Below are positions 1 through 64,000 of a stretch of 64,000 nucleotides of DNA, piece by piece (the first letter of the stretch is position 1; each line of letters begins with the position of its first letter). The stretch is from NCBI GenBank assembly GCA_026392515.1, contig JAPLBY010000011.1, positions 1 through 64,000 of the forward strand. Reading direction: 5' to 3'. Source of the stretch: Actinomycetota bacterium (GTDB lineage: Bacteria; Actinomycetota; Actinomycetes; S36-B12; UBA5976). The position numbers were made by a program, and so were the translations under genes. The notes below the pieces were generated by a model. That model saw only the letters and a list, made by a program, of their open reading frames with translations, did no database searches and was not told the DNA's origin.

Positions 1-1014
1 AGCGGCAAGGATTGCTTGACGGTGCTTAACGTTTGGAACCTTCTTGGTGTTGATTGCGTAGTAACGAACATATGGATCTAGTTCGTCGTAACGACGCTTT
101 TCATACTTAGCATCAGAGAAGACAACAGCAAGCTTTGCTGAATCAACGCTATCTGGAGAGATTGCCATCTGGTCATCGCCAGCATCAGCCATCAAACGTT
201 CGGTGATAACAGCAGCTGGTTGTGAGAATACATATTCGATGCGATCTGGGAATGCGCCACGGAAGGTATCCGTTGCTGGATCCCAGTTTTCGTTGCGAAC
301 CAAGACAAGCTTGTCCTTCTTTACGTAGGACTCAATCTTGTATGGACCGTTTGACAATACGTTGTCATCATAAGTTTCACCTGTGTCAGCATCTTCACGA
401 ACTGCAGCGAATGCACTTAAGGTAACTGCATAGTTGAAGTCAGATGCAGGCTTGGCAAGATTGAAAGTAATCTTGTTGCCTTCACAAACAACAGCTGCGT
501 CGTATGATGCCTGACCTGCAGCGTCATCTACATATGGACCCTTGTAGTCAGTGACATTAAGCATTGACATTGCATAAGCAGGACCATCGGTGATGATGTC
601 AGTGGCGAAGGTGCGAGAGATGCCGTACTTGAAATCTTCACAAGTTACATCTTTGCCGTCTTCCCACTTCATGCCGTCCTTAAGAGTGAACTCCCAAGTT
701 AGACCGCCATCAGGTGTGGTGCCTGTGTCAGTAGCTGCATCTGCAACTAGCTGGCTGGCTTCGTTGTTGTCCTTACTTATTGTGTACTGAGTAAGGGTGC
801 GGTTGAGGTAAGCGCTAGCAAAAGCTAGATCCTCGCCCGTGTAGTTACGCTGTGGATCTAAGTGCAAGATCTGCTCTGCTTCTGTAAGAATGTAGAGAGT
901 TCCGCCTTTCGAACCTTCTCCTGTCGCTGAGTCACTTCCGCCACCGCATGCGGTAAGCAAAAGAGCCAGCGACGCTGCACCAACGCCGAAGCGGATGCCT
1001 GTCGACTTCTTCAT
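1..1014 (-). CDS. Peptide-type ABC transporter solute-binding lipoprotein (family 5), 3' end outside window
   Basis: Extracytoplasmic binding protein for an oligopeptide/nickel-type ABC importer. The frame is open from the ATG at 1014 to base 1, giving 338 residues of the N-terminal part. A lipoprotein signal is visible: Lys-rich start, hydrophobic stretch, then lipobox LTAC with Cys23 followed by a Gly/Ser linker. The body reads like SBP_bac_5 (LTWEFTLKDGMKWEDGKDVT). A strong GGAGG lies at 1019-1023, 4 nt before the ATG. It is downstream of the OppC-type permease on the same strand but separated from it by a hairpin and a structured leader. Substrate cannot be told from sequence. Confidence 0.9.
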   Translation of the reverse strand, partial: MKKSTGIRFGVGAASLALLLTACGGGSDSATGEGSKGGTLYILTEAEQILHLDPQRNYTGEDLAFASAYLNRTLTQYTISKDNNEASQLVADAATDTGTTPDGGLTWEFTLKDGMKWEDGKDVTCEDFKYGISRTFATDIITDGPAYAMSMLNVTDYKGPYVDDAAGQASYDAAVVCEGNKITFNLAKPASDFNYAVTLSAFAAVREDADTGETYDDNVLSNGPYKIESYVKKDKLVLVRNENWDPATDTFRGAFPDRIEYVFSQPAAVITERLMADAGDDQMAISPDSVDSAKLAVVFSDAKYEKRRYDELDPYVRYYAINTKKVPNVKHRQAILAA

Positions 1015-1028
1015 ATTTCCTCCATTGA

Positions 1029-1070
1029 GATGCGGGTACGCATCTTTAGGTCGTGATTCTGTTGAATCAC
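1029..1070 (-). promoter_or_regulatory. Structured leader of the binding-protein gene (two hairpins)
   Basis: Two perfect inverted repeats lie just upstream of the Shine-Dalgarno sequence of the binding-protein gene: GATGCG / CGCATC at 1029-1044 (6 bp, 4-nt loop) and GTGATTC / GAATCAC at 1053-1070 (7 bp, 4-nt loop). They could stabilise the 5' end of the message or affect its expression relative to the permease gene. Function is inferred only from position. Confidence 0.45.
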
Positions 1071-1102
1071 TCGTTATCAATCCCCCGGTTGAGGTTTTGA
1101 TT

Positions 1103-1129
1103 TTTTTCAGCTCTCGAGAAGCTGAAAAA
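1103..1129 (-). terminator. Hairpin directly after the oppC-like gene
   Basis: Perfect 10-bp stem, TTTTTCAGCT at 1103-1112 and AGCTGAAAAA at 1120-1129, loop of 7 nt, one base beyond the permease stop codon at 1131. On the minus strand the stem is followed by A-rich rather than U-rich sequence, so it may be a processing or stabilising structure instead of a classical terminator. Confidence 0.5.
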
Positions 1130-1130
1130 C

Positions 1131-2096
1131 TCAGTTTCGATCTGCCTTTGGGTCCAAGGCATCACGTAAGGCATCTCCCAATAAGTTGAAAGACAGCACC
1201 GCTGCTAAAAGCATGGAAAGTGGCACGAAGAAATAGAACGGGTCAACCGTGAAATACCCAACAGATTCCTCAAGCATGGATCCCCAGGTTGGCGTAGGGG
1301 GCACAACCGAGATTCCAAGGTAAGCAAGGGCTGCTTCTGCACCAATAAGTCCAGGCATTGCAATCGTGGCATAAACCAAAATCGGTGCCCACAGATTTGG
1401 AAGAAGTTCGCGAAACAAAATTCGTCGCTTACTCGATCCGATAGACACTGCTGCCTCGACGAATTCGCGCTCGCGTAACGAAAGTACCTGCCCACGAATT
1501 AAGCGAGCTAGATATGGCCAACCAAAAACACTGAGTACCAAAATCAAAGTCGTAATTCGGGAAGGATTGCCTTCTGGTAATCCCCAGGCTTGTAACCGCT
1601 GTTCTAAAACTGGTGACATCGCAATGATCACAAGCAACAGCGGGAAAGCCAAGGTGATGTCCATGAATCGGCTCAGCACGGTGTCAGTTTTTCCTCGTGA
1701 GTAACCAGCGACGATTCCGACTATGGTTCCAACGACCACGGTTATAAGCGTCGCCGATAGCGCAATAAACAATGAGATGCGCGTGCCGTACAAAAGTCTC
1801 GCCAGAATGTCGCGGCCAGTTAATGGTTCAACGCCAAGTGGATGATCCCAAGAAACGCCACCTAGAGGTCCAAGTGGCAAGCTTCCAGCGTCACTCAATA
1901 AATCAGTATTGAAGTCATACGGATTGACTCCTACCCATTTAGAAATCCATGGGCCAAAAACTGCAATAAAAACAATGAGAGTCAACACAAACATGCTGAC
2001 AACAGCAACGCGATCTTTACGTAGTCGAGCCCAAGCCAACTGTCGCAGGGTACGCCCTACAACAGCTTCTGATTTCGTGGCTTCAACCAATGACAT
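1131..2096 (-). CDS. Peptide/nickel ABC transporter permease, OppC/DppC type
   Basis: Inner-membrane permease of the OppC/DppC branch (321 aa, usual length). It has the short N-terminal OppC domain with a first membrane helix near residues 33-52, a long periplasmic loop, and a C-terminal BPD_transp domain with the EAA loop around EFVEAAVSIGSSKRRILFRELLPN. Importers of this family need two different permeases (OppB and OppC). No OppB gene lies between the upstream binding protein (ends 2218) and this gene, or anywhere else in the window; it may lie beyond the left edge. The start ATG follows an AAAGG about 9 nt upstream. Confidence 0.92.
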   Translation of the reverse strand: MSLVEATKSEAVVGRTLRQLAWARLRKDRVAVVSMFVLTLIVFIAVFGPWISKWVGVNPYDFNTDLLSDAGSLPLGPLGGVSWDHPLGVEPLTGRDILARLLYGTRISLFIALSATLITVVVGTIVGIVAGYSRGKTDTVLSRFMDITLAFPLLLVIIAMSPVLEQRLQAWGLPEGNPSRITTLILVLSVFGWPYLARLIRGQVLSLREREFVEAAVSIGSSKRRILFRELLPNLWAPILVYATIAMPGLIGAEAALAYLGISVVPPTPTWGSMLEESVGYFTVDPFYFFVPLSMLLAAVLSFNLLGDALRDALDPKADRN

Positions 2097-2217
2097 TCAG
2101 CATTGCCTTTCCGATAGTTCAGGCATTATTAACCTTCGAAGTCTATTTGGGTTGATACCTTCGCCGATACCGAGTTTGGCAGTTTGTGACAATACTTGCG
2201 TGGGAAATCCCCTTGTT

Positions 2218-3996
2218 TTACTGAGGAATTTCTTGTTTTCCGATATTTACCAGGTCAAATTGATTGCCCAAAGCGATTTGTACATATATGTCCGTTAGTG
2301 CTTTTGGACGGTACAAAACAATGCGATCCACGGCATACGGCAGATACACGGCTTCTTGCATCACCAGTTCTTCAATCTTTCGATTGAGTTGAGCTGCTTC
2401 GACTAAAGTCTGGGCTGCCTCGAGGGAATCCAGCAACGCATTGATTTCATCTAAATCAAGTTCCGCAAAGTTTTGATTCGAAGAGGGTTTGATTTTTCTG
2501 CCATCGATCAGGGGCGCCCAAAATGAAAGTGCGGATGAGTAATCTGGGCCCCACCCGGTCGAAGCAAGTCCAATACCTTGAGCGCTCATAGTTTCTGGAG
2601 AGCCAAGTCCAGTGGTGAAATACTCAGCAAAGTTTGCATACTCAACTGGATCTACAACTATGCCGACCCGCGCCAAACTTTTTTGAACTGATAGAAAAAT
2701 GTCTTTTCCAATTCCAATCGCGACATACGCCATCTTTACTTGGAAACCATCTGGGTAGCCGCATTGCGCCAGGCTCTCTCTAGCTTTTCGAATGTTTCCA
2801 GTTTCGTCACTGCCACTTGGATAAGGATTGTAAGAGCTGTCATATCCAAGAATCGTTGGTGGACTCAGCGAGTGCGCAATCGCGGCAGTTGCGCTGCCGC
2901 CTCGCACATTCTGTAAATCAACTTTGTCTAACGCATAAAAAATTGCGTCGCGGCAAGGAACTCGATCTAACGGTGGAAGGTTTGGGTTAACTACTAGGAA
3001 GTTAACGAAACTCATTTCCGGATTATCAATAAGAGATCTTTGTGACTCTTGTGCCAACGTTGCATCTCGCGCAATTGGAGCAAGTCCATAATTCAACTTC
3101 ACATCAATCTCGCCATTTAACAAAGCTTGATCTGTGCTGTCGGCATCCGGGAAGATTTTCCAAGACATCACATCGACTTTTGGAATTCTGATGCCATCAG
3201 ATGCTTGCGACCAGAGTTCGTTCTTCGTGAATGAATACTGCAAGTCTGATTGATCAATGGTTAATACAAATGGACCATTTGATGATGGGTTACTTGCATA
3301 AGTGGCTCCAGATGCACGCAGTGTTATGTCTTTCGACATTTGAATTGGCGCAAATTGCGGAGTCGCAAGAAGGCGCGGGAACTCATAGAAGGATCGATTC
3401 AAGTTAAATACGATTGTCAATTCATCTGGAGTAACAATGGAAGGCAAGTCTTCAGTTGGAGATACGTAAGGGCCTTGGTAGTCAGGCTTACCTGCGGTAC
3501 AAGTACTGAGTAGACACAAATTATCAAGTGCTATCGGACTTTGTAGCGAGTCATCAAACAACCTTTGGATCGAATACTTGACGTCAGTTGCGGTAACTGG
3601 GGAGCCATCGCTCCAAAAAACATCGGGTCGTAACTTAAAGGTCCAGGAAGTCTTATCTTCATTTGCGACAGGCAAATCTGCTGCCAAGTCTGGAACAACA
3701 ACTAAGCCTTGCTCGCCAGGTTTGCCAGCAAACGACATTAGATTGCGGGAAAATGTGCGGTGTACTACTGCGCACCATGGATCAAAAGTTTGGGCTGGAT
3801 CTAGCGAGTCACACGGTGCTGACGATCCGAGTCGCAGCAATCCCCCTGGTGAATCGCCACTTCCAACAGTTCGAGTTAATCCAGCGTTAAACCCACCTGG
3901 TGAGTTGACCACGATCATTGACCCGCCCAATAGGGCGACGCTTGCAATCGCTACAACTGCAAAGGTCCCGACTTTTTTCCAGGGGTTTGACGTCAT
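2218..3996 (-). CDS. Extracellular solute-binding protein, family 5, membrane-anchored
   Basis: 592-aa binding protein of the peptide/nickel ABC family (SBP_bac_5). After a hydrophobic N-terminal helix (about residues 10-31) comes a typical body with DLAADLP..WTFKLRPDVFWSDGSPVTATDVKYSI. Unlike the other binding protein in this locus there is no lipobox cysteine after the helix, so it is probably held by an uncleaved N-terminal helix or released by signal peptidase I. It begins 9 nt after the typA stop codon, which forms part of a TANNNT hexamer 6 nt before this ATG, so it probably has its own leaderless start. The OppC-like gene follows after a 121-bp gap with no gene. Confidence 0.88.
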   Translation of the reverse strand: MTSNPWKKVGTFAVVAIASVALLGGSMIVVNSPGGFNAGLTRTVGSGDSPGGLLRLGSSAPCDSLDPAQTFDPWCAVVHRTFSRNLMSFAGKPGEQGLVVVPDLAADLPVANEDKTSWTFKLRPDVFWSDGSPVTATDVKYSIQRLFDDSLQSPIALDNLCLLSTCTAGKPDYQGPYVSPTEDLPSIVTPDELTIVFNLNRSFYEFPRLLATPQFAPIQMSKDITLRASGATYASNPSSNGPFVLTIDQSDLQYSFTKNELWSQASDGIRIPKVDVMSWKIFPDADSTDQALLNGEIDVKLNYGLAPIARDATLAQESQRSLIDNPEMSFVNFLVVNPNLPPLDRVPCRDAIFYALDKVDLQNVRGGSATAAIAHSLSPPTILGYDSSYNPYPSGSDETGNIRKARESLAQCGYPDGFQVKMAYVAIGIGKDIFLSVQKSLARVGIVVDPVEYANFAEYFTTGLGSPETMSAQGIGLASTGWGPDYSSALSFWAPLIDGRKIKPSSNQNFAELDLDEINALLDSLEAAQTLVEAAQLNRKIEELVMQEAVYLPYAVDRIVLYRPKALTDIYVQIALGNQFDLVNIGKQEIPQ

Positions 3997-4002
3997 CTTG
4001 CC

Positions 4003-4008
4003 AACCTA
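4003..4008 (-). promoter_or_regulatory. -10 hexamer for leaderless binding-protein gene, overlapping typA stop
   Basis: TAGGTT lies 6 nt before the ATG at 3996; its TAG is the stop codon of typA. No Shine-Dalgarno is present between it and the start. No clear -35. Confidence 0.5.
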
Positions 4009-5877
4009 GTTATTGCGAGCTTTCGTTCGATTGCGATCGCGATCAACCTTGGCCAGCGCAACTTTACGGATACGCACTGCAGTCGGTGTGACTTCAACAC
4101 ATTCATCTTCGCGACAGAATTCAAGTGCTTGTTCAAGGCTTAATTGCTTAGCAGGAATTAGGCGCTCAAGTTCATCACCAGTTGCAGAACGAACGTTCGT
4201 TAGCTTCTTTTCACGAACTACGTTTACGTCCATATCTTCAGCGCGAGCGTTTTCGCCGATGATCATGCCTTCATAAACTTCGGTGGTTGGTGAAACAAAC
4301 AAGGTTCCACGCTCTTGTAAACCAAAGCACGCATAAGAAGTTACTGCGCCACGTCGATCGGAAACTAGCGAACCAGATGGGCGAGTTCGTAATTCACCAA
4401 ACCATGGTTCGTACTTTTCAAAGATATGGTGCATCAGGCCGGTGCCACGAGTTTCAGTTAAGAACTCAGTGCGGAAACCAATTAAGCCACGAGCCGGAAC
4501 GATGTACTCCATGCGAACCCAACCAGTTCCATGATTAACCATCTGTTCTAGGCGGCCTTTGCGTAGACCTAAGAGCTGAGTAACAACGCCAACGTAATCT
4601 TCTGGAACGTCGATTGTCAGGCGCTCCATTGGTTCGTGGATTTTGCCGCCAATTTCCTTAGTTACAACCTGTGGCTTACCAACAGTCATTTCAAACTTTT
4701 CACGGCGCATTAGTTCAACCAGAACCGCTAATTGAAGTTCGCCTCGACCCTGGACTTCCCAGGTATCAGGTCGTTCAGTCTCAAGTACTCGAATCGAAAC
4801 GTTACCAACCAACTCAGCTTCAAGCCGAGTCTTAAGTAAACGAGCCGTTACTTTGCTTCCAGTCTCGCCAGCAAGTGGTGAGCTGTTGATACCGATTGTC
4901 ATAGAAATTGATGGTTCATCAATTACAAATAGTGGCAACGCAATTGGGTTTTCTGGGTCAGCCAAGGTTTCACCAATTGTGATGGTCTCAAAACCAGAAA
5001 CCGCAATGATGTCTCCAGGTCCAGCCGAATCAACCGGTACGCGGTCAAGGGCTTCGGTCATCAATAGTTCGACAATTTTTCCACGCTCAGTTGTGCCATC
5101 GGATTTCATCCAAGCAACTTGCTGTCCCTTGTTGATGTTTCCGTTGATCACGCGACACAAAGCCAAGCGACCTAAGTAAGGCGATGAATCAAGGTTGGTT
5201 ACGTGCGCCTGAAGCGGAGCTTCTGGATCGTAAGTTGGCGCAGGGATGCTGCTAATCAATGTCGCAAACAGCGGCTCAAGATCTTCTTCATCTGGCATTC
5301 CGCCATCAACTGGACGTGTCAATGAAGCGCGACCTGCTTTTGCTGACGCATAGACAATTGGGAACTGGATTTGTTCTTCATCGGCATCAAGATCAAAGAA
5401 TAATTCATATGTCTCGTCGACAACTTCGGCGATGCGAGCATCTGGTCGGTCAACTTTGTTGATTAGCAGAATTACCGGAAGACGTTTTTGTAACGCTTTG
5501 CGAAGTACGAAACGAGTCTGTGGCAGCGGGCCTTCACTTGCATCTACCAGCAGTACGACGCCATCAACCATTTCTAGACCGCGCTCAACTTCGCCACCGA
5601 AGTCAGCGTGACCAGGAGTATCAATAATGTTTAGCGTGACGCCACCTTCTTGGGCAGCTGGTCCTACATATCGCACGGCAGTGTTCTTTGCCAGGATGGT
5701 AATTCCCTTTTCACGTTCTAGGTCCATGGAATCCATGACGCGGTCATTTACGTCTTGGTTTGCGCGGAAAGCACCGGATTGCCAAAGCATGGCATCTACA
5801 AGTGTGGTTTTTCCATGGTCAACGTGGGCAATGATTGCAACATTTCGAAGGTCGTTGCGGACAGCAGATTGGGTCAC
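4006..5877 (-). CDS. typA: Translational GTPase TypA/BipA
   Basis: Ribosome-associated GTPase of the EF-G/LepA superfamily, linked to stress adaptation and 50S assembly. At 623 aa it has the family's usual length. Visible motifs: G1/P-loop region AHVDHGKTT near residue 17, G2 area EREKGITI, G3 DTPGHADFGGEV, G4 NKVDRPDAR, then domain II and the C-terminal BipA-specific region with GRGELQLAVL and the RGLIGFRTEF segment. The GTG start at 5877 is preceded at 7 nt by TAGAAT, a leaderless arrangement; an AAGGA also lies in the spacer but is probably too near to act as a Shine-Dalgarno. It heads a minus-strand series with the ABC binding protein and permease. Confidence 0.97.
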   Translation of the reverse strand: MTQSAVRNDLRNVAIIAHVDHGKTTLVDAMLWQSGAFRANQDVNDRVMDSMDLEREKGITILAKNTAVRYVGPAAQEGGVTLNIIDTPGHADFGGEVERGLEMVDGVVLLVDASEGPLPQTRFVLRKALQKRLPVILLINKVDRPDARIAEVVDETYELFFDLDADEEQIQFPIVYASAKAGRASLTRPVDGGMPDEEDLEPLFATLISSIPAPTYDPEAPLQAHVTNLDSSPYLGRLALCRVINGNINKGQQVAWMKSDGTTERGKIVELLMTEALDRVPVDSAGPGDIIAVSGFETITIGETLADPENPIALPLFVIDEPSISMTIGINSSPLAGETGSKVTARLLKTRLEAELVGNVSIRVLETERPDTWEVQGRGELQLAVLVELMRREKFEMTVGKPQVVTKEIGGKIHEPMERLTIDVPEDYVGVVTQLLGLRKGRLEQMVNHGTGWVRMEYIVPARGLIGFRTEFLTETRGTGLMHHIFEKYEPWFGELRTRPSGSLVSDRRGAVTSYACFGLQERGTLFVSPTTEVYEGMIIGENARAEDMDVNVVREKKLTNVRSATGDELERLIPAKQLSLEQALEFCREDECVEVTPTAVRIRKVALAKVDRDRNRTKARNN

Positions 5878-5884
5878 TGTCCTT

Positions 5885-5890
5885 ATTCTA
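5885..5890 (-). promoter_or_regulatory. -10 hexamer for leaderless typA
   Basis: TAGAAT, 7 nt before the GTG start of typA at 5877. The best-matching -10 hexamer of the set (one base from TATAAT at position 3). Confidence 0.55.
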
Positions 5891-5970
5891 GTTGAGAAAT
5901 ATCGAGGTAAAGAACCAGGTGAGCCCAGCCTTTAAGCGCAACGGCTCTAAAGTGGACATGAGGCCAAATC

Positions 5971-6990
5971 ATGACATCACATCCAAATCCACCACCTGCA
6001 TCCATAAATTTCGTTTGGCAGCCGCATCGCAATTACGCCTACATTCAGGAGCAAATTTTTGGCCTGATTGAGGATTGTCTACCCAGCGGCACAGTTGTTC
6101 ACACTGTGGGAGATGCAGTTGATGGTGCCTTGAGTCTTTCGCTATTTATTAGGCAAAGTCGGGAAGAAATTGCGGCAACACCGGCAGACATTGTGATGGC
6201 TCACGGGATTGCGGATAAGCGATACTTCTTCATTGTTGGAAGTGACGGCTTGCCTTTAGTTAACAGTTGCAAATACGTATTTGTTCCAGGTGATTGGCAT
6301 GTGAACCGATTGGTTGAGGGTCGGTTTAGGCGTAATCCTAAATATCAACTCACGCTGCAAGATAGTCAGATTCGAAAAGTTGGTTGGCTCCGACTTGATC
6401 CAATGATTGCAAAATCGAAAACTAATCCTGCTAAATCTCATCGCAAACTTAAAGTTTTATGGGCGCCAACTCATAACACAATTTCAAGCACTAAATCTGA
6501 CTCGGAGTTATCACCTTCAAGCTTTCCTGCGTTTAAAAAACATTTACCTTGGATTTATTTGAAATACCAAAGCGAGGTATCACTTCATCCAAGAAATCGC
6601 GGAACCAAAACTCCCACTACCGAAAAGCTAATTGCTTGCGATGTAGTGATTTCTGACTTCGGCACGATGGTGTTTGAAAGTTGGGCGCTTGGTAAGCCAG
6701 TAATTTTTCCTCGGTGGTGCATTGATGTGAAAACTTTGATGGAACGTAATCCACTTAGTGCTGAGGCATATATCTATCGGAATCGAATTGGCCTTCATCC
6801 GGAAACGCCTAAAGAAATGCATCGGATGTTGCGCGACATAGATCGCATGCGAATTGAAGATCCTAACTTTGATTCGCGTGGGCCTGGCGTTGCAGAGTTC
6901 ATCGATCACTACATTGATCCTGCAGAACGTGGCTTTGATGCCAACCGAACTGCGCGAGAATTGATTTCTATTTTGAGTGAAGTTTCATGA
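5971..6990 (+). CDS. CDP-glycerol glycerophosphotransferase-like protein (GT-B fold), copy 1
   Basis: 339-aa cytoplasmic protein resembling the catalytic half of TagB/TagF-type teichoic-acid polymer transferases. Supporting segments are HGIADKRYFF (compare HGxxxK of that family), a WAPTHN segment, VSLHPRNR, and the C-terminal nucleotide-binding signature SDFGTMVFESWALGKPVIFP. The acceptor and donor cannot be deduced. A GAGG about 7 nt before the ATG can serve as Shine-Dalgarno. The next gene is a close paralogue whose ATG overlaps this stop codon by 4 nt, so the two are surely cotranslated. Assignment to the superfamily is fairly secure, the exact substrate is not. Confidence 0.75.
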   Translation: MTSHPNPPPASINFVWQPHRNYAYIQEQIFGLIEDCLPSGTVVHTVGDAVDGALSLSLFIRQSREEIAATPADIVMAHGIADKRYFFIVGSDGLPLVNSCKYVFVPGDWHVNRLVEGRFRRNPKYQLTLQDSQIRKVGWLRLDPMIAKSKTNPAKSHRKLKVLWAPTHNTISSTKSDSELSPSSFPAFKKHLPWIYLKYQSEVSLHPRNRGTKTPTTEKLIACDVVISDFGTMVFESWALGKPVIFPRWCIDVKTLMERNPLSAEAYIYRNRIGLHPETPKEMHRMLRDIDRMRIEDPNFDSRGPGVAEFIDHYIDPAERGFDANRTARELISILSEVS

Positions 6991-8093
6991 CGCAATCAAA
7001 TCTGCCAGGGCTTAGGCCAGGTACTATCAACTTCTGCTGGAGTTACAGCAAGACTTATGCAAATGTTCAAGAACAGATTTTTGATTTGATTGAAGCCGAA
7101 TTGCCTCCTGGCACAGTTAGCCATTCCATCGAAGATGCTGTTGCTGGCGCAGTTAACTTGTCGCTGTTTATTCGCCAAGGACGTGAACTCGAAGACGCCC
7201 ATCGAGTGCCGGCTGATGTAATTCTGGCTCACGGCATTGCAGACAAGCGATATTTCTTTTCCCAAGATTCAACAACATCGCTGCCGCTGGCAAATGAATA
7301 TGACTTCCTCTTGGTGCCGGGCGCCTGGCATGTCAATCGATTGATCGAAGGCACCTACCGCAAGAATCCGCATTACCAAATCAAGGTTTTAGAATCGCAG
7401 ATCAAAAAGGTGGGATGGCTGAGATTAGATCCTTTAGTTGCAGAATCTAAGACTCGAGATCAAGAACCACACCATCGTCTGCGATTACTTTGGGCGCCAA
7501 CTCACAATGTAATCCCCCGGACAAACGAGCAAACTGTCGATGCACTCGCACCTTCAAGTCTGCCTGGATTCAAACCTCATGTTAAGCAAATGGCAGCGCG
7601 ATACATTTTCCGAGTTTCCCTGCATCCGCGGAATCGTTCGGATCGAAAACCAACGGGAAGCCAATTGGTTTGGTCGGATGTTGTCATCAGCGATTTTGGC
7701 ACCATGGTTTACGAAGCTTGGGCACTTGGCAAGCCTGTTATCTTTCCACGCTGGGCAATGGACGTTGAAACTTTAATCAATCGAAATCCCCTGAGTGCTG
7801 AGTCTTACATTTATCGCAATCGAATTGGGTTGCATCCAGAATCTTTGGAAGAGATGCAAGCGATGTTGGATCACATTCAGAACGTATTGATTGGTAACCG
7901 ATTAACCCGACTGTTGAAACGCGTCACTCGAATCAAAACGAATCGCAAGGACGCAAGCGATCTTCGTGGTCCAGGTGTCAAGGAATTCATTGCACATTAT
8001 GTTGATCCTGAGCGACAAGGTCATGATGCCCGCAGAACAGCCGAAGTGTTAGTTGAAATAGCCCATCTTGACCGTTACCGAAATTCAAATTAG
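6987..8093 (+). CDS. CDP-glycerol glycerophosphotransferase-like protein (GT-B fold), copy 2
   Basis: 368-aa paralogue of the preceding gene, roughly 60 percent identical by eye across most of its length: the same HGIADKRYFF, GWLRLDP, WAPTHN, VSLHPRNR and SDFGTMVYEAWALGKPVIFP blocks occur in the same order. It carries an extra basic insert of about 25 residues (LTRLLKRVTRIKTNRK) before the shared C-terminal RGPGVKEFIAHYVDP segment, possibly an amphipathic membrane-contact helix. The ATGA overlap with copy 1 indicates translational coupling. A role in making a surface glycopolymer or anionic wall polymer is inference from family membership. Confidence 0.75.
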   Translation: MTQSNLPGLRPGTINFCWSYSKTYANVQEQIFDLIEAELPPGTVSHSIEDAVAGAVNLSLFIRQGRELEDAHRVPADVILAHGIADKRYFFSQDSTTSLPLANEYDFLLVPGAWHVNRLIEGTYRKNPHYQIKVLESQIKKVGWLRLDPLVAESKTRDQEPHHRLRLLWAPTHNVIPRTNEQTVDALAPSSLPGFKPHVKQMAARYIFRVSLHPRNRSDRKPTGSQLVWSDVVISDFGTMVYEAWALGKPVIFPRWAMDVETLINRNPLSAESYIYRNRIGLHPESLEEMQAMLDHIQNVLIGNRLTRLLKRVTRIKTNRKDASDLRGPGVKEFIAHYVDPERQGHDARRTAEVLVEIAHLDRYRNSN

Positions 8094-8139
8094 GACCAAT
8101 CCCACTTATTTCTTGGCAAGTTCTTAACTATGTTCCAAT

Positions 8140-8145
8140 TAACAT
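8140..8145 (+). promoter_or_regulatory. -10 hexamer for leaderless phosphoesterase gene
   Basis: TAACAT, 6 nt before the ATG at 8152; no Shine-Dalgarno in the spacer GAAACT. Confidence 0.5.
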
Positions 8146-8151
8146 GAAACT

Positions 8152-9042
8152 ATGCGTACCCGCCCTTTAGTCCCAATTGTTGCCGGTTTGGCATTAACGC
8201 TGACTGCATCTTCACTCCAGCCAGCACAAGCCAACACAACAGTAACCATCGTTGCAGTTGGAGATGTTGCTATGGCTCGAGGTGGACAGGCAAAAACTGC
8301 CGCGTTGACTAAGAATTTGAAACCGCAGCAAGTACTACTTATGGGCGACTTGGTTTACCAGAGTGGCACTGACAAAGAATTCAACAAATACTTTTTGCCC
8401 AAGTGGAAGAGTTTGTTGCCAATGACTTGGGCAGTTCCTGGCAATCATGAATATCGAACTGCTAATGCGGCAGGCTACCGAAATTTGATAGCTCAGAACT
8501 CAATGCCGGCAACAGGCGAAAATCTCTGGTGGGTTAAGCAAACGGGTGCCTGGTCTGTAATCGGATTAGATAGTGAAGTGCTGACGGGTGCAACTGGCGA
8601 TAAGCAAATTGAATTTCTTAAGCAGACTCTGCTTGATAACGATGGTCGCCCAACAATAGTTACCTGGCATCGACCTACTTTTTCCCGCGGATACCACGGC
8701 GATCAAACCGACACATCATCACTATGGAATTTAGTTAGTGCTGACAAAGATGTGAAGCTAGTTTTGTGGGGTCACGACCATAACTACGAACAAGTTGAGC
8801 GCACGGTACAAACCGGTACCGCAACCGAACATAAGGTCAACACAATTGTGGTCGGCACTGGTGGTGCAGATTTACGAAAGTGCAGCACTCCGAATATTCC
8901 TGGTGAATTAATCTGTGGAAAGAAGAACAATTTTGGAGTCCTGCAGTTAAAGCTTGAAGCTAACGGATACTCCTGGTCTTACCGAAATGCCAACGGCAAG
9001 AAGCTCGGGCGGCAATTAGATAGCGGAAGAGTTGATTTTTAG
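8152..9042 (+). CDS. Secreted metallophosphoesterase (purple-acid-phosphatase-like)
   Basis: 296-aa exported hydrolase. A Sec signal peptide is clear: Arg-containing start, hydrophobic core, probable cleavage after the AQA near residue 27. The calcineurin-like metallophosphoesterase motifs follow in order: VGDVAM (Asp38), MGDLVYQSG (Asp66), PGNHEY (Asn98, His99), TWHRPTF and the C-terminal WGHDHNYEQ. Metal ligands are therefore complete. It likely frees phosphate from organic esters outside the membrane; the substrate is not evident. It has a probable leaderless start and ends facing ychF, with a strong inverted repeat shared by both gene ends. Confidence 0.88.
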   Translation: MRTRPLVPIVAGLALTLTASSLQPAQANTTVTIVAVGDVAMARGGQAKTAALTKNLKPQQVLLMGDLVYQSGTDKEFNKYFLPKWKSLLPMTWAVPGNHEYRTANAAGYRNLIAQNSMPATGENLWWVKQTGAWSVIGLDSEVLTGATGDKQIEFLKQTLLDNDGRPTIVTWHRPTFSRGYHGDQTDTSSLWNLVSADKDVKLVLWGHDHNYEQVERTVQTGTATEHKVNTIVVGTGGADLRKCSTPNIPGELICGKKNNFGVLQLKLEANGYSWSYRNANGKKLGRQLDSGRVDF

Positions 9043-9087
9043 ATTTAACTGCACGTTGCTGTCTCTGAAATTCAGCGTTGCTCACTG

Positions 9088-9128
9088 GTTGAATTTCGAT
9101 TTAACTATACGTTAAATCGAAATTCAAC
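9088..9128. terminator. Bidirectional hairpin between phosphoesterase gene and ychF
   Basis: Perfect 18-bp inverted repeat with a 5-nt loop: left arm GTTGAATTTCGATTTAAC at 9088-9105, right arm at 9111-9128. The right arm is the coding sequence of the final residues VEFRFN of ychF; the left arm is an inverted copy of it lying past the stop codon. A small palindrome CTGAAATTCAG at 9065-9075 precedes it. It can terminate transcription from both sides. Confidence 0.7.
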
Positions 9129-10178
9129 AACATCCCCATCAGACATAACATACTCTTTGCCTTCCATGCGGACTTTGCCTTTGGACTTAGCTTCTGCCAC
9201 CGAACCCGCAGATACTAGATCTTCAAAAGCCACAATTTCGGCTTTAATAAATCCCTTTTGGAAATCAGTGTGAATTACTCCTGCAGCTTCTGGCGCGGTA
9301 GCTCCGACTGAAATTGTCCAGGCGCGAGATTCTTTTGGCCCAGCAGTTAAATAAGTTTGTAGCCCTAAGGTTTTAAATCCAACTCGAGACAAGATTGCAA
9401 TACCACTTTCCTGTTGCCCGACGGATTGCAAAAGTTCCAGCGCTTCGTCTTCAGGAAGCTCACCGAGTTCTGCTTCAAGTTTTGCATTCATGAAGACTGC
9501 TTCAACTGGGGCAACTAGCGCACTTAGCTCTTGCTTTAATGCATCGTCTGTTAACTCTTCTTCATCGAGATTAAATACGTACAAGAATGGCTTTGCAGTG
9601 AGCAGGAACAATTCGCGAATCGGTTCGTAATCAAGACCCGATTCAAAAATGGTCTTGCCTGAATTGAGAATTTCTACTGCCTTTTCTGCAGTAGCAAGTG
9701 ACTCTGCTTTCGACTTATCTAAGCGAGACTCTTTCAATAGACGTGGCATAGCTTTTTCCAGCGTCTGCATATCGGCCAAAATTAGTTCGGTATTAATGGT
9801 TTCAATGTCATCTTTGGGTGAGATCGCGCCATCGACGTGGACTACATCTGGATCTTTGAATGCTCGAATCACTTGGCAAATAGCTTCGGATTCGCGGATG
9901 TTTGCCAAGAACTTATTTCCTAGTCCTTCGCCTTCACTTGCGCCGCGAACAATTCCAGCAATATCTACGAAAGTCACTGTGGCTGGCAGAATGCGTTCTG
10001 AGCCGAAGATCTTCGCCAAAATTGGCAAGCGTGCATCTGGAACTTCAACTACGCCTGTGTTTGGTTCAATCGTGGCGAACGGATAATTAGCCGCCAGCAC
10101 ATTATTTTTCGTTAATGCATTAAAAAGAGTCGACTTTCCGACATTGGGTAATCCGACGATTCCGATAGTTAGGGCCAC
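9105..10178 (-). CDS. ychF: Ribosome-binding ATPase YchF (Obg family)
   Basis: 357-aa P-loop NTPase that binds the ribosome and prefers ATP. Motifs: Walker A GLPNVGKST at residues 8-16, VDIAGIVRGASEGEGLGNKFL, and in place of the GTP-specifying NKxD the YchF-type variant FNLDE; a C-terminal TGS domain (IHTDFQKGFIKAEIV) follows a helical insert. The start is a GTG at 10178 with TACGCT 8 nt upstream, slightly beyond the spacing seen at other leaderless starts in this window. Its last codons form one arm of an 18-bp hairpin. Confidence 0.96.
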   Translation of the reverse strand: MALTIGIVGLPNVGKSTLFNALTKNNVLAANYPFATIEPNTGVVEVPDARLPILAKIFGSERILPATVTFVDIAGIVRGASEGEGLGNKFLANIRESEAICQVIRAFKDPDVVHVDGAISPKDDIETINTELILADMQTLEKAMPRLLKESRLDKSKAESLATAEKAVEILNSGKTIFESGLDYEPIRELFLLTAKPFLYVFNLDEEELTDDALKQELSALVAPVEAVFMNAKLEAELGELPEDEALELLQSVGQQESGIAILSRVGFKTLGLQTYLTAGPKESRAWTISVGATAPEAAGVIHTDFQKGFIKAEIVAFEDLVSAGSVAEAKSKGKVRMEGKEYVMSDGDVVEFRFNV

Positions 10179-10232
10179 GGCACATAAGCGTAGCCGTATT
10201 TCAACCTTCCCCCGGACTCGGGCTTCACCCGA

Positions 10233-10238
10233 TACGTT
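10233..10238 (+). promoter_or_regulatory. -10 hexamer for leaderless membrane-protein gene
   Basis: TACGTT, 6 nt before the ATG at 10245; no Shine-Dalgarno. Confidence 0.45.
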
Positions 10239-10244
10239 TATTCC

Positions 10245-10655
10245 ATGGCAAACACAACAATCGAGCCACTAGATAGTGCCCCAGCCCAAATCGGTTGGAC
10301 TTATCCAGGCGTCATTATTTTGACGAGCGCGGCCATGATGGTTGTGATGGCGTTAGACATTATCTTTACTGGCGACATCGGAATTATTTCGAATATCGGC
10401 CTGGTAGTCGTTGGTCTAGTTGGCGCTATAAATGTGCGAACTGCAGATTATCAAGCAGCAATTTGGGTAGCCCCGATTGCCTGGGTAATTGCGCTACTAA
10501 CGACTGGTCAACTCGCGCCCATGCGCGGAGGATCATTTTTTCGCGAACAAGTTTTGCATCTTGCTTATGGGCTTGCGATGCACGCTTGGTGGATTCTCGG
10601 CGCTACTGCGCTAAGTGCCAGCGTCGCAATCTTTAGGCGCGGCCGGCAGCCTTAA
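10245..10655 (+). CDS. Small integral membrane protein, DUF6542-like
   Basis: 136-aa protein with about four hydrophobic helices (roughly residues 21-42, 45-63, 70-88 and 105-128) and a short basic tail RRGRQP. Length, topology and position between ychF and ispH/xseA fit the actinobacterial DUF6542 group; I did not see a motif that would prove it, and the function is unknown. It probably has a leaderless start. Its 3' end overlaps the convergent ispH gene by 23 nt. Confidence 0.7.
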
Positions 10656-11598
10656 TGTCTCGGCGTAATTCTGGCGGTAGCGCAAAGATTAAGTGTTCTT
10701 CGATAGTTTCAACTTCTTCGACATCGGTGTAACCACGTTCGGCTAACCAAGCTAGAACGCTGTTCACTAAAATCTCAGGAACTGATGCACCGCTGGTAAG
10801 CCCAACTGTGTTAACACCTTCCATCCACGCTTCATCGATCTCACCAGCAAAATCAACGCGGTACGCAGCGCGAGCGCCTGCTTCTAATGCCACATCAACA
10901 AGTCGCACAGTGTTTGAAGAATTTGCCGATCCAACTACCAGCATTAAATCGCAAGCAAGAGAAATTTCCTTGACGGCTTTTTGGCGATTTTGGGTGGCAT
11001 AGCAAATGTCATCACTTGGTGGGTCCATCAAGTTAGGAAACTTGGCTCGCAATAGATCAACAGTCTCTAAAGTTTCATCAACTGAAAGTGTGGTTTGGGA
11101 AAGCCAAGCCACTGGTCGGGTGGGGTCAATTTCGATTTCCTGCACATGCGCTGGACCATCTACCAAAGTCATATTTTCTGGCGCTTCACCCATGGTGCCT
11201 TCGACTTCTTCGTGACCTTCGTGACCAATAAAAAGAATTTGGTAATCATCTGTAGCAAAGCGTCGTGCCTCAGAGTGAACTTTTGTAACCAACGGGCAAG
11301 TTGCATCAATTGTTTTTAGGTTTCGCTGGGCTGCTTCGTCGTGCACTGCCGGCGAAACTCCATGAGCGCTAAAGACGACCGTGGCGCCTTCGGGAACTTC
11401 GTCAGTTTCATTTACGAAAATGGCACCCTTGGCTTCAAGTTCGGTAACTACATACTTGTTATGAACAATTTCCTTGCGGACATAAATTGGTGCGCCATGG
11501 ACGTTCAAGGCTTTTTCAACAGTGACTACAGCTCGGTCTACACCAGCACAATATCCACGAGGCTTTGCCAGTAGGACTTTTTTCTTAGTTTCACTCAC
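10633..11598 (-). CDS. ispH: 4-hydroxy-3-methylbut-2-enyl diphosphate reductase IspH
   Basis: Last step of the MEP pathway: reduces HMBPP to IPP and DMAPP using a [4Fe-4S] cluster. 321 aa. The three cluster cysteines lie in [23 protein letters not shown] and [11 protein letters not shown]; substrate residues such as FSAHGV, the [10 protein letters not shown] region and [10 protein letters not shown] are present. The GTG start at 11598 is supported by TACGAT 6 nt upstream; the spacer AGGAGA looks like a Shine-Dalgarno but abuts the start, too close to work as one. It supplies precursors for the isoprenyl transferase gene at 17338. Confidence 0.97.
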
Positions 11599-11604
11599 TC
11601 TCCT

Positions 11605-11610
11605 ATCGTA
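11605..11610 (-). promoter_or_regulatory. -10 hexamer for leaderless ispH
   Basis: TACGAT, 6 nt before the GTG start at 11598. Confidence 0.5.
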
Positions 11611-11657
11611 AGCCCGCGCCTCCCCTCTCGCTTTCTGGCATTAGGCACAATAGATCC

Positions 11658-12881
11658 ATGGACCAGACAGAACCAGCAAAGCCCGGACTCGATCCAGAGA
11701 CCCCGCTGGCTGTCCATTCAGTTAGCACCATGATTGGTGAATATATTGGTCGACTTGGAACTATTTGGATTGAAGGCCAGCTAGCCGAAGTTAACCCACG
11801 AAAAGGCCTAACTTATCTATCACTTCGCGATACTGATCGTGATGTTTCATTGTCACTTTACGTAGCCTCTGGCGTTATGGATTCGCTTGCCACCACGGTC
11901 GAACAAGGAAGTCGAGTCCTAGTTCAAGTAAAAGCCGACTGGTGGGCTAAACGTGGCTCATTGCAATTCAAAGTTTTGCAAATGCGTGCCGTGGGTATCG
12001 GCGAACTTATGGCTCGGCTTGAAGCGTTACGAAATCTATTGGCTGCTGAAGGGCTATTTAACGAAGATCGCAAAAAGCCGTTGCCGTTTTTACCACGGCG
12101 AATCGGTTTGATTTGCGGACAAGCCAGCGATGCCATGCACGATGTGATTGAGAATGCCAAACGTCGTTGGCCTGATGTTCAGTTTGAAGTACGTGAAGTT
12201 GCAGTCCAAGGAGTCAATTGCGTTAAGCAAGTAAGTGCTGCACTTACTGAACTTGATGCAATCTCTGACATTGATGTAATTGTGATTGCTCGTGGTGGTG
12301 GCGCTTTTGAAGATTTATTGCCATTTAGCGATGAGTCATTGATTCGGGTCGTTGCGGGAATAGACACTCCAGTAGTAGCTGCGATTGGTCATGAAGAAGA
12401 CAGGCCACTAATTGACTATGTTGCGGACTATCGCGCTTCAACTCCAACGGACGCTGCGCGCAAAATAGTTCCCGATGTGCTGCAAGAAATCTCAGATCTA
12501 AGAAACGCTAGAGCCAGACTTCAAACTTTAGTATCAACCAGAATAACACGGCTTGAGCAACAGCTTGCACTAACTAGAAGCCGTCCCGCTCTGGCTTCGC
12601 CAGCCACTTTGATAACTCAGCGTCTAAGCGACAACAATGTTGTGCGCACGGCAATGCATGTGAAAGTGAAAAGCTTTATTGCACTTGAAAGTGCATATTT
12701 AACTGGAGCTCAAGGCACTCTGCGCGCACTGTCGCCACAAGGGACATTAGAGCGTGGGTTTTCAATTGTCAGAGATTCCCAAAATGTGATTGTAAAAAGC
12801 GCTGAAGCGGTTTTCGCAGGCGATGAACTTCGAATTAAGTTTGCGAATGGTGATATTGTCACGCGAGTTGAAGAGGTTTAA
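11658..12881 (+). CDS. xseA: Exodeoxyribonuclease VII large subunit
   Basis: 407-aa catalytic subunit of ExoVII, which degrades single-stranded DNA from both ends to oligonucleotides. An N-terminal OB-fold (IWIEGQLAEVNPRKGLTYLSLRDTDRDVSLSLYV) precedes the catalytic core with the conserved IVIARGGGAFEDLLPFSDE and AAIGHEEDRPLIDYVADYRASTPTDAA segments, then a coiled region that binds XseB. A CACAAT sits 6 nt before the ATG at 11658, close to but not matching the TANNNT pattern. It converges on xseB with a 4-nt overlap, so the two subunits are on opposite strands and cannot be one operon, unlike many bacteria. Confidence 0.96.
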   Translation: MDQTEPAKPGLDPETPLAVHSVSTMIGEYIGRLGTIWIEGQLAEVNPRKGLTYLSLRDTDRDVSLSLYVASGVMDSLATTVEQGSRVLVQVKADWWAKRGSLQFKVLQMRAVGIGELMARLEALRNLLAAEGLFNEDRKKPLPFLPRRIGLICGQASDAMHDVIENAKRRWPDVQFEVREVAVQGVNCVKQVSAALTELDAISDIDVIVIARGGGAFEDLLPFSDESLIRVVAGIDTPVVAAIGHEEDRPLIDYVADYRASTPTDAARKIVPDVLQEISDLRNARARLQTLVSTRITRLEQQLALTRSRPALASPATLITQRLSDNNVVRTAMHVKVKSFIALESAYLTGAQGTLRALSPQGTLERGFSIVRDSQNVIVKSAEAVFAGDELRIKFANGDIVTRVEEV

Positions 12882-13093
12882 TCCTCGTCAGATTTACTTG
12901 GGCGCAAAGCTTCCAGCCTGGCTTTAGCTCCAGCAAGTCGTTCTTCGCAAATTGCTGCGAGCTTTTCGCCTTGCTCCCACAAATTGACCATGTCATCAAG
13001 CGGGAGATCTTTGTCTTCAAGACGTGTGACAATTTCGTCTAACTGAGATTTGGCTGTCTCGTAAGACAGTTCTGCAGATTGATCCTTTGCCAT
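12878..13093 (-). CDS. xseB: Exodeoxyribonuclease VII small subunit
   Basis: 71-aa helical subunit that packs onto XseA; ExoVII needs several copies. The family signature LSYETAKSQLDEIVTRLEDKDLPLDDMVNLWEQGEKLAA (two helices with conserved LE and WEQG) is complete. The start ATG at 13093 comes 9 nt after the stop codon of the upstream DUF4245-like gene, whose TAG is part of TAGAAT 6 nt before the ATG. Its end overlaps the xseA stop by 4 nt on the opposite strand. Confidence 0.94.
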   Translation of the reverse strand: MAKDQSAELSYETAKSQLDEIVTRLEDKDLPLDDMVNLWEQGEKLAAICEERLAGAKARLEALRPSKSDED

Positions 13094-13099
13094 AGAAAG

Positions 13100-13105
13100 A
13101 TTCTA
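13100..13105 (-). promoter_or_regulatory. -10 hexamer for leaderless xseB, overlapping upstream stop codon
   Basis: TAGAAT, 6 nt before the ATG at 13093. TAG at 13103-13105 ends the preceding gene. No Shine-Dalgarno in the spacer CTTTCT. Confidence 0.5.
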
Positions 13106-13648
13106 CGGTTTTGCTGGCACTAAAGATTCGGTGAATCGCAAAAGTTCATCCCATTGCGCAGTACCCGAAACTATGGATGTCAGATCGCCTTCAGTCTTTA
13201 CAAAGGCTCGAGTAAGGGGCTTATCGATTTCACACTTCTGCCAGGTTGCGCCATTTATAGTTGCCGTTGATTCACAGATCGCACTGTTGGTTGCCGGCGC
13301 AACTACTTTTCCTTTGGGGCCATCACTTTGCCAAAGTGAGACATATTCGCCAGCCGAGGTTTGGAATCCCAAAATCCAACGGATGTCACCAGCGTCGCCA
13401 TAGGACTCAGGCTCGAGTCGAGCACTGGTCGCTTGATATCCAGCCGGCAAAGTTTTAGGAATTGAAATTGGCCAAGTTTGGGCGATGACTGCGCTGGCAA
13501 CGGCAGTTTCGTAATCCACCTGCTGCTTAACTTCTTCCTGTGGCCGCCAAGCAATCAACATAATTACACCAACAGTTGCAATTACTGCGCCCATTGATAG
13601 CACCATGTCCCAGGCAGTTTCCCGCCCTCTTGGTTTTTTGTTAGCCAT
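13103..13648 (-). CDS. DUF4245-like membrane-anchored protein
   Basis: 181-aa protein with one N-terminal transmembrane helix (about residues 14-31) after a basic KKPRGRE stretch, then an extracytoplasmic domain with LPAGYQATSARLEPE, WILGFQTSAGEYVSLWQSDG and two cysteines. The layout, the Trp-rich pattern and the neighbourhood (xseB and class I fumarase) match the actinobacterial DUF4245 family, whose function is unknown. CAAAAT lies 6 nt before the ATG, similar to the leaderless pattern but without the TA. Confidence 0.8.
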   Translation of the reverse strand: MANKKPRGRETAWDMVLSMGAVIATVGVIMLIAWRPQEEVKQQVDYETAVASAVIAQTWPISIPKTLPAGYQATSARLEPESYGDAGDIRWILGFQTSAGEYVSLWQSDGPKGKVVAPATNSAICESTATINGATWQKCEIDKPLTRAFVKTEGDLTSIVSGTAQWDELLRFTESLVPAKP

Positions 13649-13720
13649 ACCTCTATTTTGCCTGCTTTAGCTAAAGTTCGCTCTCGCGCGGTCCCTTCGG
13701 TCCGACTTCGCAAAACGGAT

Positions 13721-13726
13721 TAGGCT
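13721..13726 (+). promoter_or_regulatory. -10 hexamer for leaderless fumarase gene
   Basis: TAGGCT, 6 nt before the ATG at 13733; the same hexamer and spacing occur before guaA. No Shine-Dalgarno. Confidence 0.5.
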
Positions 13727-13732
13727 AACCAT

Positions 13733-15397
13733 ATGAGCTCGTTTAACTACACCGAAATCCTGCCACTTGCGCACAATGAACCCGAGTATCGCCTAGTTAC
13801 CACTGAAGGAATTACTACTACGACAGTTGGCGAGCGGACATTTCTCAACATTGATGACAGTGTTCTGGAAAAGGTTGCCTACGAAGCAATTCATGACATT
13901 TCGCACTACTTGAGAACCAGCCATCTTGAACAGCTCAAGAAAATCATTGACGATCCAACTGCTTCACCCAACGACAGATTTGTCGCAATCGATTTAATGA
14001 AGAATGCCAACATTGCAGCTGGTGGCATCTTGCCAATGTGCCAAGACACTGGCACCGCAATTGTTTCTGCCAAGCGAGGATCGCAAATTCTGACGCAGGG
14101 TCCAGATGAAGTTGCAATTAGTCGTGGCATTTACGATGCCTACCAAAAACTAAACCTTCGCTACTCCCAGCTTTCGCCTATGAATATGTGGGATGAGAAA
14201 AATACTGGCGATAACTTGCCAGCTCAAATTGAAATCTATTCCGACACAAAGCCTGGACATGAAAATTCTTATGAAATGTTGTTCATTGCCAAAGGCGGCG
14301 GTAGTGCAAACAAGAGTTACTTGTACCAAGAAACTAAAGCAGTTTTGAATCAAGAGAGTTTCTTGCGGTTCATGGATGAGAAGTTACGACTTATTGGAAC
14401 TTCGGCCTGCCCGCCATATCACTTGGCAATTGTTGTTGGCGGCACCAGCGCTGAATACGCTTTGAAAGTTTCTAAGTTGGCCAGCACCAAGTATTTAGAC
14501 ACACTACCAACTGAGGGTGGCCCAGACGGAAATGGCTATCGCGATCTTGAGATGGAAGCCGAGATTCTCAAGCTCACCCAGAACTTTGGAATCGGTGCGC
14601 AATTCGGCGGTAAATACTTCTGTCATGACGTTCGAGTAATTCGCTTGCCTCGACACGGTGCTTCCTGTCCGATTGCTATCGCAGTTTCTTGTTCAGCAGA
14701 TCGACAGGCACTTGTGAAGATTGATGCTACAGGCGCTTATATTGAAAAGCTAGAAACTGATCCAGCACGTTTTCTGCCAGAAATCACAGATGAGCATTTA
14801 GATGACGATGTCATCAACATTGACTTAACTCGACCAATGTCGGAAATTCGAGAAACGCTTTCCAAGCTTTCAGTAAAAACTAGAGTTTCACTAACGGGTC
14901 CGCTCATCGTCGCTCGCGACTTAGCCCACGCCAAGATTCTCGAAATGCTTGATCGCGGCGAAGATATGCCGCAGTACTTTAAAGATCACGCGGTTTACTA
15001 TGCCGGCCCTGCCAAGACACCAGAAGGTTATGCCTCTGGTTCATTTGGACCGACAACAGCAGGTCGCATGGATGCTTATGTTGATCGCTTCCAAAAAGCT
15101 GGTGGCTCATTTGTCATGCTGGCAAAAGGAAATCGAAGCGATGCTGTTACTAAAGCCTGTCAGGCAAATGGTGGGTTCTACCTAGGCTCAATTGGTGGAC
15201 CAGCTGCTCGACTCGCAAAAGACAACATCAAGAAAGTTGAAGTTTTAGATTTTCCTGAAATGGGAATGGAAGCAGTTTGGAAAATTGAAGTTGAGAACTT
15301 CCCTGCCTTCGTCGTTGTTGACGATAAGGGAAACGACTTCTTTGCCGAAACTTTGCGCCCGATCGCTTTGAACATTCCAATTGGTCCACCTAAGTAG
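13733..15397 (+). CDS. Class I fumarate hydratase (iron-sulfur type)
   Basis: 554-aa [4Fe-4S] fumarase of the FumA/FumB type, hydrating fumarate to malate. The N-terminal alpha-type domain has [13 protein letters not shown] and the cluster cysteines appear in [23 protein letters not shown] and the intervening [14 protein letters not shown] region; the C-terminal beta-type domain carries [33 protein letters not shown] split across two segments. No class II FumC is in this window. It acts with the succinate dehydrogenase and malate dehydrogenase encoded further right. Oxygen-sensitive clusters would make this step vulnerable to oxidative stress (family knowledge). Confidence 0.96.
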
Positions 15398-15400
15398 GTT

Positions 15401-15811
15401 TTAGGGTTTGAAGTTTTTGGCTGGTGGCCAAGGGCTCCAGCCGCGAGCTAGCCACCCTTTGTAGGCGACCAAATCTTGCTCCATGCAGGTTGCTTTACTT
15501 GCTTTTGAGGCGTACTTCTTGCCACCGTAGGTTTTCCAGAATCCAGCATTCATTTGCCAAGTTCCTTGATACTTTCCATTTCCGCCTGTTGATTTGCAGT
15601 TGTTATTAGATTCAACTTTTTTCAAGTATTTGGCAGTCGGTGAATTAACCCAAACTTCAAATGAAATCTTCTTGCGCTCTTCTTTAGAAAGATTGCGAGT
15701 TGGATCTTCAGCGCTTTTAACTATTGCTGAGTTAACCGGTCCAGCTAATGCTGGTGTCGGCAGGAGAACGCTCAGCGTAAGCGCGGGAGAAAGCCAAATT
15801 CGTTTTTTCAT
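15401..15811 (-). CDS. Small secreted transglycosylase, Rpf-like
   Basis: 136-aa exported protein: basic start KKR, hydrophobic core, probable cleavage after ALA near residue 23. The C-terminal domain (residues 57-125) looks like a minimal lysozyme-fold transglycosylase related to resuscitation-promoting factors: catalytic-type Glu67 in YLKKVESNNNC, then GNGKYQGTWQMNAGFWKTYGG, with Cys72 and Cys109 placed to form a disulfide. No LysM, SH3 or G5 attachment domain is present. It would cleave peptidoglycan glycan strands, helping growth or separation. The family link is by motif pattern, not strong identity. Confidence 0.75.
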   Translation of the reverse strand: MKKRIWLSPALTLSVLLPTPALAGPVNSAIVKSAEDPTRNLSKEERKKISFEVWVNSPTAKYLKKVESNNNCKSTGGNGKYQGTWQMNAGFWKTYGGKKYASKASKATCMEQDLVAYKGWLARGWSPWPPAKNFKP

Positions 15812-15844
15812 AACACTATTTAGGTTAACAAACGATATTTCGAA

Positions 15845-17152
15845 TTAGGCAGGCAGGTCTTCAAGCATTTCTGTAACGAGCGCTGCGATTGGTGAGCGCT
15901 CTGATCTATTCAGTGTTACGTGCGCAAACAATGGGTGGCCCTTTAGTTTTTCCACAACTGCTACTACACCATCGTGTCTACCAACTCGTAAGTTATCTCG
16001 CTGCGCAACATCGTGAGTTAACACAACTCGACTGTCTTTTCCAATGCGCGACAAAACCGTAAGCAATACATTTCGCTCAAGGGACTGTGCTTCATCAACG
16101 ATTACGAACGTGTCGTGTAGTGAACGACCTCGGATGTGAGTGAGTGGCAGGACTTCTAACATCCCACGTTCTAGAATCTCATCGATTACATCGCCAGAAG
16201 TCACTGCGGACAAAGTGTCAAAGACAGCTTGTGCCCAAGGAGACATTTTTTCATTTTCATTACCTGGCAAGTATCCAAGTTCTTGACCACCAACGGCATA
16301 CAACGGACGGAATATCACAACTTTGCGATGTTGTTGGCGCTCCATGACAGCTTCTAAGCCAGCGCATAATGCCAAAGCACTCTTGCCGGTTCCAGCTCTG
16401 CCACCGAGAGAAACGATTCCAATATCTGGATCGAGTAACAAGTCCAATGCGATTCGTTGCTCAGCACTTCGCCCATGCAAACCAAAAGCTTCACGATCTC
16501 CACGGATTAATTGCAATCTCTTATCTGGTGTCACTCGAGCCAATGCGCTACCCCGATCACTGGAAAGAACAATTCCGGTGTGACATGGATGCTCTCGCGC
16601 ACTTTCGTGATCGATAATTTCGCCACTGTAAAGATCATCAATTTCTGCGGCACTAACTGTTGCCTCGGCCATACCAGTCCAGCCACTTGAAGGCACGATC
16701 TCGGCGCGATACTCCTGGGCTTCTAATCCAACGGCCGAAGCTTTAACGCGAAGTGGCAAGTCTTTGCTTACCAAAACTACGTCGCAGCCTTCACTTGAAA
16801 GATTCTTAGCGACCGAAAGGATTCGGGTGTCGTTATCCCCTAACCGAAAACCGGCTGGCAAAATTTCTGAGTTGGTGTGATTCAGTTCAACCCTAAGTAC
16901 GCCACCTTTATCTCCAAGTGGCAGCGGAGCATCTAGGCGTCCATATTTGATTCGCAAGTCATCGAGACTTCGCAGTGCCGAACGGGCAAAGTATCCCAGT
17001 TCGGGATGGGTGCGCTTAGATTCCAGTTCCGTTATTACGACAACTGGAATGACAACTTCGTGTTCATCAAATCGAAACAGGGCACTCGGGTCAGAAAGCA
17101 AGACGCTGGTATCCAAAACATACGTGCGCTTTTGAGTGTTCGATTCGGTCAC
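15845..17152 (-). CDS. PhoH family protein with PIN domain (PhoH2 type)
   Basis: 435-aa two-domain protein. N-terminal PIN ribonuclease domain starts [16 protein letters not shown] with conserved acidic residues ([23 protein letters not shown]); the C-terminal PhoH ATPase domain has Walker [14 protein letters not shown] and Walker B region [10 protein letters not shown]. Such PIN-PhoH proteins in actinobacteria unwind and cleave RNA (established for mycobacterial PhoH2). No upstream antitoxin-like small gene is seen: 17153-17337 has no supported coding sequence. The GTG start at 17152 has only a weak GGGG upstream. Confidence 0.93.
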
Positions 17153-17324
17153 GAGCTCACCCCAGATTTTCAGATTTATCCTTGGGAAGGCTCGGAATTG
17201 CCCGATATGAATGACCGTATTCCTGCAGTTGATATTGCTTGGTCAGACACGCCGTATCGAAGAGTTGCTAATGGGTTAATTTCTTAAGAATTACGGGGAT
17301 GTATGGCTAACTTTAGCAATCTAC

Positions 17325-17330
17325 TAATCT
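17325..17330 (+). promoter_or_regulatory. -10 hexamer for leaderless isoprenyl transferase gene
   Basis: TAATCT, 7 nt before the ATG at 17338; no Shine-Dalgarno in the spacer. Confidence 0.5.
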
Positions 17331-17337
17331 TGGGCGC

Positions 17338-18114
17338 ATGGGAAGAATTCGCACTCTAGTCGGCGACATTGCATATGACTTGTACGGTCATCGACTGACT
17401 TCCTCGCTTCCTCATGATCAACTTCCCGCTCACGTTGGCGTCATTTTGGACGGCAACCGACGCTGGGCAGCTGAAATGGGTTCACCAAGTGCTCACGGGC
17501 ATCGCGCGGGTGGCGAGAAGATAACTGAGTTTCTCGGATGGTGCGAAGAACTTGGTGTCGAGGTAGTAACACTTTGGCTGCTTTCGACCGACAACTTACT
17601 TCGCGAGCCAACTGAGTTAGATGCCCTATTAGAAATCATCGAAGATACCGTGACCGCCTTGGGTGATACGGGTAGGTGGCAAATTCACCCAGTAGGTGCA
17701 CTAGACCTATTGCCAGAAAGAACTACGGATTTACTCAATAGAACAAAACTTGCCACCGAAAACGTACCGGGGCTTCTCGTTAATGTCGCCATTGGATATG
17801 GTGGCCGGCAAGAAGTAGTCGATGCAGTTCGGTCGTTATTGATAGAAGAGTCCAAAGCCGGCCAATCTCTTGATGAAGTTGCTTCAAAAATCGACATTGA
17901 GCACATCGCTGCGCACCTTTACACCAAGGGTCAGCCGGATCCAGATCTAGTGATTAGAACTTCTGGCGAACAAAGATTGAGTGGCTTCTTGTTATGGCAA
18001 AGTGCTCACTCTGAGTTCTACTTTTGCGAGGCTTACTGGCCTAACTTTCGCAAAATCGATTTTTTGCGTGCTGTACGTTCCTATGCAGCGCGAAATCGAC
18101 GATTCGGTATTTAG
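17338..18114 (+). CDS. Z-isoprenyl diphosphate synthase (UppS family)
   Basis: 258-aa cis-prenyltransferase that adds IPP units to an allylic diphosphate. Motifs: catalytic Asp in [13 protein letters not shown] near residue 40, [10 protein letters not shown], and the C-terminal [25 protein letters not shown] split around the conserved [14 protein letters not shown]. In mycobacteria a protein of this length (Rv1086) makes the short Z,E-farnesyl diphosphate while a longer one makes decaprenyl diphosphate; which product this one makes cannot be read from the sequence. It follows the divergent PhoH gene and converges with the YyaL-like gene with a 4-nt overlap. Confidence 0.93.
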
Positions 18115-20189
18115 TTAAAAACTCCTATTGAGTTTTTCAGAGTTTGTAAATCTGTAGTTGGGGCATCACAAACGAAACCACGGCACACATAGGCAGTTGA
18201 TTTTCCCTCAAGTGCTTTTCGATCCTTGAGTAATGGCTGATCACTTCCCCACGAATAAACCATGCCAGGAGCTGTTCCATTTACTAATGAATCTTGGAAT
18301 TTTGAATCACTCGAGCCAGCAAGTGCTACTTCGCGCGGGCCATCAAGCCAAGTCACAAACATGGCACTGCCCCAGCCTGCAAACCGAGTATGTGATGCAA
18401 CCAGTGGAACTAAAGCTGGAATGAACTTTTCTGCCCAAGTGCGCATCTCAACATCCCCAGATAGCGCCGCATAAGTTAAGGCTGCATCTATCGTCGCGGC
18501 CCAACCTGATGGCGTTACGTTGTCAGTTGGGTCAACTTGTCGAGTTGCGACATCTTTAGCAACTGGTTCAACATCATTTGCGGTATCGGTTAATCCGGAG
18601 TCTTGCTGAAAATGATCTTGGATGTCATTGAGTAGTGTCCCAGCTAGCTCGCGCCAAACATCATCACCACTAACCTGCGCTAGTGCTAGGAAAGCACTAG
18701 CAACTAAGGCTTGATCCTCTAAGACACCAAGGGCATGAAGTCCGGCTTTACCATCGCGCGAAACTCGCACCAATCTGCTTGAGTGAGTTGGATCTGCTCC
18801 CAGATGAGTACTAACTAACAAATCAGCAGCACGCGTGGCACATTCAATCCAGTCAGGTCGGTTACAGACACTGCCAGCATCAACTAAGGCGCGAATAGTT
18901 AAGCCATTCCAACTTGCCACAATTTTGTCGTCTCGACCTGGTCGAGGTCTGACTGCTCTTGCTGTCATTAACTTGGTGCGCAATCGATTCCATCTATCCC
19001 AGTCATCTGGATCTTGATGAAGTGTGAGAACTGATTTACCGTGTTCAAATGTTCCAGCTTCTGTGACATTGCAAAGTTGGATAACCCATTCTGCGTCGGT
19101 TGAATCACCTGAGTCTTTAGATAGCGCTTCTCTGATTTGTTGTGGCGTCCAGGCGTAGAACGCACCTTCTTCGGAATGTCCGGTATCCAAGTCGATGCTG
19201 TCAGCATCAAGTGCAGCAGCAAAGGCACCTTCTGAAGTCAGCATTTCGCGAATTAAGAATTCGGCTGTCTCTGTTGTAATTCGTAATGCTTGTTTGTCAC
19301 CTGTCAGGCGATACAAGTGCGCATAGATGGAAAGAAGCTGGGCATTGTCATAAAGCATTTTTTCAAAGTGCGGAACGGTCCAAGTTGCATCCACGCTATA
19401 GCGCGCAAATCCACCACCGATTTGGTCATACATGCCACCTCGTGCCATGGAATTGCAAGTGTGTTCGATCATCTGCATTCCGCGGAAATCTGGCTCACTG
19501 CCAGCTAGTTTTTGAAGAGCTTCATTTCGAAGTAAGAATTCCAGCGTTAGTGATGGTGGGAATTTCGGTGCATCACCAAAGCCTCCATTGATTGGATCAT
19601 ATGTAGCTGAAAGTGATTCTAGGCCTGAAGTCACTGCAAATTTGATTTCGTCTCTAGTGAAATCAGATTTGGATTTAACAATAAGTTCGTTTCGAGAACC
19701 AATGTGTTCCATGATTCTGGCTGAGGATTCATTTACTCGTTCCCGCTCACTAGTCCAAGTGTCGTTTAGAGCAAGTAGAACCTGCGTGAACGATGGCATA
19801 CCGTGTGAAGGACGCGGGGGAAAATATGTTCCGGCATACCAAGGCCGTCGATCATGATCTAGCCAAACTGAATTTGGCCAACCACCTTGACCGGTCATAG
19901 CTTGTGTGGCTTCCATGTAAAGCGAATCGACTGCCGGCAACTCTTCGCGATCTACTTTTATGTTTACGAAGTACTCATTCATTAGCGCCGCTACGGACGG
20001 ATTCTCAAAACTTTCATGTGCCATAACGTGACACCAGTGGCATGCGCTATATCCAACACTTAAAAAGATTGGGACATTGCGAGTACGGGCAAGTTCAAAT
20101 GCTTCTTCAGACCAGGGATACCAATCAACCGGATTATCGGCATGCTGCAATAAATATGGCGAAGTGGAGTCTGCTAGGCGATTTGGCAC
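18111..20189 (-). CDS. YyaL/SSP411-like thioredoxin-domain protein (DUF255)
   Basis: 692-aa protein with an N-terminal thioredoxin-like DUF255 domain ([20 protein letters not shown], then a [15 protein letters not shown] motif holding a CxxC) and a large alpha/alpha-barrel C-terminal part resembling glycoside-hydrolase or epimerase barrels ([42 protein letters not shown]). Length is typical of the family. Function is not established; related proteins are tied to stress and sporulation or spermatogenesis. GTG start at 20189 with no obvious ribosome-binding site. Confidence 0.92.
18117..18137. terminator. Bidirectional hairpin at isoprenyl transferase / yyaL-like gene ends
   Basis: AAAAACTC at 18117-18124 and GAGTTTTT at 18130-18137 form a perfect 8-bp stem with a 5-nt loop. 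It lies just after the isoprenyl transferase stop and inside the last codons of the convergent gene. The T-run at the 3' side of the stem suits intrinsic termination on either strand. Confidence 0.6.
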
Positions 20190-20242
20190 AACTCATTCTT
20201 GCATCTACTGCAGTAGGTGCAGAATATGCAGATTCTTAAGAT

Positions 20243-21457
20243 CTAGCGGCTTGTTTTACCGCTAATAATTCCAGGGCGAGATATTACGATTCCGGCCAAT
20301 AACTGAACGATCAGCGCTACTCCTAGCGCCATAAATGATGCTCCCCAAGTATGTGTTAAGTCTTTTAGCAAGCCCAAAGTTAAAGGCCCAAGTGCGGAAA
20401 TAATGTAGCCGCCACCTTGCATGAAAGATCCTAAATCTCGCGCTGTTTCGTGGCTATCAGAACGTAGAAGTACCAGAGTTAAAGCCAGTGGAAAAGATGA
20501 TCCTAACCCGATGCCAAGTAGTGAGACCCAAAGCCAAGTTCCATTTTCCCACCATCCCGTAGTTGCAAAGATATAAATTCCTATCAAGCCAACTGCAAAG
20601 ATTGCTACGAAGATTACGCAAAGCATCACCTGAGATTTGAATCTAGCAGCTAACGGTGGAACAAAAAGGCCAGCTGGAAATCCGAGTAGCACTAAGAGAG
20701 CGAGCTGATTACCCGCAATTGTCGGATCGATACCTGAGTCTCGCAAGATCGAAGGCAGCCAAGCGTTCATGGAATGATAATTCATGGACTGGAAACCAAA
20801 ATACAAAACTAATGCCCAAGCTAACTTGTTATGGAACAGGGCGCGCATGTCACGAGGCGTGGTCAAAGTTTCATCGACAGTTTCATCATGGCGATATAAG
20901 CGCCAAACTACCCAAGCAATCAATGGCAAAATAGCCCACACTTCTAATGCTCCGCGCCATGAACCAAATGCTTCGGTAAGTGGATATGTAATTAGCGCAG
21001 CAACAGCGGCAGAAATGGAGATTGCTCCCGCAATCATTCCCATGACTCCACCGATACTTTTAGGGAAATCTCTGCGGGTAATTATCGAAGGGACCACATT
21101 TCCAACCGCTACGCCAAGCCCAATAATTATTGTTCCTAAGTAAAGAACCACTACGGATGGAACAAGGCGTAAAGTTCCACCAATAGCAAGTGCAATCAAT
21201 GCAACTGAAACTGCCTTGTTTGGAGTTACTCGGTTCAGCAATCTAGGAACCAGCATTGCCCCGAGTCCAAACATGAGAATTGGCAAAGTACTCAACAAGG
21301 ATGCAGACGTTGCACTCAGACCAAACTCTGCGCGAATTTCCGGCAGTACTGGGCCTACTGAAGTGGTCAGTGGGCGCAAAGTCATGCCAACAAAGAACAG
21401 AGGCATGGCTTTTAAAATGAATTTTTGCTGGGACTTAACTGATGAATCCGACACCAA
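20243..21457 (-). CDS. MFS permease, CynX/NimT-like
   Basis: 404-aa major facilitator with about 12 hydrophobic helices. The pattern LRPLTTSVGPVLPEIRAEFGLSATSASLLSTLPILMFG at the N-terminus (first helices) is typical of the CynX/NimT cyanate/nitroimidazole-type branch of MFS; the two halves are joined near residues 190-210 (RLYRHDETVDETLTTPRDMRALF). Substrate unknown. GTG start at 21457 with GGGAG 5 nt upstream. It is the first gene beyond the non-coding stretch that follows comF. Confidence 0.88.
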   Translation of the reverse strand: MVSDSSVKSQQKFILKAMPLFFVGMTLRPLTTSVGPVLPEIRAEFGLSATSASLLSTLPILMFGLGAMLVPRLLNRVTPNKAVSVALIALAIGGTLRLVPSVVVLYLGTIIIGLGVAVGNVVPSIITRRDFPKSIGGVMGMIAGAISISAAVAALITYPLTEAFGSWRGALEVWAILPLIAWVVWRLYRHDETVDETLTTPRDMRALFHNKLAWALVLYFGFQSMNYHSMNAWLPSILRDSGIDPTIAGNQLALLVLLGFPAGLFVPPLAARFKSQVMLCVIFVAIFAVGLIGIYIFATTGWWENGTWLWVSLLGIGLGSSFPLALTLVLLRSDSHETARDLGSFMQGGGYIISALGPLTLGLLKDLTHTWGASFMALGVALIVQLLAGIVISRPGIISGKTSR

Positions 21458-21794
21458 AACTCCCTAAGCTGATAACGACAGCCTAGCGGGTGTACTTTCA
21501 GCGATTGATTTAGGTATTTAAGAGACACCCACCCGTCCGACCTGATTTTCGACCCCACATTCGCCTGCTGGAACTTTCGCAGCGTCAATCGCCACTACTA
21601 ACCCTCGCTGTTGATTTTGACCATCTGGATCAAAGAACAGGCAGGACTTACTTCTAAACCGCACCGTGCTCAACGACCAAAAGTCGTCTTACGTGGACCG
21701 CTTTGCCTGCGGCTGGCATCGGCTTGTTGCAAACCAACTTCGAAGAACTGGTTTGCAACGCAATCACGGACCCGGGTGGGTGCCAGCTTTTAGG
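21458..21794. other. 337-bp gap rich in inverted repeats, no gene recognised
   Basis: The only intergenic stretch longer than 300 bp. It contains a perfect 11-bp hairpin (21726-21759), a 5-bp hairpin ACGAC/GTCGT (21673-21687), and a long-range GGGTGT/ACACCC pair (21488-21530). I checked both strands by eye for tRNA T-arms, the SRP RNA apical loop, the RNase P core and the tmRNA ends and found none. No reading frame looks like a known protein. In many actinobacteria a ribosome hibernation factor gene follows comF; nothing like it is here. It may be a non-coding RNA or decayed sequence. Confidence 0.5.
21726..21759 (-). terminator. Perfect 11-bp hairpin downstream of comF
   Basis: GTTGCAAACCA at 21726-21736 and TGGTTTGCAAC at 21749-21759 with a 12-nt loop that itself holds TTCGAA. 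It begins 35 nt past the comF stop on the minus strand. No U-tract follows, so it resembles the U-less hairpins proposed as terminators in actinobacteria, or a helix of an RNA. Confidence 0.55.
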
Positions 21795-22415
21795 TTATCT
21801 GCTTTTGGGAGAACCACACAAAGTCAAGGCAAATACCCGTTGGGCACCAGCGAATTTCAAAGTCCTTGCTGCACTATTCAGCGTGGCACCAGTAGTTACT
21901 ACATCGTCAACAAGAACGACTGTGCCATTAACTGTTCTGCGAATACCGAATGCCCCTTCCAAGTTCGAATGGCGTTGAGCAGCAGTCAATCCCACTTGAT
22001 CCAAAACGATCCGATGGAGATACAGATTTGTTTCGTCGATTGCTATTGAGTTATTGCGCTGCATCATATTGCTACAAAGGTTGGTAACTGAATCAAATCC
22101 GCGTTCCTTAATCTTTTGATGGGAACTAGGGATTGGAATCAACGTTAGATTTTTGAATCCTAGGAACTTATCTAATGTGTTGTACAAAACTTGTGATAGC
22201 AACTCGACATATCTAACATCGCCATTCTTGTAGCAGATCAAGGCATCTCGAAGCCAACCCGCATACTCACCAGCACAGAAGCATGACGTGATTTCACTTA
22301 AGTCTTTGGCTCTAAAAGGTGCTACTCCTTTGATGCAGGTTGGGCAAAACTCAACACCAAGTCGTGAGCAGATCAAACATCTGGGTGTAAAAACCAATTG
22401 CTTCAAAATTGACAT
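21795..22415 (-). CDS. comF: ComF-type phosphoribosyltransferase-like protein
   Basis: 206-aa protein with an N-terminal zinc-finger-like cysteine set (CLICSRLGVEFCPTC) and a C-terminal PRPP-binding domain with the loop VVLVDDVVTTGATL. ComF proteins are needed for DNA uptake in naturally competent bacteria and may be involved in nucleotide salvage elsewhere; no other competence gene lies in this window. It is the last gene of the mtrA-mtrB-lpqB-comF series, starting 73 nt after lpqB, the usual actinobacterial order. Confidence 0.92.
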   Translation of the reverse strand: MSILKQLVFTPRCLICSRLGVEFCPTCIKGVAPFRAKDLSEITSCFCAGEYAGWLRDALICYKNGDVRYVELLSQVLYNTLDKFLGFKNLTLIPIPSSHQKIKERGFDSVTNLCSNMMQRNNSIAIDETNLYLHRIVLDQVGLTAAQRHSNLEGAFGIRRTVNGTVVLVDDVVTTGATLNSAARTLKFAGAQRVFALTLCGSPKSR

Positions 22416-22488
22416 AAGTCAGTCTGAAATATGAACGTACGGGATAACCCAGAAATCTTGCGAGTGTAGATAAATCCAGGTTGTTGAA

Positions 22489-24186
22489 TTAGTCGGAGAA
22501 AAATCCACCAATTCCAGAGACGACTTGTACCCAACTTCCGAAGCTCTGCTGGAACACCAATTGGTTTGTGCCATCAACGGCAGAAATGTATAGCTTGCCA
22601 GTTCCATCAACCGAAATCTGTTGGGCTCCAACCGGAGTGCTGAACAACTTTGTTTTCCCATCAAGCAGCGATACATCAAAAACTAGTTCGCTTTTTGTTT
22701 CATCTGAACCAATGACTGCAATAGAAGTTGGTGAACTCCATACGATGTCACGAATTGTGGTAATTGATCGCTCAATTCTATGTAACCCGATTATTCGAGT
22801 TTCTGAGTCTGTCTTGAAAACTGCTCCAACAGCTACTACATCTTGGATGCCATTTGATAACACAACAGCTACCCGAACGCCATCACTTGAAACTAAAACT
22901 TGCTTGACTTGATCATTTGTACCCAGAGTTGACGCATCTACAGATACCGGACGCAAACTGCCGTCGCGGGTAACTTCCCGCACTCCTTGACCAAAGTCTG
23001 AAAAATAAATATTTCCATCTCGATCCCAAGTCGGCTTGGAGATTTGATCTCCTTGGGCAACCAACTTAAAGTCAGATTCGGCAGAATTAGTTACTTGCAG
23101 AGATTTACGATCTGCTGTGACGGTTGCAATTTGGGAACCACTCAGGTTTGGTGTTGCAAAGACTAGCGGTGCTGGAGCTGTGTACTTTAGAGTTTCCAAT
23201 TCATTTACGGCCGAATAAATCTCTTCATTTCTGATCACATTCAAAATCTGCAGATTGGGATCAGGTAACGTCGAAAGGTCTTGCCAATCCTGAATGGTTT
23301 GAAGCGCACCAATATTTGAAAGTGCTAGTGGCTGCCCCGAAACGGATATCTGAACTGCAGAAACATTGGGCAGAACATTTAATGTCCATACCAACTGGGC
23401 CGAGAGAGCTCGCCTAGTATCTTCGTCCGCTCCCAAAATTTCATTCGATAGATCAACTTGGGCAATTCCGTTTGTGATCGGTACTGAGCCATACGTCAAA
23501 GTTGTGCCGACTGGAAAAGCGCTTGCTGCTACCGGTGACAAATATGGTGACGGACCGTCCAGAAGTGATTTAACCAAAGAGGTTGCTGCTCCAGAGTTAC
23601 TCACCGGAACTAAAACATTGTCAGTAACTAACGACGTTAACTCAGTGTTGAAAAAGTAAATTGGAAAACTTCGGAATGAGCGATCCACGTCGCCACTCGA
23701 TAACAAAATCCCATCACTTAAGTTTGTAATCCGCCATTGTCCACCGGCATCTTGGGCTACCTCAAAAGTTCTGGAAATTTGGGCGCCAGGGTCACCGCTT
23801 TGATATCTTCCCAAATCCGAGATGGTTCCAAGTTTTCCCGCGCTAACAGTTAATGCAGGTGATTCACCAGCAACATCAATAGATGATGCTTCATATATCT
23901 CAATACCAGTTAATGGATTCCAGTTACCGGCCGACTCAACTTCTAGGTACTGACGAGCTATTCCATAGTTTTCAGATGGATCGGCGCAAGCATCCAGGAA
24001 ACCACGCACAATTTCTTCTGGAGACATTCCGGCACTGGGGGGTCTGGCAATAACTCTTACAAACTGCGCAGAGGTATCTTCTGAAATTTCTTCACCGAAG
24101 TACACCTCGCTTGACTTTGGAATGCCCGCGCAGCCTGAAAGTACAAGTGCTAGTGCGAGGAGTCCACCAGTAACTTTTAGTCTCAT
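22489..24186 (-). CDS. lpqB: Lipoprotein LpqB, MtrB-associated
   Basis: 565-aa lipoprotein that modulates the MtrAB two-component system in actinobacteria. The signal ends in lipobox LSGC (Cys19). A GerMN-type domain lies around residues 180-300 (LVKSLLDGPSPYLSPVAASAFPVG, split) and a C-terminal beta-propeller-like region follows with repeated strands (PTWDRDGNIYFSD, VSSDGVRVAVVLSNG). The ATG overlaps the mtrB stop by 4 nt, giving translational coupling with the kinase. Confidence 0.95.
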   Translation of the reverse strand: MRLKVTGGLLALALVLSGCAGIPKSSEVYFGEEISEDTSAQFVRVIARPPSAGMSPEEIVRGFLDACADPSENYGIARQYLEVESAGNWNPLTGIEIYEASSIDVAGESPALTVSAGKLGTISDLGRYQSGDPGAQISRTFEVAQDAGGQWRITNLSDGILLSSGDVDRSFRSFPIYFFNTELTSLVTDNVLVPVSNSGAATSLVKSLLDGPSPYLSPVAASAFPVGTTLTYGSVPITNGIAQVDLSNEILGADEDTRRALSAQLVWTLNVLPNVSAVQISVSGQPLALSNIGALQTIQDWQDLSTLPDPNLQILNVIRNEEIYSAVNELETLKYTAPAPLVFATPNLSGSQIATVTADRKSLQVTNSAESDFKLVAQGDQISKPTWDRDGNIYFSDFGQGVREVTRDGSLRPVSVDASTLGTNDQVKQVLVSSDGVRVAVVLSNGIQDVVAVGAVFKTDSETRIIGLHRIERSITTIRDIVWSSPTSIAVIGSDETKSELVFDVSLLDGKTKLFSTPVGAQQISVDGTGKLYISAVDGTNQLVFQQSFGSWVQVVSGIGGFFSD

Positions 24187-25736
24187 GGTGCACCAGCCGA
24201 AATTGCCACCACAGAAATTGCGCCTAACTCAATTCGAGGAAGGGTCAAAACAAACTGCGCACCCTCATTTGGCGCACCCCATACGTCAATGATTCCGCCA
24301 TGCAGCGCTGCATCCTCTGCAGAAATTGACAGTCCTAGACCGGTGCCGCCGAGGGTACGTTGCCGAGCTGGATCTGCGCGCCAAAAGCGACCGAAAACTC
24401 TTGATAAATCTTCAACGGCGATTCCTTGACCGTGATCTCGAACCGAGATAGAAACGCAAGACTCATTACCCAAAATTTCAACTTCGACATTGGTGCCGTC
24501 ACAATGCTCAATTGCATTCACAACTAGATTTCTAATGATTCGAGAGACTCTTCGTTTGTCTGCCGTCACAGTTGTATCGCCACTACTTGCAAACTTGAAC
24601 TGAGTTGAGTGTTCTGCAGCGATTTCTTCGTTATCCCGCAAAATCGTTTCAGTAACTGCGGTCAAATCGATAGCTGCACTATCAAGTGGCGAAGCTCCCG
24701 CATCAATTTTACTCATTTCAAGCAGATCGCTCAGCAGTAAATCGAACCGGTCTACTTGATTTCTAAGCAGTTCCGCTGATCTAGCCATGTCTGGATCAAA
24801 ATCAGCTCTAGCGTTATAGATCATTTCGCTTGCCATTCGCACGGTTGTTAATGGAGTACGCAATTCGTGCGATACGTCAGACACAAACTGTTGCTGAACT
24901 TGGGATAGCGATTCAAGGCGAATGATCTGGCTTTGTAAACTCGTTGCCATTTCATTAAACGAGCCGGCCAGTCTGGCAATGTCGTCTTCACCGTTCACTT
25001 GCATTCGTCGATCTAAGTCTCCAGATGCAATTTGAACTGCAATCTCAGCTGCTTCTCGGACCGGATCTGTAACTCGAGCGGTAACAAACCATGCCAAAAC
25101 CATCAAGCTCACTAACAAAATGATTCCGGTTGCGGCAACGCCCTGTCGCACCAGATCAATGGTTCGTTGCTCATCATCAAGTGGGAATAGCAAATAAAGT
25201 TCGTATGCTCCCACTCGTGGGATGGAAACTGGTGAACCTACAACAAGGCCTGGCGAAGTTACGCCACCTTCGTAAATCAATTCTGAATATGCCCAAGCTT
25301 GACGATCACGTTCGCGGATCGCAGTTCTTAAACTCTCGGGAATAGATGCCTCAGAAATCAACTTAGTTCCACGCTCAGGAACCCCAACTAGATCCGGGTC
25401 ACTTAAGAACAAGGCATCGTAAATTCCAGGGGAGCCAGCTCGCACGGCAAGTGCTGTGATTACCGAGTCAACAAGTCTGGTGTTGTTTGGAGCCACTAAC
25501 CCAACGTCAGAAGCATCTAAGAGTCTTTGTACTTCAAGTCTGGCTGCAGTTGCTTCAGTCAATGCGCTTTGTTGCTTGGCTTCAAGTAAGCCAGATGTCA
25601 CTTGATTAACTAAGAGCACGCCCACGATGCTCAAAACTGAAGTAGATATTACAAACGTCAAAATAATCAAACGAAGTTGCAAGTTTCTTCGCCAATGACT
25701 TCGGATCGAAGTCTTTTCTCGAGCTAATGTGCTCAC
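24183..25736 (-). CDS. mtrB: Sensor histidine kinase MtrB
   Basis: 517-aa membrane kinase. Helix 1 at about residues 21-45, an extracytoplasmic domain of about 135 residues, helix 2 near 183-210, then HAMP (residues 212-265), a HisKA domain with phospho-acceptor His in DVSHELRTPLTTV, and an HATPase_c domain with N box NLVVNAIEH, G1 VRDHGQGIA and G2 GGTGLGLSI. MtrB partners MtrA in control of cell-wall remodelling, division and osmotic response. Its GTG start follows the mtrA stop by 3 nt; lpqB follows with a 4-nt overlap. Confidence 0.96.
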   Translation of the reverse strand: MSTLAREKTSIRSHWRRNLQLRLIILTFVISTSVLSIVGVLLVNQVTSGLLEAKQQSALTEATAARLEVQRLLDASDVGLVAPNNTRLVDSVITALAVRAGSPGIYDALFLSDPDLVGVPERGTKLISEASIPESLRTAIRERDRQAWAYSELIYEGGVTSPGLVVGSPVSIPRVGAYELYLLFPLDDEQRTIDLVRQGVAATGIILLVSLMVLAWFVTARVTDPVREAAEIAVQIASGDLDRRMQVNGEDDIARLAGSFNEMATSLQSQIIRLESLSQVQQQFVSDVSHELRTPLTTVRMASEMIYNARADFDPDMARSAELLRNQVDRFDLLLSDLLEMSKIDAGASPLDSAAIDLTAVTETILRDNEEIAAEHSTQFKFASSGDTTVTADKRRVSRIIRNLVVNAIEHCDGTNVEVEILGNESCVSISVRDHGQGIAVEDLSRVFGRFWRADPARQRTLGGTGLGLSISAEDAALHGGIIDVWGAPNEGAQFVLTLPRIELGAISVVAISAGAP

Positions 25737-25739
25737 CGG

Positions 25740-26417
25740 TTAAGTTTGCCCTGCCTTGTAGCCAACCCCGCGCACTGTTACAACGATTTCAGGGTGCTCT
25801 GGATCAATTTCTATTTTTGCGCGGAGTCTTTGCACGTGTACATTCACAAGCCTGGTATCAGCAGCGTGTTGGTATTCCCAAACTTCTTCTAGTAAAGCTT
25901 CCCGAGAAAAAACTTGCCAAGGTCGTTTAGCAAGAGTTACCAGAAGTTTGAATTCTAAAACTGTGAGTGGAATGTTAACTTCGCCACGCTTAACTCCATG
26001 ACCTGCTACGTCAATGATCAAGTCACCAACTTTGATTTCATTTACTGCTGGTGCGTCAATGTTTCTTAGGCGAGCTCTAATTCTGGCGATAAGTTCTTCA
26101 TTCTTGATCGGCTTAACAATGTAGTCATCAGCGCCGGCTTCTAGACCAGTTACAACATCACTAGTGTCACTGCGAGCTGTCAACATAACAATTGGAACTC
26201 CACTGGATTCCCTAATTGCTTGGCAAATCTCAACGCCATCTCTACCTGGAAGCATCAAATCAAGTAACACTAAGTCCGGGTTTACAACTTGAAATGCATT
26301 TATGGCTTGGTTTCCATCAGCACAATAGGAGACTTCGAAACCTTCAGCGCGCAATAAAATGCCAACTATCTCAGCAATAGATTGATCATCTTCGATGACC
26401 AAGATGCGCTGACCCAT
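25740..26417 (-). CDS. mtrA: Response regulator MtrA
   Basis: 225-aa OmpR/PhoB-class regulator. Receiver domain has the acidic pair in IEDDQSIAE, phospho-acceptor Asp in DLVLLDLMLPGRDG (near residue 53), the Thr in MLTARSD and the Lys in VKPIKNEE; the C-terminal winged helix carries VNVHVQRLRAKIEIDPEHP. It is the first gene of mtrA-mtrB-lpqB-comF. Unlike many neighbours it has a leader: GGGGAG lies about 8 nt before the ATG and TAGCGT lies further upstream as a possible -10. Confidence 0.97.
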   Translation of the reverse strand: MGQRILVIEDDQSIAEIVGILLRAEGFEVSYCADGNQAINAFQVVNPDLVLLDLMLPGRDGVEICQAIRESSGVPIVMLTARSDTSDVVTGLEAGADDYIVKPIKNEELIARIRARLRNIDAPAVNEIKVGDLIIDVAGHGVKRGEVNIPLTVLEFKLLVTLAKRPWQVFSREALLEEVWEYQHAADTRLVNVHVQRLRAKIEIDPEHPEIVVTVRGVGYKAGQT

Positions 26418-26511
26418 TCCGGCACTCCCCTTTAACGCTATTTGAATGCCAAATTTACCTCACGAACGAGAAACCTCGGTACCTATTGCAGTAATGCCTA
26501 TAAACGTTGGC

Positions 26512-26517
26512 TAATCT
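26512..26517 (+). promoter_or_regulatory. -10 hexamer for leaderless gtrA-like gene
   Basis: TAATCT, 6 nt before the ATG at 26524. The spacer AAGGTA contains AAGG, too close to the ATG to act normally as a Shine-Dalgarno. Confidence 0.5.
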
Positions 26518-26523
26518 AAGGTA

Positions 26524-26985
26524 ATGCTGCTTAAAGATTTCGTCACCAGAATGCGCACTGAGCTCGGCAAGTTCGGTGTCATCGGTTTAGTGGCATACAT
26601 AATCGACTTAACAATATTTAATGTTTTGAGATTCAGTGGTGGCGAAGGCCCGCTATACGACAAACCTCTAACTGCCAAAGTAATAAGTGTGCTGGCTGCA
26701 ACTACCTTTGCTTACTTTGGAAATCGGCACTGGACATTCAAGGATCGTTCACGATCTTCCTTCCGTCGTGAATACACCCTATTTTTTGTATTCAATGCAG
26801 TCGGTATGGTTATCTCCTTATCTTGCCTCTGGGTAAGTCACTACTTACTTGGATTTGAAAGTGCTTTGGCAGACAACATCAGCGCAAATGTTGTCGGACT
26901 TGTCTTAGGAACTGTTTTTAGATTTTGGGGTTACCACAATTGGGTGTTCCCAAATGATGTTTCGAGCGTTGAGCAGAACAGTTAA
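26524..26985 (+). CDS. GtrA family membrane protein
   Basis: 153-aa protein with four predicted helices of the GtrA/DPMS type (GVIGLVAYIIDLTIFNVL at 18-35; ISVLAATTFAYFGNRHWTF; FFVFNAVGMVISLSCLWV; NVVGLVLGTVFRFWGYHNWVF, each shortened to the recognisable part). GtrA proteins are thought to flip or present polyprenyl-linked sugars for surface glycans. The conserved FGNRHWTF and GYHNWVF motifs are present. It is divergent from mtrA and convergent with the kinase gene, with a 4-nt overlap. Confidence 0.93.
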   Translation: MLLKDFVTRMRTELGKFGVIGLVAYIIDLTIFNVLRFSGGEGPLYDKPLTAKVISVLAATTFAYFGNRHWTFKDRSRSSFRREYTLFFVFNAVGMVISLSCLWVSHYLLGFESALADNISANVVGLVLGTVFRFWGYHNWVFPNDVSSVEQNS

Positions 26986-27998
26986 ATTGATTGCTCTGGT
27001 GTAGATCCCACCGACATCAGAAATATTCCAAAGACCGCTGGCTTTAAACTTCGTAGCTCAAGCCGGCCACCATCAGATGCAACTTGATTTCGTGCCCAAG
27101 CCAGACCAAGTCCAGTGCCACCCGTAGTTACGCCTTGCGTCATTAACGAATTCTCGATGTCTTGCGAAATTCCCATTCCTTCATCTTTTACTTCTATAAG
27201 TGTCCAGGATTGATAATCTCGCGCTGAAATTTGAATTGTTCCCGCGCCGTGTTGTAACGAATTTTCAATTAGAACTGACAGCACAAGTTCTTGAACTTCT
27301 GGAGTTCCCAGTGCGGCTAAATCAGGTTTGCAATCAATGACAATTTTTCGCCCAGAGGAATGAACCTTGGCTTGCCATCTTTCTTCAACCGTTTGGAGTA
27401 AATCTGAAACATTAATTTCGGTTAAGTCACGATCCGTAGTTGATCTCCAGGTAGTGAGAAGTCCTTCTACCAATTTAACTAGTCGATCAACTTGCCCAAG
27501 TGCTGCCGTTGAATCTTCGTGAACTTTTGTATCTTTTGTATCCTGCGAAATCTGTTCTAGGCGAAGCGAGAGTGCCGTAAGCGGTGATCTCAATTGATGA
27601 GAAACGTCTGCGGCAAGCCTGCGTTCAGCGTCCAGACGACGTTGGGCGTCAGTTGCAGCGAGATAAAGATTGTTAATTGTTAGATCAACTTCAGGCAAGC
27701 CAGTTTCTTCCGGCGGCGTAATCGAACGTCGCGTAGTTATTAGATTTATCTGACTGAGAAGCGTTTCAAAAGGTCGAACCGTTGCTTTCGCCAATACTTG
27801 CGACACTAAAACTACAAGGGTTGCCGTAAGTCCGACTATTGCCTGAATTCCAAAGCTAACTGCCGAGGAGTTCATAAAGAAAGCACTTGAATTTGAAGAT
27901 TGGTTTGAGTCGAGAAACCAAAGATTTGCAACTAGGGCTAACAGGATTACCCAAGGAAGTATGGCAATAACGAAAAACCTAAACAGCCGCTGTTGCAT
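26982..27998 (-). CDS. Sensor histidine kinase (second two-component system)
   Basis: 338-aa membrane kinase with two N-terminal helices (about 7-28 and 48-70) and only a short loop between them, so little or no periplasmic sensor domain. HisKA motif DVSHQLRSPLTAL carries the phospho-acceptor His; the ATPase domain has ENSLQHG, VKDEGMGIS and GGTGLGLAWA. It starts 2 nt after the response regulator gene and is its probable partner. The signal sensed is unknown; intramembrane or membrane-tension sensing is possible from the short loop. Confidence 0.92.
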   Translation of the reverse strand: MQQRLFRFFVIAILPWVILLALVANLWFLDSNQSSNSSAFFMNSSAVSFGIQAIVGLTATLVVLVSQVLAKATVRPFETLLSQINLITTRRSITPPEETGLPEVDLTINNLYLAATDAQRRLDAERRLAADVSHQLRSPLTALSLRLEQISQDTKDTKVHEDSTAALGQVDRLVKLVEGLLTTWRSTTDRDLTEINVSDLLQTVEERWQAKVHSSGRKIVIDCKPDLAALGTPEVQELVLSVLIENSLQHGAGTIQISARDYQSWTLIEVKDEGMGISQDIENSLMTQGVTTGGTGLGLAWARNQVASDGGRLELRSLKPAVFGIFLMSVGSTPEQSI

Positions 27999-28000
27999 GC

Positions 28001-28669
28001 CTATGTCCGATCGAATCTAAACCCAAGTCCACGAATCGTGGAGATATGTTCGCCTTCTTCCCCAAGTTTTCGACGCAAGGCCGAGACGTGCATGTCTAAA
28101 TTCTTAGTAGAACCTGACCAGTCGGTATTCCAAACATCGCGCAAAATTTGTTGTCGGCTAATAACTCGCCCCGAGTTTCGCATCAATAGTTCAAGCAATT
28201 GATACTCGGTTGAAGTTAAGGCAACCTCAACTTCATTACAAGTACAGCTTCGAGCTTCAGTGTTCAAAACAATGCCGTTACCGATTAATTCAGTTACATC
28301 ATGTCCATCTACTCTTCGCATCAAAGCGCGCAATCTTGCCAATAATTCAGAGGACTTGAATGGCTTCATAATGTAATCGTCGGCACCAGCGTCAAGCCCA
28401 ACCACTAAATCAAGTTCTGAAGTGCGCGCAGTAAGTATCAATATTGGCATGTCCAGCTTTTGCGCTCTAAGGTTTCGACAAACATCAAGGCCATCCATAC
28501 TTGGCAGCCCTAAGTCGAGCACAATCATGTCTGGTTTTGTTGTCTTCGCTTTTTCGAGAGCGCTTAACCCGTCACCAACAAGTGCAACCGAATAACCACC
28601 ACCCTGAAGGATGCGCACCAATGGTCCGGCGATCTCTAGATCATCCTCAACTACCAAAATCCGCGTCAC
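28001..28669 (-). CDS. OmpR-family response regulator
   Basis: 222-aa regulator with a receiver domain (VVEDDLEIAG, Asp in DMIVLDLGLPSMDG, LTARTSELD, MKPFKSSELL) and a winged-helix DNA-binding domain (LTSTEYQLLELLMRNSGRVIS, split; MHVSALRRKLGEEG). It precedes the kinase gene. The GTG start has TAAACT 7 nt upstream, so a promoter internal to the birA-regulator junction is likely although birA ends only 18 nt away. Confidence 0.95.
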   Translation of the reverse strand: MTRILVVEDDLEIAGPLVRILQGGGYSVALVGDGLSALEKAKTTKPDMIVLDLGLPSMDGLDVCRNLRAQKLDMPILILTARTSELDLVVGLDAGADDYIMKPFKSSELLARLRALMRRVDGHDVTELIGNGIVLNTEARSCTCNEVEVALTSTEYQLLELLMRNSGRVISRQQILRDVWNTDWSGSTKNLDMHVSALRRKLGEEGEHISTIRGLGFRFDRT

Positions 28670-28676
28670 ACTCCGA

Positions 28677-28682
28677 AGTTTA
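28677..28682 (-). promoter_or_regulatory. -10 hexamer for leaderless response-regulator gene
   Basis: TAAACT, 7 nt before the GTG at 28669; the same hexamer and spacing occur before sdhC. Confidence 0.5.
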
Positions 28683-28687
28683 GTGTC

Positions 28688-29497
28688 CTAGCGCAGGGTT
28701 GGTCTTACTTGCAGTACATCCCCAGAAGTAATCTCAATTTGCCCATCCTCGGTGTCAAGTAACAGTTCGCCAGATTTCAAAACTGCGACGGCAACCCCCG
28801 TAACTAGTGAATCTGACTTACGGGCAACGGAGACTTGGGTTCCGATCGTCGAGCTGTCGTTTATATAGAGAGGTAGCCAATCGTCGGTCGTTAACTTGGT
28901 AACTTTTTCGAGCTCAACCAATAGCGCAGCAATCAGAGTTTCTCGAGAAGTGTCGATATCAAGCAATGAAAGTGATGTTGCTGCTTCAGTCGGTAACTCG
29001 TCAACTTCAAGATCAGTGTTAATTCCGATTCCGATAACTACATGATAGCCTTGGCGTTGAACCAGAATCCCGCCAATCTTTTTAAGTTCTGCAGAACCAG
29101 CTTCAATCATCAAATCATTTGGCCACTTTAACTTGGCATTGGCGCCCAAATTTTTTAGGCAATTGTTGGCCGCGATTCCAACTAGGAGTGGGATTGCTGA
29201 CACTTCACAACTGAATACTTTTGTGGGGACGGCAACGCTCAGTGCAATACCTGCGCCAAATGGACTATGCCATTCACGCTGCAATCGGCCACGGCCTTTG
29301 AGTTGTTCGTCTGCTGTAATTGCGAACACTGATTCGTTGTGGCTGTTAGATAACTGTGAAATGGCAAGGTCATTAGTTGACTCAACTTGGGCAAAGACCT
29401 TGATATCGAGCCATTTCGAGGAAGTCTTGGCTAACTCACTTAATATGAGATCAGGATCAAGCGCTGGACGCCCGCGTTTCACATCTTTTATATCCAC
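28688..29497 (-). CDS. birA: Biotin--[acetyl-CoA carboxylase] ligase BirA
   Basis: 269-aa monofunctional biotin protein ligase; it lacks the N-terminal helix-turn-helix of E. coli BirA, so it is not a repressor. Conserved segments: VESTNDLA, the biotinyl-AMP loop ADEQLKGRGRLQREWHSP (KGRGRxxR), LKWPNDLMIEAGSAELKKIGGIL (split) and VIGIGINTD. Its expected substrate, the biotin-carrier domain of the acyl-CoA carboxylase alpha subunit, is encoded 2.5 kb away in the divergent cluster. The GTG start is preceded at 6 nt by TACCCT. Confidence 0.95.
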   Translation of the reverse strand: MDIKDVKRGRPALDPDLILSELAKTSSKWLDIKVFAQVESTNDLAISQLSNSHNESVFAITADEQLKGRGRLQREWHSPFGAGIALSVAVPTKVFSCEVSAIPLLVGIAANNCLKNLGANAKLKWPNDLMIEAGSAELKKIGGILVQRQGYHVVIGIGINTDLEVDELPTEAATSLSLLDIDTSRETLIAALLVELEKVTKLTTDDWLPLYINDSSTIGTQVSVARKSDSLVTGVAVAVLKSGELLLDTEDGQIEITSGDVLQVRPTLR

Positions 29498-29503
29498 ATC
29501 GCT

Positions 29504-29509
29504 AGGGTA
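29504..29509 (-). promoter_or_regulatory. -10 hexamer for leaderless birA
   Basis: TACCCT, 6 nt before the GTG at 29497. Confidence 0.45.
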
Positions 29510-29535
29510 GGCGAAGGACTAGTACGGAGGAACAA

Positions 29536-31125
29536 GTGAGCGCCGAAACCGCAAAGAATGGGATCGACATCCATACAACTGCTGGAAAGATCGCAGATCT
29601 CGAGGAGCGTCGCAACGATGCAGCCAACCGCCGTTCTGAGGCCGTAGACAAGCAGCATGCCCGCGGCAAGCTAACCGCAATGGAGCGGATTGAGCGACTT
29701 TTGGATGCTGGTTCGTTCCAGCAAATCGATGGCTTAGCTCGGCATCGTTCCCATAACTTTGGCATGGAAAAATCCCGTCCTTACGGTGATGGCGTAATTA
29801 CCGGATACGGAACTATTGATGGTCGCCAGGTCTGTGTGTTTGCGCAAGACTTCACAGTTTTCGGTGGCTCACTTGGTGAAGTCTTCGGTGAAAAAATTTG
29901 CAAGGTAATGGACTTGGCACTTAAGACTGGCGTGCCAATGATCGGCATCAACGATTCCGGTGGCGCACGCATTCAAGAAGGTGTTGTCTCGCTTGGACTA
30001 TATGGCGAAATCTTTAAGCGCAATGCACATGCATCTGGTGTTATCCCACAAATTTCTTTAGTGCTTGGCCCATGTGCAGGTGGCGCGGTTTACTCCCCTG
30101 CTTTAACCGACTTCATTGTGATGGTTGATCAAACTTCACACATGTTTATTACAGGACCGGAAGTTATCAAGACTGTTACTGGTGAAGAAGTTGCATTCGA
30201 AGACTTAGGTGGCGCTCGTACTCATAACACCAAATCAGGTGTTGCTCATTACATGGCATCAGATGAAGATGATGCCTTGGAATATGTAAAGAACCTTCTG
30301 TCATTCCTACCAAGTAACAACATGGATGAAGTTCCATACCTAGACATTGAAGCTGACCTGGAAATCTCCGAAGCAGATTTGTTGCTCGACACCATCATTC
30401 CGGATTCACCAAACCAGCCGTACGACATGCATAAGGTAATCGAGACCATTGTTGACGATGGTGAGTTTTTGGAAACCCAAGCGCTATTCGCACCAAACAT
30501 CATTTGTGGCTACGGTCGCGTCGAAGGTCGCCCAGTTGGTGTTGTTGCGAGTCAGCCAATGCAGTTTGCCGGAACGCTTGATATCGATGCCAGCGAAAAA
30601 GCTGCTCGATTCGTCCGAACTTGTGACGCATTCAATGTTCCAGTCATCACTTTGGTCGACGTTCCAGGATTCTTACCTGGAACCGATCAAGAATGGCAAG
30701 GCATCATCCGCCGCGGTGCGAAACTGCTTTATGCCTACGCCGAAGCAACTGTCCCATTGGTGACAATCATTACTCGCAAGGCTTACGGTGGCGCTTACGA
30801 CGTTATGGGATCAAAGCATCTTGGTGCTGACATTAACTTGGCTTGGCCAAGTGCCCAGATTGCTGTCATGGGTGCGCAGGGTGCAGTAAACGTGCTTTAC
30901 CGCAAGGAATTGGCTGACGCTAAAGATCCAGAAGCTGAGCGCGCACGTCTACTTCAGGAATATGACGACAAGTTTGCCAATCCATATATCGCAGCCGAGC
31001 GCGGATACATCGACCGGGTAATTGTGCCGAGCGAAACTCGCGTAATGGTAATTCGCGCACTTCGTTCCTTACGTGGCAAGCGTCAAATTTTGCCTCCGAA
31101 GAAGCATGGAAATATCCCACTGTGA
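29536..31125 (+). CDS. Acyl-/propionyl-CoA carboxylase beta subunit
   Basis: 529-aa carboxyltransferase (AccD5/PccB family) that moves CO2 from carboxybiotin to propionyl- or acetyl-CoA. Conserved blocks: [12 protein letters not shown], the two oxyanion-hole regions [14 protein letters not shown] and [29 protein letters not shown]. Length matches actinobacterial PccB. The GTG start at 29536 has a strong GGAGG at 29526-29530. The epsilon subunit overlaps the stop by 4 nt and the alpha subunit lies two genes on. Substrate is probably propionyl-CoA given the nearby mutase genes, but acetyl-CoA cannot be excluded. Confidence 0.94.
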
Positions 31126-31337
31126 GTCAGGAAATTAAAGTTGTACGCGGCCAGCCAACAGATGAAGAGTTGGCTGCAGTACTCATGGTGATTACTGCGC
31201 AAGCAGCGGCTGCAAGTTTGGCAAGTAAGCGCTCGCAGTTGCGTCCAGAATGGAATGCTGCTCATCGGGGCGTACGTAAATCATTTGAGCATGGCGCAGG
31301 CACCTGGCGCCGCTCTGCCCTGCCCCATCCGTACTAA
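31122..31337 (+). CDS. Acyl-CoA carboxylase epsilon subunit
   Basis: 71-aa protein matching the actinobacterial AccE/PccE pattern: short N-terminal [18 protein letters not shown] helix and a C-terminal basic-aromatic tail with W..aHRG and [11 protein letters not shown]. Epsilon subunits strengthen the alpha-beta complex and are specific to actinobacterial acyl-CoA carboxylases. The GTG start overlaps the beta-subunit stop codon (GTGA), so the two are translationally coupled. Confidence 0.9.
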
Positions 31338-31358
31338 ATCTTTAGCGTTAGTAGATAA

Positions 31359-31979
31359 ATGTCTCGCACTGTTTTACTTGCCTCAGCATCAACATCTCGT
31401 TATTCGCTTTTGGTGAATGCTGGCATCACGCCGTTAGTTCAAGTGAGCCATGTTGATGAAGACGCAATCGCAAAAAAGTTAAGTCCGATCAATACTGCTG
31501 ATCTGTGTGTAGCCCTAGCAACCGCAAAAGGTGAAGCGGTGGTCAAGGAAATAACGGTGACCGAGAATCGAAATCTTTTGGTGATTGCAGCAGACTCAAT
31601 GCTCGAGTTTGATGGCCAATCATTTGGTAAACCGGGCAGTCCTGATGTTGCGATAGCTCGCTGGAAAGCCATGCGTGGAAAATCTGGATACCTCCATACC
31701 GGTCACTGGATTATGGATTTAGTTAGTGGGCAAGTCAGATGTGGTGTAGCTGGCGCCAAGGTGGAATTTGCAGACATCTCTGATGCCGAAATCACCGCTT
31801 ACGTAAACACAGGTGAACCACTTTCAGTAGCTGGTGGCTTTACGCATGAAGGTAAATCTGCAGCCTTCATAACCAAAATGACTGGTGATAGTCCAGCCGT
31901 TGGCGGAATATCTTTGGCTTTACTTCGAGAATTCGCCAAGGATATGAGAATTGAATGGACCCAACTTTGGGACTTATAG
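31359..31979 (+). CDS. maf: Maf-like nucleotide pyrophosphatase
   Basis: 206-aa house-cleaning NTP pyrophosphatase of the Maf/YhdE family. N-terminal signature [18 protein letters not shown], catalytic region [19 protein letters not shown] and the C-terminal [27 protein letters not shown] (split) are present. Embedded between the epsilon and alpha carboxylase genes, the arrangement also found in mycobacteria. The alpha-subunit gene starts 34 nt downstream. Confidence 0.94.
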
Positions 31980-32003
31980 ACTTGAGAGACCAAAGGCCGT
32001 TCT

Positions 32004-32008
32004 AGGAG
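32004..32008 (+). promoter_or_regulatory. Shine-Dalgarno that decides the start of the carboxylase alpha gene
   Basis: AGGAG, 5 nt before the GTG at 32014. The reading frame is open further upstream into maf, but no ribosome-binding site supports an earlier start and the family N-terminus ([14 protein letters not shown]) begins just after this GTG. Confidence 0.7.
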
Positions 32009-32013
32009 TTCAA

Positions 32014-33780
32014 GTGGGCACCAGTCGCAAGATTGAAAAAGTTCTAATTGCTAATCGTGGCGAAATTGCGATTCGAGTAGCCCGCGCCTGCGCTGACTCT
32101 GGCATTGCCAGCGTTGCAGTTTATGCCGATCCTGATCGGGATGCTCAGCACGTAAAAGCTGCCGACGAAGCATTCGCCCTTGGCGGCAGCAGTGCGGCTG
32201 AGAGCTACCTAGTAATTGAAAAACTCATTGATGCAGCCAAGAAATCTGGAGCCAATGCAGTTCACCCTGGTTACGGTTTCCTTTCCGAGAATGCCGAATT
32301 TGCCCAGGCAGTAATTGATGCCGGTTTGATTTGGATTGGCCCACCGCCACAAGCCATTCGCGATTTAGGTGACAAAGTTTCGGCGCGCCACATTGCTTCT
32401 CGCGCAGGTGCGCCACAGGTGCAAGGAACTCCTGATCCAGTTAAAGACAGTAAAGAAGTTGTTGCGTTTGCTAAGAAGCATGGCCTGCCAATTGCGATCA
32501 AGGCTGCATTCGGTGGCGGTGGACGTGGACTTAAAGTTGCCCGCAACTTAGAAGAAATTCCTGAACTTTTTGATTCTGCAGTGCGTGAAGCTATTGCTGC
32601 GTTTGGTCGCGGCGAGTGTTTCGTTGAACGTTACCTAGACAATCCACGTCACGTTGAGACTCAGTGCCTAGCTGACGAACATGGAAATGTTGTAATTGTT
32701 TCAACTCGCGACTGTTCACTACAACGTCGTCACCAAAAACTTGTTGAAGAAGCTCCAGCGCCATTCTTGTCACAGGCGCAGATTGATGAACTTTACGCAT
32801 CTAGTAAAGCCATCATGAAAGAAGCAAAATATGTAGGTGCCGGAACTTGCGAGTTCCTAATCGGAATTGATGGCACGATTTCATTCTTGGAAGTTAATAC
32901 CCGACTTCAGGTTGAACATCCAGTTTCTGAAGAAGTTGCTGGAATTGACTTAGTGCGCGAACAATTCCGAATCGCTCAAGGTGAAGCACTTGGCTATGGC
33001 GATCCAGAACTTCGTGGGCACTCCATTGAATTCCGTATCAATGGTGAAGATCCAGGTCGCGGTTTCTTGCCCGCCCCAGGTTCACTAACTGTTTGGAATC
33101 CACCAAGTGGTCCAGGTGTTCGCTTGGATTCAGGCTTCACCAAGGGTGATGTAATTGGTGGCAACTTCGATTCCCTATTGGCAAAGCTGATTGTTACTGG
33201 ACGCGATCGCCAAGAAGCGCTTGAGCGTTCCCGCCGAGCACTGGCTGAGTTTGAAATTGATGGCATTGCCACCGCACTAACTTTCCACCGCGCAGTTGTA
33301 AGCGATCCAGCTTTCGCACCAGCTGATGCTGCTACCCCATTTTCAGTTCACACTCGTTGGATTGAAACTGAATTCAACAATACGATCCCGGCCTTCTCAG
33401 GTGGCGCAGGCGAGCTTGCTGAACCAGAGGCTCGTAACCCAATCACGGTAGAAGTTAACGGTCGCCGGATCGAAGTTGTTTTACCTTGTGACATGTCAAT
33501 TGGATCTGGCGGTGGCGCTAAGAAGTCAGCTCGCAAGATCGGTAAGAAGTCTGGTGCTGCTGGAAGTGGCGACGCTGTCGTAGCGCCAATGCAGGGCACT
33601 ATCGTCAAGATTGCGGTAACCGAAGGCCAAGAAGTAGCTCAGGGTGACCTCGTTGTTGTTCTCGAGGCTATGAAGATGGAGCAGCCACTAACTGCTCACA
33701 AAGCTGGAATTGTTACTGGCTTAAACGCTGAAGTTGGAACCACAGTTCCAACTGGCACCGAATTAATGGAAATTAAATAG
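32014..33780 (+). CDS. Acyl-CoA carboxylase alpha subunit (biotin carboxylase + BCCP)
   Basis: 588-aa AccA3-type subunit. Biotin carboxylase domain: [17 protein letters not shown] at the start, ATP-grasp Gly-rich loop [26 protein letters not shown], and [13 protein letters not shown]. After a Lys/Gly-rich linker ([16 protein letters not shown]) comes the biotinyl domain with the attachment Lys in [12 protein letters not shown]. It supplies carboxybiotin to the beta subunit. Start chosen at the GTG with a good AGGAG; an in-frame ATG at 31951 lies inside maf and adds 21 non-conserved residues. Confidence 0.95.
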
Positions 33781-33782
33781 AC

Positions 33783-35162
33783 CTAATTCAAGTTTTGGGT
33801 TTGGTGTAACTGCCTAGCAGCTTCAGCAATTGATCCTGATAGTGACGGGTAGACCGTTATGGTCTGTGACATCTGGTCAACTGTAAGTCTGTGTTCAACT
33901 GCAAGCGCAATCGAAAAGATGAGTTCACTTGCCTTTGGTGCCACGACAACGCCACCCACAATTACGCCGGTATCTGGTCGACAAAAAATCTTTACAAACC
34001 CTTCCGAGATACCTTGCATTTTTGCTCGAGCATTTGTCGCAAGTGGAAGGTTCAAAACATTGGCAGTTTCCTTGCCCGAGTCCACGTCTGCTTGGCTCAC
34101 ACCAACAGTTGCAATTTCTGGATCGGTGAACACGTTGCTAGAAACAGTTTCAAGATTCAACGGGTGCACGGAATCACCAAGTGCATGCCACATTGCAATT
34201 CGTCCCTGCATTGCTGCCACCGATGCCAGCATCAGCACCCCAGTGCAGTCACCTGCGGCATAAACACCTCGCACGCTTGTCCGAGAGACTTTATCCACTT
34301 CGATAAATCCAGCTTCATTGGTAGTTACTCCAACTTGAGCCAAACCAATGTTTTCGGTATTTGGCAAAGATCCAACAGCCATCAAACAGTGCGATCCGGT
34401 AATCACTTTTCCAGAAGAAAGTTCTACAGAAACGCCAGATTCAGTTCTAGTTACTTGAACCGCTCGAGTTTGGGAAAGGACCTGCATGCCTCGCTTTGCG
34501 AAAACATCTTGGACTACTTTTGCGGCCTCTGAATCCTCGCCAGGCAAAACTTGATCTCGAGATGAAACTAAAGTCACTTGGGAACCAAGCGCTTGGTAGG
34601 CACCAGCAAATTCCGCACCAGTAACACCAGAACCAACCACAATTAAATCTGTCGGTAACTCAGTGAATTCATACAGTTGTTTCCAGTTCAGGATCCGCTC
34701 GCCATCAATGATTGCACTAGCTAACTCTCTTGGGCGGGCACCAGTTGCCAACAAAACAACTTCGGCCTTAAGTGTTACCTCAGATCCGTCATTAAGTTTG
34801 GCTTTGACATTTTCTGCGTCGATGAGTTCAGCAGTGCCGGTCAACACTTTCACACCTTGGGAAAGTAAGCGCTGCTGAATATCTGAACTTTGGGTTGCTG
34901 CCCATTTCTTTAATCTGGCATTGACATCCGCGATATCAATCGTGACATCAGTTGCATGCACACCAATAGCAGAACTGCCCTTGGTATCGATTGCGGCTTC
35001 AGCTACTGCAATCAGGGCTTTACTTGGCACTACGTCAGTAAGTACTGCGGCGCCGCCAATGCCATCGCGCTCAATCAAAGTTACGTCAGCGCCCAATTGG
35101 GATGCAACCAAAGCAGCTTCGTAGCCGCCTGGGCCACCACCGATAATTACAACATTGGTCAC
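33783..35162 (-). CDS. lpdA: LpdA-type FAD/NAD(P)-dependent flavoprotein lacking the redox disulfide
   Basis: 459-aa member of the flavoprotein disulfide reductase superfamily (FAD-binding VVIIGGGPGGYEAALVA; NAD-binding VVGSGVTGAEFAGAYQALG; second FAD motif VYAAGDCTG). It belongs with mycobacterial LpdA, not true lipoamide dehydrogenase: the CxxxxC is GGAAVLTDVVPSK, so both redox cysteines are replaced (Ala39, Val44), and the C-terminal His-Glu pair is VYPSLSG. LpdA homologues are NAD(P)H-dependent quinone or ferric reductases. The GTG start is chosen because the family begins right at the Rossmann strand; a TTG at 35180 would add six residues. Confidence 0.9.
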   Translation of the reverse strand: MTNVVIIGGGPGGYEAALVASQLGADVTLIERDGIGGAAVLTDVVPSKALIAVAEAAIDTKGSSAIGVHATDVTIDIADVNARLKKWAATQSSDIQQRLLSQGVKVLTGTAELIDAENVKAKLNDGSEVTLKAEVVLLATGARPRELASAIIDGERILNWKQLYEFTELPTDLIVVGSGVTGAEFAGAYQALGSQVTLVSSRDQVLPGEDSEAAKVVQDVFAKRGMQVLSQTRAVQVTRTESGVSVELSSGKVITGSHCLMAVGSLPNTENIGLAQVGVTTNEAGFIEVDKVSRTSVRGVYAAGDCTGVLMLASVAAMQGRIAMWHALGDSVHPLNLETVSSNVFTDPEIATVGVSQADVDSGKETANVLNLPLATNARAKMQGISEGFVKIFCRPDTGVIVGGVVVAPKASELIFSIALAVEHRLTVDQMSQTITVYPSLSGSIAEAARQLHQTQNLN

Positions 35163-35180
35163 AGGACTATTCTCTCGCAA

Positions 35181-36557
35181 TTAAATGTTCGCAAAAACTT
35201 CCTTGACCATCTCGATTGTGGTTCCTGGGTGCACAAACGCAAACCGTCCCACCGTTTCACCTTGCCACGAAGTTGGCGTAACAAATGCGGTCTGAGATTC
35301 GATCAATCGGTCTTGTAGGTCACGGTAATCCTTTGGAGTCCAGCCCTTTCGGCGCCATAAAACTACCGAGAGCGTTGGTTCAATGACCACCTCTAAATCA
35401 TCATGTGCTCTGACAAAGTCCGCAACCTCATTTGTTAGCGATATGGATGCTTCGACTGCATCACGATATGCATCTGTGCCGTTTACAACTACTGAGAACC
35501 AAAGTGGCAAGCCTCTAGCTCGTCGCGTTAAATGGTAAGCAAGATCAGTTGGGTTGATTAGTGAATCATCCTCGTGAAGTACATCGAGATAAGACGCATC
35601 CTGAGTATGAACTGAGGCTGCCAACTTTGGATTTTTGTACAGGATCGCGGCAACATCAAATGGCGAGAACCACCATTTGTGTGGGTCCATAGTTATTGAG
35701 TCAGCGTTTTCAATTCCAGCAAACTTAGCTCGCACCGATGGAGCAAGTAGTCCTGCGCCTCCATATGCGGCATCCACATGGAACCACATTTCATGGGCCC
35801 GCGCTACTTCGCTAATGCCAGCAAGGTCATCAATGATTCCTGCGTTGGTCGTACCAGCGGTAGCAACTACACCGACTATGGGTGCATCGTTAGCATCAAC
35901 TTTGGAAAGCGCTAGCTCTAAATCCGCTTTGGTCATGGCATAGCCAGATGTTTCAACAATGAGCGGTTCAATATCCAAAATTCCAAGTGAATTTCCAATT
36001 GAGGAATGGGCTTGTTTACTTAATGCAATTCGCACGGGCAATCGCTTGCCACCGTATAGGCGTTGCCGACCGGAATCTCTCGTAACCGTCAGGGCGGCTA
36101 AGTTAGCTGCAGATCCACCAGAAACGAATGTGCCACCTGCTGATGCCGGCAACCCAGCAACATCAGACATCCATCGCAAGACTTGGTTCTCAGCAGAAAT
36201 AGCTCCCGCTGCTTCCAGCCAAGAAATCCCTTGAATCGAAGCACACGAAACGATCATGTCGAAAAGTAGCGCTGCTTTAGTAGGTGCTGTTGGGATAAAT
36301 GCCATGAAGCGAGGGCTGTCGCCGGAAACTACAGTCCGTGAGATTACTTCGTCGTAGAGCTTCAGTACCTCTGATGCTGAATTGCCTTCGGGCGTTATCA
36401 ATCCAGAGATTGCTTCGGCCAATACTTTTGGATCACCAGGGAAATCTAGTGGTACCTCGGGCATCGATAATCGATCCCGCATGTAGTCAAAAACTTGATT
36501 AGTTAACTCAGCATCAAATTGATGCATTGAGTTCAGATTTTCGCTTGCTCCAGACAT
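35181..36557 (-). CDS. PLP-dependent group II decarboxylase
   Basis: About 458 aa, fold type I PLP enzyme of the glutamate/aromatic-amino-acid decarboxylase group. Substrate/PLP features: FVSGGSAANLAAL, HSSIGNSLGIL, TAGTTNAGIIDD, WFHVDAAYGGAGLL and the PLP-binding Lys in DPHKWWF. Its substrate cannot be assigned; the family covers aromatic amino acids, glutamate, diaminobutyrate and histidine. The ATG at 36557 has GGTGG 5 nt upstream and is preferred over the TTG at 36569. The lpdA gene follows within 20 nt, so the two are probably cotranscribed. Confidence 0.88.
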   Translation of the reverse strand: MSGASENLNSMHQFDAELTNQVFDYMRDRLSMPEVPLDFPGDPKVLAEAISGLITPEGNSASEVLKLYDEVISRTVVSGDSPRFMAFIPTAPTKAALLFDMIVSCASIQGISWLEAAGAISAENQVLRWMSDVAGLPASAGGTFVSGGSAANLAALTVTRDSGRQRLYGGKRLPVRIALSKQAHSSIGNSLGILDIEPLIVETSGYAMTKADLELALSKVDANDAPIVGVVATAGTTNAGIIDDLAGISEVARAHEMWFHVDAAYGGAGLLAPSVRAKFAGIENADSITMDPHKWWFSPFDVAAILYKNPKLAASVHTQDASYLDVLHEDDSLINPTDLAYHLTRRARGLPLWFSVVVNGTDAYRDAVEASISLTNEVADFVRAHDDLEVVIEPTLSVVLWRRKGWTPKDYRDLQDRLIESQTAFVTPTSWQGETVGRFAFVHPGTTIEMVKEVFANI

Positions 36558-36647
36558 TGAAACCACCAATGACTAGGTCCGTGAACCGCCGATCTCAGAT
36601 TAGCCAGCAGGGTTTTCACGACCACCACTATGTTATCGGCTGCGCGT

Positions 36648-38225
36648 CTAGAAAATATCTGGTGGGTTGTAACGACCCCAGACCTCACGCAAAGCATCAG
36701 CAACTTCGCCGCCACTTGCCTTTGCAGCCAAGGCTTCCTTCATTGGATACATCACGTTCTCGGTTGACTCAGCAGCCCGCTTTAAGGAATCCAGGGCTCG
36801 TGTCACATCAGAGTTATTTCGAGAATCTCTAATGGCTTGCAGGCGAGCAACTTGCTGCTCCCCAATGGCTGGATCGACTCGAAGTGGTTCGTATTTTTCT
36901 TCAACATCAATTGCGAACTTATTAACGCCAACAACGGTTCGTTCGCCCTTGTCGATTTGTAAGGCATAGTCATAAGCGCTGGTTTCGATTTCGTTCTTCT
37001 GGAACCCGACTTCGATGGCCTTCGCTGCGCCACCAAATTCTTCAACTTTGCCCATCAGGCGCAAGATCTCAGCTTCTAACTCGTCCGTCATGGCTTCAAT
37101 CACATAAGAACCAGCAAACGGATCTACCGTTGCCGTCACATCAGTTTCGTAGGCCAAGACTTGCTGAGTGCGAAGTGCCAATCGTGCTGCCTTCTCAGTT
37201 GGCAATGCAATAGCTTCATCAAAAGAGTTGGTGTGAAGTGATTGAGTGCCACCCAGCACAGCGGCTAAACCTTGAATTGCCACGCGAACTAGATTCACTT
37301 CTGGTTGCTGCGCTGTTAGCTGTACGCCTGCAGTCTGGGTATGGAAGCGAAGCATCTGACTCTTTGGATTTGTTGCCTTGAATTCATCTTTCATAATGCG
37401 GGCCCAAATTCTTCGGGCCGCACGGAACTTGGCGATCTCTTCCAAAATTGTGGTTCGCGAGACAAAGAAGAAAGCTAAACGTGGTGCAAAGTCATCGACA
37501 TTCATTCCGGCCTTAATTGCAGCTCGGACATATTCGATGCCGTTGGAAAGTGTGAAAGCGATTTCTTGCGCTGGCGTAGCCCCGGCTTCGCCCATGTGGT
37601 AACCCGAAATAGAGATTGTGTTCCAGTGTGGGATTTCTTTTGCACAGTAATCAAAAATGTCTGTAGTCAATCGTAATGATGCAGCTGGTGGATAGATATA
37701 CGTGCCGCGGGAAATGTATTCCTTAAGTACGTCATTCTGAATAGTGCCATTTAATTCGGTTCCAGGAATACCTTCACCTTCGGCAACCAACTGGTACATC
37801 AATAACAGTGTTGATGCTGGTGAGTTGATTGTCATCGAAGTTGAAACTTGGTCTAACGGAATCCGATCAAACAAAATCTTCATATCTTCGACGGTGTCAA
37901 TAGCCACACCGACTTTGCCAACTTCGCCTTGAGCTAGTTGGTGATCTGAGTCGTAACCCATTTGAGTAGGTAAGTCGAAGGCAACACTGAGGCCAGTTGT
38001 TCCAGCTGCTAACAGTTGGTGATATCGCTCATTAGATTCGGCAGCCGTTCCAAAGCCTGCGTATTGACGCATAGTCCAAGGACGTCCGGTGTACATGCTT
38101 GAATAAACACCGCGAGTGTATGGAAATTCGCCTGGCTCGCCTAGTTCAACGGATGGATCCCAGCCATCGCGTGATGCCGGCCCATAGACCGGATCAATAG
38201 GTAGCCCTGACTGTGTAATCCCCAT
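36648..38225 (-). CDS. Methylmalonyl-CoA mutase-type large subunit (B12 domain encoded separately)
   Basis: 525-aa substrate-binding TIM-barrel subunit of the B12-dependent acyl-CoA mutase family. Blocks: [15 protein letters not shown] (Tyr at the site of the MCM substrate Tyr), [44 protein letters not shown] (split; Arg retained), [34 protein letters not shown]. It has no cobalamin-binding domain; the matching 134-aa domain protein is at 55492-55896. The retained Tyr/Arg favour methylmalonyl-CoA, but related two-part enzymes rearrange hydroxyisobutyryl- or ethylmalonyl-CoA, so specificity is inferred. ATG at 38225 with a leaderless -10 that overlaps the sdhB stop codon. Confidence 0.92.
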
Positions 38226-38231
38226 AGGTAG

Positions 38232-38237
38232 AGGTTA
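38232..38237 (-). promoter_or_regulatory. -10 hexamer for leaderless mutase large-subunit gene, overlapping sdhB stop
   Basis: TAACCT, 6 nt before the ATG at 38225; its TAA is the sdhB stop codon at 38235-38237. Confidence 0.5.
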
Positions 38238-38990
38238 GTCCGCTTTACGGCGTCCGATTGTGCGTCCTAGCCAAACCAGCGGATCATACTTCTCATCAAC
38301 TACGCGTTCCTTCATTGGAATGATCGCATTGTCCGTGATCTTGATGTGTTCTGGGCAAACTGCGGTGCAGCACTTGGTGATGTTACACATACCAAGGCCA
38401 TGCTCTTCTTGAGCTTCCCGCTTACGATCGCGCGTATCCAATGGGTGCATGTCTAGTTCTGCAAGACGAATGAAGAAACGAGGACCAGCAAAAGCTTCCT
38501 TGTTTTCTTCGTGGTCACGAATAACGTGGCAGGTGTCCTGACATAAGAAGCACTCAATGCACTTGCGGAACTCTTGGCTACGCTGTACATCGATTTGTTC
38601 CATGCGGTACTCGCCTGGCTTTAAGTTGTCAGGCCCCTTGAATGCTGGAATCTCGCGAGCCTTCTTGTAGTTGAAGGAAACATCTGCAACCAGATCCTTG
38701 ATAACTGGGAAGGCACGAAGTGGGGTTACTGTAATTTCTTCGTCTTCGGCAAAAGTATTCATGCGAGTCATGCACATAAGACTTGGCTTGCCATTGATTT
38801 CAGCACTACAAGACCCACACTTACCAGCCTTGCAGTTCCAACGAACCGCTAGATCTGGTGCTTCAGTCGCCTGGAGACGATGAATTACGTCGAGTACAAC
38901 TTCGCCTTCGCCAACTTCAACCTTGTGTTCTTCAAGTTGACCGGCTTCGCTGTTACCGCGCCAGATTCGCATCGATGCTAAGTAACCCAT
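38235..38990 (-). CDS. sdhB: Succinate dehydrogenase iron-sulfur subunit
   Basis: 251-aa electron-transfer subunit. N-terminal [2Fe-2S] ferredoxin domain: WNCKAGKCGSCSAEI...SLMC; C-terminal clusters CIECFLCQDTCHV and CNITKCCTAVCPEHI, giving the [4Fe-4S] and [3Fe-4S] sets. It resembles mycobacterial Sdh1 (Rv0247c-type). Start and sdhA stop overlap as TAATG, so translation is coupled. It is the last gene of sdhCAB. Confidence 0.95.
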   Translation of the reverse strand: MGYLASMRIWRGNSEAGQLEEHKVEVGEGEVVLDVIHRLQATEAPDLAVRWNCKAGKCGSCSAEINGKPSLMCMTRMNTFAEDEEITVTPLRAFPVIKDLVADVSFNYKKAREIPAFKGPDNLKPGEYRMEQIDVQRSQEFRKCIECFLCQDTCHVIRDHEENKEAFAGPRFFIRLAELDMHPLDTRDRKREAQEEHGLGMCNITKCCTAVCPEHIKITDNAIIPMKERVVDEKYDPLVWLGRTIGRRKAD

Positions 38991-40882
38991 TAGTTGCCTC
39001 CCATTCCAAGCTGCGCAAGTTCTTCTGGCAGCAGGTACTTCTTTAATTCTTCAACGTCGAACAATCCAGCCAATTCTTTTGGCATTGGTGGAAGGGTTTG
39101 GCGCTCAGTACTTACCTTTGAGCCATCCCATGAAGTGATGACGTGAATTGCGCGCCACTTTGGATCCATAGTTGGGAAGTCATCGCGAGTGTGTCCACCG
39201 CGAGATTCTTCGCGTTCCATAGCTGACTTAGCAACCGCTTCACTGACCAGCAACATGTTCATTAGGTCAAGCGCAATATGCCAACCTGGGTTGAACTTAG
39301 TGTCACCTGAAACGCTGACATGCTTTGCACGCTCTTTCATGGTCTCTAGTTTTTCAATCGCTTCTGTCATTTCAGCGCCGACGCGAATGATGCCGACTAG
39401 GTCGTTCATCATCTGTTGTAGCTCGTAATGAACTGCGTAAGCATTTTCCTTGCTATCACCCTTGAAAGGTGCAAGCGCAGAAGCTAATGCGCGATCAATT
39501 TCAGCCTGTTCCAACTTTGGCTTGGCACCAAGTGACGTTACATACTCACTTGCTCCCACACCAGCGCGGCGGCCGAATACCAAAAGGTCAGATAGTGAGT
39601 TTCCACCTAGACGGTTTGAACCATGCATGCCTCCAGCAACTTCACCAGCAGCAAACAAACCAGGTACGCCAGTTGCAGCACCGGTATCTGGATCAACTTG
39701 AACGCCACCCATTACGTAGTGACAAGTAGGTCCAACTTCCATGGCCTGTTTTGTGATGTCCACGTCAGCGAGTTCCTTGAACTGATGCCACATGGATGGG
39801 AGGCGGGCCTTGATAACTTCTGGGGCTAGACGAGTCGATACATCTAGGAATACGCCACCATGCGGGGAACCACGACCGGCTTTTACTTCAGTATTGATGG
39901 CGCGCGCTACTTCATCGCGAGGTAGAAGTTCTGGTGGACGACGGTTATTGTCCGGATCGGTGTACCAGCGATCGGCTTCTTCTTCAGTGTCTGCGTATTG
40001 CTTTACGAACACCGGTGGAATGTAGTCGAACATGAAGCGCTTGCCGTCTGAGTTACGAAGTACGCCACCATCGCCACGAACGGATTCGGTAACCAAGATG
40101 CCTTTAACGCTAAGTGGCCAAACCATGCCGGTTGGATGGAACTGAATGAATTCCATGTGCATTAGGTTTCCGCCAGCTTTAAGAGCTAGGGCGTGACCGT
40201 CGCCGGTACCTTCCCATGAGTTGGAAGTTACCTTGAAGGATTTGCCGATACCACCGGTTGCTAGAACAACAGCTGGAGCTTCGAATACAACGAACTCTCC
40301 AGTCTCGCGCCAGTAACCAAGTACGCCGGAAACCTTGCCATCTGTCTTAAGAATTTCAGTGATGGTTAGTTCTGCGAATACCTTGATCTTTGATTCGTAA
40401 TCGCCAGTTTCTGCGAAGTCTTCCTGCTGCAACGAAACGATCTTTTGCTGCATAGTGCGAATCAATTCCAAGCCGGTGCGGTCACCAACGTGAGCTAGGC
40501 GTGGGTATTCGTGGCCACCGAAGTTACGCTGGCTGATTTTGCCTTCTGGGGTGCGATCAAAAAGTGCACCATATGTTTCAAGTTCCCAAACGCGATCTGG
40601 AGATTCCTTGGCATGTAGTTCTGCCATGCGCCAGTTGTTCTGGAACTTACCGCCACGCATTGTGTCGCGGAAGTGAACCATCCAGTTGTCTTTGCTGTTT
40701 ACGTTACCCATGCTGGCGGCAATGCCACCTTCAGCCATAACGGTGTGTGCTTTACCAAACAAGGACTTGCAGATGATTGCGGTACGCAGACCACTTGCCC
40801 GTGCCTCAATAGCAGCGCGAAGTCCTGCGCCACCAGCACCGATGATTACAACGTCGTATTCGTGACGCTCGAATTCAGCCAT
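38990..40882 (-). CDS. sdhA: Succinate dehydrogenase flavoprotein subunit
   Basis: 630-aa catalytic subunit oxidising succinate to fumarate. FAD site VVIIGAGGAGLRAAIEA at residues 11-27; covalent-FAD region KAHTVMAEGGIAASMGN; substrate and active-site segments FIQFHPTGM, CHYVMGGVQVD, GEVAGGMHGSNRLGGNSLSD (split). AAGGGG about 9 nt before the ATG is a normal Shine-Dalgarno. Order membrane anchor - flavoprotein - iron-sulfur is that of mycobacterial Sdh1. Confidence 0.96.
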   Translation of the reverse strand: MAEFERHEYDVVIIGAGGAGLRAAIEARASGLRTAIICKSLFGKAHTVMAEGGIAASMGNVNSKDNWMVHFRDTMRGGKFQNNWRMAELHAKESPDRVWELETYGALFDRTPEGKISQRNFGGHEYPRLAHVGDRTGLELIRTMQQKIVSLQQEDFAETGDYESKIKVFAELTITEILKTDGKVSGVLGYWRETGEFVVFEAPAVVLATGGIGKSFKVTSNSWEGTGDGHALALKAGGNLMHMEFIQFHPTGMVWPLSVKGILVTESVRGDGGVLRNSDGKRFMFDYIPPVFVKQYADTEEEADRWYTDPDNNRRPPELLPRDEVARAINTEVKAGRGSPHGGVFLDVSTRLAPEVIKARLPSMWHQFKELADVDITKQAMEVGPTCHYVMGGVQVDPDTGAATGVPGLFAAGEVAGGMHGSNRLGGNSLSDLLVFGRRAGVGASEYVTSLGAKPKLEQAEIDRALASALAPFKGDSKENAYAVHYELQQMMNDLVGIIRVGAEMTEAIEKLETMKERAKHVSVSGDTKFNPGWHIALDLMNMLLVSEAVAKSAMEREESRGGHTRDDFPTMDPKWRAIHVITSWDGSKVSTERQTLPPMPKELAGLFDVEELKKYLLPEELAQLGMGGN

Positions 40883-40898
40883 GAGTGTTCAAGTCCCC

Positions 40899-41702
40899 TT
40901 AGAAGAAGTAGATATTTGTGATTTGGCCTGTTGCGACGCTGCGTACGTACAGGTCACACAGAGCAACGCCAATCAGCGAAACCCAGGCAAACTTTGGATG
41001 ATGTGGATTTAGATTCGAAACGAAGGTCCATGCCTTGTAACGGAATGGGTGCTTACTGAAGTGCTTCAAGCGGCCACCGATTGCGTGACGGCAGGAGTGA
41101 CATGACAACGAGTACATCCATAGGAAGATTGCATTTGCCAACAACACAACGGTTCCTACGCTCATTCCAAAGCCGCCATCTTTGCCGTGGAATGCCAGCA
41201 ATGCATCGTAAGTCAAAATGACGTTGAAGATAAGTCCGGCAAAGAAGAAGTAACGGTGTGAGTTCTGAAGTAAAAGTGGCTGACGAGTTTCACCTGTGTA
41301 AGTTTTGTGTGGTTCAGCTACTGAACATGCAGGTGGTGACATCCAAAACGCACGGTAGTAAGTCTTGCGGTAGTAGTAGCAAGTTAAACGGAAACCTAAT
41401 GGGAAAACCAAAATCAAAAGTGCTGGGGACAATGTCCACCAATCACCGAACGGTGTACCAAAAATGGCTGCTTCTGGTGGACACGATGTGGCAAGGCAAG
41501 GTGAGTAAAACGGTGACACTAAGTGGTCTACGTAGTAGTACGCATTTTCAAATGCTCGCCAGGTTGAATACGCGATGAAGGACACAAGCACTACGACAGA
41601 AATCAGTGGTTCTACCCACCATTTGTCAGTTCTTAAATGTCTAAATGCGATTTTTGCGCGTCCCGGCGCGGAGACACCATTTTCCATTGATTTAACAGCC
41701 AT
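40899..41702 (-). CDS. sdhC: Succinate dehydrogenase membrane anchor, Sdh1 type
   Basis: 267-aa polytopic anchor with about five helices (near 33-52, 92-110, 150-168, 180-199 and 230-250). It resembles the mycobacterial Sdh1 anchor (Rv0249c, similar length), not the short cytochrome b556 pair. It is rich in Cys and His: C69, C74, C108, C126, C201, C204, H132, H149, H202, H206, with the pairs MSPPACSVAEPH and LSCHSCRHAIGG facing the cytoplasmic side in a simple topology model. Mycobacterial Sdh1 carries a membrane-embedded Rieske-type cluster with Cys/His ligands; these motifs are candidates. First gene of sdhCAB, with a leaderless -10 and an upstream Crp-like site. Confidence 0.88.
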   Translation of the reverse strand: MAVKSMENGVSAPGRAKIAFRHLRTDKWWVEPLISVVVLVSFIAYSTWRAFENAYYYVDHLVSPFYSPCLATSCPPEAAIFGTPFGDWWTLSPALLILVFPLGFRLTCYYYRKTYYRAFWMSPPACSVAEPHKTYTGETRQPLLLQNSHRYFFFAGLIFNVILTYDALLAFHGKDGGFGMSVGTVVLLANAIFLWMYSLSCHSCRHAIGGRLKHFSKHPFRYKAWTFVSNLNPHHPKFAWVSLIGVALCDLYVRSVATGQITNIYFF

Positions 41703-41709
41703 AGCCAGA

Positions 41710-41715
41710 AGTTTA
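41710..41715 (-). promoter_or_regulatory. -10 hexamer for leaderless sdhC
   Basis: TAAACT, 7 nt before the ATG at 41702. No convincing -35 is present, compatible with activator dependence. Confidence 0.5.
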
Positions 41716-41758
41716 GGGTCTAGGACTCAAGCCTGCAGAGGTGCCAAGGAAAATCCGC

Positions 41759-41774
41759 TGTGATGTACCGCACA
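41759..41774. promoter_or_regulatory. GlxR/Crp-like binding site upstream of sdhCAB
   Basis: TGTGATGTACCGCACA matches the actinobacterial GlxR/Crp pattern TGTGA-NN-TA-NN-TCACA with one mismatch (G for T). Its centre lies about 64 bp upstream of the predicted leaderless start point of sdhC, near the classical class I activator position. GlxR is known to bind upstream of sdhCAB in Corynebacterium glutamicum. Confidence 0.5.
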
Positions 41775-41803
41775 CCATAAATGCCCGAATTCTTGGGCCG
41801 AAT

Positions 41804-42457
41804 CTAGCAGGTCAAAGCCAGTTCTAAATCCGAAACTTCAGTCGCAATTTCCAGGGCTCCAGCTGATTCAAGTTCGGCCCGATCGCCGTATCCGTAAAGG
41901 ACTCCGATCCCAGGGATTCCATGCTCTTTAGCACCCAAGATATCGTGTTCCCGGTCCCCGATCATCACGATTGAAGTCCCGTCGCACATTTTCAATTCGG
42001 CCAAGGCGTGCTCGATCACTAGTGCCTTGGTACCACGAAGCTCACCAGTTTCATCCGAACCTGCAATCACATCGAAGTGATGGTCCAAATTGAAGTGGCG
42101 CAAAATTGCTAACGCGGCGTAATCAACTTTCGAAGTAGCAACTGCCAAACGCTTTCCATTGGCATTTAACTTTGTGAGTAGCTCTGGGATTCCTGGGTAC
42201 ACCGAATTCTCGAAAGCACCAGTTTCGTTGTAGTACTCGCGATACAAGCGCACTGCTTCTGGAGTGTCAGACTCGGGCATCCCGGCATAGTCCTGAAACG
42301 AAGTCCACAACGGTGGACCTAAATATTTTTTGAGTTCAGCATCATTTGGTTTCGGGTAACCCATTTTTTCCAGGGTGTAAAGCACGCCATTGCCAACACC
42401 AAGACCACTGTCAGTTAATGTCCCGTCAAGATCGAAAAGTACTACATCCCAACTCAT
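41804..42457 (-). CDS. HAD hydrolase, phosphoglycolate-phosphatase-like
   Basis: 217-aa HAD-superfamily phosphatase with a helical cap. Motif I DVVLFDLDGTLTDSG, motif II VATSKVD, motif III Lys in GTKALVIEHALAEL and motif IV MIGDREHDILGAKEHGI are complete. Sequence resembles Gph/PpaX-type phosphatases; the substrate is unproven. It follows trpS by 13 nt. Confidence 0.88.
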   Translation of the reverse strand: MSWDVVLFDLDGTLTDSGLGVGNGVLYTLEKMGYPKPNDAELKKYLGPPLWTSFQDYAGMPESDTPEAVRLYREYYNETGAFENSVYPGIPELLTKLNANGKRLAVATSKVDYAALAILRHFNLDHHFDVIAGSDETGELRGTKALVIEHALAELKMCDGTSIVMIGDREHDILGAKEHGIPGIGVLYGYGDRAELESAGALEIATEVSDLELALTC

Positions 42458-42470
42458 GATTTACTCAAGA

Positions 42471-43463
42471 TCACGGATGCACGAATCCAAGTTTGTCGTG
42501 AACATCAGCCAGAGTTTTTGATGCGATCTCGCGAGCGCGAGTGGAACTCTTTCGCATCAAGTTCTCAAGTTCGCCAGGGTCTGTCATGTAAGAATCAACT
42601 TTGGCCTGTAACGGTTCAACAAAACTCAAGACGGCTGCAGCTGTTTCTTTCTTAAGGTCGCCATACATCCGACCTTCAAAACTCTTTACCAAATCAGCAA
42701 TAGAGATTCCGGTGTATGCAGACATGATCGTCAACAAGTTTGAAACACCTGCTTTGTTAACGGGATCGAAAGCTACTACTGAATCTGAATCAGTCACGGC
42801 TGACTTTATTTTCTTTTCAGTCGTCTTCAGCAGATCCAATAAATTGATACAGCCTGATGGTGAAGACTTACTCATTTTTGCAGTCGGATCTTGCAGGTCC
42901 TGAATTTTCGCAGTGCCCTTAACGATGTGTGCTTCCGGAACTGTGAAAGTGTCACCGAAGCGGCCATTAAATCTAATTGCTAGATCGCGAGTCAGTTCTA
43001 AATGCTGACGCTGATCTTCACCAACTGGAACTGCGTTGGCTTGATAAAGCAAAATGTCGGCTGCTTGCAAAATTGGATAAGTCAGCAGACCAACACTTGC
43101 GGTAGCTGCGCCACCCTTTGCAGACTTGTCTTTGAACTGCGTCATGCGATTTGCTTCACCTAAACCAGTAATCGAAGACATAACCCACATCAACTGCGCA
43201 TGTTCTGGCACGTGACTTTGCACAATCAAAGTCGATTTATTTGGATCGATTCCAAGCGCTAGCAGTTGGGCGTATGAAAGCAAGGTCCGATTCCGAAGTG
43301 TTTTTGGATCTTGCTCGACTGTGATCGCATGCATGTCAGCAATGAAGTAAACGCAGTCGTGCGTTTCTTGCATCGCAACCCAGTTTTGTAGCGCGCCTAA
43401 ATGGTTACCAACGTGGAAACTATCGGAAGTCGGCTGAATGCCAGATAAAACGCGCGGTGTCAT
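42471..43463 (-). CDS. trpS: Tryptophan--tRNA ligase
   Basis: 330-aa class I aminoacyl-tRNA synthetase. N-terminal signature [19 protein letters not shown] (HIGH-like HVGN) and KMSKS in [10 protein letters not shown] are present; [15 protein letters not shown] and the C-terminal helical tRNA-binding part complete the usual length. Its start overlaps the stop codon of the CorC-like gene by 4 nt. Confidence 0.97.
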
Positions 43464-44749
43464 TCCCCTATTGTGGCAGAACGAACTACTCGAATTCGGG
43501 ACACCCTTCGGCCATCCATTTCCAGAACTGTCAAAGATCCCGTCTCAATCACAATCTCGTCACCAACCATTGGGATTCGACCAAGCTGGGCTGCCATAAA
43601 TCCGGCGGCTGTGTCGTATGGACCGTCTGGCAATTCCATAAGTGTTTCCTCTAGGAAATCATCAAGGTTAAGTAAGCCATCGACAACGACGTCTTTACCT
43701 GGTGGAATCACGCCTTCGGAAGCATCCGTGTCGTATTCGTCGCGGATGTCGCCAATAAGTTCTTCAACTAGATCTTCCATGGTGATGATTCCAGCAGTAC
43801 CACCATATTCATCAACAACAATTGCCATGTGAGCATTTGTGGCTCGCATATCGGTTAGCGCTGGGATAACTCTTTTTGTTCCGGGGAGTCTTGCTACATC
43901 TCGCACCAAGTCACCAACGCGAATTGAGCGTTCCCGGATTTCTGGATCTAATAAGTCACGAACGTGCACAAATCCCAAAATGTCATCTTCGGAGTCATCT
44001 GACACTGGATAGCGCGAATGTGGTTTGTCAGCAACAATCTTCACTGCTTTGAAAACTGGCAAATCAGCATCAAGAAAAGCTACTTCAGTGCGTGGAATCA
44101 TAACTTCACGAATCTCACGTTCGCCCGCTTCAAATACGTCATCAATAAGTTCGCGCTCGGCATGAGTTAGGTCTTCATGCATAGCAACCATGCCGCGAAG
44201 TTCTTCACCAGAAATCTGTTCTTTGCCTGCTTGTGGGTCGCCACCAACAATTCGCAGTAATGCATCTGAAGAATGTGAAAGTAGCCAAATAAATGGTGCC
44301 GCAATTTTGGCCACTAAATCCAACGGTGTGGCCAAGATTAGTGCGAATCGCTCTGAATGCTGAATCGCCAATCGCTTAGGAGTTAACTCGCCTACAACTA
44401 AAGATAGATATGCGATAAGCAAAGTGGCCAAAATGAATGACATAGTTTCGGCGGCACTTTCACTCAATCCCCAAGAGACTAATTGAGGTGAAAAAATCGG
44501 CACGATTCTCGACGCGCCAAAGCCTGCCGACAAGAATCCAGCCAAAGTTACGCCTACTTGTACTGCTCCCAAAAATCGATTTGGGTTAAGCATTAACTTC
44601 TCTAGGCGACGCCCACGTCTACCTGTTGCAGCGAGTTTCTTGACCTGGCTGTCGCGAAGTGAAATCAGCGCAACCTCAGCTGCGGCAAAAATGCCACCAA
44701 TTACCGTAAACAGCAAAACGATTGCCATCGTTTGCCAAAAGGTACCCAT
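43460..44749 (-). CDS. CNNM/CorC (HlyC-like) membrane protein with CBS domains
   Basis: 429-aa protein: N-terminal DUF21/CNNM transmembrane domain (four helices within residues 5-150, motif [18 protein letters not shown]), two CBS domains ([34 protein letters not shown], split), and a C-terminal CorC_HlyC domain. Relatives are magnesium/cobalt exporters. ATG at 44749 is preceded by a TAGACT at 6 nt whose TAG is the xthA stop. Confidence 0.93.
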
Positions 44750-44755
44750 GGCTAG

Positions 44756-44761
44756 AGTCTA
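44756..44761 (-). promoter_or_regulatory. -10 hexamer for leaderless corC-like gene, overlapping xthA stop
   Basis: TAGACT, 6 nt before the ATG at 44749; TAG at 44759-44761 terminates xthA. The spacer CTAGCC holds no Shine-Dalgarno. Confidence 0.5.
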
Positions 44762-45574
44762 CAAGTTAAATTTCGCCGTAACCGGGGCGTGATCGCTCCA
44801 CCTTTGCGCATATGAATCTGCCCTACCAACCACAATTTCCTTGCAATGGGGAGCAAGTGCAGAATTCGCAACGTGGTAGTCAATTCGCCAGCCAGCGTTG
44901 TTGTCGAACGCTTGACCGCGCCATGACCACCAGGTGTATGGCCCTTCGACTTCGCCAGCATGCTTTCGTCCTAAGTCAACAACTCCGACTTTGTCGAACC
45001 ACTTATCAAAGTAAGCACGTTCCTCGGGAAGAAATCCAGCTTTAGTTAAGTTGCCTTTCCAGTTCTTAATGTCGAGTTCGCGGTGGCCAACGTTGAAGTC
45101 ACCGCAGGCCAGAAAAAGTTCATCTGCCTTCTGGGCCGCTTGAAACTTCTTAGTCATAGCTTCTAGAAATCGATACTTCTCTTGTTGAACTGGTTTCTCC
45201 GCATCACCGGAGTGAACATAAACCGAAGCAACTGTCATTGGGCCTTTTTTGGTATCAATTTCTGCCTGAACCCATCGACCGGTGTCAGCAAATTCTTTTG
45301 GGCCAACACCAGTTTTTATCTTGCTTAATTTCTTAGTACTCAGAATTGCTACCCCGGCATGGCCAAGGCGAGCACTTGAATCATGAGCAACATGTAAATC
45401 TGATAGCCCAGCGGTGGCAAGCACTTCGTGTAACTGATCTGTGGTTGCGCGAACTTCTTGCAGGCAAACTACTTCGGCAGTTCCGGCATCAAGTTGACTC
45501 TTGATCCAATCAAAACCGCCACGCTTTAGTGCAGCGCGAACGCCATTTGCATTTGCTGAAATTACGCCCAGCAT
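44759..45574 (-). CDS. xthA: Exodeoxyribonuclease III family AP endonuclease
   Basis: 271-aa DNA repair nuclease cutting at abasic sites. Signature residues: ISANANGVRAALKRGG, CLQEVRA (metal Glu), YVHSGD, CGDFNVGHRELDIKNWKGN, WWSWRGQAFDNNAGWRIDYH (split) and SDHAPV (catalytic His). Its ATG begins 3 nt after the icd stop. The downstream CorC-like gene has its own predicted promoter overlapping the xthA stop codon. Confidence 0.95.
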   Translation of the reverse strand: MLGVISANANGVRAALKRGGFDWIKSQLDAGTAEVVCLQEVRATTDQLHEVLATAGLSDLHVAHDSSARLGHAGVAILSTKKLSKIKTGVGPKEFADTGRWVQAEIDTKKGPMTVASVYVHSGDAEKPVQQEKYRFLEAMTKKFQAAQKADELFLACGDFNVGHRELDIKNWKGNLTKAGFLPEERAYFDKWFDKVGVVDLGRKHAGEVEGPYTWWSWRGQAFDNNAGWRIDYHVANSALAPHCKEIVVGRADSYAQRWSDHAPVTAKFNL

Positions 45575-45577
45575 AAA

Positions 45578-46795
45578 TTAGGCCGACATTGCTTTCTGTA
45601 GGTTTTCATTTATAGCAGCTAAGAAATCTTCAGTTGTTAAGTAAGACTGTTCTTTACTAATTAGCAAAGCAAGATCTTTTGTCATCTTGCCGCTTTCTAC
45701 AGTTTCAATGCAGACGCGCTCTAGAGTTTCCGCAAACTTTGTAACCTCAGGTGTGCCATCTAACTTGCCACGATGTGCCAGACCTTGAGTCCAAGCAAAG
45801 ATTGAAGCAATTGGATTCGTTGAGGTTGGCTTACCTTGCTGATGCTGGCGGTAGTGACGAGTCACAGTGCCATGTGCTGCTTCGGCTTCAACGGTCTTAC
45901 CGTCTGGAGTCATTAGTACAGAAGTCATTAGTCCAAGCGAACCAAAGCCTTGGGCCACAGTGTCTGACTGCACGTCACCGTCATAGTTCTTACAAGCCCA
46001 GACATAGCCACCTTCCCATTTAAGAGCGGAAGCAACCATGTCATCGATCAATCGATGTTCGTAGGTTAAGCCAGCAGCATCGAAGTCAGCTTTGAATTCT
46101 TTTTCAAAGACTTCTTGGAAAATATCTTTGAACTGACCGTCATAAGCCTTCAAGATTGTGTTCTTGGTTGAAAGGTAAACCGGGTAATTGCGTCCCAAAC
46201 CATAGCGAAGCGAAGCGCGAGCAAACTCGCGAATTGATTCATCCAAGTTGTACATTCCCATCGCAACACCTGAAGCTGGGAAGTCAAATATATTCAATTC
46301 CATCGGTTCGCCGCCATCAGCCGGTGTGAAGGTCATTGTTAATGAACCTGCGCCCGGAATCTTTACATCAGTTGCTTTGTACTGATCACCAAAAGCATGG
46401 CGACCAACAATGATTGGCTTAGTCCAGCCTGGTACCAATCTTGGGATATTGCTGATGATGATTGGCTCACGGAAGATTACGCCACCAAGAATGTTGCGGA
46501 TAGTTCCGTTAGGTGACTTCCACATTTTCTTTAGGCCGAACTCTTCGACTCGAGCTTCATCTGGAGTGATAGTTGCGCACTTGATTCCAACGCCATGCTT
46601 CTTGATTGCGTTGGCCGCATCAATTGTCACCTGATCGTCAGTTGCATCGCGGTTTTCCATGCCCAAGTCGTAGTAATCGATGTTGACATCCAAATAAGGC
46701 AAAATCAGTTGCTCTTTAATGAACGACCAAATGATGCGTGTCATCTCGTCGCCGTCTAGATCAACAACAGTTCCTTGCACTTTAATTTTTGACAT
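45578..46795 (-). CDS. icd: NADP-dependent isocitrate dehydrogenase (homodimeric, eukaryotic-like type)
   Basis: 405-aa enzyme converting isocitrate to 2-oxoglutarate and CO2. N-terminal [13 protein letters not shown], substrate loop [19 protein letters not shown], cofactor region [19 protein letters not shown] (His/Arg typical for NADP) show the dimeric type II subfamily, distinct from the 740-aa monomeric enzyme of many actinobacteria. AAGGAAAAG before the ATG is a normal Shine-Dalgarno. It follows mdh by 30 nt and forms mdh-icd-xthA. Confidence 0.96.
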
Positions 46796-46825
46796 TTACT
46801 TTTCCTTAATGGATGTCTAAAAAAC

Positions 46826-47776
46826 TTATAGTCCGGCTACGTCAGCTTGTTTTTCACGAACTGCCTCAGATGCAGCCTTCAATTCAGCAAGCTCTGAGTC
46901 AGTTAGTTTGGTTTCAACTACCTTTGTGACGCCACCCTTACCGATTTGAGCTTCGACGCCTAGGTAAACACCTTCGATGCCATACTCGCCATCAACCCAA
47001 GCGCACACTGGCATTACTGCGCCGGAATTTTCAATTACAGCTTTTGCCATTCGTGCAGCTGCAGCTGAAGGAGCGTAATAAGCCGAACCTGTCTTAAGAA
47101 GTGCAACAACTTCAGCGCCACCGTTACGAGTGCGAACTACAAGTTCTTCGATTTTGTCAGCAGGCAAAAGATCGGCAAGTGGCTTGCCATCTACTGTGCA
47201 GCGAGATGGAACTGGAACCATGGTGTCGCCATGTGAACCAAGAGTAAGAGTCTGCACCGATGCAACTGGAACCTTAAGTTCTTCAGCAACAAAGTGAGTG
47301 AAGCGTGCGGTGTCTAGCATTCCTGCTTGACCAAGTACGCGCTCCTTAGGGAATCCGCTTGCAAGTTGGGTAAGTGCAGTCATTTCATCAAGTGGATTTG
47401 AGACCACAATGATTACTGCGTTTGGTGCATGCTTAGCAATGTTTTCTGCAACGCCGCGAACGATCTTTGCATTTGTTTCAATCAAATCCATGCGGCTCAT
47501 GCCAGGCTTACGAGGTAGTCCAGCGGTAATGATCACTACGTCAGAGCCAGCAATTGCTTCGTAGCCTGCGCCATCAACGGTTGTGGTCTGGCCAACAATC
47601 TTGGTTTCAAATCCTTCGATTGATCGCGACTGATTCATATCGAGAGCTAAGCCTTCAGACTTGCCATCGAGAATGTCTGTTAAGACAACAGTGTCGACGA
47701 TGTTGTATTCAGCAATACGTTGTGCTGTTGTTGATCCGTAGAAACCAGCACCTACGACGGTAACTTTGCCAGCCAT
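46826..47776 (-). CDS. mdh: Malate dehydrogenase (LDH-like type)
   Basis: 316-aa NAD-dependent enzyme of the LDH-like MDH group: VTVVGAGFYGSTTAQ nucleotide fold, substrate-specificity loop AGLPRKPGMSRMDLIETN (Arg for dicarboxylates), VVSNPLDEMT, and the catalytic TLGSHGDTMVP. Many actinobacteria use a different, cytosolic-type MDH or Mqo; this one fits the type seen in Bacillus and Streptomyces. AAGGA precedes the ATG by about 6 nt. A 14-bp palindrome lies 23 nt upstream of the start and may be an operator. Confidence 0.95.
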   Translation of the reverse strand: MAGKVTVVGAGFYGSTTAQRIAEYNIVDTVVLTDILDGKSEGLALDMNQSRSIEGFETKIVGQTTTVDGAGYEAIAGSDVVIITAGLPRKPGMSRMDLIETNAKIVRGVAENIAKHAPNAVIIVVSNPLDEMTALTQLASGFPKERVLGQAGMLDTARFTHFVAEELKVPVASVQTLTLGSHGDTMVPVPSRCTVDGKPLADLLPADKIEELVVRTRNGGAEVVALLKTGSAYYAPSAAAARMAKAVIENSGAVMPVCAWVDGEYGIEGVYLGVEAQIGKGGVTKVVETKLTDSELAELKAASEAVREKQADVAGL

Positions 47777-47799
47777 GAAAATTCCTTTGTGTGAAAGTA

Positions 47800-47813
47800 T
47801 CTTGACGTCAAGA
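47800..47813. promoter_or_regulatory. Palindrome in the mdh promoter, candidate operator
   Basis: TCTTGACGTCAAGA, a perfect 14-bp palindrome 23 nt upstream of the mdh ATG (47776), flanked by further imperfect symmetry (GTA... /...CAC). Directly next to it toward mdh is TACTTT, a possible -10, so a protein bound here would cover the promoter. Confidence 0.5.
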
Positions 47814-47879
47814 CACTTAAATCTTAGTCCCTTTAGCGATAGTGCGAGTATCTGGATATGGCCTGCCGGTCCTGCCAGG

Positions 47880-47892
47880 TTGTACAGTACAA
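47880..47892. promoter_or_regulatory. Palindrome upstream of HAD dehalogenase-like gene
   Basis: TTGTACAGTACAA, a perfect 13-nt palindrome centred 43 nt upstream of the ATG at 47929. It contains TACAGT, a TANNNT hexamer that could be the -10, so it could be an operator overlapping the promoter. Confidence 0.4.
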
Positions 47893-47928
47893 ATCACAGC
47901 ACTAAACAATTCATTCTTGGAGGGTTCG

Positions 47929-48624
47929 ATGGTCGATTACCAGGCATACGACGCACTAACTTTTGATTGCTACGGCACTCTGATCGACTGGGAATCTGGA
48001 ATTCTGGCGGGACTTCGAGCGGCCTTAGGTTCCGAGGTTGCGCAAGCAACTGACGCCGAACTACTCGGCGAATTCTCGACACATGAACACGATGCTGAAG
48101 TGCCATATAAGGGTTACCGCGAAGTGCTTGGTCTGACTTTGCGCATGCTTGCGTCTGCTCGCGGAATTACGACTACCCCAGAACAAGAAGCGCAATTTGG
48201 TGGCAGCGTTGTTGATTGGCCAGCTTTCCCAGATTCACATGATGCCCTTGTTGAACTTCAAAAGCATTACAAACTTGTCGTAATTACAAACTGCGATGAT
48301 GACCTATTTGCCGCCTCGGCAGAACGCCTTGGAATTAAGTTTGATGAAGTCATCACTGCGCAGCAAGTTGGGTCATACAAGCCAAACATCGATAACTTCC
48401 ACTTCGCACACGCAAAAGTGGAACGCACCCTAGGTATTACTAAGGATCACATTTTGCATGTGGCACAAAGTTTGTTCCATGATCACGGCCCTGCAAAAAG
48501 TATTGGTATGACTACGGTTCACATCAAGCGTCGCGGAAATGGCGCAGCGCCTGCGGCAAGTGCAGCTCCAGATCAGGTTTTCCCTGACATGGCATCATTC
48601 GCGTCTGCGGTTACTGGGTCTTAG
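47929..48624 (+). CDS. HAD hydrolase, 2-haloacid-dehalogenase-like
   Basis: 231-aa HAD protein with motif I ALTFDCYGTLIDWESG (the FDxYGTLxD variant of L-2-haloacid dehalogenases), ITNCDDD, and QVGSYKPNIDNF with motif III Lys; motif IV is HVAQSLFHDHGPAKSIGM. True dehalogenation is not implied; many relatives are phosphatases. The start is the ATG at 47929, 4 nt after GGAGGG (47919-47924); an in-frame ATG at 47842 has no ribosome-binding site and would place the promoter palindrome inside the gene. It overlaps the convergent transporter gene by 14 nt. Confidence 0.88.
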   Translation: MVDYQAYDALTFDCYGTLIDWESGILAGLRAALGSEVAQATDAELLGEFSTHEHDAEVPYKGYREVLGLTLRMLASARGITTTPEQEAQFGGSVVDWPAFPDSHDALVELQKHYKLVVITNCDDDLFAASAERLGIKFDEVITAQQVGSYKPNIDNFHFAHAKVERTLGITKDHILHVAQSLFHDHGPAKSIGMTTVHIKRRGNGAAPAASAAPDQVFPDMASFASAVTGS

Positions 48625-49582
48625 TTTTCTTTTTACCACTGGCCAGAACTACTGCGGCACCAGTTATTGAAATTCCAAGTAGTAACTGCCATGTGATGTT
48701 TGTTGATGCAGTTGGAAACAGCACGTCCATCAAGATTGCGCCTGACAACTGTCCTACGACAGAGGTAAGCGTGAATAGAAATACGCCAAGAGTTTTTGCC
48801 ATGAACGACGCAGTCAAAACAAACAGCACGCCAAACGGCCCACCAAGCCAAATGACTGGATTCTCCCAAGGCATCGGAGGAACATTGAAGCTTTGTGGGT
48901 TTACCTGATGGGCAACCGCGTAAACAACTACCAAGGTGATGAAGCCAACAATAAAGTTAACCATTGTTGCGGCTGCTGGTTGTCCGGTGTGATTTGCGAT
49001 CTGACCATTAAGTGCCGGCTGAGTTGAAACCAATGCACCGGCTGCGAATGAAATTAGCACCGCGCCGAACGCGAACTGCCCAGTTGAATCCTGGCCGAGC
49101 ACTGAAACCAAGACTCCAACTATGCCCAAAATTGCTGCGCCGATTCTCATAAGAGTTACTGGTTGTTTGCCAGCTGGACCAATTCCTGCTTTGTCTACCA
49201 ACAGAGCTGCCGAAGTCTGACCAGCAACTGCTGCCACAGTGAAGATTGCAACACCAATAACTTGCACCAAACTGCTTTGGCTGGCCACAAAGAATGCACC
49301 CGATAAACCGCCAAACAACTGCCAGCGCTTAAGTCTTCCTTCGCGAACCAATCGAGGGATGCTGATGAATCCCTGTCGGATTGGACTACTGAAAATCATC
49401 ATTACGGACAAAACAATTAATCCGGTTGTGAAGTTAATCAAGGCAGTGATCAACGGATTCTCAGTGTAAGTATTTAGCTCACTGTTGATCGAGGATTGCG
49501 CAGTAATGATTATGGAAGCGATGAACGTAATGACGATATGGGAGAACTTTGCTTTTTCCAGAGTTCCAGAAGACTGTGTCAT
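48611..49582 (-). CDS. DMT-superfamily permease, YdcZ/DUF606-like
   Basis: 323-aa membrane protein with about ten helices in two related halves, each with the pattern of the DUF606/YdcZ family (NPLITALINFTTGLIVL, ALVSTQPALNGQIANHTGQPAAATMVNFIVGF in two blocks; VVGQLSGAILMDVLFP). Usual YdcZ units are about 150 aa; this is the fused double-length form. Substrate unknown. I prefer the ATG at 49582 to the TTG at 49612, which overlaps the upstream gene. Confidence 0.85.
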   Translation of the reverse strand: MTQSSGTLEKAKFSHIVITFIASIIITAQSSINSELNTYTENPLITALINFTTGLIVLSVMMIFSSPIRQGFISIPRLVREGRLKRWQLFGGLSGAFFVASQSSLVQVIGVAIFTVAAVAGQTSAALLVDKAGIGPAGKQPVTLMRIGAAILGIVGVLVSVLGQDSTGQFAFGAVLISFAAGALVSTQPALNGQIANHTGQPAAATMVNFIVGFITLVVVYAVAHQVNPQSFNVPPMPWENPVIWLGGPFGVLFVLTASFMAKTLGVFLFTLTSVVGQLSGAILMDVLFPTASTNITWQLLLGISITGAAVVLASGKKKTKTQ

Positions 49583-49586
49583 TTGA

Positions 49587-49859
49587 TTACTTACTTCCCT
49601 GCGGCACAACAATCGCCAAAATTAGAAGAAATGTTCCAAGTGTTGCCAGCACAGTTAGATCTACTCTGCGCCTTCGGACTCTTAACAATCCCGCGGCTGA
49701 ATCTGGTAACCGCAATCTCAAAATAAATGCAAGTAAAACACTTAGCGAAAGAAGGATGGCACCAAATCGAAAATCGACGTAAACAACAACAAATAGCGAA
49801 GCCAGAATTCCTAAATAGACACTCAGGATTGGCCATTGCTGCTTTACAAAGGTTTTCAT
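49587..49859 (-). CDS. DUF3017-like small membrane protein
   Basis: 90-aa protein with three hydrophobic helices (about 9-27, 32-47 and 67-85) and an Arg-rich loop RLRLPDSAAGLLRVRRRRVD. Topology and location after purH match the actinobacterial DUF3017 family. Function unknown. The YdcZ-like gene follows 4 nt later. Confidence 0.82.
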   Translation of the reverse strand: MKTFVKQQWPILSVYLGILASLFVVVYVDFRFGAILLSLSVLLAFILRLRLPDSAAGLLRVRRRRVDLTVLATLGTFLLILAIVVPQGSK

Positions 49860-49887
49860 AACTTGCCCATCCTGCCACTGTTTGTTG

Positions 49888-49907
49888 GCCTGCGGTGGGA
49901 TGCAGGC
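49888..49907 (-). terminator. Hairpin downstream of purH
   Basis: GCCTGC at 49888-49893 and GCAGGC at 49902-49907, 6-bp GC-rich stem with an 8-nt loop, 12 nt past the purH stop. No U-tract. It may reduce read-through into the DUF3017-like gene. Confidence 0.4.
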
Positions 49908-49919
49908 AAATGCTTTTAC

Positions 49920-51491
49920 TTAATGGAAGAAATGCCTGGTGCCCGTGAAGTACATAGTGATGCCTGCTTTGTTGGCTGCAGCGATTACTTCTTCATCACG
50001 CACTGACCCGCCGGGTTGAACCACTGCACTAATTCCAGCATTCAATAAGACTTCTAACCCATCGGCAAATGGAAAGAAAGCATCGCTAGCAGCGACACTC
50101 TTCTTGGCGCGATCGGAACCCGCTCTGGAGACCGCAAGTCGAGCTGAATCAACTCGATTAACTTGTCCCATGCCAATTCCAACTGCTGCCAAATCTTTAG
50201 CCAATAAAATCCCGTTTGATTTAACGCATCGTGAAGCCCGCCAAGCGAACTCTAAGTCCGCCAGAGTTTTTGCATCAGCTGCCGAACCTGAAACCAATTG
50301 CCAATTGCCAACCTCGTCACCAGGACTTTGGAATCGATCTTGTGATTGCAAAAGCATGCCACCTGATATCGGTCGCATCTCAGCGTGAATTCCAACAGCT
50401 GGCGCAACGACCTTAAGGATTCGGATGTTTGCCTTTTCCGTTAGGACAACAAGTGCATCTTGATCAAAATCTGGAGCCACAATTACTTCAGTAAAGATTT
50501 CTGAAACTGCAAGTGCCATTTCTTTGGTTACCTTTTGATTGGTGGCAATCACACCACCAAATGCCGATACCGGATCTGTGGCGTTTGCTTTCAGGTAAGC
50601 CTGCGCAATGTCTTTATCGCTTGCGACACCACAAGGATTTGCGTGCTTGATGATCGCAACGGTTGGTGTCTTGTGATCATAAGCGGCTCGATACGCAGCA
50701 TCAGCGTCTACAAAATTGTTGTATGACATTTCTTTGCCATGAAGTTGTTCGGCCTGAGCGATTCCAGTGTTGCCAAACTTTGCAACATATAGAGCTGCGT
50801 CCTGATGTGGATTCTCGCCGTAACGCAAAGTCTGCGCGCGCTCCCAAACTCCCCCAACCCAGGCTGGAAAACCAACTTGAGAAGGATCTGAATCTGGTAA
50901 GACTACCGACGCTAGCCAACTCGAAACTGCAACATCATATTGCGCAACATGTTGAAAGGCCAGAGTTGCAAGCGCCACGCGCTGAGTTTTCGTGAAGCCA
51001 TCACTCTTTACTGCATCGAGTACCGAGGAATAAGATGCTGGGTCAACTACTACCGCAACATTTGCGTGGTTCTTTGCACTGGCTCGAACCATTGCAGGTC
51101 CGCCAATATCAATTTGCTCAATGCATTCTTCGATGCTGGCGCCGGAGGCAACGGTTTGGGCAAATGGATAAAGGTTTACAACAACTAACTCGAACGCTTC
51201 AATTCCAAGTTCCAAAAGTTGGGCTACGTGTTCAGGCTTACGCATATCCGCCAGCAGTCCGCCATGAATTTTTGGATGTAAAGTTTTTACTCTGCCATCA
51301 AGCGACTCAGGAAATCCCGTTACATCTTTAACTTCAGTTACCGGAATCCCAAGAGCTGCAATGTTCGCCGCAGTGCTGCCAGTAGAAACAATCTTTACGC
51401 CAGCTTCATGTAGCCCTTGAGCAAGTTCGGTCAGACCTGTTTTGTCATAAACGCTGATAAGCGCTCGGGTAACTTTGCGGGTTTGCGTCAT
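49920..51491 (-). CDS. purH: Bifunctional AICAR formyltransferase / IMP cyclohydrolase
   Basis: 523-aa enzyme of the last two steps of IMP synthesis. N-terminal cyclohydrolase domain: [53 protein letters not shown] (split). C-terminal formyltransferase: [24 protein letters not shown], and the final [13 protein letters not shown] with [18 protein letters not shown]. The start overlaps the purN stop by 4 nt. Confidence 0.97.
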
Positions 51492-52060
51492 TTTAAAGTC
51501 ACCTTCCCGTTTGCAATGTCACTTACTGTTGCTACCAACAGTTCGCGTTCGGCCTGCTTGATTCGTTCGTGAAGTGAGACCTCTGTGTCACCTGGCTCAA
51601 CCTTAACTTTGACCTGGCCAATCACTTCACCCGTATCGACGCCTTTGTCTACAAAGTGAATAGTTGCACCTGTTTGTGAAACACCGGCAGCCAGTGCGTC
51701 TCGCACTGCATGAGCTCCTGGAAAATCCGGAAGTAATGCGGGGTGGGTATTGATGATTTTTCCCTGATGAAAACGCAAAACAACTGGACCAAGTATTTTC
51801 ATAAATCCAGCGGAAACAATCAGTGAAGGCTTTAGTCGACTTAACTCAGTAGCTAAATTCTGATCCCACTTAATTCGATCCTCGAGCAGTGGCACAACGG
51901 TTACTGGAATTCCTAGTTCCCGAGCGCGCTCACATGCTGGAACCTCAGCCTCAGAAATGAGACCTACGATTTGAATGCCAATTTGCCCTGCTTGATTTGC
52001 TAGGGCGGCAAAAAGTGTGCCTGTGCCCGATGCCAATACAACTACGCGAAAATTCGCCAC
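51488..52060 (-). CDS. purN: Phosphoribosylglycinamide formyltransferase 1
   Basis: 190-aa folate-dependent GAR transformylase. [13 protein letters not shown] at the start, [14 protein letters not shown], the active-site block [24 protein letters not shown] (Asn/His; split) and VDTGEVIGQ with the catalytic Asp. The GTG at 52060 follows the DUF6350-like gene by 9 nt; TAGACT 6 nt before it contains that gene's stop codon. It is coupled to purH downstream. Confidence 0.95.
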
Positions 52061-52066
52061 TAGTTA

Positions 52067-52072
52067 AGTCTA
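52067..52072 (-). promoter_or_regulatory. -10 hexamer for leaderless purN, overlapping upstream stop codon
   Basis: TAGACT, 6 nt before the GTG at 52060; TAG at 52070-52072 ends the PerM-like gene. No Shine-Dalgarno in the spacer TAACTA. Confidence 0.5.
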
Positions 52073-53347
52073 TTTTGTAATTGCTTCGCGATTGAACCAA
52101 CAGTGCAGAAGTGACATTACGGTCCGCGGAATAACAAGAGTAAGTAGCGCTGAAAGCCCACATACCGCGATCGCGGCAACTGCGACTTCTGTCGGCACTG
52201 GTCCGACGAACTTCAAATATCCGGTACCAAGTGAGCCACTTGATGCTGCTGCTGCGATCCAAACGAATATTGAGAGCAAACCAACTGATACCAACAATGT
52301 GACTACTTCTCGCCAGCGAACTACGAAGGAGAGAGCGATCGCAATCGAGTCGCCTTGGGCTGACCATCTCTCGCGCGGCATCAAGAAATAAATTGCGATA
52401 CCAATCAGAATTGGCACCAACACAAAATATGCTGCAAGCGCCGCCGATTCACTAGGCAAGATCGATAGCAATGGAAAAGCAGGTAGCGCTCCCGGGCTGG
52501 CATTTTCTGGAGTGACAACTCCACCGCCAAGCATGATCCCAGGACCTAGCAGATATGACATTGCCCAGACATTTACAGTTGGCAGATATCCGATGCCAAG
52601 TAACGTCATAAAGAATCCGTCAATAAATCCTGGTGCCATAAGTGTTGTGACGGCCCGAACCTGCGCCCAGTTCAGAATTAGTGCAACCGAAGTTAGAAGA
52701 GATCCTGCAATGAACAAAAGCCCAAAAGAAATTACCGCAGGCCTGATTCCATCAACAATAAGTTTTGGCATTGCATCGGTCAGAATCGTTCGTGAAGGTG
52801 CGTAAGTAATTATGCAAACCGAAGTCACCGCAAGGGCAACAAAGAGAGTATGCATTATTGATGAAGTGATGCCGGTGTAGAGATCGTTTGTTGAGCAAAT
52901 CAATCCAATTAGCCCAGCAAGTCCTGCGTAGATCAGACTGATTGAAATTGCAATTCGAATAAAATCAATTGCAGTTTTGGGTTGCGAACTCTTGAGTGCC
53001 CATTGGGTTGCTTTCCATAAAATAAAAACCGGTACTACCAAAAATCCCCAAGGTAGAACACCGATTGTCGTTGTACCGATTACTAATGGGACTAAATGCA
53101 TAACCTGCCAGGCAATTCCAGCAGCTCGAAGAACTTGCACGGTTGATTCACTGCCATGGGCTGCAAACAGCCAGGCCGCCATGATGAATCCCAATGTCAA
53201 AATGTACCCAATGACAACCGCAACGCCAGCGGCTATCGCACCAGCGATCAATGGTGGGTAGTGATTAATGTGATCTTCCGGCACCGGGCGACGCCATTGA
53301 CGCTGAGGCGCGCCTACTGGTCGCTTACGAGGAAGGTCATTGGTCAC
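52070..53347 (-). CDS. PerM-like polytopic membrane protein (DUF6350)
   Basis: 425-aa protein with about ten hydrophobic helices and few charged residues outside the N-terminal KRPVGAPQRQWRRP. The position between sucD and purN is the conserved actinobacterial place of DUF6350 proteins; the mycobacterial member PerM (Rv0955) has a role in cell division and persistence. No catalytic motif is visible, so function here rests on synteny and topology. Confidence 0.8.
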   Translation of the reverse strand: MTNDLPRKRPVGAPQRQWRRPVPEDHINHYPPLIAGAIAAGVAVVIGYILTLGFIMAAWLFAAHGSESTVQVLRAAGIAWQVMHLVPLVIGTTTIGVLPWGFLVVPVFILWKATQWALKSSQPKTAIDFIRIAISISLIYAGLAGLIGLICSTNDLYTGITSSIMHTLFVALAVTSVCIITYAPSRTILTDAMPKLIVDGIRPAVISFGLLFIAGSLLTSVALILNWAQVRAVTTLMAPGFIDGFFMTLLGIGYLPTVNVWAMSYLLGPGIMLGGGVVTPENASPGALPAFPLLSILPSESAALAAYFVLVPILIGIAIYFLMPRERWSAQGDSIAIALSFVVRWREVVTLLVSVGLLSIFVWIAAAASSGSLGTGYLKFVGPVPTEVAVAAIAVCGLSALLTLVIPRTVMSLLHCWFNREAITK

Positions 53348-53395
53348 ACTTAAAATCGTCCCAGTTCAGCCTAAGAAAAGCTGATTCGACACGAA

Positions 53396-54268
53396 TTAAC
53401 GACTGGCTAGGACTTCTCGAACAAGTCTGGCTGCTTCACTTGGAGTTTTTCCAACGCGAACGCCTACTGCTTCAAGTGCATCTTTCTTTGCTGCCGCAGT
53501 TCCAGATGAACCAGAAACAATTGCACCAGCGTGACCCATGGTTTTGCCTTCAGGTGCGGTAAAGCCAGCGACATATCCAATTACTGGCTTTGTTACGTTG
53601 TCCTTAATGAATGCAGCTGCGCGCTCTTCTGCGTCTCCACCGATTTCACCGATCATCACGATGACTTCCGTTTCAGGGTCAGCTTCGAAAGCTGCAAGGC
53701 AATCGATATGTGTGGTTCCAATAATTGGATCGCCACCAATACCAACGCAACTTGAGAATCCAAGATCTCTTAACTCGAACATCATTTGGTAAGTCAGAGT
53801 TCCCGACTTACTAACTAGGCCAATGCGTCCCTTTTTGGTTATGTCTCCTGGAATGATTCCGGCATTGGAAAGTCCTGGACTAATCAAGCCTGGGCAGTTT
53901 GGCCCAACTAGACGAGTCTTACCGGAGTTTTCGGCGTACTGGAAAAATGCAGCAGTGTCGTGAATTGGAATGCCTTCGGTAATTACTACGCATAGTGGAA
54001 TAGCCGCATCTACTGCTTCTATTACTGCAGCCTTTGCAAACTTTGGTGGCACGAAAACAACTGACACATTTGCTCCAGTTGCGGCCATTGCTTCACCCAC
54101 GTTGTTAAAAACTGGAATGCCATCAACTTCTTGGCCACCTTTGCCTGGGGTTACGCCCGCAACAACATTGGTACCGCTGGCCACCATGCGACGGGTGTGC
54201 TTAGTTCCTTCCGAACCAGTCATTCCCTGAACTAAAACTTTGCTATCTGCATTAAGAAAAATTGCCAT
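53396..54268 (-). CDS. sucD: Succinyl-CoA synthetase alpha subunit
   Basis: 290-aa subunit carrying the CoA site and the phospho-histidine. [22 protein letters not shown] (split), [38 protein letters not shown] and the active His in [12 protein letters not shown]. Together with SucC it converts succinyl-CoA to succinate with NTP formation. AGGA 6 nt before the ATG is its Shine-Dalgarno; it starts 8 nt after the sucC stop. Confidence 0.97.
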
Positions 54269-54276
54269 CAGAAGTC

Positions 54277-55452
54277 CTACTTACCTGCAGCTAGTTGGGC
54301 AACGCGACGAGCGGCATCATCCATGGTTTCAACACGTTCAATTAATGCAATTCCTGATTCATCAAGAATTCGACGACCTTCGACTGCGTTGTTGCCATCA
54401 ATTCGGCAAACAATTGGTTTGGTAATTGGTTCGCCACGTTCGGCAAGCATTCCTACGGCCTGCACAATTCCGTTAGCAACTGCATCGCAAGCTGTAATTC
54501 CACCGAAGACGTTTACAAAAACGGCCTTTACTTCTGGATCACCTAAAACGATGTCCAAACCATTAGCCATAACTTGAGCGCTAGCGCCACCACCAATGTC
54601 AAGGAAGTTTGCTGGCTTAATGCCACCAAACTCTTCGCCTGCATAAGCAACTACATCCAAGGTGGACATAACAAGTCCGGCACCGTTGCCGATAATTCCG
54701 ACTTCGCCTTGAAGTTTTACGTAGTTCAAATCAAATTCTTTGGCGCGCAATTCAATTGGATCAGTTTGTGCATTATCAATAAGTGCAAGGTGTGATTCAT
54801 GACGGTATTGCGCGTTGTCATCTAGCGAAACTTTGCCATCTAGGGCAAGTACTCGGCCATCAGTGATTCTTGCAAGTGGGTTTACTTCAACAAGAGTTGC
54901 ATCTTCTTCAACTAAGACCTTCCAAAGACTCTGCAGCATTTCAATAACCTGATCCCGAACTTCGGCTGGGAACTTTGCCGCATCTGCAATTTCAGTTGCT
55001 TTCTCAAGTGTGCAACCAACTTGTGCATCAACCCGAATCATTGCTAACGCTTCAGGGTTGTTTACAGCAACCTCTTCGATCTCGACGCCGCCTTCAACGC
55101 TGGCCATCGCAAGGAATGTGCGATTGGTGCGATCAAGCAAAAATGAAACGTAATACTCTTCGGCAATGTCTGCAGCTTCAGCAACCAAAACTTTATGGAC
55201 AATGTGTCCCTTGATATCCAATCCAAGAATGTCTTGGGCGCGATCTTTGGCATCACTTGCATTATCAGCAAGCTTTACTCCACCTGCCTTACCACGGCCA
55301 CCGGTCTTGACTTGCGCCTTAACAACAACTGTTGTTCCAATTTCAGTCGCAACGGCATGCGCTTCTTCAGGTGTGAAGCAAACTTTGCCTGGCACTACGG
55401 CTACGCCATGCTTGGCGAATAATTCTTTAGCTTGGTATTCGTATAGATCCAC
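54277..55452 (-). CDS. sucC: Succinyl-CoA synthetase beta subunit
   Basis: 391-aa ATP-grasp subunit: [17 protein letters not shown] start, [20 protein letters not shown] (split), [24 protein letters not shown] (split) and the C-terminal [17 protein letters not shown]. Typical length. GTG start at 55452 without a clear Shine-Dalgarno. The B12-binding mutase subunit lies just upstream (ends 55492), so an enzyme making succinyl-CoA and the enzyme using it appear to share a transcript. Confidence 0.97.
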
Positions 55453-55491
55453 GGTTGGCGGGTCACTCTCTCAATAGCTTGTGACTCAACC

Positions 55492-55896
55492 TTAGCGAAC
55501 GCTTGCGACCCCTACGTTGGCGCGAACCCATTCGACAACATCGCCAATAGGAGTGCCTGGTGTGAACACATGTGCAACACCAGAATCCTGTAACTGAGTT
55601 ACGTCATCAGTTGGAATTACACCGCCGCCAAACACCACAATGTCAGAAGCACCCTTTGCTGCCAGCAGTTCGATAACTGCGGGGAACAGAGTTAAGTGTG
55701 CGCCAGAAAGAATCGACATGCCAATGGCGTCAGCATCTTCTTGGATCGCAGTTTGAACTATCTGTTCTGGAGTTTGGTGAAGACCAGTGTAAATGACTTC
55801 GAACCCAGCATCACGAAGTGCGCGGGCAATAACCTTGGCGCCACGATCATGGCCATCTAAGCCGGGCTTAGCAATGACGATGCGAATTGGGTTCAT
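55492..55896 (-). CDS. Cobalamin-binding subunit of methylmalonyl-CoA-type mutase
   Basis: 134-aa stand-alone B12-binding domain: the DxHxxG motif with the cobalt-ligating His in [13 protein letters not shown], then [12 protein letters not shown] and [11 protein letters not shown], as in the small subunits of archaeal-type methylmalonyl-CoA mutase and HcmB. Partner is the large subunit at 36648-38225, 17 kb away. It heads the sucC-sucD unit. AAGGA abuts the ATG, and TATGAA 6 nt before the ATG resembles the leaderless -10 pattern but lacks the final T. A perfect palindrome lies just upstream. Confidence 0.93.
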
Positions 55897-55910
55897 TCCT
55901 TATTCATACA

Positions 55911-55938
55911 GGCAAATTGCGGGTACTCGCAATTTGCC
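55911..55938. promoter_or_regulatory. Perfect palindrome upstream of the B12-binding mutase subunit, candidate operator
   Basis: GGCAAATTGCG at 55911-55921 and CGCAATTTGCC at 55928-55938, 11-bp arms with a 6-nt centre, beginning 15 nt before the ATG at 55896. If the transcript starts at or near the ATG, the palindrome covers the -15 to -42 region, as for a repressor site (TetR- or GntR-type spacing). It could instead be a leader hairpin. Confidence 0.5.
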
Positions 55939-56090
55939 ATGGAATAGTCAGATATCTTCGGAAATTCGCGGATATCCCCTGGTTTCAAGGGTGGGTTATG
56001 TCACTTTCGCCTCTAACACCACATTTTCATTTCCCAAAGGCCCAGAAGTCAGGTAGAAAAGACTTATAACTTAAGCATTTTTGCCTTCGA

Positions 56091-56096
56091 TAGGGT
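56091..56096 (+). promoter_or_regulatory. -10 hexamer for leaderless M23 peptidase gene
   Basis: TAGGGT, 6 nt before the ATG at 56103. Confidence 0.45.
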
Positions 56097-56102
56097 CTAA
56101 GT

Positions 56103-57068
56103 ATGAGCACAGCACCACGCGGTCGTCATCGCGCTGCCCGCCATGCTGCCCCGAAGAAGAAGGTAGTTTCTGGCAAGCACGTAGGTGCACTCGTTGGCCT
56201 TGCGGGCATGAGCTCTGTAGTTGCGACCTCTGGATCCACTGTTGCCGGTGTGGTTCAAGCAGGCGACACAAGTGTCATGGAGTATCCGGCGGCAACCGTC
56301 ACAGCTTCAGGTCAGCAAGACACTGTCGCTTCGATTCAGAACAGCACTTCGCGTGCGCAGGCTGCCAGCCGTTCCGAAGATCGCCAGACTCTTGCGGAAG
56401 CTGAAGTTGTCGCTGCCGCTGCGACCGTAGATGATCCAACTAGCGATCCAAATGCAGTCATTGATACCACTCCAACAGTTTCAAGTACCGAACGAAAGTC
56501 GTTGCAAGCACTTGCTGCAACAACCGATCAGCTAGATACCTTGGTTGCACAGGCCCAAGATCAAAAAAATCAACAAGCTCAAATTTTGCTAAGTGAACAG
56601 CAGGCTGCTGCTAATGCAAAAGCACAGGCTGAAGCCGAGCAACAGGCTGCTTTGATTGAAGCTGAAAGATTGCGTCAAATTGGTGTGATTGAAGTTCCGA
56701 TTCAATCGAACTACACCTTGAGCGCTCGTTACGGACAACGTGGCGGACTTTGGTCTCAAGGTTGGCACACTGGATTAGATTTCCGCGTCAAGAGTGGTAC
56801 GACTGTTGTTGCCGCAGCAAACGGAACTGTAATCGCATCTGGTTGGGGTGGCGCGTACGGCTATCGAATTGAAATTGATCACGGAAATGGCTACGTCACT
56901 ACTTACAACCATTTATCCAAAATTGAGATCACCGAGGGCAAAGTTGCTGCCGGACAAGAAATTGGTAAATCTGGATCTACTGGAAACACCACGGGACCAC
57001 ACTTGCACTTCGAAGTTACTAAAGATGGCGAATTCATGAACCCATCAGCTTGGCTTTGGGGTAAGTAA
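56103..57068 (+). CDS. M23 family peptidoglycan endopeptidase
   Basis: 321-aa envelope protein. A basic N-terminus (RGRHRAARHAAPKKK) precedes one hydrophobic segment at about 27-52 for export; a low-complexity Ala/Gln/Glu-rich helical region (about 130-195, coiled-coil-like) follows; the C-terminal LytM domain (about 215-315) has the zinc motifs HTGLDF and HLHFE, so it should be catalytically active. It would hydrolyse peptide cross-links during growth or division. Divergent from the mutase/suc unit, convergent with pcrA. Confidence 0.92.
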   Translation: MSTAPRGRHRAARHAAPKKKVVSGKHVGALVGLAGMSSVVATSGSTVAGVVQAGDTSVMEYPAATVTASGQQDTVASIQNSTSRAQAASRSEDRQTLAEAEVVAAAATVDDPTSDPNAVIDTTPTVSSTERKSLQALAATTDQLDTLVAQAQDQKNQQAQILLSEQQAAANAKAQAEAEQQAALIEAERLRQIGVIEVPIQSNYTLSARYGQRGGLWSQGWHTGLDFRVKSGTTVVAAANGTVIASGWGGAYGYRIEIDHGNGYVTTYNHLSKIEITEGKVAAGQEIGKSGSTGNTTGPHLHFEVTKDGEFMNPSAWLWGK

Positions 57069-57069
57069 C

Positions 57070-59280
57070 TTAAAGTTTCTCGACAGGCGCGTAACGCAAA
57101 AGTAAGCGCTTCTCTCCCGCACTCTTGAAATCAATCGTTGCTTCCGCTTTTTCATTCTGTCCGACAACGGCAGTAACAGTTCCCATTCCAAACTTGTCAT
57201 GTAGTACTCGATCACCAACTTCGAGAACCATTACCGGTTCATCGCGCTTTGTTGGTTTTGAATAACCGGAACCAGAAAGACCTAATGGGCCAGGTTCTTC
57301 GCCTTGACGATCTACGAGCTCAGCTGGAATCTCAGAAAGGAATCGAGACTCTGGGTTGTAATTTGGTTGACCCCAGGTTGATCGTGCAATCGCGCGGGAT
57401 AGGAACAAACGTTTCATGGCGCGAGTCATGCCAACGTATGCCAGGCGGCGTTCTTCTTCGAGTTCAGTTGCTGAACCCAATGCTCGCTGGTGTGGAAAGA
57501 CGCCGTCTTCCATCCCAGTTAAGAACACGACTGGAAACTCAAGTCCTTTTGCAGTGTGCAAAGTCATTAAGGTGACAACGCCACCATGCTCTTCGCCTGT
57601 TGGGATTTGATCAGAGTCTGCAACTAGCGAAACGCGTTCCAAGAAATTAGAAAGAGTTGCGACTTCGTCAGTGTCATTATCTTCGGCAAATTGTTCTTCG
57701 TATTCCCGCGTAACGTTCTCAAGCTCAGCTATGTTTTCTACCCGAACTTCATCTTGTGGATCTTTGCTAGCAGTTAATTCCTTTAAGTAGCCAGAGGCCT
57801 CCATGGCCGCTTCCAGAATCGCACTTGGTCCAGCGCCTGATTCATCGAGCGTGCGCAGGTTTCCGAGCAGGCGATTGAATTCGGCAAGTGCCGTAGCAGA
57901 ACGCGTCGGTAGAGTGTGAATTTCTGACAATCTATTTAGAGCTGCACTAAAGGTGATCTTTTCGCGACGTGCGAATCCTTCTACGGCCTCTTCGGCCTTA
58001 TCGCCAATCCCGCGGCGAGGCGTATTCAAGATTCGGCGTACCGAAACATCATCTTCTGGATTGGAAACTGCGCGCAGGTAAGCAAGGGCATCCTTGATTT
58101 CCTTTCGCTCATAGAACCTAGTTCCACCAACCACCTTGTATGGGACTCCCCGGCGAATGAAGACTTCTTCCACACTTCGAGATTGATTGTTTGTGCGATA
58201 AAAAACCGCAACATCTTTGTATTCAAAGCCATGATTATCAATCAAGTCAGCGACATTTGTGACAATAAAGTCAGCTTCATGATGTTCATCATTAGCGGTA
58301 TAGATAACAATCTTTTCGCCACTACCTTCAGCGGTCCAAAGTCGCTTCGCGGGACGGCCAGAATTCTTTTCAATGACTGAGTTGGCACTGGTGAGAATGT
58401 TTTGGGTCGATCGATAGTTCTGCTCTAGCGCAACGGTTTTAGCATCTGAGTAATCTCGTTCAAACTCAACAATGTTGCGGATGTTCGCGCCGCGGAAAGC
58501 ATAGATACTTTGATCAGCGTCACCAACAACGCAAAGTTCAGCGGGAGATATTCCATCTTTACCGTTACCCACTAGTTCGCGGATCAAAACATATTGCGCA
58601 TGGTTTGTATCTTGGTACTCATCAACCAGTACATGTCGAAAGCGACGATGATAGTGCTCGGCCACATCTGGGAAGGCTTGCAGCAGTGCAACCGTATGGC
58701 CAATCAAATCATCAAAATCAACTGCGCTTGCTAGCATCAAGCGACGTTGATACTCGCCATATGCCTGTGCCACAGTTTGTTCCTGTGCGGTAACAGCTTT
58801 GTTAATCGCATCTTCGTAATCAGTCAATTCATTTTTTAAGTTGCTGATTTGGCCAAGTAAGTATTTTGGGCTGTATGACTTGGGATCAACGCCCAGATCT
58901 TTTGAAACCAAAGACAGCATGCGAACTGAGTCTTGGGTGTCGTAAATTGTGAATGAAGGTTTTAAGTTAAGTCGCTTGGCTTCATTGCGAAGAATCCGGA
59001 CGCAAGCCGAGTGAAAAGTTGAAACCCACATACTCCTGGCCTTTGAGCCAACCATGTGAGCGACACGTTCTTTCATTTCGTTCGCCGCTTTATTCGTAAA
59101 TGTGATTGCCAAAATCTCGGTTGGGGCTACATTTCGCTCTGCCATTAGATAGGCAATCCGGCGAGTTAGCACTCGAGTTTTTCCAGATCCAGCACCGGCA
59201 ACTACCAACAAGGGAGTTCCAGAATGAACGACGGCTTGGCGCTGCGGCTCGTTTAAGTCATCCAGGAGTTGTGAAGGCAC
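57070..59280 (-). CDS. pcrA: UvrD/PcrA-type ATP-dependent DNA helicase
   Basis: 736-aa superfamily 1A helicase. Walker A VVAGAGSGKTRVLTRR at about 27-42, motif Ia AITFTNKAANEM, motif II VLVDEYQDTN, motif III GDADQSIYAFRGA, motif IV ALEQNYRS, motif V VTLMTLHTAKGLEFPVVF (split), motif VI VGMTRAMKRL. The C-terminal RNA-polymerase-binding region (VLEVGDRVLHDKFGMGTVTAV, split) is typical of PcrA. The GTG start has TAGACT 6 nt upstream. Confidence 0.97.
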   Translation of the reverse strand: MPSQLLDDLNEPQRQAVVHSGTPLLVVAGAGSGKTRVLTRRIAYLMAERNVAPTEILAITFTNKAANEMKERVAHMVGSKARSMWVSTFHSACVRILRNEAKRLNLKPSFTIYDTQDSVRMLSLVSKDLGVDPKSYSPKYLLGQISNLKNELTDYEDAINKAVTAQEQTVAQAYGEYQRRLMLASAVDFDDLIGHTVALLQAFPDVAEHYHRRFRHVLVDEYQDTNHAQYVLIRELVGNGKDGISPAELCVVGDADQSIYAFRGANIRNIVEFERDYSDAKTVALEQNYRSTQNILTSANSVIEKNSGRPAKRLWTAEGSGEKIVIYTANDEHHEADFIVTNVADLIDNHGFEYKDVAVFYRTNNQSRSVEEVFIRRGVPYKVVGGTRFYERKEIKDALAYLRAVSNPEDDVSVRRILNTPRRGIGDKAEEAVEGFARREKITFSAALNRLSEIHTLPTRSATALAEFNRLLGNLRTLDESGAGPSAILEAAMEASGYLKELTASKDPQDEVRVENIAELENVTREYEEQFAEDNDTDEVATLSNFLERVSLVADSDQIPTGEEHGGVVTLMTLHTAKGLEFPVVFLTGMEDGVFPHQRALGSATELEEERRLAYVGMTRAMKRLFLSRAIARSTWGQPNYNPESRFLSEIPAELVDRQGEEPGPLGLSGSGYSKPTKRDEPVMVLEVGDRVLHDKFGMGTVTAVVGQNEKAEATIDFKSAGEKRLLLRYAPVEKL

Positions 59281-59286
59281 ACGGAC

Positions 59287-59292
59287 AGTCTA
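59287..59292 (-). promoter_or_regulatory. -10 hexamer for leaderless pcrA
   Basis: TAGACT, 6 nt before the GTG at 59280; the same hexamer and spacing occur before purN and the corC-like gene. Confidence 0.5.
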
Positions 59293-59332
59293 CGTAAGCA
59301 CCCTGACATGTGCCGTTGTGGCATTAAAGAAA

Positions 59333-59338
59333 TAGAGT
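59333..59338 (+). promoter_or_regulatory. -10 hexamer for leaderless PIG-L gene
   Basis: TAGAGT, 7 nt before the GTG at 59346. It favours that start over the in-frame GTG at 59337, which overlaps the hexamer. The pcrA -10 on the other strand is only 40 bp away. Confidence 0.5.
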
Positions 59339-59345
59339 GGTCGAC

Positions 59346-60092
59346 GTGAGTAACGAATCAAATGAGCGAGTTGAAATCCCAGAAGGTGTGACCCGAGCGC
59401 TAGTTGTGACTGCGCATCCAGATGATGTGGACTTTGGTGCTGGCGGAACCGTTATGGCGCTTATTAAGGCTGGGGTGCGGGTTACATTTTGCATTTGCAC
59501 TGACGGTGACGCTGGTGGCTTTGATGATTCGACAGACCGTTCTGAGATTCCAGCCATCCGAAGAGCTGAACAAGTAGCTGCAGCTGCAGTTTATGGAGTT
59601 ACCGACGTGCGGTTTCTTGGTTATCGCGATGGCTACTTAGAACCAAGCCATGATTTACAGCGCGACATTGTTCGGGTCATGCGCCAAGTTCAGCCGCAAT
59701 TAGTTTTAACTCAGTCGCCAGAGCGAAATTGGGATCGACTGCCTTCCAGTCATCCAGACCACATGGCTGCCGGTGAAGCTACCGCACGCGCGCTTTATCC
59801 AGCGGTGCGCAATCCATATGCCTATCCAGAATTGCGAGACAACGAAGGTCTGGAAGCCTGGACCGTTAACTGGCTTTGGCTACAAGGACACGTTGAACCA
59901 AACCACTGGATCGACACCACTGAATTCTTTAGTCGCAAAGTAACAGCCCTAGAGGCTCACGCAAGCCAAACCTCGCATATGGAAGGCCTAGAAGACATGC
60001 TTCGCAGCTGGGGTGAAATGCAAGCTGCGGCCGCCGGATTTGAAACTGGACGTCTAGCCGAAGCTTTCCGCCAAATCAAACTTCCTGACTAA
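59346..60092 (+). CDS. PIG-L family deacetylase (LmbE-like)
   Basis: About 248-aa zinc-dependent deacetylase. Zinc/catalytic motif AHPDDVDFGAGG near residue 20 and the second motif SSHPDHMAAGEA are intact. In actinobacteria the family includes MshB and Mca of mycothiol metabolism (both nearer 290-300 aa) as well as shorter N-acetylglucosaminyl-type deacetylases; this length and the lack of their extended C-terminus leave the substrate open. Start chosen by the leaderless -10. Confidence 0.85.
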   Translation: MSNESNERVEIPEGVTRALVVTAHPDDVDFGAGGTVMALIKAGVRVTFCICTDGDAGGFDDSTDRSEIPAIRRAEQVAAAAVYGVTDVRFLGYRDGYLEPSHDLQRDIVRVMRQVQPQLVLTQSPERNWDRLPSSHPDHMAAGEATARALYPAVRNPYAYPELRDNEGLEAWTVNWLWLQGHVEPNHWIDTTEFFSRKVTALEAHASQTSHMEGLEDMLRSWGEMQAAAAGFETGRLAEAFRQIKLPD

Positions 60093-60095
60093 GGA

Positions 60096-60446
60096 TTAAA
60101 GCGCGTAGGCAATAACAATGTTTGTTAGCGTTAATGCACCGATCAGTGCCCAGTAAAGCTTTTGCTCTGACTTACGCTTACCGATTGAATACATTGCAAT
60201 AATTGCAATCGCGATGATTAGTTTGATCGCAATCTTGGTGTGATCAACTACGTAATCGCTATCTAGCGAGCCGGACTCGTGCAAACCTACGAGCAATATG
60301 CCGGTCAAAAGCTGGGTGCTGGCACCATGAAGCATCGCAACGTTAACGCCGAAAGTCTTTTTAGCAAGTTCCTTAAAGAAGCCATACCCAATTGCTGCAA
60401 TTCCAACAAAATGAAGGACTACTAGAGCTGTGTAAAGAATTTCCAT
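60096..60446 (-). CDS. Small four-helix membrane protein of unknown function
   Basis: 116-aa protein, four predicted helices (about 3-22, 35-55, 72-89 and 97-115), with a conserved-looking LHFVGIAAIGYGFF start, a loop HESGSLDSDYVVDHTKIAIK containing acidic and His residues between helices 2 and 3, and basic KRKSEQK between 3 and 4. I do not recognise the family. AGGA 6 nt before the ATG is the Shine-Dalgarno. It lies between the PIG-L gene and guaA and would be read after guaA, separated by a hairpin. Confidence 0.75.
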   Translation of the reverse strand: MEILYTALVVLHFVGIAAIGYGFFKELAKKTFGVNVAMLHGASTQLLTGILLVGLHESGSLDSDYVVDHTKIAIKLIIAIAIIAMYSIGKRKSEQKLYWALIGALTLTNIVIAYAL

Positions 60447-60497
60447 GGCTATTCCTGTCCGGCGCTTATCGCGCCTTTACCCATCTGTATTTACTGT

Positions 60498-60531
60498 GAA
60501 TGGGAATTTCGGCTTCGCCTTATTCCCATTC
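60498..60531 (-). terminator. Hairpin at the 3' end of guaA
   Basis: GAATGGGAAT at 60498-60507 and ATTCCCATTC at 60522-60531 form a perfect 10-bp stem, extended by an inner GGC/GCC pair around a GAA loop. The 60522-60531 arm overlaps the guaA stop codon and its last codons (IEWE). The next gene on this strand starts 52 nt away. Confidence 0.65.
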
Positions 60532-62085
60532 AATAGTGCCCGGAGGCTTACTTGTTACATCCAACACTACGCGGTTAACTTCCCGAACTTCGTTAGTTAT
60601 TCGATTCGAAATCTTTGCCAATACGTCATACGGCAATCGAGTCCAGTCAGCAGTCATTGCATCTTCACTTGAAACTGGGCGTAACACAATCGGATGACCA
60701 TAAGTTCTGCCATCACCTTGCACGCCAACACTGCGAACATCGGCCAATAACACAACTGGGAACTGCCAAATTGATGAATCCAAACCAGCAAGTGTGGTTT
60801 CTTCACGAACAATTGCATCGGCCGCACGCAGGATGTCTAACCGCTCTTTACTGACTGCTCCCACAATGCGAATGCCAAGTCCTGGTCCTGGGAATGGATG
60901 ACGCATAACCATCGCATCTGGCAGACCTAGTTCTCGACCAACTGCGCGGACTTCATCTTTGAAAAGTTCTCGCAATGGCTCACAAAGTTGGAATTCAATA
61001 TCATCAGGCAGACCACCAACATTGTGATGACTCTTGATAGTTGCCGCGCCAGTGCCGCCGCCACTTTCAACTACGTCTGGATAAAGCGTTCCCTGAACCA
61101 AGAAATCAATAGTGGCTCCAGATTCGCCAGCTTCAGCAATTAATTGTTTTTGGGCATCTTCAAAAACTCGAATGAAAATTCGACCAATGATTTTCCGCTT
61201 AGTTTCTGGATCTGTAACATCAGCTAATTCAGTTAAGAATCGTTCAGCGGCATCTATGACAACAAGTCTGATGCCGGTTGCTGCAACATAATCACGTTCA
61301 ACTTGTTCGCGTTCACCTGCGCGCAACAATCCATGATCAACAAAGACACACGTCAAGTTGTCACCAACTGCTTTGTGAACCAAAGCCGCAGCGACAGCCG
61401 AATCAACACCACCAGATAGCCCGCAAATAACTTTTGAGTCACCAAGTTGAGCCTTGATACGAGCTACTTGTTCATCAACAATTCCAGCTGGTGTCCAAGT
61501 TGGTTCAATTTTTGCAATGTCATACAAGAAATGTTCTAGAACTTTTTGCCCGTGCTCGGAATGCATTACTTCCGGATGGAATTGAACGCCTGCTAATCCC
61601 CGAGACAAATCTTCAAACGCAGCAACTGCTGCGCCCGCACTTGATGCCGTGACAGTGAACCCGGCTGGTGCTTCTTGAACTGAGTCGCCGTGACTCATCC
61701 AAACATTTTGAATTTCAGGTAAGCCATCGAATAGGCAACTACCAGAAACGGTCTTCAATTCAGTTGCGCCAAATTCAGATAATCCAGTTTGCGCAACCGT
61801 GCCACCAAGTGTTGCTGCCATGGCTTGGAAGCCATAACAGATTCCAAAAACTGGAAGGTTTGCATCAAATAGCGCGGCATCAACTTGTGGTGCACCTTCG
61901 GCGTAAACGCTAGATGGTCCACCAGAAAGAACTATCGCTAATGGATTTTTGGCCAGCATTTCTTTGGCAGACATAGTGCTGGGAACTACTTCAGAATAAA
62001 TCCGAGCTTCTCGGACTCGGCGAGCAATTAACTGGGCATACTGCGCACCAAAATCAACTACGAGTACCGGGCGGGCGTCAGTCAC
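60520..62085 (-). CDS. guaA: GMP synthase (glutamine-hydrolysing)
   Basis: 521-aa enzyme converting XMP to GMP. N-terminal class I glutamine amidotransferase with nucleophile Cys in [10 protein letters not shown] and catalytic His in [15 protein letters not shown]-pyrophosphatase domain with P-loop [14 protein letters not shown]-terminal dimerisation domain ending [12 protein letters not shown] start at 62085 supported by TAGGCT 6 nt upstream. Its last codons form one arm of a hairpin. Confidence 0.97.
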
Positions 62086-62091
62086 ATCCTT

Positions 62092-62097
62092 AGCCTA
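62092..62097 (-). promoter_or_regulatory. -10 hexamer for leaderless guaA
   Basis: TAGGCT, 6 nt before the GTG at 62085. The spacer AAGGAT holds an AAGGA too close to the start for normal Shine-Dalgarno use. Confidence 0.5.
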
Positions 62098-62135
62098 TTG
62101 CTAGTCAAGTGTTCGTTACTTGGCACCTGCAAAGA

Positions 62136-63800
62136 TCAAAGGGCTGCTGGTGCACCGGCTGGCACAACTGGTGACTTAGGCGCGATTCGAGAAACTTCTC
62201 GGTACGGCTCACCAAAGTTTGGCCTTTGATCTTGCTCACCCTTGTTAGGCCACATCGACATCGCTCGCTCAGCTTGGGCAGTAATTGTCAGCGAAGGGTT
62301 AACGCCTAAGTTTCCAGAGATCGTCGAACCGTCAGTGATGTGTAAACCTTCATACCCAAAGACTCGATGATATGGATCTACAACACCTTCGCTAGCAGAC
62401 GAAGCAATCACACATCCGCCAACAAAGTGAGCGGTGAAGGGCGCCTCGATCACTTCACCAAGATTACCCATTGCATCGCCATCGATAGTGGTTGCTAATT
62501 CGCGAGCTACCTGGTTTGCCACCGGAATCCAACTTGGGTTTGGTTGGCCTTCACCTTGTCGACTACTTAACTTCCAGCCACCAAATGTGGAATCTCTCTT
62601 TCCAAATACTGTTATTGAATTATCCAGAGTTTGCATTACTAGTGCGATCACCGTTTTTTGCGACCAGTCTTTAACCCATAAATGTTTAAGTGCCATCAGC
62701 GGTGATTTGGATACCGCATTAATCCAAACCTTCCATCGCGGCTTTGAATCATCACCATCAGTAAGAATTGTTGAAAGTAAGCCCATCGAATTGGAACCAA
62801 TGCCATAACGAACCGGCTCAACGTGAGTGTGTTCATCTGGAAAGAATGAAGAAGTAATTGCAACACCACTAGTGAAATCTGGTGACGGAATGTTATTAGC
62901 AACTGCGCCAACCAGCGCTTCTGAATTTGTCCTAGATAGATATCCAAGTCTTTTGGAGAGGTTGGGAAGTACTCCTTCATCCTTCATTCGATGCAAAATC
63001 TTTTGAGTGTTGTAAGTTCCGGCGGCTACAACTACATGTTTGGCGCGAAGCGTGCCTTTACTGAAACCACCAGTCTTTTTGGTCCTAACTAACCATTCAT
63101 CACCTGCACGGATTAACTCGGTGACCGTGGTCATTGCCTTAATTTCAGCCCCACCTAATTTGGCTAGGGCTAAATAATTTTTATCAAGGGTGTTCTTAGC
63201 GTTATGACGACATCCCGTCATACATTCACCACAGTTCGTGCAACCTTTTCGAGCTGGACCCACGCCACCAAAATATGGATCTGGAGATTCAATGCCAGGC
63301 CCTTTGCCAAAGTGGACTGCAACTGGAGCAAGTTTGAAAGATTCGCCAACGCCCATTCGATCTGCCACATCTTTCATAGCTGCATCTGCTGGTGAAAAAT
63401 AAGTATTCATTTCAACACCCAGCATGCGTCGCGCTAAGTCATAAAACGGCTTTAGTTCGGTTTGCCAATCTGTAATTCCGGACCAAGGACCTTGAGCAAA
63501 AAATTCCGCAGGCGGTTCATACATAGTGTTTGCATAAACTAATGAGCCACCGCCTACGCCAGCTCCAGCCAAAATCATGACATCTGGCAACATGTGAATT
63601 CGCTGAATTCCGTAACATCCAATCGCTGGTGCGAACAAAAAATCGCGAACTCGCCAAGATGATTTTGCAAACTCATGATCTTTGAATTCGCGGCCAGCTT
63701 CCAGAACTGACACTTTGTAGCCTTTTTCGGTTAGGCGAAGTGCTGCAACAGAACCACCAAAACCTGAGCCAACAACGATTACGTCATAATCGATTGCCAT
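62136..63800 (-). CDS. GMC-family oxidoreductase, cholesterol-oxidase-like
   Basis: 554-aa FAD enzyme. VIVVGSGFGGSVAALRLTEKG at residues 8-28 binds FAD, GAGVGGGSLVYANT is the second GMC block, and the C-terminus has GNLGVNPSLTITAQAERAM. A Cys-rich stretch, CTNCGECMTGCRHNAKNT, near residue 191 looks like a metal- or Fe-S-binding insert found in this ChoD-like group. No signal peptide, so it is cytoplasmic. Sterol oxidation is not proven for these proteins. The start overlaps the upstream aldehyde dehydrogenase stop (TAATG). Confidence 0.88.
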   Translation of the reverse strand: MAIDYDVIVVGSGFGGSVAALRLTEKGYKVSVLEAGREFKDHEFAKSSWRVRDFLFAPAIGCYGIQRIHMLPDVMILAGAGVGGGSLVYANTMYEPPAEFFAQGPWSGITDWQTELKPFYDLARRMLGVEMNTYFSPADAAMKDVADRMGVGESFKLAPVAVHFGKGPGIESPDPYFGGVGPARKGCTNCGECMTGCRHNAKNTLDKNYLALAKLGGAEIKAMTTVTELIRAGDEWLVRTKKTGGFSKGTLRAKHVVVAAGTYNTQKILHRMKDEGVLPNLSKRLGYLSRTNSEALVGAVANNIPSPDFTSGVAITSSFFPDEHTHVEPVRYGIGSNSMGLLSTILTDGDDSKPRWKVWINAVSKSPLMALKHLWVKDWSQKTVIALVMQTLDNSITVFGKRDSTFGGWKLSSRQGEGQPNPSWIPVANQVARELATTIDGDAMGNLGEVIEAPFTAHFVGGCVIASSASEGVVDPYHRVFGYEGLHITDGSTISGNLGVNPSLTITAQAERAMSMWPNKGEQDQRPNFGEPYREVSRIAPKSPVVPAGAPAAL

Positions 63801-64000
63801 TAGCGGATTCTTAATCGCTTAAGTATCAACAAAGACTTACCTAAAAGCTTGGTCCACTGTTCTTCATCAAAACCAAACTTTGGGCCAATTGAAATCCAAC
63901 GCTGCCTAGCTATCGTCTGTGGTTGAGTGAACCGAAGTAAGCCCTCGATTCCATGTCGGCGACCAAGTCCAGATTGACCCATTCCGCCCATAGGTGCTGC
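63800..64000 (-). CDS. Aldehyde dehydrogenase, succinate-semialdehyde type, C-terminal end only
   Basis: The last 66 codons of a gene that continues past the right edge. The visible part begins APMGGMGQSGLGRRHGIEGLLRFTQPQTIA, the C-terminal signature of NADP-dependent succinate-semialdehyde dehydrogenases (GGMGxSGxGRRHG). The catalytic Cys and Glu are outside the window. It is coupled to the GMC oxidoreductase by a TAATG overlap. Confidence 0.8.
   Translation of the reverse strand, partial: AAPMGGMGQSGLGRRHGIEGLLRFTQPQTIARQRWISIGPKFGFDEEQWTKLLGKSLLILKRLRIR

Follow-up and report, generated by a model that had tools for sequence, protein, structure and literature searches.

The locus and its genes

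The window, by which we mean the whole 64,000-nucleotide stretch of DNA that was analysed, contains a 28-bp dyad whose end lies 14 nt from the ATG (55896) of the gene for the B12-binding (small) subunit of methylmalonyl-CoA mutase; sucC and sucD are next downstream (Table 1). The mutase large subunit, which is presumed to be the partner of this small subunit, is encoded about 17 kb from the dyad locus. Given that its gene follows 9 nt behind sdhB (window 36648-38990), the two mutase subunits belong to two different TCA-cycle gene clusters.

Table 1 Positions of the dyad, the promoter-like boxes and the genes discussed in the text
Feature	Position in window	Strand	Remarks
28-bp dyad (operator candidate)	55911..55938	-	Conserved core GGCAAATT-N12-AATTTGCC; kept in 9/10 close orthologs
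-35-like TTGCGA	55927..55932	-	Inside left arm, 18 nt before -10-like box; weak match, our own assignment
-10-like TATGAA	55903..55908	-	-12 to -7 of start codon; other carriers TATTAA or TATGAA
Methylmalonyl-CoA mutase B12-binding (small) subunit, 134 aa	55492..55896	-	TIGR00640, 1.5e-53
sucC, succinate-CoA ligase beta	54277..55452	-	NF001913, above cut-off
sucD, succinate-CoA ligase alpha	53396..54268	-	NF004230, above cut-off
Methylmalonyl-CoA mutase large subunit	36648..38225	-	TIGR00641
Divergent M23 peptidase gene	56103..57068	+	Has a leaderless-type promoter of its own (TAGGGT, 6 nt from ATG)

On the opposite side, 165 bp separate the dyad from the start of the M23 peptidase gene. A TGACATAAC block is present between the two divergent genes (minus strand, window 55995-56003) and recurs in many orthologs of the genus, some of them without the palindrome. 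This block may be part of the promoter of the M23 peptidase gene, and MtrA as its factor is a guess.

Elsewhere in the window (9088-9128), two genes end convergently, and a perfect 18-bp inverted repeat with a 5-nt loop is found there, overlapping the last base of one of them (9105-10178). It is perhaps a two-way terminator.

Symmetry of the dyad

As read from the sequence, positions 55911-55938 are GGCAAATTGCGGGTACTCGCAATTTGCC, or GGCAAATTGCGAGTACCCGCAATTTGCC on the minus strand. The perfect 11-bp arms and 6-nt centre that had been reported in a preliminary description of this DNA are borne out, and 13 of the 14 symmetric pairs are formed when the centre is counted. The symmetry exceeds chance: when no more than one broken pair is allowed, the window has a single 28-bp dyad, and none of 40 dinucleotide-shuffled windows has any. 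Perfect 11-bp arms with spacers of 0-12 give six register hits in the window, versus a mean of 0.25 per shuffled window; other repeats, for example that at 9088-9128, are among the six. At up to three mismatches, the dyad has one match in the window and none in 100 shuffles, and the site is unique in its own genome (1.69 Mb).

Probable promoter and start of the transcript

A scan with the sigma-70 consensus detected no promoter at the dyad locus. The general promoter pattern was read from the 31 of the window's 55 genes that have free upstream space. The pattern TANNNT is found at -12 in eight of them, at -13 in three and at -23 in four, and in zero or one gene at any other position; a Shine-Dalgarno-like motif is present in five. 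TA at -12 occurs in ten of the 31, including the mutase small-subunit gene, whose -10-like box ends with A at -7, not T. The TANNNT pattern at -12 is also found in hisN orthologs.

Given the -10-like box at -12, a placement usual in this genome, and the fact that the mutase small-subunit gene has no usable Shine-Dalgarno sequence, its pattern suggests a leaderless mRNA whose transcript begins at the start codon. With such a start, the dyad would be upstream of the mRNA, over the -35 region and the spacer. The -35-like box reads TTGCGG, TTGCGA or TTGGAA in relatives that carry the dyad, and its spacing to the -10-like box is 18 nt (17 in G001 and G015). The placing of the palindrome over the probable promoter of sucCD and the small-subunit gene, also put forward in the preliminary description, is supported by the -10-like box and the leaderless pattern, although on sequence only.

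Conservation among relatives

The small subunit is matched in 16 of 23 genomes of the genus, and ten of these matches, including the window's own, are close orthologs (at least 93% identity). Absence of conservation had been named as a finding that would speak against a repressor site at the palindrome. We found the dyad in nine of the ten close orthologs (G000, G001, G003, G005, G009, G010, G013, G015 and G022), always 13-14 nt from the start codon. The tenth, G002, has at most a degenerate remnant. By eye, no dyad is present in six orthologs of 62-73% identity, nor is there such a dyad upstream of eight orthologs from other genera of the family. The exact arms occur in 7 of 166 searched genomes of the order, always at the gene for the B12-binding subunit and at no other site.

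The perfect arms extend over at least 11 bp in G000, G003 and G013 and over 10 bp in G001; in the remaining five carriers, those of the proximal copies measure 6-8 bp. Those of the G009 and G015 proximal copies are only 6 bp long, which is matched by 14 of 300 shuffles in each case. Compared with 6-12 bp in carriers, perfect arms are 3-5 bp in G002 and in five of the six distant orthologs (G014 was left out).

When the nine carriers are anchored at the start codon, with G002 excluded, the outer arms reach identities of 0.92 (left) and 0.94 (right), and the 12-bp centre 0.69. Identity is 0.93 at -14 to -7, 0.80 at -6 to -1 and 0.49-0.53 further upstream. The high values in the outer arms and at -14 to -7 define the constrained element as GGCAAATT-N12-AATTTGCC plus a TGTATNAAT-like box, and sequence conservation across relatives falls chiefly on the 8 outer bp of either arm. 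In G001 and in the distal copy of G015, both arms are altered (GCAAAATT/AATTTTGC) and the symmetry is retained. The alignment of copies has 13 of 15 rows; it omits the distal copy of G010, which has a broken right arm, and a G009 copy identical to another, a choice that favours symmetry.

A hisN tree groups G002 with G000, G003, G007 and G021 (five genomes, support 92/92). Its position among carriers suggests that G002 lost the dyad, although this is a single-gene tree with open forks, and a different course of gains and losses is conceivable. Beyond the small-subunit gene, we found mdh, purH and sucC in G002, and did not find sdhA, sdhB or the mutase large subunit. Loss of the mutase was considered as the cause of the dyad's loss and rejected: sdhB is missing along with the large subunit, so an assembly gap explains the result equally well. 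Separately, the sdhB match of G005 (G005:C80:3992-4691) is in two pieces in different frames, reflecting a frameshift or an assembly error.

No phage record matches window 55860-55990. A related pattern is present in five viral contigs. A literature search confined to open-access papers recognised no publication on the dyad site.

Tandem copies

Four carriers have more than one copy of the dyad, at distances of 40-42 bp. G009 has four copies, 41 bp apart, and the others have two: 41 bp apart in G003, 42 bp in G010 (by hand count) and 40 bp in G015. The upstream region of G001 is masked, and its copy count is therefore a minimum. Upstream copies in G009 and G010 are followed by -10-like stretches (TGTATTAAT, TGTACTGAT and TGTATGAAT). 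This stretch is degenerate after the upstream copy in G003 (TGCATGGAT), and in the G015 distal copy the arms are still perfect and the -10-like box is gone.

Search for further targets and a regulator

We scanned the 23 genus genomes for GGCAAATT-N12-AATTTGCC with up to two mismatches. Matches with zero or one mismatch occur only at the small-subunit gene or before hisN (G000, G003 and G007). The hisN site is a near-palindrome (G000:C22:76073-76100, L130) located 14 nt before the gene, likewise in G003 and G007. It is missing from the remaining hisN orthologs (21 in all), and probably reflects chance. Four sites with two mismatches were read, three in G000 and one in G009, and all are in coding sequence.

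A covariance model of 13 copies was also applied; each genome gave roughly 900 to 1860 candidates, of which 150 were scored. Among the matches listed, E-values below 0.007 occur only at the small-subunit gene. Six of seven other matches that were read are within open reading frames of at least 100 aa (for L118 and L229 as judged from their positions). Among those listed, the best match at another locus than the small-subunit gene, with an E-value of 0.008, is G010:C32:14657-14707 (L242), where GGGCAAATT and CAATTTGCCC arms are about 30 nt apart; we saw no open frame of at least 110 aa there. The last of the seven, a GCAAATTGCC/GCAATTTGCC pair, is found just before an Lrp/AsnC-like gene (G008:C44:15297-15347, L232; E-value 0.44).

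Within the candidates scored and the sites read, neither scan yielded a second conserved target in the genus. The wider regulon of propionate or fatty-acid genes that had been envisaged is therefore not supported, and proteins of the ScfR family, which run such a pathway elsewhere, were not found. Specifically, ScfR (PF09856) has no match in the 23 genus genomes, ten of which are at least 90% complete; a control search detected the family in 2 of 14 known genomes. Reading positions 55911-55938 revealed no TTTGC(A/G)AA box of the PrpR/RamB type.

The preliminary description had also suggested looking for half-sites together with a TetR or GntR regulator, and this did not lead to a candidate: judged by family presence, no such gene was seen to track the dyad site across the genus. 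Genes of both families are present in genomes with the dyad as well as in genomes lacking it. We found no TetR gene in the carrier G003, whose genome is 65% complete, and one above cut-off in G015, of a type that is also in G000 and G010.

A protein operator as the probable function

We consider that the palindrome is probably a protein operator for a putative dimeric regulator, itself probably a repressor, at the putatively leaderless promoter of this operon alone. The dyad would act as double-stranded DNA and be recognized by a dimeric or dimer-of-dimers transcription regulator. It would span -42 to -15 of the promoter, with the transcript starting at or next to the small-subunit start codon. 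Protein bound over the -35 region and spacer would block RNA polymerase, leading to less mutase subunit and sucCD. Release by a signal, perhaps a CoA ester of the route from propionyl-CoA to succinyl-CoA, would turn the operon on; the propionate or fatty-acid signal of the preliminary description is conjectural. It is the position of the dyad alone that leads us to favor repression over activation.

In four relatives, the putative operator, partly together with promoter boxes, is repeated to 2-4 copies. Because 40-42 bp is approximately four helix turns, extra dimers could bind the same face of the DNA, possibly in a cooperative manner. The candidate operator is ordinary in kind, and the tandem growth of its unit is the unusual feature.

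The main rival of the operator is a leader hairpin, which was already raised in the preliminary description. Transcription would then start upstream, and the palindrome would fold in the mRNA and either hide the ribosome site or control decay. We folded 12 of the 15 copies singly (the G003 distal copy, the most distal G009 copy and one identical G009 copy were omitted), and 11 of the 12 form a hairpin, which in several of them has one bulged base. For the G000 stretch, the folding energy is -19.3 kcal/mol (z -4.4), and the fold also includes pairing of AUUCC with GGAAU at the start codon. Values of z are -2.4 or lower in 9 of the 12 copies, both proximal and distal, and that of the central G009 copy is -2.7. 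Since most copies fold as RNA, symmetry alone cannot separate DNA from RNA.

Two copies fit an RNA poorly. The G015 proximal copy, which is the one that an mRNA would carry, folds weakly (z -1.4, equalled in 23 of 200 shuffles), and the G010 distal copy does not fold (z +0.6). With bulges disallowed, inner pairs are broken in 9, 8 and 3 of the 13 aligned copies, where three rows (from G001 and G015) are out of register; however, the hairpins of G005, G009, G010, G013 and G022 retain inner pairs with one bulged base. Unpaired inner stem positions do not decide against RNA, given that several copies form hairpins with one bulge. Covariation of the arms, which the preliminary description had proposed as a check for an RNA stem, is weak: three pairs are changed on both sides, versus a shuffled mean of 1.7. 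Between 55400 and 56300, Rfam has no match with an E-value of 1 or less.

The main argument for DNA is the leaderless-type promoter, whose -10 box is located between the hairpin and the start codon of a gene without a usable Shine-Dalgarno sequence. For this reason the leader hairpin is less likely than an operator. Given that most copies do fold, we regard it as unlikely but still the alternative to be taken most seriously.

A regulator bound to the dyad and its upstream copies might instead recruit or remodel RNA polymerase. Upstream extra copies at helix-phased spacing would suit such an activator, as would the weak promoter boxes. However, the proximal dyad, with its centre near -28.5, lies on the -35 region and spacer rather than upstream, and we judge an activator site to be quite improbable. 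A selfish or slippage-prone repeat with no regulatory role, spread by tandem duplication, could account for the tandem 41-bp units in G003 and G009, but is very improbable, as exact-arm sites occur only at this gene in the genomes searched, single copies hold a fixed distance and the G015 distal copy diverged yet stayed symmetric.

Returning to the probable operator, it most likely serves a single operon, within one clade of the genus. A more specific proposal, which we offer tentatively and with some doubt, is that it constitutes a dedicated one-operon switch through which methylmalonyl-CoA carbon is admitted to the TCA cycle, with a regulator outside ScfR and with one to four tandem copies (40-42 bp apart, helix-phased) that vary between species and tune expression. 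In these small-genome actinobacteria, where the known ScfR regulators were not found, an operator here would pinpoint, in a testable way, where the flow of propionyl-CoA carbon into the TCA cycle is controlled. The relatives would also provide a natural series of promoters with one, two and four operator copies.

Comparison with known systems

The general kind closest to the dyad is the operator of one-component bacterial repressors, for instance that of QacR, to which two dimers bind. According to the accessible part of PMC6018408, the operator of this TetR-family protein is 28 bp long with a 6-base centre, and the window copy is likewise 28 bp with a 6-nt centre. By contrast, perfect arms in most other carriers are 6-8 bp, and no TetR gene could be linked to the dyad.

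ScfR proteins run the propionyl-CoA/methylmalonyl-CoA pathway in Rhodobacter, as described in the available portion of PMC10370305, and the box of PrpR/RamB is TTTGC(A/G)AA in the corresponding portion of PMC6765138. As far as these excerpts describe the family (PccR, PrpR and RamB), our locus differs from it both in the genus genomes, where the family was not found, and in the dyad, from which the PrpR/RamB box is absent.

In Mycobacterium tuberculosis, the text available from PMC3898074 describes leaderless genes without a Shine-Dalgarno sequence, in which TANNNT is located 7-12 bp before a transcript start that is also the start codon. Within the scope of that text, the mutase small-subunit gene resembles these leaderless promoters in the position of its box and in having no usable Shine-Dalgarno sequence, and differs in that its box ends with A instead of T.
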